Assembly: GCA_016787925.1 (NCBI GenBank)
Contig: JAEUSK010000301.1
Coordinates: 1-32,715, forward strand
Length of the DNA stretch: 32,715 nt
Reading direction: 5' to 3'
From: a bacterium
GTDB taxonomy: Bacteria; CLD3; SB21
Of this stretch, positions 1-32,715 are shown piece after piece (the first letter of the stretch is position 1; the number at the start of each line of letters is the position of its first letter). The notes below the pieces were generated by a model. It did not search any database. It was given only the letters and a program-made list of their open reading frames with translations, and was not told the origin of the DNA. The position numbers and the translations under genes were made by a program.

Positions 1-2
1 CC

Positions 3-512
3 GCGACGTCTTGCGGCAGCAGTTTTACCGATTCCCGCGACGGCAAGGTCTATAAGACGATCAGGATCGGTGACCAGGTTTGGATGGCGGAAAATTTAAA
101 TTTCGATGCCGGGGAAGGCAGTTATTGTTACAAAGACGATAGCGCTAATTGTGAAAAAAACGGAAGATTATATACTTGGGATGCCGCGGTCAAGGCAGCT
201 CCTGCAGGTTGGCATGTGCCGAGTAAAGAAGAGTGGGAGACTTTGATCAGTTCATTTGGCGGAATTGATTCGATCGCGTACTCACAAATGATACGTGGAG
301 GCGGATCCGGATTCAATGCTTTACCCGGAATCGGTTCGCGCGATCAAAGCGGAAATTATCTTGATGTCGGAAAGGGATCATACTTCTGGTCATCGAGCGA
401 AGACGGAGACAAAGATGCGTGGTTTTGCGTCGTGAGCAGGATCCGCCAGAAAGTTCACGTGGTCAGCCGTAACAAGAAAGATGCGTTTCCCGTTCGATGT
501 CTCAAGGATTAG
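3..512 (+). CDS. FISUMP-domain protein, 3' part only
   Basis: The frame is open from the left edge, so the gene begins outside the window and only about 169 C-terminal residues are visible. They match the Fibrobacter succinogenes major paralogous (FISUMP) domain: FTDSRDGKVYKTIRIG, then VWMAENLNF, YTWDAA, PAGWHVPSKEEW, a glycine-rich core, FWSSSE and a closing PVRCLKD. An internal ATG at 84 is not a plausible start because the conserved domain already begins upstream of it. Two cysteines (in SYCYKDD and ANCEKN) sit where family members carry a Cys pair. Proteins of this family are usually secreted or lipid-anchored and have no established biochemical role. A terminator hairpin follows about 30 bp downstream. 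The domain assignment is firm; the function is unknown. Confidence 0.88.
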   Translation, partial: ATSCGSSFTDSRDGKVYKTIRIGDQVWMAENLNFDAGEGSYCYKDDSANCEKNGRLYTWDAAVKAAPAGWHVPSKEEWETLISSFGGIDSIAYSQMIRGGGSGFNALPGIGSRDQSGNYLDVGKGSYFWSSSEDGDKDAWFCVVSRIRQKVHVVSRNKKDAFPVRCLKD

Positions 513-540
513 CCCTGCACATGCATGCACTTAATTTACT

Positions 541-581
541 TTTTTCTTGGGGTTAGTTTAAACCCCAAGAAAAACGTTTTT
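541..581 (+). terminator. Rho-independent terminator after the FISUMP gene
   Basis: A near-perfect hairpin, CTTGGGGTT / AACCCCAAG with a short AT-rich loop, is flanked by a T run on the left and an A run on the right, followed by CGTTTTTT. It can act in both directions. It lies inside the longest open frame of the next gene, which argues that that gene starts downstream at 672. Confidence 0.7.
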
Positions 582-671
582 TGGATCTTTCTGTTTTACC
601 AATACAATATTCTTGCCCATGATTCCGCTGTCACACGAAAATCAATTCCAGGCCAAGGCCGTACTATTCTA

Positions 672-1133
672 ATGGCTACCAACAGGAAATCTCCTGCAAA
701 GATAACTCAACATGGCGCCATCTATTTTTGGAAATACAAAACCGACGGGTGGCTCGGGAGCGAGTGGCATTTTACGGCTGACTCTGCAGGTTGTGATTTT
801 TTGATCCAGCGGTTTGACTATATGTTTCAATCTGAATTTCCGTGCGAAACGGCTATTCAATTAACGCCGGTCTCCCAAAAGATACTGCGCATTCCTGATT
901 ATAATTCACCGTTCAAGAATATAGATGAATTGCAGTTTTCCTATCGGCCTGCGGGTTCGAATTATTATGAATGGACTATTGTTGACAACAAGAACCGAGT
1001 TGACTTAACGATGGGAAAAGCGATGCTGGCAGAATGGAAGCGCGCCGTTTTAGCGGTAAAAAATGGAACCGGTGATTTTTCAATTGGGCTGCATGAAGAC
1101 CATACGATATTTATGTGGCGGATGCCGCTTTGA
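672..1133 (+). CDS. Hypothetical protein (153 aa)
   Basis: I do not recognise this family. The frame is open from 525, but the first 49 codons run through a terminator hairpin and encode a hydrophobic, low-quality stretch, so I prefer the ATG at 672; no strong SD precedes it. The product is soluble, rich in aromatic residues (IYFWKYKTDGWLGSEWHF near the N terminus) and ends in HTIFMWRMPL. There is no signal peptide, membrane segment or familiar catalytic motif. It stands alone between a terminator and a promoter-like site, so its neighbours do not hint at a role. The composition is protein-like, but an uncharacterised reading frame cannot be confirmed without homologues. Confidence 0.5.
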   Translation: MATNRKSPAKITQHGAIYFWKYKTDGWLGSEWHFTADSAGCDFLIQRFDYMFQSEFPCETAIQLTPVSQKILRIPDYNSPFKNIDELQFSYRPAGSNYYEWTIVDNKNRVDLTMGKAMLAEWKRAVLAVKNGTGDFSIGLHEDHTIFMWRMPL

Positions 1134-1222
1134 TGTTTTCGTTGTTAAGAAGAACTACTCTTCGCGCCACGACCTCCCTCGCATAAAGCCTTTCGCCGGT
1201 CCTTCCGCCAATTAGCCTACAT

Positions 1223-1251
1223 TTGCATTACAATGTATGACGTGCTATATT
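1223..1251 (+). promoter_or_regulatory. Promoter-like sequence upstream of the secreted coiled-coil gene
   Basis: TTGCAT and TATATT are separated by exactly 17 bp, a sigma-70-like arrangement, about 80 bp before the ATG at 1331. The same TATATT box with 17-bp spacing is found ahead of rho on the minus strand. This is inferred from pattern only. Confidence 0.4.
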
Positions 1252-1317
1252 ATTCACAAGAAACAGAAAAGCCGTCTTGCGCAGTTCTGTCTGCGTAAAT
1301 GAATCTTCATTTTTATT

Positions 1318-1326
1318 AAAGGAGGT
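1318..1326 (+). promoter_or_regulatory. Strong Shine-Dalgarno site fixing the start at 1331
   Basis: AAAGGAGGT lies 4 bp before the ATG at 1331. It selects that codon over an in-frame upstream ATG at 1277 that lacks an SD and would put a polar extension in front of the signal peptide. Confidence 0.75.
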
Positions 1327-1330
1327 TCCC

Positions 1331-2950
1331 ATGCAACATTTATTGCGGTGTTTAAAGGTCGGAACCTTAACTATGTTTCTGACCGTACTGGTGCAAAACC
1401 GTTTCGCGGCGGCGCAAAGCGCTGAGGAATTAGTCAAGAAAGCCGAAGGGGATCTTAAAAAAAGCCATTCTCTCATTATCGCCGGACGACATGAAGCTGC
1501 TGTTGACATCTTAAAAAACGCGGACGGAACGATCGCGCATGCTCAGAAATTGGATGCCAATCAGCCGCGTCTGTTTTCCGTCATAAAAACTTTTATGATG
1601 CAAAAGGAAAAGGTCGAGAAGAAACTCGGAAAGGAAATTGCAATATCCTTTGACGCGAGTGAAAAAAGTTCGGCGGCACAAACAGACAAAACAATGAGTG
1701 TTCCGGCCGGCAGCAGCAAATCTGTCCAGTTGCCGTACGACGCCCGTTATCCGATGCAGCAGTTCAGTTCATCATATAGATCATTTGAAGATTATTACGC
1801 TCAGTTTGCGATTGAAACCGCGGAGATGCAGGCAATTCTGATAAAACGCATGCAGGATCATCTAGAAAAAATGAGAACCAGTCTGGCCTTAGCGAAAGTA
1901 GAATCTTCAAAAAAAAATGTTACTACGCACCCGGATTTTGATGAGGCCTCACAAAAAATACAGGTGTCAGAAAATAAATATGCTGAGTTGAGTAAAAACT
2001 ATCAGCAACAGATTTCCGAACAAAATGAATTGAATAAAAAGGCGGCAGCTGACAGGGAGGCCATTAAAACATTATATTCGGATTTGCGGAATAAAATTTT
2101 TGACGCGGCCGGCGGCTCTGTGATTTATTATAATGAACCATCCGAATTAGAACCCTTACTCACAAAGATAGAGCAATTTGAAATATCGGACAAAATGAAC
2201 GTACAAAAATTGTTGGAGAGTTTTGCAGCGAAATACGGTAACACGGAAGAGGCCATTGAGAAAAGCACCGGCGACTGGCAGACGGCAAATTCCTATACAA
2301 AAATTGAAGAAGGCATTCAGAATGTGGCGAAAACGCGCGAGGCAATTGCTCAGGATCTCGTACAGAAGTATCAGAAAGGACTTAATGACGTAAAATCTAA
2401 ACATGATTTTTACAAAGTTGCATACGTAACCGGGTTAAAGAAGGTAATTGACTTGGCTGTACGATTTTCTCCTGGGTTTGCTGAAGCTATAAAGGCTCAG
2501 GATGCCCATCAGCATAATACAGATACGGCCCTTAAAGATTTTTACGCTGCCGTAGATAAGAAAAACTGGCCTACACATAGTGCGGATTCACCTGCCAATG
2601 CAAAAGAACTCGCGAAGGCGACGTTCACATGGTTCAGCAACGATATTGGGTGGGGACAACGGGATAAGGACGAAAAAGCAACCGACAAGGAAGTAAGAAA
2701 GCCGCTGGATGTTTCCGTCCACGGACCGTGGTCAGTTCAGGAAAGAGATCTGCTTGGTAATCCGATCATGTACGGACTGCCGGTATTCGTCGCGGTTGAA
2801 GTGGCAAGCGAGAAATCACTTAACTTGGTCAGGGTGTACGATGTAACCATGCGCACGGAAGAAAAAGCAGGTGCAAAACAGTCGCCGCCGTTTTTCAGCA
2901 TTACGGTCGGAAACAGTCACTATATCCGACCCTCCAAACTGAAGAAATAA
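1331..2950 (+). CDS. Secreted coiled-coil protein of unknown function (539 aa)
   Basis: I do not recognise the family. The N terminus is a signal peptide: basic LLRCLK, a hydrophobic stretch (MFLTVLV) and an AAAQS cleavage region around residue 29. The mature part opens with a helical repeat-like segment (SAEELVKKAEGDLKKSHSLI) and continues as a long charged, Lys/Glu/Gln-rich helical region with coiled-coil character through roughly residue 390. The last 130 residues look globular (WFSNDIGWGQRDKDEKATDK, then a beta-rich tail ending in SPPFFSITVGNSHYIRPSK). Export to the periplasm or cell surface is likely. It has its own promoter-like site and SD and no close partner on the same strand. Possible roles include envelope scaffolding, but that is a guess. 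Confidence 0.75.
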   Translation: MQHLLRCLKVGTLTMFLTVLVQNRFAAAQSAEELVKKAEGDLKKSHSLIIAGRHEAAVDILKNADGTIAHAQKLDANQPRLFSVIKTFMMQKEKVEKKLGKEIAISFDASEKSSAAQTDKTMSVPAGSSKSVQLPYDARYPMQQFSSSYRSFEDYYAQFAIETAEMQAILIKRMQDHLEKMRTSLALAKVESSKKNVTTHPDFDEASQKIQVSENKYAELSKNYQQQISEQNELNKKAAADREAIKTLYSDLRNKIFDAAGGSVIYYNEPSELEPLLTKIEQFEISDKMNVQKLLESFAAKYGNTEEAIEKSTGDWQTANSYTKIEEGIQNVAKTREAIAQDLVQKYQKGLNDVKSKHDFYKVAYVTGLKKVIDLAVRFSPGFAEAIKAQDAHQHNTDTALKDFYAAVDKKNWPTHSADSPANAKELAKATFTWFSNDIGWGQRDKDEKATDKEVRKPLDVSVHGPWSVQERDLLGNPIMYGLPVFVAVEVASEKSLNLVRVYDVTMRTEEKAGAKQSPPFFSITVGNSHYIRPSKLKK

Positions 2951-3100
2951 GGGGATCTGTTCAAATCAAATCCCGTCCACAGTACGTTTAACTATGGCGA
3001 CATAATATTTCTCAGTATTCCACATGACTGTTGAATTTATACTACGCATGCATTATTTTAAAAAGAACTTCTCAATGACCCATTCATATAAATAACCTGC

Positions 3101-3739
3101 ATGCGCACATTAAAGCATCTTTTTGAAAAAAATAAAGCCTGGGCGGAAAAAATATCCGCGGCTCAGCCGGGCTTTTTTAAAGAATTATCACAACAGCAAT
3201 TCCCGGAATATCTATGGATCGGCTGTTCCGACAGCCGGGTTCCGGCAAATGAAATTGTCGGACTTCAACCCGGCGAATTGTTTGTCCACCGTAACGTGGC
3301 CAATATCGTTATTCACACTGATTTTAATTGCCTTTCCGTGATTGAATACGCTGTTGAAGTTCTTCGCGTAAAAAATATCATCGTTTGCGGACACTACGGC
3401 TGCGGCGGAGTGAAAGCGTCCTTGAAGGACAATCAATTGAGCATCAGTGATAATTGGCTGCGTCACATAAGGGAAATAGCTCAGAAGTACAATAAGGAAC
3501 TTGGCCAAATCAGCGACGAAGGAAAACGGATGGATAGATTGTGTGAACTGAACATCATTGAGCAGGTTTACAATGTTTGCAATACCACGATCATAGAAAA
3601 AGCATGGAGCCGTAATCAGCCCCTGGCAGTTCATGGATGGGTCTATGGCCTGACTGACGGGCTTCTCCATGACCTGAATGTGTGTACTGCCAGCGCGGAA
3701 GAAATGAAGTCTTATTTTGAGAGTAGAAAAATCAACTAA
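3101..3739 (+). CDS. can: Beta-class carbonic anhydrase
   Basis: Catalyses reversible hydration of CO2 to bicarbonate in the cytoplasm. The 212-aa length is normal for the family. The zinc site is complete: C42 and D44 and R46 in the WIGCSDSRVP motif, with H98 and C101 in VCGHYGCGGVKA. ELFVHRNVAN, the other family signature, is also present. No signal peptide is seen. The start ATG has little SD. The gene stands alone, ending 24 bp from the convergent glycosylasparaginase gene. A second, unrelated gamma-class enzyme-like protein is encoded at 10938-11480. Identification is firm; whether it serves bicarbonate supply or pH balance is not shown. Confidence 0.95.
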   Translation: MRTLKHLFEKNKAWAEKISAAQPGFFKELSQQQFPEYLWIGCSDSRVPANEIVGLQPGELFVHRNVANIVIHTDFNCLSVIEYAVEVLRVKNIIVCGHYGCGGVKASLKDNQLSISDNWLRHIREIAQKYNKELGQISDEGKRMDRLCELNIIEQVYNVCNTTIIEKAWSRNQPLAVHGWVYGLTDGLLHDLNVCTASAEEMKSYFESRKIN

Positions 3740-3763
3740 AAATTGTTAATTGCATCTTCGATT

Positions 3764-4828
3764 TTATTTTACTCTCCTATATAAGAACGCGCATTCTTTC
3801 AATACGCTTTCTTTCTCACCGGTATTCAACGCATATTTCGCTCCGCTCCAGATTGCAGCTCCGCCGTATTCCCCGCGTTTGTTGACGGCATAAAACGTGA
3901 CGTTGAATTTCGGTTTCTTGTCGTCGTTCAAAAGACGCGCTTCTTTCGTATGGTCTACAATTCGCTGGCAGGCCATCAGGCAGGCTTGTTCCGGTGATTT
4001 ACCCTGGCGCATATATTCCACGATCATGACGCTGCTGCAATTGAGCAAATTGGCTTCGCCACGCCCCGTTGAACCGGCCGCGCCGACCTCATTGTCAACA
4101 TATAGGCCGGCACCGAGTATCGGCGAATCTCCGACCCTCCCCGGTATTTTGTACGCAAGCCCGCTCGTTGTCGTTACGCCGGATATGTTGCCGAAGATAT
4201 CCACCGCATTGCAATTTATCGTACCGGTCGTACGAACATAATTTTTCAAATTTTCGCCGATGTCTTTGTCTTCTAATTTATGTTCCGGCAGCCAATCGTC
4301 TTCTTTACTCAAATTTTCTTTCCACTTCAGCCATTCTTTTCTGGCTGCTTCGGTTAATAAATTTTCTTCCATGAACCCGTGCGCTTTGGCAAACCGCAGT
4401 GCGCCATCGCCGACCATGAGTACGTGATCCGTTCTCTCCATGATCACTCTTGCAACCTTTGAAGGATTTTTTATATTACGCAGGGAAGCAACGCCGGCGC
4501 CGCGGCACGAAGGGCCGTGCATTACGCAGGAGTCCAGTTCCACCACGCCTTCTTCATTCGGTAAACCTCCATAACCTACGCTCATATCGTTTGGGTCGTC
4601 TTCAACTATATTGACTCCTGCGATGCATGCGTCCAACGCATCGGCGCCGTTCAGCATCATTTCCATTGCCTTGGCCGTTGCCTGAAGACCGTTCGCGCTG
4701 GAAATAACTACCGGCTTCACCTTTGTTTGCATTTTCAGGTCTTCAAGGAATGACAGCTTGGGCGACAACATAAACCCCGAACCTGTAATAAATGAATTCT
4801 TCAAAAACTCACGGCGTTTTATTTTCAT
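3764..4828 (-). CDS. N4-(beta-N-acetylglucosaminyl)-L-asparaginase-like Ntn hydrolase, Tat-exported
   Basis: Member of the glycosylasparaginase (asparaginase 2, Ntn-hydrolase) family, which cleaves the GlcNAc-Asn bond of glycopeptides. The proenzyme normally cuts itself just before a Thr that becomes the N-terminal nucleophile. Here that Thr is about residue 203 in RTTGTINCNAVD, followed by the typical SGLAYKIPGRVGDSPI and GAGLYVDNEVGAAGSTGRGE substrate-pocket motifs. The N terminus (KIKRREFLKNS plus a hydrophobic stretch) is a twin-arginine signal, so the enzyme should fold in the cytoplasm and act in the periplasm or outside. The family's usual HDT before the nucleophile is TGT here, a small deviation. 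Length of 354 aa is normal. It is convergent with can and lies 62 bp downstream of a secreted unknown on the same strand. Confidence 0.9.
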   Translation of the reverse strand: MKIKRREFLKNSFITGSGFMLSPKLSFLEDLKMQTKVKPVVISSANGLQATAKAMEMMLNGADALDACIAGVNIVEDDPNDMSVGYGGLPNEEGVVELDSCVMHGPSCRGAGVASLRNIKNPSKVARVIMERTDHVLMVGDGALRFAKAHGFMEENLLTEAARKEWLKWKENLSKEDDWLPEHKLEDKDIGENLKNYVRTTGTINCNAVDIFGNISGVTTTSGLAYKIPGRVGDSPILGAGLYVDNEVGAAGSTGRGEANLLNCSSVMIVEYMRQGKSPEQACLMACQRIVDHTKEARLLNDDKKPKFNVTFYAVNKRGEYGGAAIWSGAKYALNTGEKESVLKECAFLYRRVK

Positions 4829-4890
4829 ATGTCCTCGCTATATAAATGAATAATAGAAATTGTGATTCTTTATACAAGACAATCGGTTCA

Positions 4891-5889
4891 TTATTTGCTG
4901 TTCGCCTGATCCGGCTTTCGCCATCCAATCGTGATCATTTTTTCGGTTGAATCGATTTTGAAAGTAGCCCGATAATTTTCCATCGGCGTTTTCCTAAGAC
5001 TACAGGGATATTTATCAGAACTCCCCATAGAAAACTGAAGCAAATCCGCATACCGCGAAATATAATTTTCCTCTGTTTCGCCATAATCTGAATTTTTCAA
5101 TCGATAGAATATCTGATAATAGAATTTTTTCAAATCAATATAACCCAACGAATCGGCCCGGCTATACAGGCATGGGAACAGTTCCTTGCGAATAAATTTT
5201 TGCTGTTTTGGGCTCAGATCACTAACATCAAACCGGAGCAACAGATAAAACCGGGGATTCTTGAGATCATGATCAAGAGAAGCCTTCCAGTCATCATAAG
5301 ACTCTTTGAGTTGTTCCGAAAAGACTCGCCTCATCTCGGATAACGTTTCCTCTTCGGACGAGCCGATCTTCAAAGTTCGAAACGAATACCCGTAGACTAC
5401 ATTTGTGCTTCGGTGAAGGCTCTTAAAATATAATTGTATGTCAAGCCCGCCGTAATGGCCGCCTAGTCCGTTGTCTCCGGCAATGACGACTTCGATCCGG
5501 TAATATTGATCGCCGCCTTCTGTAAATATCGGCTCGGCGCGCTGACGGAACGTCTTATAATCTTTCTTATTACGGCTCACATGCTTGATATGATAACTCT
5601 CAAGAACCTCCTCAAAAATATTTATTGCTTCTGAATTAAGCATGTCAAGTGTAGTTTGAGAAATATCCATATCTTTAGGACGGGACTGGAAAGAAGTAAC
5701 ATTGGCGTTGATTAGGTTAACATTCCAAACCGATTGCCGGCTAAATTTACCTCTGATTTCTACATGAAACTGAACGGTATCTGACCCGCCAAATAATTTA
5801 TTATTTTGGGCTTCCGCCGCCGCAGAGAGACACATGAGAAAAACAACCGCATAGATGCAGCTGTTGAGCATATTATTTAAACAATTCAT
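4891..5889 (-). CDS. Secreted hypothetical protein (332 aa)
   Basis: I do not recognise it. The first 28 residues form a signal peptide (hydrophobic YAVVFLMCLSAAAEAQ, cleavage near A-E-A-Q). The mature protein has an alternating polar/hydrophobic, probably beta-rich first half (DTVQFHVEIRGKFSRQSVWN; VIAGDNGLGGHYGGLDIQLY) and a more helical second half (LSPKQQKFIRKELFPCLYSR). No catalytic motif or TonB or lipobox signature is apparent. It is divergent from the Spy-like gene at 6017, with 127 AT-rich bases between them, and could be co-transcribed with the glycosylasparaginase gene downstream. Periplasmic or outer-membrane location is inferred from the signal peptide only. Confidence 0.7.
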   Translation of the reverse strand: MNCLNNMLNSCIYAVVFLMCLSAAAEAQNNKLFGGSDTVQFHVEIRGKFSRQSVWNVNLINANVTSFQSRPKDMDISQTTLDMLNSEAINIFEEVLESYHIKHVSRNKKDYKTFRQRAEPIFTEGGDQYYRIEVVIAGDNGLGGHYGGLDIQLYFKSLHRSTNVVYGYSFRTLKIGSSEEETLSEMRRVFSEQLKESYDDWKASLDHDLKNPRFYLLLRFDVSDLSPKQQKFIRKELFPCLYSRADSLGYIDLKKFYYQIFYRLKNSDYGETEENYISRYADLLQFSMGSSDKYPCSLRKTPMENYRATFKIDSTEKMITIGWRKPDQANSK

Positions 5890-6016
5890 AAAAACTCTTA
5901 CTAATCAGGCCGATAATTTATTAATAGTTAGTACTGTATTAAACCTTTTGAAATTAATTTAGTCTAATCATTGAAAAAAACAAATACCTAAACCACAAAG
6001 ACTGAAAGGAAACATC

Positions 6017-6616
6017 ATGAAGCCATTCTCAATATTGAGCATCGCCGCCTTTATCCTATTTACAAATACGAGCGTCTATGGCCAAGAAAAAAACATCACC
6101 GTAATTACCGACATGGACCATGACGACGGCCATGAGTTCTTCGCGTTTTTTCCGGACATGCCCTCATTTGACGATTTTGAAAGTATGGACATGGACGAGA
6201 ATCAGGGATTTGCCTGGAATGACGAAGCCGGAGCCGGGTTGCCCATACCTCCCGGAATGCCGGACGATCTCAACCTCACCAAGGATCAGGCCGCTAAGAT
6301 GAAACAAATCAGAAACGCAGCCAGGAAACAAAACATTCCGTTAAAAGGCGATATGCAGCTGAAGCAAATGGAACTGCAAGATTTAATGGCGATGGACAGC
6401 CCCGACAAGAACGCAATCGCCGTAAAGGTAAAAGAAATTGATGCGATCCGAACGCAGATCAAGCTGAATAAAATGAATGCGCGTATCGATTGCCGGAACG
6501 TATTAACCAAAGAGCAAAAAGAGAAAATGGAACAAATGCGTTCGCAGCGCCGCATGATGCATTTTGACGGCGGGAAACATAAAATGAAATTTAAGAGAGA
6601 ACTGCGCGGCGAATAA
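6017..6616 (+). CDS. Spy/CpxP-like periplasmic protein (metal/envelope stress family)
   Basis: A clear signal peptide (SILSIAAFILFTNTSVYGQ) leads into an acidic, Met/Asp/Phe-rich stretch (TDMDHDDGHEFF; FESMDMDENQ) and then a helical domain with the LTxxQ-type pattern: LNLTKDQAAKMKQIRNAARK near residues 80-100 and a second VLTKEQKEKMEQM near 162-175. This arrangement matches the Spy/CpxP/ZraP-like family of periplasmic chaperones and metal-responsive proteins. The 199-aa length fits. An SD (GAAAGGAAAC) precedes the ATG. A terminator follows. The acidic Met-rich insert could bind metal, but no His/Cys cluster proves it. No sensor kinase gene adjoins it. Confidence 0.75.
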   Translation: MKPFSILSIAAFILFTNTSVYGQEKNITVITDMDHDDGHEFFAFFPDMPSFDDFESMDMDENQGFAWNDEAGAGLPIPPGMPDDLNLTKDQAAKMKQIRNAARKQNIPLKGDMQLKQMELQDLMAMDSPDKNAIAVKVKEIDAIRTQIKLNKMNARIDCRNVLTKEQKEKMEQMRSQRRMMHFDGGKHKMKFKRELRGE

Positions 6617-6633
6617 GCTGCGCTCCTTCCGGT

Positions 6634-6673
6634 TCTAAAGGCAAGGCATAACTGCTTTGCCTTTTTCTTTTTA
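6634..6673 (+). terminator. Rho-independent terminator after the Spy-like gene
   Basis: The arms AAAGGCAA and TTTGCCTTT form a stem followed by a T-rich run (TTTTTCTTTTT). It sits 20 bp after the stop codon. Confidence 0.7.
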
Positions 6674-6744
6674 TAAACCGTCTTGATTTTAAGACCGCTC
6701 TTTTCTATTTTCTTTTCACATAACTTTTTTACTCCAAAACAATC

Positions 6745-7845
6745 ATGACGTCAGATAATTTCCATCATTTATTGTTGTTGTCATCCATTCCCGGCATAGG
6801 GCATGCAAAGATACGTTCATTGGTCAATAAATTCGGATCGGCTGAAAATGTTTTACGCGCGCCTTTGCACCAATTGGTCGCGACAGACGGATTTGACCAG
6901 AAAACTGCAGAGAAGATTTTGAGTCCGTCACAGCGTGACCCAAGCTTTGTTGAGGATCAGATAAAACTTCTGGATCAATACCATGCTAATATCGTTACGT
7001 TTTGGGATGAGGAATATCCCGAGAATCTAAAAAACATATTTGACCCGCCGGCTTTTCTATTTGTCCGCGGCACGTTATCTGATACCGATCGGTATTCGGT
7101 AGCTGTCGTCGGAACGCGCGAATGCACATCATATGGTAAATGGGTCACCGAATCTCTATCGCAGGAACTTGCTATTCGCGGGATTACAGTGGTCAGCGGG
7201 CTTGCTCGCGGGATAGATACGATCGCGCACATCACTGCAATAAAAAACGGCGGCAGAACATTAGCCGTTCTGGGTTCGGGCGTTGACCGGATCTATCCGT
7301 CGGAAAATTTCAAGCTCGCAATGGATATTGCCGATCACGGCGCATTGATATCGGATTACCCGATGCGCACCGCGCCCGATGCCGTTAATTTTCCCGGCCG
7401 CAATCGTATCATCAGCGGTATTTCTCTCGGAACGCTGATCGTCGAGGCGGGTGAAAAAAGCGGGGCGCTGATTACAGCCGAATACGCAACGGAACAAAAC
7501 CGTGAAGTGTTCGCCATTCCCGGAAATGTGAATGTCAGGCAATCCAGGGGACCTAACCGGCTTATTAAGAACGGAGCCAAATTAGTGGAATCCGTGGATG
7601 ATATACTTGTCGAACTTGAACACAAGCTGATGCCGCTTACCCATCCCGTGAAAAAGGAAAAAATTCTGCAGCTTAATAATCAAGAACAATCCGTATACGA
7701 TTGTGTGGCAAACGACCCGCGTCATATTGATCACATATCAAGAACGGCTAAATTAAGCACTGGCGAGACGTTATCCTATCTTCTCAACCTCGAGCTGATG
7801 GGCGCTGTAAAACAATTATCCGGAAAGCATTTTGTAAAAATTTAA
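6745..7845 (+). CDS. dprA: DNA processing protein DprA (Smf)
   Basis: DprA binds incoming single-stranded DNA in natural transformation and loads RecA. The 366-aa protein has the normal three-part layout: an N-terminal helix-hairpin-helix region (LLSSIPGIGHAKIRSLVNKF, residues 10-30), the Rossmann-like core (VAVVGTRECTSYG at 119-131, VSGLARGIDTIAH at 150-162, TLAVLGSGVDRIYP at 172-185, FPGRNRIISG at 216-225, VEAGEKSGALITA at 233-245), and a C-terminal winged-helix-like segment (about 305-366). The ATG at 6745 is preceded by AT-rich sequence without a clear SD. The receiver gene follows 12 bp downstream and may be co-transcribed. No other competence genes are in the window, and DprA is widespread even in bacteria not known to be transformable. 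Confidence 0.96.
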   Translation: MTSDNFHHLLLLSSIPGIGHAKIRSLVNKFGSAENVLRAPLHQLVATDGFDQKTAEKILSPSQRDPSFVEDQIKLLDQYHANIVTFWDEEYPENLKNIFDPPAFLFVRGTLSDTDRYSVAVVGTRECTSYGKWVTESLSQELAIRGITVVSGLARGIDTIAHITAIKNGGRTLAVLGSGVDRIYPSENFKLAMDIADHGALISDYPMRTAPDAVNFPGRNRIISGISLGTLIVEAGEKSGALITAEYATEQNREVFAIPGNVNVRQSRGPNRLIKNGAKLVESVDDILVELEHKLMPLTHPVKKEKILQLNNQEQSVYDCVANDPRHIDHISRTAKLSTGETLSYLLNLELMGAVKQLSGKHFVKI

Positions 7846-7857
7846 CCGAGGTTCGCC

Positions 7858-8217
7858 GTGGCAAAAAAAGTTTTAGTTGTTGACGACGAGAATACCGTTC
7901 GCAGCTTATTGAAGATTTATTTATCAAAGTTGGGATATGAACTTGATTTTGCCGAAGACGGTATTCAGGCCATGGACAAAATAAAGTCATTCGATCCGGA
8001 TGTCGTCATACTCGACACCAATATGCCCGGTAAGAATGGCATTGAGGTTTGTGCGGAAACCAAGGCGATCAATCCATCAAGGCCGAAAATTATTTTTCAC
8101 ACAGGATCGCTCGAGGAATATAAAGCCAAGGCGGAAGCCGCCGGTGCCGATGCTACATTTGCAAAATCAGGTATGGGCGGACTGGGGAAACTCGTGGAAT
8201 TGATCAACACCTTATAG
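7858..8217 (+). CDS. Single-domain response regulator (CheY-like receiver)
   Basis: A stand-alone phosphoacceptor receiver of 119 aa with no output domain. The acidic pocket is D9-D10, the phosphoacceptor is D53 in VVILDTNMPGKNG, the switch residue is T82 (FHTGS) and the conserved lysine is K103. The residue after the lysine is Ser, not the usual Pro. It starts with GTG at 7858, with GAGG a few bases upstream. It follows dprA by 12 bp and ends in front of a strong bidirectional terminator. Such proteins pass phosphate in relays or act by protein-protein contact; its kinase partner cannot be inferred from position. Confidence 0.9.
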   Translation: MAKKVLVVDDENTVRSLLKIYLSKLGYELDFAEDGIQAMDKIKSFDPDVVILDTNMPGKNGIEVCAETKAINPSRPKIIFHTGSLEEYKAKAEAAGADATFAKSGMGGLGKLVELINTL

Positions 8218-8231
8218 AATATGCCATAAGC

Positions 8232-8273
8232 CAAAAAAAAAGCCCGTTCGCCATGTGCGTACGGGCTTTTTCG
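8232..8273. terminator. Bidirectional terminator between convergent genes
   Basis: AAAAAGCCCGT and ACGGGCTTTTT form a perfect stem around a 13-nt loop, with A run and T run on either side, so it can stop transcription from both the receiver gene (+) and the four-gene unit (-) that ends at 8289. Confidence 0.9.
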
Positions 8274-8288
8274 TCTCTATTTAACTTG

Positions 8289-9611
8289 CTAGTCTTTTTT
8301 CGGAAAGTATCTTGCATACACCGCATCCGTAAATGCAATCGCTTCTTTTTGATACGGATTGACCTCCAATGCATAAAATGTATCGTCGATCAGATTGTTA
8401 GCATCTTTCCAATTTGTCGAGGCATTCAGGTTGGCAAGCAGCTGGAAAAACTCTTTATCTTTTTTCTTAAAGAGTTTCTTGATATACAGTTTCTTGTCCT
8501 TGTCTTCGATTAATTTATTGAGATCTTCGAGAACTTCAGCCTGGCCCATTTGACGCGCTAAGTGTTCTGCCAACTGAGTCGCCGTGTCGGCGCCTGCAGC
8601 AGCAGCCGGAACAGCGGGTTTGACCGTCGGTTTAACTTCAGGCATAGGGGGTTGCGCCGGTAATACAATATCATCCTCTTCTTCCTCTTCAAAAAAGGAA
8701 CTTACATCGGCAGCCTGATCTTCTTCTTTAATATCCTCGATCTGAGAAACAAGATTAGACAGATTCTTTGTCGAAACAACTTCTTTTTTCTCTTCATATT
8801 TGACTTCAGCTGCTTTGGGAGCTTCTTTGACAATCTTCGGCTCGATATCTCCGGTTTCGAGGAAGGATTTAAGCATGGCCGCAAGCTGAGAAACCGGAAT
8901 TTTATCTTTTCCTTTCGACTGCGCGTTTTTCATCGCATTGACGAAATCGGGCAGATTGCGGTCCTGATAGGCGCTGATCAAAATTTCCGTATCCAAATTA
9001 TCCGATTGCTGGTCGCGCCCTAAATTCAAGAAACCGACTATGACCTGCGCCATGCTCAAAGCCGCGCCGGCTTTGTCCTGCGATAATGCTTTTTCATCGA
9101 GCTGCTGAATAAAGCTCTTGAACTTGGTGCGAGAGATGGTTTCCATCTTATTGTTCTTAAAAAACTGCTCGAGCGCCTGATAATAGTATTCGTAATCAAG
9201 GAAGTACTTCATGGAATCCATAACTTCCGCCGGCGTAATAACATCTTCATCGCGGTAAATAAACTGCACCATCGTCCGCTGTGGCTGAATAAGGAAGTTG
9301 GATTGTAATTTTACGGCCTGTTCCATCACGCGATGAAGTTTAGCGCGGCTGAAGATCGCCGTGTTTTTCAGCAAATTATATAATTCATCGAATTTTTTCC
9401 GGATTTCCGGAAGATCATAATTAAACCTTCCGGAAGACAGAAACATGGAAGATTCTTCACGAATCCATTTTTCCGATTCACGGTCAAAATAGTTTTTTAT
9501 GAAACTCGGAATATCGCGCTTTTTGATTTCCTGCAACGACACACGTTCATCTTTTCCGATAATCTTTTTGTCAAGATTAAGCGTAATGCCGTCTATCTCA
9601 GTAATGACCAT
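8289..9611 (-). CDS. Acidic cytoplasmic protein of unknown function (440 aa)
   Basis: I do not recognise the family. There is no signal peptide or membrane segment. The N-terminal 250 residues are predominantly helical (FIKNYFDRESEKWIREESS; KYFLDYEYYYQALEQFFKN) and look globular. A low-complexity linker at about 260-340 contains a poly-acidic run (FFEEEEEDDIVLP) followed by Pro/Ala/Val-rich sequence. A C-terminal helical segment (TQLAEHLARQM ... FKKKDKEFFQLLANLN ... YARYFPKKD) closes the protein. A good SD (AAGGAGT) precedes the ATG. It is the last gene of a four-gene minus-strand unit with a receiver protein and a metallo-hydrolase, so a role in signal transduction or cytoplasmic regulation is possible but unproven. 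Confidence 0.75.
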   Translation of the reverse strand: MVITEIDGITLNLDKKIIGKDERVSLQEIKKRDIPSFIKNYFDRESEKWIREESSMFLSSGRFNYDLPEIRKKFDELYNLLKNTAIFSRAKLHRVMEQAVKLQSNFLIQPQRTMVQFIYRDEDVITPAEVMDSMKYFLDYEYYYQALEQFFKNNKMETISRTKFKSFIQQLDEKALSQDKAGAALSMAQVIVGFLNLGRDQQSDNLDTEILISAYQDRNLPDFVNAMKNAQSKGKDKIPVSQLAAMLKSFLETGDIEPKIVKEAPKAAEVKYEEKKEVVSTKNLSNLVSQIEDIKEEDQAADVSSFFEEEEEDDIVLPAQPPMPEVKPTVKPAVPAAAAGADTATQLAEHLARQMGQAEVLEDLNKLIEDKDKKLYIKKLFKKKDKEFFQLLANLNASTNWKDANNLIDDTFYALEVNPYQKEAIAFTDAVYARYFPKKD

Positions 9612-9659
9612 GACTTACTCCTTCTGATGTTTGCATGTGAATTCATGTATTTACAAAAA

Positions 9660-10538
9660 TTATAAGACGATTTCCATTCCTTCTTTGGCCCCGAAAACTT
9701 CCGTCGGGCATCCTTTTTCCTGAAGTATTTTTTTCACTGCGTCGACAATGGTATCCACATACGCATCGTCATGTCCCGGATCGTGATGGTATATAGCCAA
9801 ACGTTTAACCTGCGCTTTCCATGCAATTTCTGCAACATAGTCATAAGGCGAATGGCCCCAACCTACTTTCGTTTTATACTCGTCAGGCGTGTATTGGCAG
9901 TCGTGAACGAGGAGATCGGTCCCCTTGGAAAAATTAATGATACGGTAGTTGTTATTTCCTTTATACTTCATCCCCTCAAATTCCGGATTATCGGATTCCT
10001 GTATCGGATACGGTTCGTTATCGCTTACGTATACGACGGATTTCCCGTTATATTCGACGCGGTATCCGAGCGCAAATCCAGGATGGTTAAGATAAAGCGT
10101 ATCCACGCGCGCGCCGGAAATTTTAAACTTGCCTTCATATAGCCTTTTAAACCCGACCGATGCGGGCATATCGCCCAGCTCAACCGGAAAATAGGCGCTC
10201 TTCATTTGATCGGTAATGATCTGATCCAGTTTTACATCGGCTTCTTCACAACCGCAGATCACGAATTTATTTCCTGGAATGAATGCAGGAACAAAAAACG
10301 GAAAGCCCTGAATATGATCCCAATGCGTATGACTGAGAAGTATGATGGCTTCGACGGGCTTTTTCCCGCGTTTCATCAGATCATTGCCTAAGACCCGTAT
10401 ACCGGAACCTGCATCAAATATGATAATGTTATTGTCGTCCAGTGTGAGTTCGCCGCAAGCCGTATTACCGCCGTAACCTACCGTCTCGGGCCCCGGCGTC
10501 GGAATGGAACCGCGGACACCCCAAAATTTATATTTCAT
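9660..10538 (-). CDS. Metallo-beta-lactamase-fold hydrolase (PhnP / cyclic phosphodiesterase-like)
   Basis: The zinc-binding signature HTHWDH (H70, H72, D74, H75) follows an N-terminal FWGVRGSIPTPGPETVGYGG segment, which is typical of the MBL subgroup related to PhnP, RNase Z and class II cAMP phosphodiesterases. Later metal ligands are likely supplied by the YVSDNEPYP Asp, LLVHDCQYT and the AIYHHDPGHDD region near the C terminus. The substrate is unknown; phosphodiester bonds are the family's usual target. The 292-aa protein is cytoplasmic. GAGGT precedes the ATG. It sits 22 bp downstream of a receiver gene and 48 bp upstream of the 440-aa unknown, suggesting one transcript. Confidence 0.88.
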   Translation of the reverse strand: MKYKFWGVRGSIPTPGPETVGYGGNTACGELTLDDNNIIIFDAGSGIRVLGNDLMKRGKKPVEAIILLSHTHWDHIQGFPFFVPAFIPGNKFVICGCEEADVKLDQIITDQMKSAYFPVELGDMPASVGFKRLYEGKFKISGARVDTLYLNHPGFALGYRVEYNGKSVVYVSDNEPYPIQESDNPEFEGMKYKGNNNYRIINFSKGTDLLVHDCQYTPDEYKTKVGWGHSPYDYVAEIAWKAQVKRLAIYHHDPGHDDAYVDTIVDAVKKILQEKGCPTEVFGAKEGMEIVL

Positions 10539-10560
10539 TATACAACCTCAAAAAATAAGT

Positions 10561-10941
10561 TTAAGACTGGGGCAATTGAAGAACTTGATGAATCGTATCG
10601 ATCAGCTTATTGGATTCGATGACTTTCGACACGTAAGCATCCGCGCCCAGCCGCAGCGCTTTCTTACGATCAACATCAAAAATTTTCGCCGAATAAACTA
10701 TGATCTTAATATGTTTCAGATCGTCGGCATCTTTGACGCTCTTGCAGATGGTGAATCCGTCCACCTTCGGCATCATAATATCCAGCAATAGCAGATCCGG
10801 CTTAGTTTTACGGATCAGGTTCATTGCATCAGAACTTTCATCGGACGGAACGACTTCGAATTTTCCGATCTGGCTTAATACCTTGGTTGTAATCGACAGA
10901 AAATCGTCGTCATCATCGAAGATCAAAATTTTTTTCTTCAT
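10561..10941 (-). CDS. Single-domain response regulator (receiver only)
   Basis: A 126-aa receiver with D10-D11-D12, phosphoacceptor D54 (LLLLDIMMPKVDG), switch S84 (IVYSAK) and K106. As in the receiver at 7858 the residue after the Lys is not Pro (Val here). There is no DNA-binding or enzymatic output domain. Its ATG overlaps the stop codon of the gamma-carbonic anhydrase gene by 4 bp, so translation is probably coupled. The MBL hydrolase gene follows closely, making it a plausible partner, but no direct evidence links them. Confidence 0.9.
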   Translation of the reverse strand: MKKKILIFDDDDDFLSITTKVLSQIGKFEVVPSDESSDAMNLIRKTKPDLLLLDIMMPKVDGFTICKSVKDADDLKHIKIIVYSAKIFDVDRKKALRLGADAYVSKVIESNKLIDTIHQVLQLPQS

Positions 10942-11480
10942 AAATTGTCATTTTCCATTTGATCAATAATACGCATTTTATGATACGTCTGGGCATATTG
11001 AATATAACGTTCTGCCGATTGTCCTATCGCTTTGATTTCCTCATCGCTCAGCGGCCGCATAGGTTTTGCCGGAACGCCTGCCATTAACGTTTTCTCAGGA
11101 ACCTCATAACCTTCTTTTACAACGGCGCCCGCGGCAATAACGGAATACCGGCCGATCACCGCGCCATCCAGAACCTTAGCTCCCATACCGATCAATACAT
11201 GATCCTTAACCGTACAGCCGTGCAGTATTGCGCCATGCCCGACCGTCACATCGTGACCGATCACGGTTGAATGCTTCTTGAATGTCACATGAACGATGGC
11301 GCCGTCCTGAATATTGGTTCGTCGTCCGACACGAATAAGATTCACATCGCCGCGAAGAACCGCGTTAAACCAAATACTGCAATCCTCCCCTATCTCAACA
11401 TCACCTAGTATCTTTGCACCCGGAGCAATAAAAACAGAGGAAGGAATTTTTGGCGTCTTTGATAAAAATTGCTCGATCAT
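10938..11480 (-). CDS. Gamma-carbonic anhydrase family (left-handed beta-helix) protein
   Basis: Hexapeptide-repeat protein of 180 aa related to YrdA/PaaY/CaiE and archaeal Cam. The zinc His residues are visible in AIVHVTF and TVGHGAILHGC, and the LRGDVNLIRVG and NIQDGAIVH signatures are intact. The repeating I-G-x-G-A-x-V pattern (VLIGMGAKVLDGAVIGRYSV) forms the trimeric beta-helix. Members act as carbonic anhydrases, as acyl-CoA-related hydrolases, or have no known activity; the precise substrate cannot be read here. It is the first gene of the four-gene minus-strand unit and overlaps the receiver gene by 4 bp. Confidence 0.9.
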   Translation of the reverse strand: MIEQFLSKTPKIPSSVFIAPGAKILGDVEIGEDCSIWFNAVLRGDVNLIRVGRRTNIQDGAIVHVTFKKHSTVIGHDVTVGHGAILHGCTVKDHVLIGMGAKVLDGAVIGRYSVIAAGAVVKEGYEVPEKTLMAGVPAKPMRPLSDEEIKAIGQSAERYIQYAQTYHKMRIIDQMENDNL

Positions 11481-11802
11481 TAATTACAAGAAGTTGGGGT
11501 GAAAAGGTGCTTTGCAATATAGTTACGTGATTATCGAATTTCAAGTGAAAAAACACTCCTGGAAAAGCTCCTTTTTATATAAGTTCTTGCAAAAAAAAAA
11601 TAATTGTCCTATTGTTCATAGAATAAATATTGACGCATTTTGAACCTCCTGGAATTACCGGCGGAAAATCTTTACTTTAACACCTGTCCACCACATGATA
11701 TCTTCAATACCAATCGTAAACAGTTACGCACTGTCCTAAGCAGGATATCATTGAGTCCGAGATCAAAAAAAGATCACAGTTTATTCTAACTTGGAGTAAG
11801 AT
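11481..11802. other. Divergent intergenic region (322 bp)
   Basis: No credible gene is seen. The region is AT-rich with an A run near 11585-11595. A nested inverted repeat lies at 11695-11751 (outer ATGATATC / GATATCAT, inner ACAGT / ACTGT), about 50 bp before the peptidase start. It probably holds the promoters for both the gamma-carbonic anhydrase unit and the M28 peptidase. Confidence 0.5.
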
Positions 11803-13923
11803 ATGAAAAATCTCATTTTGTTATCTGTACTGTTCGTTGTTCTGGTTCCGGTGCGTATACAAGCACAGTCGACGCCTTTCGTAAGCGATACGGAAATCGA
11901 TATGCTCGCGAACGAGATCAGCGGCGACCGCGCCTTCGAACATATTCGCTGGTTATCGCACTGGCACCGCAATTCCGGTATGGAAGGTTACTTTAAAGCC
12001 GCCGATTACGTCATGCAGGCGGCCAAAGATGCAGGATTGGAAGATGTTTCATTTATCGAGCAGCCCATGGATGGAGCCAACTATACGGCAAGAACTGCAG
12101 AACTGTGGATGATCGAACCGGTTGAAATAAAACTGGCAGACATTGGCGATCATGCCGTGTATTTAACGGACGGAAGCCACGACGCAGATGTAGCGGCTGA
12201 ATTGATCTGGATCGGCGATGCGTCAAAAGAAACACTCAAAGACCTCGACGTGGAGGGAAAAATTGTGTTGACGAACGGCAGCGAATATGCGGCCGCGTAT
12301 AATGCAGTTTGGAATAAAGGCGCACTGGGTATTGTGACATTCAGAGCTTCTGAGGAACGATCCCCAATGGATTTTCCCGATCAGATCGCATGGACCCATA
12401 TTCCTGTGGATCCGCCGGAGGGAAAGAGCGGAACATTTGCATTTTCTCTTCCGCCGCGCAAAGGAGAGATTCTGAAAAGTATTCTTTCATCAACGAAATC
12501 AAAAGATTGGTTTGCAACCGGAAAAGAAACGCCGGGCGGAAAAGTGGTGCTGAAGGCAAAAATTGATACCGAGATCGGAAAAAAACCGGGCCGAACCGGA
12601 TTTGTGGAAGGCTGGATTCGCGGCAGTAAATACCGCGATCAGCAGATTGTACTCACCGCGCATCTTCAGGAAGAGCAAGGCTCTGCCAACGACGACGGCT
12701 CCGGCTGCGCCAATCTGCTGGAACTTGCGCGCACGTTTAATAAACTGATCCGTGAAGGCAAGATGCAGCGGCCGCTTCGCGATATCCGATTCTGGTGGAC
12801 GGATGAGATCTATTCCGAATACCGTTATTTTATGGATCATCCGGAAGTCCCAAAACAATTGTTGGCCAATTTACACCAGGACATGACCGGCGCAAAGATG
12901 TCGCTCGGGAGCCGTACGCAGCATCTCATTTTTGCCCCTCAATCACGTATGTCTTATCTTGATGCTGTTTTTGAGAACGTCGCGACGTACGTTATTCGCA
13001 CAAATAATTCGTATCTCTCAGCGGGACGCAGCGGAGAATTATCGCGTCCGCACTCGCGCGCGATCTATTCCACGCGCGGATCGCGTGAAGGGTATCGGGC
13101 GGAATTCGTTCCTTACTTCGGTTCATCCGATAATATGACGTTTGTTGAAGGCGCGATCGGCGTCCCTTCCGTTGCCATGATCAACTGGGACGATAATTAT
13201 ATCCATTCCTCAGATGACGATTTGTGGCAGATCGACCAGACGCAGTTAAAACGCAATAATTTTATTGTCGCGTCTATGACCTTGTTTCTGGGCTCTGCTG
13301 AGAATACGGAAGTTGCAAAAATTGCCGCGGAAACTTTCGCCCAAGGTCAAAAGCGGCTTACCAATGACATGAAAACGGCTATGGAAATCTTGAGCGGCAG
13401 TAATACCGGAAACGATTCGTTATGGAAGGATGCGGTGATGCTGATCGAACAAGGCATTCAGCGTGAAATCCGTGCGATGAACTCCGTTCGGATATTTTGC
13501 GGAACCGACAAATCGGCAATTCAAATGATTGAAAAACTGATTGATCGACTGACGGAAAGAGAATCCGGTCTGATGAATGACCTGCAAACTTATTACCGGC
13601 AAGCGACGGGAACAAAACCAAAAGACCGGTCATTGACCGCGGCTGAATTGGCCGCGTCAAAAAAGATCCCTTCGAATGCCGCCCCGCTTGAAACTTATTT
13701 TAACAACCGCGACAAAGTGAAGTTCAAATCGCCATTGCATTCAATCATGAAATCCGAGGTATATAATTTTGTTGACGGCAAACGCAGTTACTATGATATT
13801 TATAAGGCGGTACGATCGGAGGCCTTGTCGAGCGGCACTTGGTATTATGGAACTGTCCGACTCAATGATGTAACAGGTTTTCTTGATGCGGCCGTAGAAG
13901 CCAAAGCACTGATTCTAAAATAG
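11803..13923 (+). CDS. Secreted M28-family zinc peptidase with PA-like domain
   Basis: A signal peptide (NLILLSVLFVVLVPVRIQAQ) leads into a 706-aa exported protein. A protease-associated-like insert is at about residues 130-210 (VEGKIVLTNGSEYAAAYN, KGALGIVTF). The catalytic domain carries M28 zinc ligands H287 (TAHLQEEQG), bridging D297 (SANDDGSGCANLLELAR), E335 (WWTDEIYSEYRYF), D360 (HQDMTG) and H468 (NYIHSSDDD). The usual EE pair reads DE, so the general base position may be Asp. The final 200 residues are an extra helical region. Secreted M28 enzymes remove N-terminal amino acids or cleave small peptides; the specificity is not shown. SD TTGGAGTAAG precedes the ATG. A 71-aa membrane protein gene follows 14 bp downstream. 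Confidence 0.88.
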   Translation: MKNLILLSVLFVVLVPVRIQAQSTPFVSDTEIDMLANEISGDRAFEHIRWLSHWHRNSGMEGYFKAADYVMQAAKDAGLEDVSFIEQPMDGANYTARTAELWMIEPVEIKLADIGDHAVYLTDGSHDADVAAELIWIGDASKETLKDLDVEGKIVLTNGSEYAAAYNAVWNKGALGIVTFRASEERSPMDFPDQIAWTHIPVDPPEGKSGTFAFSLPPRKGEILKSILSSTKSKDWFATGKETPGGKVVLKAKIDTEIGKKPGRTGFVEGWIRGSKYRDQQIVLTAHLQEEQGSANDDGSGCANLLELARTFNKLIREGKMQRPLRDIRFWWTDEIYSEYRYFMDHPEVPKQLLANLHQDMTGAKMSLGSRTQHLIFAPQSRMSYLDAVFENVATYVIRTNNSYLSAGRSGELSRPHSRAIYSTRGSREGYRAEFVPYFGSSDNMTFVEGAIGVPSVAMINWDDNYIHSSDDDLWQIDQTQLKRNNFIVASMTLFLGSAENTEVAKIAAETFAQGQKRLTNDMKTAMEILSGSNTGNDSLWKDAVMLIEQGIQREIRAMNSVRIFCGTDKSAIQMIEKLIDRLTERESGLMNDLQTYYRQATGTKPKDRSLTAAELAASKKIPSNAAPLETYFNNRDKVKFKSPLHSIMKSEVYNFVDGKRSYYDIYKAVRSEALSSGTWYYGTVRLNDVTGFLDAAVEAKALILK

Positions 13924-13937
13924 TAAAAGGAGAAGAA

Positions 13938-14153
13938 ATGTTGGACAAACTTATACGCAGGCTGCTGCCGCAGGTCATCGGACTAGTTATGATGGTATTG
14001 GGGTGGTATGTCAGTATAGTCAATGTGGGGCTGGATAAATTAAGTTCGCCCTCGATATTTACGAAAGCGTCGTGGACGGGTTTGCTGCTTATACTCATCG
14101 GGGCGTACTTGCCTCAGCTATGGATTGCCATATTGAATAAATTCAACAAGTAG
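13938..14153 (+). CDS. Small membrane protein (71 aa)
   Basis: Two hydrophobic segments (VIGLVMMVLGWYVSIVNVGL, residues about 14-33, and TGLLLILIGAYLPQLWIAIL, about 47-66) with a short polar linker suggest a two-helix inner-membrane hairpin. An excellent SD (AAAAGGAGAAG) precedes the ATG, and the gene lies 14 bp behind the M28 peptidase, so the two are probably co-transcribed. I know no family for it. It is convergent with the next gene with only 5 bp between them. Confidence 0.7.
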   Translation: MLDKLIRRLLPQVIGLVMMVLGWYVSIVNVGLDKLSSPSIFTKASWTGLLLILIGAYLPQLWIAILNKFNK

Positions 14154-14158
14154 CGGAT

Positions 14159-14590
14159 TCATACATTTTCTTTTTTCTTTTTGTAGAATAAAACCGCGCT
14201 TGCGGCAAAACATAAGAGAACCACAGAAAATCCTACTGCAGTAAATGGTACATATATCGCGCCTGCGAAAATCAATACCACAAGACCGGCTATATTGAAA
14301 AACGAAAACCGGATCATGGAAACCGGCAGCAGCGATTCGGAAAGAATCAGAAGATTCAGTGCGCCGAAAACCAACATCAAGACGCCAAAAAAGACGCCCC
14401 AGCATTGCATGACATCTATCATGCTGTATTGAAACCCAAAACCGCTAAAAGAATATTCCTTCATAGCCTGTTCGATCAGCGAACGCTGAATGTCCAATCC
14501 TTTCGGCTCAAATTGTCCAAAAAAATGGCCGACGCCCACGAGTATCAAAAGAATTGAACCGATTAAATAAAATATTTTAGCATTTTTCAT
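14159..14590 (-). CDS. Four-helix membrane protein of unknown function (143 aa)
   Basis: Four hydrophobic segments are visible: KIFYLIGSILLILVGVGHFF, CWGVFFGVLMLVFGALNLLI, FSFFNIAGLVVLIFAGAI and VGFSVVLLCFAASAVLFY, followed by a basic KKKKENV tail. The VGHFF motif after helix 1 recurs in a loosely defined group of small bacterial membrane proteins, but I cannot name the family with confidence. The gene is monocistronic in appearance or paired with the similar-sized membrane gene at 14669 upstream on the same strand (78 bp gap). An inner-membrane location is inferred from hydrophobicity. Confidence 0.7.
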   Translation of the reverse strand: MKNAKIFYLIGSILLILVGVGHFFGQFEPKGLDIQRSLIEQAMKEYSFSGFGFQYSMIDVMQCWGVFFGVLMLVFGALNLLILSESLLPVSMIRFSFFNIAGLVVLIFAGAIYVPFTAVGFSVVLLCFAASAVLFYKKKKENV

Positions 14591-14668
14591 AATATAGCTC
14601 CTGATTGTTCTTTTGGTTCATTGGCATTGCCGGCAATTTTTCGGCTGTATGACAACATGATGTATCAC

Positions 14669-15001
14669 TTACAACTCCCTTTCCTTTTTCAAATGCTTAA
14701 CAACCAAGGGTATTAGGCTTACTAATGAGGCCGCGAGATAAACATAGGGCAGGTATTTTTTAGCCTGTAGAAAATAATCGAATGCCACGATCAAAAGGAT
14801 CAGGCTCCCGAATAACGTTATCCATTTATTTCCATTGACATCCTTCCTGATTGCAAGTAATGCAAAAGATGCATATACCAGTCCGCATAATACATAGATC
14901 GTCCCAAAAACTGCCTTGCCCTGATCCAGCGTATCTGTCCCCGCAAGAATGAGCGGAAATGCGGTCATAATGAACGAAAATATAAATAGTTTTTTCTTCA
15001 T
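14669..15001 (-). CDS. Small membrane protein (110 aa)
   Basis: Four hydrophobic stretches can be drawn (LFIFSFIMTAFPLILAG; TIYVLCGLVYASFALLA; WITLFGSLILLIVAFDYFL; YVYLAASLVSLIPLVV), ending in a basic HLKKEREL tail. The family is not recognised. The first segment could alternatively be a signal peptide. It lies just downstream of the DNA methyltransferase gene (78 bp gap) on the same strand. Because ORF length and hydrophobic spacing look natural, it is likely real. Confidence 0.65.
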   Translation of the reverse strand: MKKKLFIFSFIMTAFPLILAGTDTLDQGKAVFGTIYVLCGLVYASFALLAIRKDVNGNKWITLFGSLILLIVAFDYFLQAKKYLPYVYLAASLVSLIPLVVKHLKKEREL

Positions 15002-15079
15002 AAATGCCTTTACAAAGCGGCCTGCAATTAAAGATTACGTGAATGTAATTGTAGCTGAATTATAGAACAAGGAAAAATA

Positions 15080-16273
15080 TTACGGCTTAGTAAAAAGAAC
15101 GATGCGGTTTGAATTTGTGCCTTTGGAATTATTTTTGATCCCCCAGATATTAGACGTCTTTGTGAACTGCTGCTGATTAATTACAATCCCTTTGCATTCA
15201 AATCCTGCTTTTGCTCCCAGCGGCACAACGTATTTTTCAAGTTTGATTTTCCCGTTCTTTACTTCTCCAACTTCAAACGCAATCCAGCCGTCCTTTCGGG
15301 TGATGCGAAACAATTCCTTAAAAACGTCATCCATTACTCCGGTCCAATCTTCCAGAGACTTTGACATGGTTACTTTTTTGGATATAACATCGGCGTCAAT
15401 ATCGTTAAACCAAAAGCGCAGCCAGTTATCGTCTGCATACTGCACAACATCCAAAAACGGCGGAGATGTTACGGTTAACTGGATATGATCGGAAGGAATC
15501 TCTTTAGTAGACCGTGCGTCATCGTTCAAAAAAACCGCTTGTTCTCCAATATTCCGAAGAATCCGAATATCTTCGCCGGTCAGATCTTTAAGTAGCTGTT
15601 TCGATTTTTTGAGAATTATTTTCTTTGTATCGCGATATTCGGGTTTTTGTTTTCTTTTCTTATTGATCAGTTTTTGCCGCTCTGCGCCAACAGCCTGATT
15701 GGGAGGAAATGTATACACGGAAAAAAAACCTTTGGAATGGCCCGTTAGACGGTTGGTCGCAACCATGCGAATCCAGCGATCCAAATCATCTTCTAATCCC
15801 GTTCTTTTTCTTTTTTTCAGATGTTTTTTAAGCCCGATAATTTCCGACTCGGTTTGCGGGTGATAAAACATGGAAAGATCTATGTCATCGCGTTCGTTTT
15901 TTTCATATGGAATTGCGGCAAGCCTTTTCTCCACTTCCGGCGTGTCTGGAATAAAGAACCGCGGAAAAGACAATATCCGGCTAAGCGGGTTGACATCATT
16001 GGCGATGACGTTACGTCCTAGTAATCCTGCTTCGATCGCCGTCGTGCCTCTCCCGCTGAAGGGATCGTATATCAGGTCGCCTTCTTTTGAAAAATTTTCT
16101 ATAAAAAACTTTGGAAGCTGCGCTTTGAAGCATGCGCGGTAGGAAATCTCATGGATCGACGATGCCTGGCGCTGTTTGGATGTCCAGAACTCGCCTACAA
16201 ACTTCGGGTAGGGCACTCCATTTAATTCTAGATGATCTGTCTGTAGTGTTCTGTACTTGGAAAAAAAGTTCAT
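15080..16273 (-). CDS. DNA methyltransferase (N4-cytosine / N6-adenine type), no restriction partner seen
   Basis: AdoMet-dependent DNA methylase of 397 aa. The AdoMet motif DPFSGRGTT is at 70-78, followed by RNVIANDVNPLSR. The catalytic motif TSPPF is at 269-273, followed by VVQYADDNWLRFWF. TSPP is typical of N4-cytosine enzymes, but N6-adenine cannot be excluded. The AdoMet motif precedes the catalytic motif by about 190 residues, an alpha-like motif order; the central region (RLTGHSKGFFSVYTFPPNQ, then a Lys-rich segment) probably includes target recognition. The gene starts 20 bp after the rho stop codon on the same strand. No restriction endonuclease gene is adjacent, so it looks like an orphan methylase with a possible regulatory role. 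Its target site cannot be read from the sequence. Confidence 0.9.
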   Translation of the reverse strand: MNFFSKYRTLQTDHLELNGVPYPKFVGEFWTSKQRQASSIHEISYRACFKAQLPKFFIENFSKEGDLIYDPFSGRGTTAIEAGLLGRNVIANDVNPLSRILSFPRFFIPDTPEVEKRLAAIPYEKNERDDIDLSMFYHPQTESEIIGLKKHLKKRKRTGLEDDLDRWIRMVATNRLTGHSKGFFSVYTFPPNQAVGAERQKLINKKRKQKPEYRDTKKIILKKSKQLLKDLTGEDIRILRNIGEQAVFLNDDARSTKEIPSDHIQLTVTSPPFLDVVQYADDNWLRFWFNDIDADVISKKVTMSKSLEDWTGVMDDVFKELFRITRKDGWIAFEVGEVKNGKIKLEKYVVPLGAKAGFECKGIVINQQQFTKTSNIWGIKNNSKGTNSNRIVLFTKP

Positions 16274-16293
16274 CCGCAGATTGGACGTTCGCG

Positions 16294-17394
16294 TTAGGAC
16301 TTAAATCTGCTTAACAGCAGATCGTTCGTCGGATACTGCCGGATCAAATCCAGCGCGCTGCTCATAGCGTCTTTAGGCATCATCCTCGCCAATGACCGGC
16401 GTAAAGCATAATGTTTATCGGTGGCGGGCCCAAAAAGTAATTCTTCGTTACGTGTTCCGGAGGCATTGAGATCAATAGCGGGAAAAATCCGCAAGTCGGC
16501 TAATTCCCGGTTCAACACCAATTCCATATTTCCTGTACCCTTGAACTCCTGAAAGATCAGTTCGTCCATTCGTGAATTCGTTTCGATCAGCGCCGTGGCG
16601 ATAATCGTGAGTGATCCGCCGTGTTCAATATTGCGCGCCGCGCCGAATAGGCGTTTGGGAATTTCCAGTGCGCGGATATCCACGCCGCCGGACATGGTTC
16701 GGCCGCTGCCTTTTTGATGCACATTAAATACGCGTCCGAGCCGCGTCAGCGAATCCAGCAGTAACGCGACATCCTTGCCGGCTTCGACCTTGCGTTTGGC
16801 ATATTCCAAAACGAGCTGGGCTAACCGCATGTGCTGCCCGCCCTGGCTGTCGCTGGAACTCGCAAATACTTCACCTTTGACCGTACGTTGCATGTCGGTA
16901 ACTTCTTCCGGCCGTTCATCGATAAGCAAAACCATAAGGTCAATATCGGGGCTGTTAACGCTGATGGCGTGAGCCATATCCTGCATGAGGCGTGTTTTTC
17001 CGGCTTTTGGCGGAGCAACAATCAGGGCGCGCTGGCCTTTCCCGATCGGACAAAAGAGATCGACAACCCGCATGGAGCGGGAACTGTCTTTTCCTTCAAG
17101 CCGGATCCATTCATCGGGTTGAATGGGTTGAAATGAAGAGAAATCAGGAATCTTCGCCCATTCCTCCGGTGTGATATCGTTCACCGATTCGATGGCCGAA
17201 AGCTGCACGTTGCCTTTATCGCTCGGTTTGGATGTACCTTTGATGAAAACGCCTGCACGCAGCCTGTGTTTCTGAATCATGGCCGGTGCAACATAAACGT
17301 CGGATGTACTGTTTTTTATTGTAATTGAGACGTCACGAATGAATCCGAATCCTTTCGGATCAATCTCGAGCATCCCGCTGATAGGATGAGACAT
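16294..17394 (-). CDS. rho: Transcription termination factor Rho, short form
   Basis: Hexameric RNA-dependent ATPase that releases RNA polymerase from untranslated transcripts. The cold-shock-like RNA-binding domain starts almost at residue 1 (SGMLEIDPKGFGFIRD). The ATPase core has Walker A APPKAGKT (127-134), LIDERPEEVTDM (157-168), Walker B ALLLDSLTRLGR (210-221), the Q-loop SGRTMSGGVD (230-239) and the R-loop EFKGTGN (283-289), ending with NASGTRNEELL. At 366 aa it is shorter than the roughly 419-aa E. coli protein because the N-terminal helix bundle is missing. No clear SD precedes the ATG, and an in-frame stop lies about 30 bp upstream, so a longer start is not available nearby. A promoter-like site is at 17435-17463. 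Confidence 0.97.
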   Translation of the reverse strand: MSHPISGMLEIDPKGFGFIRDVSITIKNSTSDVYVAPAMIQKHRLRAGVFIKGTSKPSDKGNVQLSAIESVNDITPEEWAKIPDFSSFQPIQPDEWIRLEGKDSSRSMRVVDLFCPIGKGQRALIVAPPKAGKTRLMQDMAHAISVNSPDIDLMVLLIDERPEEVTDMQRTVKGEVFASSSDSQGGQHMRLAQLVLEYAKRKVEAGKDVALLLDSLTRLGRVFNVHQKGSGRTMSGGVDIRALEIPKRLFGAARNIEHGGSLTIIATALIETNSRMDELIFQEFKGTGNMELVLNRELADLRIFPAIDLNASGTRNEELLFGPATDKHYALRRSLARMMPKDAMSSALDLIRQYPTNDLLLSRFKS

Positions 17395-17434
17395 TAATAA
17401 AGAGGGGTTAATGAGAGATGTGAATTATGTGTAT

Positions 17435-17463
17435 AATATACTATTTTTTTTGAATCGTAACAA
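17435..17463 (-). promoter_or_regulatory. Promoter-like sequence upstream of rho
   Basis: On the minus strand TTGTTA and TATATT are separated by exactly 17 bp, including an eight-A tract in the spacer. It lies 40 bp before the rho ATG. The spacing and -10 box match the site at 1223-1251. Confidence 0.45.
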
Positions 17464-17478
17464 TTTTTTTTTGAAAAT

Positions 17479-18474
17479 TTATTTTTTTAAATGACTGTCA
17501 AAAAATGATGCGGTGCGTTCCATCACCAATGGCCAGGCGTTAATGAATTCGTGCAGTTCATCAGGATACTCGTAATATACAACATCCTTACGGTGTGTTT
17601 TCAAAGAGTCGTCCAGTTTACGCGCCCATTCCACCGGACAGGATTCGTCAGTCGTGCCGTGATGAATAAGGATCGGCGATTTAATTTGATACAGAAAAAA
17701 CATCGGCGACATATTATCCCAAAAAGCCGGGTTCTCCTGAGGGCTTCCATAAAGTTCAAATATTTTCTTTGACAGCCCCGGGCGTCTTGAATCCCAGCGG
17801 TAAAAATTGTCCCGGATATCCGCGCTGACGGTGCCGAAAAGAACGAATGCTTGTACCAATTCAGGCTGCGAGACCATGATATTCAGACAAATACCGCCGC
17901 CCATGGAGTGGCCCAGCATACCGACGTTTGCGGCATCAACAAATGTGAAGCCGGCGTTTTTCACGGCATGAACGGCGTTGATCACATCCTCGACATAACC
18001 TAAACGAAAACGCGGATTGTTTAATGAGTCTTTATCGGACTGCGCGTGGTTTCGATAATCCGGATGAATTACAACGTAACCTTTTTTTGCAAGATAATCC
18101 TGTTCTCTTTTTAGTCCGCGCCCGTTGGTATATACGTCCGGGTCAATGTAGCCGTGATTGAGGATCACAACAGGGAAAGGCCCGCGGCCTTTTGGAACGT
18201 TCATGATGCCGGAAATTTTTAAATCGCCGCTCTTGTACGTAATGTAATAACGGGTATAAAATGCGTTGTCATCCAATACTTTTCCAAGTTTAAGATCCGT
18301 TCCGGATAACCTTTTTCGGCTGAAGTTCGGTATAGATACCGAATCAACCCAGCGTTTAATTTGAGGCGCATCAGGCTGCGCGGCCTGTTCGCTGAAATCC
18401 GGATAAAATATCCAGCTTAAACAAACGATGAAGATAATAAGAGCGCTTAAGCTCAGGCTCATTTTAAAGCTCAT
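17479..18474 (-). CDS. Alpha/beta hydrolase, membrane-anchored or exported
   Basis: Serine hydrolase of the S9/dienelactone hydrolase type. Counting from the TTG at 18513, the nucleophile is S203 in GMLGHSMGGGICL, the acid is D289 in HHGTTDESCP and the base is H321 in PDELHEF; the oxyanion HG motif is ILNHGYIDPD. An N-terminal hydrophobic helix (SALIIFIVCLSWIFYP) is a signal anchor or signal peptide, so the enzyme faces the periplasm. The frame extends to a TTG at 18513, but I prefer the ATG at 18474 (or 18462); none has a good SD. The gene lies just behind the histidine kinase gene and is probably in its operon. Substrate is unknown: an ester or a peptide are both possible. Confidence 0.85.
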   Translation of the reverse strand: MSFKMSLSLSALIIFIVCLSWIFYPDFSEQAAQPDAPQIKRWVDSVSIPNFSRKRLSGTDLKLGKVLDDNAFYTRYYITYKSGDLKISGIMNVPKGRGPFPVVILNHGYIDPDVYTNGRGLKREQDYLAKKGYVVIHPDYRNHAQSDKDSLNNPRFRLGYVEDVINAVHAVKNAGFTFVDAANVGMLGHSMGGGICLNIMVSQPELVQAFVLFGTVSADIRDNFYRWDSRRPGLSKKIFELYGSPQENPAFWDNMSPMFFLYQIKSPILIHHGTTDESCPVEWARKLDDSLKTHRKDVVYYEYPDELHEFINAWPLVMERTASFFDSHLKK

Positions 18475-18519
18475 GGTATTATGCAATTTATGTGACGAAA
18501 TGCGGATGCTCAAACAGAG

Positions 18520-19947
18520 CTAACGAATTTCAAGGTTATTTGTTGCAGGAATTCTGACCGTAACGGATGTACCGAAACCTTCCTTGCTTTTGAGTGAAAT
18601 AGTTCCGTGATGCAATTCGGCGATCATTTTACAGATGGAAAGGCCCAATCCCGTTCCGCCTGTTTCGCGCGACCGATCTTTTTGAACTCTGTAAAATCGA
18701 TCAAAAACGTGTTCACTGTCTTCCCCCGATATACCAATGCCGCGATCCGTGACTACAATCTCTGCATAATATGTTTTTCCGTTTTCAGCCAATTGCTTTT
18801 TTATAGATACGTCGATGGGTTCTGTTCCGGCTGTAAATTTCGACGCGTTAGATATTATATTAAGAAATAACTGATAGAGCAAATTTTTATCCGCTTCGAT
18901 GACAATTCCGGGTTCGTGTTCACATCGCAGCGTTTGTTTACGCATCGCGCATATCATTTCCCAATCTTTGGAAAACTCAAGGCAAAAGTCTTCAATATGA
19001 ATGGGTTCCGTCTGAATTCGCAGTTCTTTCGCGTCCGCGCGCGCCAGCAGGAGGAGATCATCGACGATCCGGATTACGTGTAAGGTTTCTTCCAGCAGGC
19101 CGGATAGAATTTCAATATATTCTTCGGATGTCCGGTCTTTTGTCAGACTAACCTCAATATTACCGCGCAAGACCGTGAGCGGCGTCCGCAACTCGTGCGA
19201 TACATTGGATGAAAATTCATTAATCTGGCTAAATGACTTTTCCAGGCGGTCAAAAAGCCGATTGAGTGAGTCGCTGAGATTTTCAATTTCCTTTTCCGAA
19301 TCTTTTAGTTCGATTCGTCTACCCGGAGACTGCAGATCTATTCGTCCAGCAACCTGCTGTATCGCCAATAGCGGCCTTGTCACGCGATTGGCAAAGAAAA
19401 CTGCGACGGTAAAACTGATTAGGATCAGTACAACAAGCGAAATAAATATCGTCCGTTCAAATACTTCCAAGAAATAAGCGGTCCGGCGGTAATTTTCAGC
19501 TGCCAGCACATATCCAATAATTCTTTCATTCTTTCTTATCGGAAACACCACACAAAAATATTTTACCGAATCCATGTCGATGTCATAGGACTCCACGGCT
19601 TCGGTTGGAAGAAATTTGTGGAAGGATTGAAATTCAAAACGGCCCAAATTTTCAGATTTGTGCAGCGTAGTAAAAGCCGTGTCGGTAACTAGGATATATC
19701 GGGAATAGTCCGAATTTTTGAGATGTTCCAGTTCCTGCCATTCTTTGCTGGGCTCAATAATGGTCCGGCCTTTTTCATAACGAACGTAATCGGCAAATTC
19801 CTGCGATTCATTTGCCAAATCCGATTTCATTTTTGCCCTGATCAAGTTATCAAAGGAGAGGTAAAACACGGCGGAAGTTGCCGCGGCCATAAATAATCCG
19901 AGAAAAACAAAAACAAGGATGAACTTCGTTCTCAGGCTGAGGCTCAT
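18520..19947 (-). CDS. Sensor histidine kinase (HAMP, HisKA, HATPase)
   Basis: Inner-membrane kinase of 475 aa. TM1 is at about 10-30, followed by a periplasmic sensor region of about 130 residues (31-162), TM2 at 167-187, then HAMP (NRVTRPLLAIQQVAGRI). The phosphoacceptor is H251 in SSNVSHELRTPLTVL. The ATPase domain has the N box LFLNIISNASKF (360-371), G1 DRGIGISG (401-408), F box VFDRFYR, and G2 GGTGLGLSICK (430-440). Its start overlaps the response regulator stop by 4 bp. It pairs with the OmpR-type regulator and the alpha/beta hydrolase, whose gene follows at once. The signal sensed cannot be read from the sequence. Confidence 0.95.
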   Translation of the reverse strand: MSLSLRTKFILVFVFLGLFMAAATSAVFYLSFDNLIRAKMKSDLANESQEFADYVRYEKGRTIIEPSKEWQELEHLKNSDYSRYILVTDTAFTTLHKSENLGRFEFQSFHKFLPTEAVESYDIDMDSVKYFCVVFPIRKNERIIGYVLAAENYRRTAYFLEVFERTIFISLVVLILISFTVAVFFANRVTRPLLAIQQVAGRIDLQSPGRRIELKDSEKEIENLSDSLNRLFDRLEKSFSQINEFSSNVSHELRTPLTVLRGNIEVSLTKDRTSEEYIEILSGLLEETLHVIRIVDDLLLLARADAKELRIQTEPIHIEDFCLEFSKDWEMICAMRKQTLRCEHEPGIVIEADKNLLYQLFLNIISNASKFTAGTEPIDVSIKKQLAENGKTYYAEIVVTDRGIGISGEDSEHVFDRFYRVQKDRSRETGGTGLGLSICKMIAELHHGTISLKSKEGFGTSVTVRIPATNNLEIR

Positions 19948-20618
19948 TTATTTTCTTCTTTTAAAACATAACCGGCGCCCCGCACGGTATGGATAAGCGG
20001 CTTACTATCGCCGACATCAAGTTTTTTGCGGATATAATTAATATAAACGTCAATTAAATTAGTCCCGCGGTCAAAGTCAATGTTCCACACATGTTCGGTT
20101 AAGGTCGCCCGGTTGATGAGGCGATTCTTGTTCCGCACAAGATACTCCAGGATCAAAAATTCTTTGTTGGACAATTCGATGGGTTTCCCTCCCCGCATAA
20201 CTTTACGCTCAGTAACATTGATTTCGAGGTCGCCCGCGGTCAGTTTGTCCGCCGATCGCGAACCGCGCCGCAGCAGCGCACGTATGCGTGCGAGTAATTC
20301 CATAAAGGAAAACGGTTTGGACAAATAATCATCGGCGCCTGCATCGAGACCGGTAATTTTGTCCTGAGTAGTTTCCTTGGCCGTTAAGAAAAGAATTGGA
20401 ATGTCCTTCGAGAATTCCCTGATCTTTTTACAAACCTTGATCCCATCCAGCCCCGGCAGCATCCAATCAAGGATAATGAGGTCGTAGGACTCGGCTCCCG
20501 CAGCTTCAAGGCCTGAATGGCCGTCATGTCTAACGTCTATTGTATAACCCGATTCCGTCAAACCTCTGACAATAAAGGCCGCTACCTTTTTGTCGTCTTC
20601 AATCAGTAACAAGCGCAT
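19944..20618 (-). CDS. OmpR/PhoB-family response regulator
   Basis: DNA-binding regulator of 224 aa: receiver with D8-D9, phosphoacceptor D51 (IILDWMLPGLDG), T79 and K101-P102; then a winged-helix DNA-binding domain (KLTAGDLEINVTERKV ... LSNKEFLILEYLVRN ... LIDVYINYIRKKLD ... IHTVRGAGYVLKEE). It is the first gene of the regulator-kinase-hydrolase unit, with a 4-bp ATGA overlap to the kinase. Upstream lies a 232-bp AT-rich region shared with the divergent thioredoxin gene. Its targets are not shown; autoregulation and control of the neighbouring hydrolase are reasonable guesses. Confidence 0.95.
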   Translation of the reverse strand: MRLLLIEDDKKVAAFIVRGLTESGYTIDVRHDGHSGLEAAGAESYDLIILDWMLPGLDGIKVCKKIREFSKDIPILFLTAKETTQDKITGLDAGADDYLSKPFSFMELLARIRALLRRGSRSADKLTAGDLEINVTERKVMRGGKPIELSNKEFLILEYLVRNKNRLINRATLTEHVWNIDFDRGTNLIDVYINYIRKKLDVGDSKPLIHTVRGAGYVLKEENK

Positions 20619-20850
20619 AAACTTATTCCAAGGAATTTATCGGCTAAGTTAAAGTGAAAAAGGGCTTTTTGCAAGTTTTCGACATTAAGATTTATTAATC
20701 TCCGGCAGGAAACGGCCTTATGATTATGCTTTATTGCTATAGACTCTTTGTATATATTAATCTGAAGCATGATAAATACTCGGGAATATTTTAACTTGTA
20801 ATCTGTTATACAACTACTTAACTTTATAACTATAAACTTATATAAAAATT

Positions 20851-21192
20851 ATGACAGAAAAAACACCTAAATCATTTGAAGAATTGATTCAAGTCAGTGA
20901 AGTGCCTGTTTTTGTTGATTTCTGGGCAGAATGGTGCGGGCCATGCCGCATGGTGGCGCCATCAGTAAAACAGCTTGCCGAAGAACTTGCCGGCCGTCTG
21001 ACGGTGATAAAAATCAATGTGGATGAGAAACCCGAAATTGCCTCTCAATACGGCATTCAGAGTATCCCAACTTTTATGATCTTCTACAAAGGAAAAGCCG
21101 TTTCCCGCTTTTCAGGCGCGATGCCTTATCCGATGTTGAAACAGGAAGTGGAAAAAAACTTATTGCACCTGAACGAAACCGCAATCGCATAA
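20851..21192 (+). CDS. trxA: Thioredoxin
   Basis: Cytoplasmic dithiol reductant of 113 aa with the canonical WCGPC active site (C29 and C32 in FWAEWCGPCRMVAP) and the cis-proline loop IQSIPTFMIF. No signal peptide. The upstream region is AT-rich and has no clear SD. It is the first gene of a dense plus-strand run (OsmC, DUF302, small membrane proteins, DUF6132, DUF2892), in which it is likely the general electron donor. The short spacing (9 bp to the OsmC ATG) supports co-transcription. Confidence 0.95.
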   Translation: MTEKTPKSFEELIQVSEVPVFVDFWAEWCGPCRMVAPSVKQLAEELAGRLTVIKINVDEKPEIASQYGIQSIPTFMIFYKGKAVSRFSGAMPYPMLKQEVEKNLLHLNETAIA

Positions 21193-21201
21193 AAGGCCTT
21201 G

Positions 21202-21606
21202 ATGGAAACAACAGTTAAATGGATCTCAGATAAACATTTCAAAGGTTTTGCGGAAAATAAGACTGCGATCGACATGGATGACGTACAAAAGGGTGCGCCA
21301 ACGCCGATGGAAATTCTGCTGATGAGCCTCGCCGGCTGCGGCGGTATCGACATTGTTCCCATGCTAAAGAAAATGAGGCAGGAACTTGTCGCTTTTGAAA
21401 CGACCATTAAGGCTGAACGGGCGCATGACCATCCCAAAGTATTTACGAAGATCCATCTCGATTATCATTTTACAGGAAAAAAACTGGACCCGAATTCCGT
21501 AGAAAAAGCAATTACACTCAGTCATGAAACCTATTGTTCTATTGCTGCCATGTTAAAACCCACGGCAGAGATCACTTATTCTTATAAAATAAGCGAAGTA
21601 GCATAA
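21202..21606 (+). CDS. OsmC-family peroxiredoxin-like protein
   Basis: Member of the OsmC/Ohr fold (134 aa). Two conserved cysteines, C46 in SLAGCGGID and C112 in HETYCSIAAML, are placed as in OsmC proteins that reduce peroxides through a Cys pair. GAPTPMEILLMSLAGC is the usual family signature. The frame extends one codon to a TTG at 21199, but the ATG at 21202, behind AAAAGG, is the likely start. It follows trxA by 9 bp, and thioredoxin could recycle it. Whether its substrate is an organic hydroperoxide, a sulfane-sulfur species or something else cannot be told from sequence. Confidence 0.92.
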   Translation: METTVKWISDKHFKGFAENKTAIDMDDVQKGAPTPMEILLMSLAGCGGIDIVPMLKKMRQELVAFETTIKAERAHDHPKVFTKIHLDYHFTGKKLDPNSVEKAITLSHETYCSIAAMLKPTAEITYSYKISEVA

Positions 21607-21616
21607 GGAAATAAAT

Positions 21617-22003
21617 ATGGAATACGGATTTTCAAAAACCGTAGGTTACTCCTATGACCAAGCCGTTGAAAAAGTCACGGAAGAATTGAAGAAAGAAGGC
21701 TTCGGCGTACTTACTTCCATCGATGTCAAAGATACCATGAAAAAGAAACTTGATGTTGATTTCAAAAAGTACGTCATTCTTGGCGCCTGTAACCCGGGAT
21801 TGGCTCATAAAGCGCTGACCGCAGAAATTGATCTGGGCCTGCTCCTGCCGTGCAACGTGATTGTCTATGAAAACGACCAAAATAAAACGGTCATCGGTTT
21901 TTTTGATCCCAAGTTGATGGCAAAGCTGATTGACAATCCGGAATTAAATGGCATCGCGGACGAAGTGTTCCATAAACTCCAACGGGTCTACGCTGAATTA
22001 TAG
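21617..22003 (+). CDS. DUF302 protein
   Basis: The 128-aa protein has the DUF302 pattern: a beta-alpha start (YGFSKTVGYSYDQAVEKVTE), EGFGVLTSIDVKDTMKKKL, YVILGACNPGLAHKAL and LGLLLPCNVIVYEN. The GACNP and LLPCN cysteines are typical of the family. It has no known enzymatic activity but is often encoded with thioredoxin-, rhodanese- or sulfur-handling genes. AAGGAAATAA precedes the ATG, 10 bp behind the OsmC stop. It is soluble, and its role in redox or sulfur chemistry is inferred from context only. Confidence 0.92.
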   Translation: MEYGFSKTVGYSYDQAVEKVTEELKKEGFGVLTSIDVKDTMKKKLDVDFKKYVILGACNPGLAHKALTAEIDLGLLLPCNVIVYENDQNKTVIGFFDPKLMAKLIDNPELNGIADEVFHKLQRVYAEL

Positions 22004-22009
22004 TCAAAT

Positions 22010-22237
22010 ATGAACCCTAAGAAACCCTGGATATATCCGCTGCTGGCATCCTTAACACTGGGGCTAGCCCCCTTCACGCCTGAGCCTCATATTTGGAAGC
22101 AATTGGCAGCCATATGGCATGGCACTTTTCATGAATGGATCGACTGGTTCGATCTCGTTTTGCACGGATTTCCGTGGATCTGGTTGACGGCGGTGGTGAT
22201 GAGAATGTTAATAAATAAAAGCCCCGATAAACTATGA
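22010..22237 (+). CDS. Small membrane protein (75 aa)
   Basis: Two hydrophobic segments (WIYPLLASLTLGLAPF, about 7-22, and VLHGFPWIWLTAVVMRML, about 50-67) flank a Trp- and His-rich loop (EPHIWKQLAAIWHG). Small proteins starting with a similar LTLGLAPFxPEPH motif occur near heavy-metal or RND-type genes in other FCB-group bacteria, but this protein is far too short to be a transporter. It begins 6 bp after the DUF302 stop, so it is likely translated from the same mRNA. The loop histidines and tryptophans could interact with metal or lipid head groups, which is speculative. Confidence 0.75.
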   Translation: MNPKKPWIYPLLASLTLGLAPFTPEPHIWKQLAAIWHGTFHEWIDWFDLVLHGFPWIWLTAVVMRMLINKSPDKL

Positions 22238-22293
22238 TCGGTCCGGATTTTACAAAAAATTTATATTGAATCGTCTTTAAAAGAAAGCAAATC

Positions 22294-22380
22294 ATGAGTG
22301 AATGGAAAGTGCTGTTGTTTCTGGCAGGATATTTCTTGTTGATGTATTACATCTTGCCAAAATTGGGCGTGCCTACTTGA
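22294..22380 (+). CDS. Micro-ORF, 28-aa single-helix membrane peptide
   Basis: A 29-codon frame encodes a peptide beginning MSEWKVLLFL, with one hydrophobic helix (LLFLAGYFLLMYYIL) and ending in LPKLGVPT. It lies 56 bp behind the 75-aa membrane gene, and its TGA directly abuts the ATG of the next micro-ORF (zero-base spacing). The SD is weak (AAAGAAAG). The clean hydrophobic core with a Pro-Lys turn, and the head-to-tail packing with coding neighbours, argue for a real gene rather than chance. Family and role are unknown to me. Confidence 0.65.
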   Translation: MSEWKVLLFLAGYFLLMYYILPKLGVPT

Positions 22381-22464
22381 ATGAACAGCTCTTGTTCCGT
22401 GTCGAACAAGCCCAAAATCAAGAAAAAAATTGAAGCCGACGAACCTTCCGAGGGATTAGAATGA
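22381..22464 (+). CDS. Micro-ORF, 27-aa Cys-containing basic/acidic peptide
   Basis: The peptide starts MNSSCSVSNKPKIKKK and ends in an acidic EADEPSEGLE. It has a single cysteine at position 5 and a lysine-rich middle. It begins immediately after the stop of the previous micro-ORF, and its TGA overlaps the ATG of the DUF6132 gene (ATGA), a classic translational-coupling arrangement. It has no transmembrane helix. It may be a standalone peptide or a coupling leader for DUF6132. Evidence is positional; no homologue can be named. Confidence 0.5.
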   Translation: MNSSCSVSNKPKIKKKIEADEPSEGLE

Positions 22465-22664
22465 AAAAGAAATTATTATTTATTGCGTTAGGAGCCGGAG
22501 CCGGTTTCGCGTATTATTATTTTATCGGATGCAATAACGGTAGCTGCCTTATTCAAAGCAACCCGTACATCAGCAGCACATATGGCGCCGCCGTGGGATG
22601 GGCCGTCTCTACCGTATCGCTCCCGCGTAAAAAAAACAAAAAAGATCAGGATTCTTTGATCTGA
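22461..22664 (+). CDS. DUF6132-like membrane protein
   Basis: The 67-aa protein has a hydrophobic N-terminal helix (LLFIALGAGAGFAYYYFIGC), then CNNGSCLIQSNPYISSTYGAAVGWA, which matches the GCxxGxCxIxSxPxxS pattern of the DUF6132 family, and a basic tail (RKKNKKDQ). The two cysteines are close to the membrane face. The family is typically found with thiosulfate- or sulfur-handling and DUF2892 proteins. Its ATG overlaps the previous micro-ORF stop. Role is inferred from context; function is unknown. Confidence 0.82.
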   Translation: MKKKLLFIALGAGAGFAYYYFIGCNNGSCLIQSNPYISSTYGAAVGWAVSTVSLPRKKNKKDQDSLI

Positions 22665-22706
22665 TCATTAGTCATACACAATACTTACTAAAAAGGAGTT
22701 GGGCTT

Positions 22707-22898
22707 ATGAAATGCAATGTAGGTAATGCCGATCGTATGTTTCGCATCATTGGCGGCATGGTAATAATCGCTTTGGGATTAATTTTTCAGTCATGGTGGG
22801 GAGTTATTGGTCTGTTACCGATTTTGACTGGAACTCTTCGTTGGTGTCCATTGTATTTACCTTTCAAAATCAGTACAGACAAGACGAATCAGGCTTAA
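22707..22898 (+). CDS. DUF2892 (YgaP-like) membrane protein
   Basis: A 63-aa two-helix protein: MKCNVGNADRMFRIIGGMVI is the typical DUF2892 start, followed by IIALGLIFQSWWGVIGLLPI and a CPLYLPFKISTD tail. In E. coli YgaP this domain anchors a rhodanese, and elsewhere it accompanies sulfur-transfer genes. An SD (AAAAAGGAG) is present. It is the last gene of the run before a strong terminator at 22907. The 42-bp gap behind DUF6132 is free of any terminator. Confidence 0.9.
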   Translation: MKCNVGNADRMFRIIGGMVIIALGLIFQSWWGVIGLLPILTGTLRWCPLYLPFKISTDKTNQA

Positions 22899-22906
22899 AT
22901 AACAAC

Positions 22907-22935
22907 AGGGAAATGTTTCTACATTTCCCTTTTTC
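22907..22935 (+). terminator. Rho-independent terminator at the end of the thiol-gene run
   Basis: A perfect 9-bp stem, AGGGAAATG / CATTTCCCT, with a 6-nt loop is followed by TTTTT. It lies just after the DUF2892 stop and would also work poorly in reverse for the patatin gene. Confidence 0.85.
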
Positions 22936-22958
22936 TACAGCCGCAGTTCCGCAGCGCA

Positions 22959-24116
22959 TCATCTCTGAGTTTTTACTCCAAGAAAATCGAGAATTTCTTC
23001 CTTACGCGCCCTTGCGTCGGCGTATCCAAGAGCGATGAGTTCACGGCAATACGCTTGCTCAAAAAGAAGATAACTGGATAAATTTGCTCCGTTGCGGCCG
23101 GCGGCCCCCATACCACGAAGCAGCATTCGCAGTGCCAGCGGCAGTTGATGAACATGTTTTGTTGCTATCGGCTCGATATCTCGGCTGGGACTAATCCAAA
23201 ACGTGTCGACTTTACGCAGCGTGTTTGCTCCGTCTTTCAAATATTCTTTCGGAATATGACTGACGGTGTGATTAATCCGGTGCAGCAACTCAAGATCCGT
23301 CTCTATGGCATCAAGAAAAATAGAGTTTAGCATATGGCCGGCGATGCCGGCCAGCGTGGGATATTCCTGGGGCTTCAAACGCTCCACCTGTTCTTTCACT
23401 TTATAACGCACGCCGATAACAAATATACGCTCCGCGCCGAGGTGTAATGCCGGGCTGATCGGCGCCGATTGGCGCACGGAGCCGTCGCCAAAATATTCAC
23501 GATTCAGTCTTACGGCAGAAAAAAACAGCGGAATGGCCGATGATGCCATCAGATGATCCGTCGTGATTTTGCAGGCGCTTCCGAAACGACGTGCGCGTTT
23601 CCACGGCGTGAGCGACTCAATCCCCTGATAGAATGTTACAGACTCGCCGGTGCCATAGCCAAACGCCGTCACGGCAAGCGCGCGTAACGCCCCGGAATCA
23701 ATTGAGGATTGTATCAGATCACAAGGCATTTTTGTCTCCAGCAATTTCCGCAGCGGCGCGCGGTTGAACAGTTCCTGGGGATAACGCCTCCCAAGGCCCG
23801 CCAATGCAAGAGCCGCGAACCAATGTGCCCCCGTAACAAACAAGCCCCATGCATCGGCACGAAACACATGATTCACGTGAAAATTCTTCCATACGAAATT
23901 CAGTTGTTTCACTGCATCGTGAAAATCCCCGGCACGAACGGCTAACGCCGTGGCGTTGATGGCGCCGGCTGACGTCCCGCAAATGATTTTAAAGGGACTT
24001 GGCGTGCCTGGAGGAAGCATGGAGGAAATACCCTTTAAGACGCCAACTTGATATGCGCCGCGGGCGCCGCCGCCCGCCATAACAAGGCCTATAATGGGTT
24101 TTTCATTTTGTTCCAC
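22959..24116 (-). CDS. Patatin-like phospholipase
   Basis: Ser-Asp dyad lipase of 385 aa. The oxyanion motif GGGARG is at 15-20, the nucleophile elbow GTSAG has S49, and the catalytic D211 is in YFGDGSVRQSAP. This completes the patatin active site, so it should hydrolyse fatty acyl esters of lipids. There is no signal peptide and no beta-barrel domain, so it appears cytoplasmic or membrane-associated, unlike T5-type surface patatins. The 3' half contains a helical region ending in a charged tail. It is convergent with the DUF2892 gene and 85 bp downstream of the TrpF-like gene on the same strand. Its lipid substrate is unknown. Confidence 0.93.
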   Translation of the reverse strand: MEQNEKPIIGLVMAGGGARGAYQVGVLKGISSMLPPGTPSPFKIICGTSAGAINATALAVRAGDFHDAVKQLNFVWKNFHVNHVFRADAWGLFVTGAHWFAALALAGLGRRYPQELFNRAPLRKLLETKMPCDLIQSSIDSGALRALAVTAFGYGTGESVTFYQGIESLTPWKRARRFGSACKITTDHLMASSAIPLFFSAVRLNREYFGDGSVRQSAPISPALHLGAERIFVIGVRYKVKEQVERLKPQEYPTLAGIAGHMLNSIFLDAIETDLELLHRINHTVSHIPKEYLKDGANTLRKVDTFWISPSRDIEPIATKHVHQLPLALRMLLRGMGAAGRNGANLSSYLLFEQAYCRELIALGYADARARKEEILDFLGVKTQR

Positions 24117-24201
24117 AGCCGGAATACTCCTGGGATATTAAGACTGAAAATTTGAGGCGAAAAACAGTTCAACCAAAGAACCGTCGAGAAATATTGAATA
24201 A

Positions 24202-24867
24202 TTAGCAGTGCTCAAGGCATTCAAAAAAATCATGCAGCTTTTTTTTATCCAATTTTCCGTTACTCCGGACGCCGCTGCAAACATCTAATGCGAAGGGGCC
24301 AACCTGCAAAACCGCCTCAGCAGCATTTTGCGGATTTAACCCGCCTGCGAGAAATACAGGAATATCCACAATTTCTCGAATCTTCCGGCTGATCTCCCAA
24401 TTATGGGTCCGTCCTGTTCCTCCAAGTTCTTTCACTTTCAGTTTCTGATTCCCGGAATCTAACAACAACGCATGAACGCCTTTCGCTGCATCTACCGCTT
24501 CTGCAATCGATTCTTCTCCAGTTACGTGAATCACCTGAACGATCTTTATTCCGGGCATTGCTTTCCGCAGATCATCATACGATCCCGCCAAAAGCCTGTC
24601 GCATATCTGAATCGTATTGGTCCCGCACCGCCTATGTTGCAATATGATCTGATCTGCATCCTGTAAACTGGTCAAAAGAAATGTTGCGACGGATGGCGGC
24701 ACGAAATCCGCAATATCAGCAATCGTCGTTTCACTGATAACACCCGGTCCGCTGGGCATAGCGGACACCAGCCCCAAAGCCGATGCGCCGGCATCCATAG
24801 CCATTTGGGCCTCGCTTACGGACTGGATGCAGCAGATTTTAACTCTTGTTTTATTCGAGCGGTCCAT
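24202..24867 (-). CDS. Phosphoribosylanthranilate isomerase-like protein (divergent TrpF)
   Basis: A TIM-barrel protein of 221 aa with the TrpF framework: the catalytic Cys (C12) in VKICCIQS and the catalytic Asp (D136) in ALLLDSGNQ. GGTGRTHNWEIS, FLAGGLNPQNAAEAV and LDVCSGVRSNGKLD are the phosphate-binding and C-terminal motifs. It differs from classical TrpF: after strand 1 the usual KICG is KICC, and the SPR motif is replaced by MPSGPGVIS. The gene stands alone, with no trp neighbours, so a role outside tryptophan synthesis is possible. I therefore leave the symbol empty. Confidence 0.85.
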   Translation of the reverse strand: MDRSNKTRVKICCIQSVSEAQMAMDAGASALGLVSAMPSGPGVISETTIADIADFVPPSVATFLLTSLQDADQIILQHRRCGTNTIQICDRLLAGSYDDLRKAMPGIKIVQVIHVTGEESIAEAVDAAKGVHALLLDSGNQKLKVKELGGTGRTHNWEISRKIREIVDIPVFLAGGLNPQNAAEAVLQVGPFALDVCSGVRSNGKLDKKKLHDFFECLEHC

Positions 24868-25315
24868 AAATTATTTTATTACAATGTACAATTTCATTTT
24901 GATGATTCCACACTAAAATTTTTGATTGCGGCTGACCATTAATTATAAAAGAAAAAACTTGACTCCGGACCAATTCTATCGTATTATTCTCCGGCTTTAG
25001 ACCTTTCTGTTAGTTGACATTTCTATGTTTTCTGCGCAATGACCCCCGCGGTTATTGCGTCTTGTCCGATTATTACAGTACCTACCGGGTTGGCTGGCTC
25101 ATTTTTCTTGCCGGACTAACTCCTCACTTTTGCTGAAACCCTTGCGTTGCAGCGAAAGAAATTCAGATTAAGACAAAACCATTATCAGATCTTGGCGCTA
25201 GTAGGTGTACGTACCCGAAATGTGCTCGAACTAAAGTTTAATATCTCTATTTTTAGGTTTCTCACTATTTAAATAACTTACCTAATGACTATCTAATGAG
25301 GAGGAGAAGGATCTC
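24868..25315. other. Long gene-free leader (448 bp) with possible structured RNA
   Basis: No credible reading frame. From about 25034 to 25158 three hairpins follow each other (see findings). A further candidate long-range pairing joins ACCTAC at 25080-25085 to GTAGGT at 25201-25206. The region ends in an AT-rich stretch and a strong SD (GAGGAGGAGAAGG) just before the ATG at 25316. It likely carries the promoter and 5' untranslated region of the BNR protein, and perhaps the promoter of the divergent TrpF gene. Confidence 0.55.
25034..25158 (+). ncRNA. Candidate structured leader RNA (three consecutive hairpins)
   Basis: Hairpin 1 (25034-25060): CGCAATGACC with GGTTATTGCG, 10 bp including one G-U. 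Hairpin 2 (25089-25120): GTTGGCTGGC with GCCGGACTAAC, about 10 bp with one bulged A and G-U pairs. Hairpin 3 (25127-25158): CTTTTGCTG with CAGCGAAAG, 9 bp with one G-U. The density is unusual for random AT-rich DNA. No known riboswitch signature was recognised, so this is a proposal only; the strand is assumed from the downstream gene. Confidence 0.3.
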
Positions 25316-28300
25316 ATGAGAAAAGTTACTCACCTGTTGGCAGCGGCTCTTATCTTTTTGGCCGCAATCACATCGGGCAACCAAGCCCAGGAACAGAGGG
25401 CGGGCAACGCGCCCGGCTGGATCGAACCTGAAAATAACTTCAGGGATGTCCAGAAAGAATTTGAACAATTTTGGACGGGAAAGGACGTGTCGAACCGGGA
25501 GGTTGTGAAAGGCACCGGATTCAAACAATTTAAGCGTTACGAATGGTTTTGGCAGAGTCGTTTGGACGCCTCAGGGAAGTTTAATCCAGAACTCATCTGG
25601 CAGGCCCGTCAGGAAAAAATGCGGAATTTTCCAAACTCCTGGTTTGCGAAGGGTAAAGGACTCGGAAAATCCAGCGCGATCATGGTGAACAGCTCTAACT
25701 GGACAAACCTAGGTCCACAAACATCGATTCCTTCCGGCGGCGGAGCGGGACGGGTCAACTGCATCGTTTTTGATCCGACCAATTCCAACACCATTTACGT
25801 AGGTTCACCGGGCGGCGGCTTATGGAAAACCACGAATGGCGGAACTACGTGGACCACTAATACTGACGAGCTGGGAACACTCGGCGTATCGTCGCTTGCT
25901 ATTGACCCGACAAATACAAGTATTATGTATCTAGGCACAGGCGACGGCGATGCCGGTGACACGTATTCGCTCGGCGTATTGAAATCAATCGACGGCGGCG
26001 CTACGTGGAATACAACGGGATTGAGCTGGACGGCAAGCCAGACCTTCAGGATCAGCAAACTTATTATTCACCCGACGAATACGAGCATATTAGTCGCAGC
26101 TACCAGCAACGGAATTTATAAGACGACAAACGCAGGCACTACCTGGACGCAAGTTCTGACAGGAAATTTCAAAGACCTCGAAATCGATCCCTCGAATGCA
26201 GCCGTGTGGTACGCAGGACGTTACGGGAGTGGAACTGCGGCTATTTTTAAATCGACGAACACGGGAGATACCTGGACGCAATTAACATCAGGCCTTCCGG
26301 CCAGCGGCGTATACCGTGTCGCCATAGCAGTGGCTCCATCCTCTCCTTCAACGCTGTATGCCTTGTATTGTAATAACATCGCTAACGATTACGGTTTGTA
26401 TGGCGTATATAAGACAACCAACAGCGGCACGACATGGACGCAAGTCAAAGGCGCTACATCACCTAATTTATTAGGCTGGAACAGCAATGGCGGCGATACA
26501 GGCGGTCAAGGCTGGTATGATCTCTGTATTACCGTATCCCCAACCGATGCGAATAATGTATATACCGGCGGCGTCAATATATGGCGTTCGACCAACGGCG
26601 GCACCACGTGGACGATCAACGCACATTGGACGGGATCGGGCGCATCTTACGCTCACGCGGATCATCATGCTATCGAATTCTTGCCGGGCAGCGGAACGAC
26701 TCTTTTCAGTGGCAACGACGGCGGATTCTTTAAAACAACAAATAATGGAACGACCTGGACGGATTTCAGCAATGGGCTTGGCATTCATCAATACTATCGG
26801 ATCGGCGCTTCAAAAACCAATGCGAGCATAGTACTCGGCGGCGCACAGGATAACGGCACGGACCGTTATAACGCCGGGAGCTGGACGCGTATCATCGGCG
26901 GCGACGGCATGGAATGCGCCGTAGACTTTACAAATGCCAACATTCAATACGGCGCCTTATATTATGGCAATATTTACCGCACAACAACCGGCGGAACTCC
27001 GACGGACATGGCCGACCCAACAGAAGACGGCGCTTGGGTTACACCCTATGTTCTTAATCCGTTGGTCAATACAACGATGTATTATGCGACGATGACAAGA
27101 GTGTACCGCAGCACGAATGTGACCAACACGACACCAACGTGGGCATCCATCAGCAGTGCAGCATTGGGTACTACGGCGGATCCTCTTACCGTATTAGCCG
27201 TCGCGCCGTCGAACGGAACTACCATGATTACGGCTAACGCCGCGAACGCATGGAAAGGAGTATTCGGCGGAAGCACCTGGACGTGGACCAGTTTATCCGG
27301 CTCCGGCCTTCCTGCGGGTGTCACGTATGTTGCATTTCACCCGACAGATCCTAATACTATTTGGGCAACCATAGGCGGTTTTACGGCCGGCAACAAAGTT
27401 TTCAAAACCGTCAATGGCGGAACGTCATGGACCAACATATCCACGTCGCTGCCTAACGTACCGGCCAACTGCGTCGCCGTTCATCCCACAACACCAAATG
27501 ACGTGTATATCGGCATGGACCTTGGCGCATTTTATTCCTCAGACGGCGGCACAACCTGGGAAGCTTATGATACCGGGCTTCCGAATGTGATTGTCAACGA
27601 ACTGGAAATTCACGTCAGCGCCGGTAAGATCCGTGCTGCGACATACGGACGCGGTCTATGGGAATCGCCTTTACAGACTACCGCTCCGACGAATTCCGTG
27701 ACCGTTACAGCTCCCAATGGCGGAGAAAATCTCACTGCAGGAACTTCCGCTAACATTACATGGACAAGCACCGGAACCATAGCGAACGTGAAGCTGGAAT
27801 ACTCGACTGACGGTGGAACAAACTATACCGTCATTTCTGCCTCTACTGCCAATGACGGATCAGAAGCATGGACTGTTCCGAGTACCGCAACGACGCAAGG
27901 CCGTGTGCGCGTATCCGATGCATTAAACGCCGCAACGAACGACATCAGCAATGCGAACTTCACGATTACCGTTGCTCCGACGAATTCCGTGACCGTCACA
28001 GCCCCAAATGGCGGAGAAAATCTGACAGGCGGAAATTCCACTACTATTACTTGGACGAGCACGGGCACTATCGCCAATGTGAAACTGGAATATTCGCTTG
28101 ACGGCGGAACAAACTATACCGTTATTTCTGCGTCAACTGCCAACGACGGGACGGAATCCTGGACGGTTCCGAGTTCTGCAACAACACAAGGCCGTGTACG
28201 CGTTTCCGATGCATTAAACGCCGCAACGAATGACATCAGTAATGCGAACTTCACCATTACGGTTCCGTCCGGAGGTTATGCGGCTCTGCCGTATACGTTT

Positions 28301-29452
28301 GGATTTGAAACGGCGCTCGACGCGTACTGGGCAACGTCAAGCAGTAATAGTTTCGGCCGCATTTTACGAACGACGGCAAATGCGCCGCATAGCGGGAGTT
28401 ACCACCTCACCATGGATGTCACTACGGATAACAACTACTCCGAGAATCATGCCGATCTGAAAGTCAATTTATCCGGATATACCAATGCGACTCTGTCGTT
28501 TTGGTGGAAGGATTTCGGCGATGAGAATCATGCCAACGACGGCGTGTATTTCTCAAGTAACGGCGGTTCGACTTTTACAAAAGTCTATACATTCCTGCCG
28601 GCATCTTACAGTACCGTTTACACACAATTCACTCTCGACATCGATGCGCTGTGCGCATCCAATAGTTTGACCATGACGAGTACTTTTGTGATTCGTTTTC
28701 AACAATATGATAATTACAGGATCACAACGGACGGTATGTCGTTTGACGATATCAGCGTTACCGGCACCACCGGCGGCGGAACGCCTCCGATCACGGCAGA
28801 GAGTGAAGACAACGGCGCGTCGACCAGCGCGGACGGGCCTGTCGGAACGGGCGTGGCGGTCAGCGGCAGCGTCTCAAGCACGACTGATAACGACTGGTAT
28901 TATTTTGACGTAAGTACTGCAGGCAATGTTGGAGTGACGTTGGCCATTACCGGCACAGCCGACTTAGACTGGTATATGTATAATTCGGCGTTGACGGAAG
29001 TCGCTCGCGGCTACACGGTTAATAATCCTGAAACAGGAAATTACACTGCCGCAGTTGGGCGATACTATGTTAAGGTTAACGGCTATTCAGGCGCAACGGC
29101 AGCCTACACTCTGACGTTAAGCGGCGGATTGGCGCAGGTTGCACGTGGCGGCCAAAAAGGACAAGCCATTCCGGTTAAACTCACTCTCGACCAGAACTAC
29201 CCGAATCCTTTTAATCCGACAACCTCGATACGTTTTGGAATTCCAAAGGAAGGCCATGTATCCCTGAAGATTTATAATATACTTGGCCAGGAAATCCGGT
29301 CTTTGATCAACGAGAACCGGAAGGCGGGTAATTATGATGAACTGTGGGATGGCCGCAACCAGTTCGGCGTTGCAGTGTCCAGCGGAATCTATATTTATCG
29401 TCTACAGGCGGGCAATGAAATTGTCACGCGAAAGATGAATTTCCTGAAATAA
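25316..29452 (+). CDS. Giant secreted BNR/VPS10-like repeat protein with T9SS sorting domain
   Basis: Exported surface protein of 1378 aa. A signal peptide covers about 1-24. From about residue 125 to 790 a beta-propeller of repeated Asp-box/BNR units carries NGGTTWT-type motifs (KTTNGGTTWT, STNGGTTWT, SDGGTTWE). Residues 790-983 are two nearly identical 97-aa beta-sandwich repeats starting NSVTVTAPNGGENL. About 984-1160 is a jelly-roll/MAM-like segment, and 1160-1275 a pre-peptidase C-terminal (PPC) domain (DNDWYYFDVSTAG). The last 90 residues are a type IX secretion sorting domain (NYPNPFNPTTSIRF, SLKIYNILGQEI, GIYIYRLQAG). It resembles sortilin- and xyloglucanase-type BNR proteins; binding or glycan cleavage is possible, but no catalytic residues are proven. 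SD GGAGGAG precedes the ATG. Confidence 0.93.
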   Translation: MRKVTHLLAAALIFLAAITSGNQAQEQRAGNAPGWIEPENNFRDVQKEFEQFWTGKDVSNREVVKGTGFKQFKRYEWFWQSRLDASGKFNPELIWQARQEKMRNFPNSWFAKGKGLGKSSAIMVNSSNWTNLGPQTSIPSGGGAGRVNCIVFDPTNSNTIYVGSPGGGLWKTTNGGTTWTTNTDELGTLGVSSLAIDPTNTSIMYLGTGDGDAGDTYSLGVLKSIDGGATWNTTGLSWTASQTFRISKLIIHPTNTSILVAATSNGIYKTTNAGTTWTQVLTGNFKDLEIDPSNAAVWYAGRYGSGTAAIFKSTNTGDTWTQLTSGLPASGVYRVAIAVAPSSPSTLYALYCNNIANDYGLYGVYKTTNSGTTWTQVKGATSPNLLGWNSNGGDTGGQGWYDLCITVSPTDANNVYTGGVNIWRSTNGGTTWTINAHWTGSGASYAHADHHAIEFLPGSGTTLFSGNDGGFFKTTNNGTTWTDFSNGLGIHQYYRIGASKTNASIVLGGAQDNGTDRYNAGSWTRIIGGDGMECAVDFTNANIQYGALYYGNIYRTTTGGTPTDMADPTEDGAWVTPYVLNPLVNTTMYYATMTRVYRSTNVTNTTPTWASISSAALGTTADPLTVLAVAPSNGTTMITANAANAWKGVFGGSTWTWTSLSGSGLPAGVTYVAFHPTDPNTIWATIGGFTAGNKVFKTVNGGTSWTNISTSLPNVPANCVAVHPTTPNDVYIGMDLGAFYSSDGGTTWEAYDTGLPNVIVNELEIHVSAGKIRAATYGRGLWESPLQTTAPTNSVTVTAPNGGENLTAGTSANITWTSTGTIANVKLEYSTDGGTNYTVISASTANDGSEAWTVPSTATTQGRVRVSDALNAATNDISNANFTITVAPTNSVTVTAPNGGENLTGGNSTTITWTSTGTIANVKLEYSLDGGTNYTVISASTANDGTESWTVPSSATTQGRVRVSDALNAATNDISNANFTITVPSGGYAALPYTFGFETALDAYWATSSSNSFGRILRTTANAPHSGSYHLTMDVTTDNNYSENHADLKVNLSGYTNATLSFWWKDFGDENHANDGVYFSSNGGSTFTKVYTFLPASYSTVYTQFTLDIDALCASNSLTMTSTFVIRFQQYDNYRITTDGMSFDDISVTGTTGGGTPPITAESEDNGASTSADGPVGTGVAVSGSVSSTTDNDWYYFDVSTAGNVGVTLAITGTADLDWYMYNSALTEVARGYTVNNPETGNYTAAVGRYYVKVNGYSGATAAYTLTLSGGLAQVARGGQKGQAIPVKLTLDQNYPNPFNPTTSIRFGIPKEGHVSLKIYNILGQEIRSLINENRKAGNYDELWDGRNQFGVAVSSGIYIYRLQAGNEIVTRKMNFLK
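27683..28264 (+). repeat. Tandem duplication of a 291-bp coding unit
   Basis: Two adjoining 291-bp (97-codon) copies, 27683-27973 and 27974-28264, encode two nearly identical beta-sandwich domains in the BNR protein. Both begin GCTCCGACGAATTCCGTG (the first copy is preceded by the ACC of the propeller end) and share APNGGENL, TITWTSTGTIANVKLEYS and RVRVSDALNAATND. Differences are mostly silent or conservative, so the duplication is young or maintained by gene conversion. Confidence 0.88.
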
Positions 29453-29465
29453 TTTCTGCTCGAAC

Positions 29466-29505
29466 AAAAAAACACCCGTACGTTTTAAACGTACGGGTGT
29501 TTTTA
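29466..29505. terminator. Strong bidirectional terminator after the BNR protein
   Basis: Arms AAACACCCGTACGTTT and AAACGTACGGGTGTTT pair perfectly over about 16 bp, with A run before and T run after. It follows the stop codon by about 15 bp and could serve both strands; the minus-strand Omp85-like gene ends at 29619. Confidence 0.92.
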
Positions 29506-29618
29506 TTTTATGGTATTTGCGAAGCTGAGATATTCATTCTTCAGCCAACAACAGCAGCTTCCGTGCTAATCAAATAAACGATCTGCTTAAATCTGCGGGA
29601 GATGTATTCTTTCTAACC

Positions 29619-30764
29619 CTAAAAGGCTTCACCGATGGCAATCGTCGGATACGCCGATTTTTTGCCCACGGCAATATCCAGTCGAATGCATGACTTCGTC
29701 CGCTGGTCGATGGTAAAACGAATTCCAAATCCTACCGAATATTTTAGTTCTTGTAATCTGAAATCTTTAACATCATGCGCGACATCTCCATAGCCGCCAA
29801 AACCTGCAGCACTGATTCTCCAGAACAGCGGCATGCGGTATTCTGCCTGAAAAGCAAGCATGTGGCGGTCGCGATATCTGGCAGGATAATACCCCCGCAT
29901 CAATCCGTCACTGCCAAACAATGACATTTTGTAGTAAGGGGGATTAAAGCCGATCAAACTCATGTAAGCTTGATACGCAATAACATGATTTTCAAACGGT
30001 GAGAAATATTGGCGGACATCGGCAACAAATCTGACGAAGTTGTAATCGCTTCCCAAAGTTGCATGGAACGGAATCAGTGAATATTGCTGATATTTGCCGC
30101 GCGTAGGATAAATTTTACTGTCTCTCGAATCGTAGTCTGCGCTGGCACCCAGCCCGGACGAAAAGCCGGACTTCTCACCGGGAATTTTCAGGTTTTCGAA
30201 ATAGCCGTTGGCTTCGCTCTCCACCACCCTGCTATAATCAAATTCGGTAACTAATCCTATCTGCAGATGTGGACGAACGGTTTTAGACAATTTCGCGCGA
30301 AACGCCAGTGTTTTTGGAGTATATTCCTCATAGGTTGAATCTGTTGTGTTATTCCCGATGCCAAAAAACAGATTAAACCATTCGGTGTAACTCCCCGTTG
30401 TCTGAAAGTGCCATCGGTCCTTGCTCCAGTGATTTTCATAACTCAGCGTGATGTCGGACTGGCTGCGCTGCGTATATACAGCATAGACGGATACGACCGA
30501 CGGAGACGGCGTACTGTCGCGCACGCTTTTGTACATCGTGTAGCCCACGGATCCGCCGCCCATTAACCTTGTTTGCGGAGTCCAGAAAATGATCGGAAAG
30601 TAGAATAATTTGTTTTTCTTCTGCACAAGAGAATCCGCTTCATCCTGCGCAAATGAAACGGAGGTTGCTGATTGAAGAAGCAAAAGAATGGCAATCAGAA
30701 TGTATAGAATCGGGCTCGGCCGCATAAATAAAAAAACAAAACATTTATGAATTGACTGACGCAT
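29619..30764 (-). CDS. Omp85-family (BamA/TamA-like) outer-membrane barrel protein
   Basis: A beta-barrel protein of about 381 aa without POTRA domains. The signal peptide (LYILIAILLLLQSATSVSFA) is followed by KNKLFYFPIIFWTPQTRLMGGGSVGY and alternating aromatic strands. The Omp85 hallmark (F/L)xRGY is seen in GSDGLMRGYYPARYRD, and the chain ends in the aromatic GEAF. It resembles single-barrel surface antigen D15-like proteins found in FCB bacteria, which have roles in lipid or protein handling at the outer membrane. The frame extends to a TTG at 30791, but this lies inside a terminator hairpin; ATG at 30764, or 30725 with a textbook signal peptide, is preferred. No good SD is seen for either. 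Confidence 0.85.
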   Translation of the reverse strand: MRQSIHKCFVFLFMRPSPILYILIAILLLLQSATSVSFAQDEADSLVQKKNKLFYFPIIFWTPQTRLMGGGSVGYTMYKSVRDSTPSPSVVSVYAVYTQRSQSDITLSYENHWSKDRWHFQTTGSYTEWFNLFFGIGNNTTDSTYEEYTPKTLAFRAKLSKTVRPHLQIGLVTEFDYSRVVESEANGYFENLKIPGEKSGFSSGLGASADYDSRDSKIYPTRGKYQQYSLIPFHATLGSDYNFVRFVADVRQYFSPFENHVIAYQAYMSLIGFNPPYYKMSLFGSDGLMRGYYPARYRDRHMLAFQAEYRMPLFWRISAAGFGGYGDVAHDVKDFRLQELKYSVGFGIRFTIDQRTKSCIRLDIAVGKKSAYPTIAIGEAF

Positions 30765-30771
30765 AATACGA

Positions 30772-30808
30772 TAAAAAAAATCCCTCCTCAAGTCTAATTA
30801 TGAGGAGG
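30772..30808 (-). terminator. Terminator between the TonB receptor and the Omp85-like gene
   Basis: On the minus strand CCTCCTCA pairs with TGAGGAGG around a 10-nt loop, followed by GATTTTTTTT, an intrinsic terminator. It lies downstream of the TonB receptor and just before the Omp85-like gene, so it would separate the two, or attenuate read-through between them. The AGGAGG in its 3' arm could also be mistaken for an SD. Confidence 0.7.
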
Positions 30809-30869
30809 TTTCGAAATTAACTACTGGACTTGCTATATTTGACTGGACAGAAAGTTGAGCTAAATTGAT

Positions 30870-30950
30870 TAAAACACATACTCAACCCAATGGTCGGCAG
30901 GAACGGAAATTCCAAGGTTTTGCTGCGTTCGATCGCGGGATCGGGTTTTC
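30870..30950 (-). pseudogene. Broken duplicate of a TonB-receptor C terminus
   Basis: On the minus strand this segment reads IERSKTLEFPFLPTIGLSM, nearly identical to the intact receptor's IERSRTLEFPFLPTIGLSM at 31012-31085. It opens immediately after an in-frame TGA at the palindrome border. At the end one base is missing relative to the intact copy (ATGTGTTTT against ATGGTGTTTTAG), so the original stop is lost. It is too short to work and has no start. It is a remnant of a duplicated or paralogous receptor gene. Confidence 0.8.
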
Positions 30951-31007
30951 AACCTCAACCCTGTCCTTCTCCTCGTTGTACAAAGGAGAGGGGACAGGGT
31001 TGAGGTT
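30951..31007. repeat. 57-bp imperfect palindrome between the two receptor 3' ends
   Basis: Outer arms AACCTCAACCCTGTCC and GGACAGGGTTGAGGTT pair perfectly (16 bp), then TCTCCT / AGGAGA after a small internal loop, around TTGTACAA. It resembles the dispersed palindromic repeats (CCT..CTCC..GGAG..AGG type) known from many bacterial genomes. There are no coding features and no obvious target-site duplication. Confidence 0.8.
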
Positions 31008-31011
31008 ATAC

Positions 31012-32715
31012 CTAAAACACCATACTCAATCCGATCGTCGGCAGGAACGGAAATTCTAAGGTTCTACTGCGCTCAATTATCGGCTTTCCGGAATTATCGT
31101 ACACCACTTCCTTTTTAGCCGTCTGCGGATTACGCGCCGTTTTATAAGCGTAGTCATACTGAAAAATATTTTTTTGATCATACACATTGATCGCGTCAAG
31201 ATAAAACGTCCACTTCGCGCCCCAGAAACGGGCATAAAACGATGCGCGCAGATCGAGGCGGTGGTACACGGGCAGCCTTTTTAGATTCTTGTTTTCCTCG
31301 CCGCCATAATTGATCGTTTGAACAAGGCGGCCGTTGGGGTCAAAACGAACGATGATGGAATCGGCCACGCCGTCGCCGTATCCGTTGGCATCTTTCGTAT
31401 CAACGATGAATTGCTGCGGGACCGAGCCCAACGGCGCGGTCGCAGGGAATCCCGAACCGACCTTGAGTTTCGCTGAAAATTCAAACCATCGTGTGAATAG
31501 ATAATTTCCAACAAGGCTCAGCGTATGCCTTTGGTCAAAATCAAAATAATTTTCCGTTCCGTACGTTTTTCGTTTTGCAACAGAATAAGCGTAAGATATC
31601 CACCCGCTGAACTTGTCTTTAAGCGATTTACTGTCCCTCTGTAAAAACACTTCAAATCCGTACGCATAACCCCTGCCGCCGTTACTCGGTACGGTGGTGA
31701 CGGTGCGCCGATCAATTCGAGAAATAATGTCCGCCGAGTCGGCAGGGCTTACCGGATTGCCCAAAGCATCCTGAAACAGAATAGGCACCATATTCGTTCC
31801 GTCATTGATCACGAGTTCTTTTCCGGCGATCAGGTTGTAATACGGCTTATAATACACTTCCGTTTTAAGTAAAGTTTTTCTGTTGAAAAAATGTTCCATT
31901 CCTAAAATATAGTGTATAGCCATCTCCGGCTTGACGTCGATCTTTTTAGAATAATCAACAAAGAAATTCTGATTAACGAATTTTTCATAACCGGGCGACT
32001 GGTAATATACACCCCATGCGCCTTTGAAACGGGTTTGATCGTCCAGTTTATACACCGCATTGAGGCGCGGAGAAAACGTGTAGCGGTCATTGATCTCGGC
32101 ATAATCAAATCGCAGCCCGCCCTGAAGCGTCCACTGCGGATCCAGTCTCCATGTATCCTGGGCATATACGCCCAGCTTGGCTTTTCCTCTGCGGGGTGAA
32201 CTGAAGAATTGCGGCAAACTCGCCCCGCCCTGATTACCATTGTCCCCGCCGGAGATAATGGTTTGTTTTACTTTCCATCGGATATCGGCCGTGACCGTCT
32301 GATATTGAAAGCCGGTCTCCAATTGATGCTCCGCATTGATCTTATAGTCATACTCCTGCTTCAGCGTGAAACTGGAAATGTTCTGCTGTAAATTAACGCT
32401 GAAAACCTGCGCCGTGTCAATGGTAGAGGAATTACCAAATTCACCGCTTCCTCCAAAATCGCTGCGATTGGGATTCTGATAATAAGACATTATCGACGTA
32501 ATCGTCAGGTTGTCAGTCGGCGCGTAGAACCAGGAACCGCTGAGCAGATTATTACGCGACGTATTGAAAACCCGGATACTGTCGCCGTCTTTTTGATCGG
32601 GCGCTGTGATATCTACGCCTTCTCGGCTAGTGATTCCCAGAAAAGAAAAACTGTGTTTCTCCCACGGCGCAACCGAGATCTTGCCTTGAAAATCCAGAAA
32701 GAACGGCAAAGCCGT
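31012..32715 (-). CDS. TonB-dependent receptor, C-terminal part
   Basis: The frame runs off the right edge, so the N terminus, TonB box and most of the plug are missing; 567 residues are visible. They form the beta-barrel of an outer-membrane TonB-dependent receptor: repeated amphipathic strands (TLQGGLRFDYAEINDRYTFS, FKGAWGVYYQSPGYEKF, TLLKTEVYYKPYYNLI, WISYAYSVAKRK, FEFSAKLKVGSGFP) and the closing LEFPFLPTIGLSMVF with a terminal Phe. WTFYLDAINVYDQKNIFQYDY is a typical late-barrel strand pair. The substrate (siderophore, glycan, cobalamin) cannot be told without the plug and neighbours. No SusD-like gene is visible downstream, although a partner could lie beyond the edge. A remnant of a related receptor 3' end is found just downstream. 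Confidence 0.92.
   Translation of the reverse strand, partial: TALPFFLDFQGKISVAPWEKHSFSFLGITSREGVDITAPDQKDGDSIRVFNTSRNNLLSGSWFYAPTDNLTITSIMSYYQNPNRSDFGGSGEFGNSSTIDTAQVFSVNLQQNISSFTLKQEYDYKINAEHQLETGFQYQTVTADIRWKVKQTIISGGDNGNQGGASLPQFFSSPRRGKAKLGVYAQDTWRLDPQWTLQGGLRFDYAEINDRYTFSPRLNAVYKLDDQTRFKGAWGVYYQSPGYEKFVNQNFFVDYSKKIDVKPEMAIHYILGMEHFFNRKTLLKTEVYYKPYYNLIAGKELVINDGTNMVPILFQDALGNPVSPADSADIISRIDRRTVTTVPSNGGRGYAYGFEVFLQRDSKSLKDKFSGWISYAYSVAKRKTYGTENYFDFDQRHTLSLVGNYLFTRWFEFSAKLKVGSGFPATAPLGSVPQQFIVDTKDANGYGDGVADSIIVRFDPNGRLVQTINYGGEENKNLKRLPVYHRLDLRASFYARFWGAKWTFYLDAINVYDQKNIFQYDYAYKTARNPQTAKKEVVYDNSGKPIIERSRTLEFPFLPTIGLSMVF

Follow-up and report, generated by a model that had tools for sequence, protein, structure and literature searches.

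Two abutting micro-ORFs in a thiol/sulfur operon very probably form one gene for a 56-residue membrane selenoprotein

Does the DNA at 22294-22464 of this contig hold two very small genes or one? The window, that is the whole 32,715-nucleotide stretch that was analysed, carries here an ORF of 28 amino acids (22294-22380), which ends in TGA at 22378-22380, and an ORF of 27 amino acids (22381-22464), which starts directly after it and whose stop overlaps the ATG of the DUF6132 gene (22461-22664) as ATGA. An earlier note had described these as two head-to-tail micro-ORFs, packed more tightly than chance frames would be, and both the abutting frames and the flanking genes that it named (a 75-aa ORF upstream at 22010-22237 and the DUF6132 overlap downstream) are present exactly as it had them. 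When the TGA is translated as selenocysteine (Sec, U), the single frame reads MSEWKVLLFLAGYFLLMYYILPKLGVPT-U-MNSSCSVSNKPKIKKKIEADEPSEGLE, with one transmembrane (TM) helix, a conserved LPxxGVxT-U-M/LxxxC motif, a charged tail and a final TGA stop at 22462-22464. We conclude that a single gene very probably occupies the region and encodes a single-pass membrane selenoprotein of 56 residues. The features of the operon are as follows.

20851..21192, plus strand: thioredoxin (WCGPC), first gene of the operon (TIGR01068, 5.2e-35, above cutoff)
21202..21606, plus strand: OsmC-family protein (PF02566, 1.1e-18)
21617..22003, plus strand: DUF302 protein, the sole DUF302 gene found in the host genome (PF03625, 1.8e-25)
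22010..22237, plus strand: 75-aa membrane protein with no family assignment and with synteny in G006, G007 and G008
22294..22464, plus strand: very probable selenoprotein gene of 56 codons, Sec included; about 120 homologues keep this frame across the TGA
22378..22380, plus strand: in-frame TGA, almost certainly the Sec codon (residue 29), from column conservation among homologues and selA co-occurrence
22391..22410, plus strand: bSECIS-like hairpin CTTGTTC-CGTGTC-GAACAAG (-7.0 kcal/mol; 8 of 400 synonymous shuffles as good)
22461..22664, plus strand: DUF6132-like membrane protein with GCNNGSC (PF19628, 5.9e-5, 23.1 bits, just under the cutoff of 23.2)
22707..22898, plus strand: YgaP-like TM (DUF2892) protein (PF11127, 1.1e-20)

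When nine genomes of the host's small phylum were searched in all six frames, the complete frame, interrupted by a single TGA, was recovered in both genus relatives, at 82-85% identity, and in G006 from another genus of the host family, at 50% identity; the TGA position is kept in every verified relative within the phylum. Conservation of the frame through the TGA in G007, G008, G006 and far beyond bears out the view that the packing exceeds chance, and in relatives both frames are coding, conserved and set in the same thiol/sulfur operon. The predicted excess of synonymous change was also found, since upstream of the TGA the host and G008 differ with a pS of 0.60 and a pN of 0.02. Upstream of the TGA pN/pS is 0.15, which is conservation at the amino-acid level, and the pooled value downstream is 0.59, the C-terminal tail being poorly constrained. 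A candidate Cys relic in G003 (L013, GCMNRSCSVS) was rejected as a chance match, as its upstream frame is closed and tblastn found no operon genes there.

The family extends well beyond this phylum. Of 396 Acidobacteriota genomes searched with a profile, 87 gave matches; 80 regions were retrieved, of which 79 show the motif and one (L161 in G129) was rejected as a non-homologue, and eight weak matches stand outside the verified members. The Sec column holds TGA in 78 of these 79 loci and TGT in the other. A scan of GTDB contigs gave a Bryobacterales MAG locus (L046) reading LPRMGVPT-U-MSSTCDVEFRR, beside a gene that, judged by eye from its sequence, we take to resemble DsrE. Among 386 genomes sampled across Bacteria, the TGA form occurs in 42, from about 33 taxonomic families; one of these genomes, G756, yields the same two proteins as G038 of the Acidobacteriota set. 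At the domain-wide loci the column is TGA in 39 of 40; the exception (L187, G649:C168:3078-3197), in a selA-positive genome, has CGA instead and a frame broken right after it, stop codons following within a short distance, and is a decayed or decaying copy. Neither TAA nor TAG was found at this column in any verified member, and Cys takes the place of Sec in a single homologue (L085, encoded by TGT), whose genome, G196, lacks selA.

The distribution of the TGA form follows that of the Sec machinery. A selA gene was detected in 73/78 Acidobacteriota genomes with the TGA form as against 180/318 without it (Fisher p=5e-11), and domain-wide in 41/42 as against 133/344 (p=9e-15); shared ancestry inflates these p-values, and the pattern holds in two sampling schemes. 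The TGA-form genomes with no selA match (five Acidobacteriota and one domain-wide) are perhaps incomplete MAGs. Within the host family, the host itself (G000), G006, G007 and G008 carry the gene, SelA and a full-score tRNA-Sec, and all three are absent from G003, G004 and G005, the last having a marginal SelA-like match (4.5e-6). The host genome encodes SelA, SelB, SelD and a tRNA-Sec with anticodon TCA. Its SelB lies in two parts, at the end of contig C26 and the start of C118, which is probably an assembly break. Its SelD itself contains Sec (ECAG-U-ASK; L227, G000:C76:5117-6043, minus strand), and its TGA is followed by a hairpin of -15.2 kcal/mol. Recoding of TGA throughout the genome was set aside, this codon being the stop of many genes in the window.

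Downstream of the TGA, the host sequence folds into a 7-bp stem, located 17 nt from the TGA, with a 6-nt loop whose second position is G and whose third is U. At -7.0 kcal/mol (z -1.15) this hairpin is weak against the limit of -7.5 kcal/mol in the published bacterial SECIS model (PMC13188914); it agrees with that model in the other criteria. G006 has two compensatory pairs in its hairpin, and about 36 nt past the TGA are identical between the host and G008, against change at 60% of synonymous sites just upstream. Across the family, hairpins that fit the published model (PMC13188914) and reach -7.5 kcal/mol were found in 72 of 83 sequences, and in 77% of 39 domain-wide loci. A stricter definition, which asks for a stem no shorter than 6 and a G[GU] loop, gave 67% as against 5.6% of synonymous-codon shuffles, and 72% against 3.5% domain-wide. 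The pairs also covary: in 37 gap-free sequences, each of the five nearest the loop is preserved in 36-37, despite changes such as GC/CG/AT and CG/GC/TA. An Rfam scan of the operon returned chance matches only. Conservation of the TGA as a codon and the hairpin at 22391-22410 had both been overlooked in the earlier note. Because of the selA co-occurrence and the SECIS-type hairpins, we read the TGA at 22378-22380 as almost certainly a Sec codon within one frame; that the product is a selenoprotein seems to us nearly certain from comparative sequence evidence, which predicts the Sec insertion itself.

These results bear directly on the view that the TGA is a true stop and that the second ATG of a coupled pair is reached by reinitiation. 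An ATG does follow the TGA directly in the host, in its genus relatives and at 44/79 Acidobacteriota loci. However, no ATG, GTG or TTG follows it at 34/78 Acidobacteriota and 22/39 domain-wide TGA loci, where the downstream protein is still conserved, and an independent second ORF is therefore excluded at about half of the family. The lack of any exchange of TGA for TAA or TAG, the selA co-occurrence, the hairpins and the frames that continue into thioredoxin also speak against two genes, an arrangement that we consider extremely improbable. Thus what stands of the micro-ORF proposal is that both frames are coding and conserved; their separateness does not. A regulatory leader peptide, in which selenium-dependent UGA readthrough would control the downstream DUF6132 and YgaP-like genes, might be suspected from the very short gene, its tight packing ahead of DUF6132 and its poorly constrained tail. 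Yet the operon position is not conserved, the gene often being last or alone and having different genes downstream, and the amino-acid conservation upstream of the TGA and the thioredoxin fusions also speak against it; this explanation too is very unlikely. A plain-stop reading of the TGA combined with leader-type coupling was likewise rejected.

What, then, might a single selenoprotein do here? A 31-row alignment shows no variation at P, G, T or the Sec column, and T directly precedes Sec in 120/121 members. The first Cys lies five residues past Sec in 86/121, and 16/121 have no Cys within 13 residues of it; an intramolecular selenenylsulfide therefore cannot be universal. There is also a subgroup (L125, L129, L151, L153, L156, L158, L159, L193, L196, L199 and L202) reading T-U-[AGS]VP.. 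or similar, mostly with no nearby Cys, in which Sec may function with no partner inside the protein. Every member carries a hydrophobic stretch ahead of Sec, with a mean 17-mer hydropathy of 2.2. Net charge is higher on the C-terminal than on the N-terminal side of it in 89 members and lower in 14, which by the positive-inside rule suggests an N-out/C-in topology.

The host operon runs thioredoxin, OsmC, DUF302, the 75-aa ORF, the selenoprotein frame, DUF6132 and the YgaP-like TM protein. The 75-aa membrane ORF shows 55-86% identity in G006, G007 and G008 and also has a match at an Acidobacteriota locus (L123 5298-5441, 52%). A census of co-directional neighbours (62 genes upstream, 41 downstream and a further 65 second genes) counted YgaP-like TM proteins (10+2), rhodanese (8+6), DUF302 (5+7), MBL (2+6), TauE (4) and SufS-type proteins (4). 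When tblastn was run with the window proteins, DUF302 lay near 20/79 and thioredoxin near 11/79 Acidobacteriota loci, and thioredoxin was near or fused to 9/39 domain-wide loci; neighbourhoods vary outside Acidobacteriota. DUF302 is close to single-copy: 32 genomes gave 28 matches, about 10 adjoining the selenoprotein gene, and so this association is not due to chance. Two loci, L190 (2992-3519, 6.2e-29) and L191 (2518-3153, 8.1e-29), are natural fusions, in which reading on past the TGA leads from the TM-Sec segment into a thioredoxin domain (WCAPC and WCGPC).

The neighbours and the DUF302 association lead us to favour a membrane-bound selenol in thiol/sulfane-sulfur chemistry. Under such a scheme SelB with Sec-tRNA(Sec) would decode the UGA at 22378 thanks to the hairpin at 22391-22410, and the helix would anchor the protein with its N-terminus outside and its C-terminus inside, so that the invariant P..G..T-U and, five residues on, the Cys that is its usual partner would lie at the cytoplasmic membrane surface. 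There the selenol and partner Cys would most likely form a selenenylsulfide, or the selenol would carry sulfane sulfur. The supply would come from partners of sulfurtransferase or persulfide type (rhodanese, DUF302, YgaP-like TM, OsmC), and the thioredoxin of the same operon, fused to the selenoprotein in two lineages, would reset the selenol; electrons or sulfane sulfur would thereby pass between the selenol and thioredoxin or sulfurtransferases. We lean towards the general picture of a widespread, hitherto unrecognised family of single-pass selenoproteins of about 55 residues, almost only in Sec form, whose inner-face selenol would serve thioredoxin and rhodanese-type partners as a redox or sulfane-sulfur relay. 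For the thioredoxin/sulfane-sulfur role in particular, with a substrate and thioredoxin cycle suggested by neighbours and fusions, we judge the balance to be even.

A selenoprotein handling mainly metal or selenium compounds (e.g. selenide, mercury or arsenic) at the membrane, and not linked to thioredoxin and sulfane sulfur, would fit the lack of a universal Cys partner and the RND efflux, HlyD and ArsR genes that adjoin the gene in some Acidobacteriota. The commonest neighbours are instead sulfur-transfer proteins (rhodanese, YgaP-like TM, DUF302, TauE and MBL), together with thioredoxin, including the two fusions. BigR is itself a member of the ArsR family. Repressors such as BigR control sulfide-detoxification operons (PMC5823870). 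A metal or selenium role is possible but rather unlikely.

About 20% of the Acidobacteriota genomes sampled carry the family, as do about 11% of those in the sample across Bacteria. If confirmed, the thiol- and sulfur-associated selenoprotein proposed here would be among the commoner and smallest of bacterial selenoproteins, missed because gene callers end the gene at the TGA. Conventional callers split the family or miss it altogether, the TGA looking like a stop. That almost all homologues retain Sec is out of the ordinary and suggests chemistry for which Cys is a poor substitute, and the family offers a handle on what selenium does in sulfide/persulfide operons.

The protein is of a known kind, a selenoprotein, in a form that we did not find described, a single-pass microprotein. 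Pfam and NCBIfam models gave chance-level matches only among the 31 members scanned (best E value 0.0022, in 1/31), a PDB profile search gave nothing significant, and literature text searches found no description of the family. The 2026 catalogue of 119 selenoprotein families has no entry in its Table 1 with this sequence or the motif LPxxGVxT-U-xxxxC (PMC13188914). With these bacterial selenoproteins the family shares the in-frame TGA, a bSECIS-type hairpin, selA/selB/selD/tRNA-Sec and, in most members, a partner Cys near Sec. It differs from the catalogued families with known domains, which are mostly soluble redox domains, many of thioredoxin-like fold (PMC13188914). The protein itself, at about 56 aa with one TM helix, has no thioredoxin-fold domain, a fused thioredoxin occurring only in L190 and L191. 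The nearest-looking motif is that of the VPGUxxT family thioredoxin-like protein (OS_HP5, NF041383), where Sec likewise follows a V-P-x stretch; OS_HP5 has a thioredoxin-like domain, and NF041383 matches 0/31 of the members scanned. TsoA, TsoB, TsoX and TsoY are also selenoproteins, reportedly from the work of Haft and Tolstoy in 2025, and TsoB is said to be a rhodanese/DsbD fusion-like protein. Their motifs differ (LULAxC, UxxxxU, HSGNPxU), and the Tso NCBIfam models (cited in PMC13188914 for Haft and Tolstoy 2025) had no match among the 31 members scanned. YgaP, membrane-anchored rhodanese systems and bigR-type sulfide operons have YgaP-like TM, rhodanese, MBL, TauE and ArsR neighbours in common with the present family. 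Unlike the YgaP and rhodanese systems, it is a predicted selenoprotein without a rhodanese domain, and its reactive residue would be a Sec on a peptide tail.
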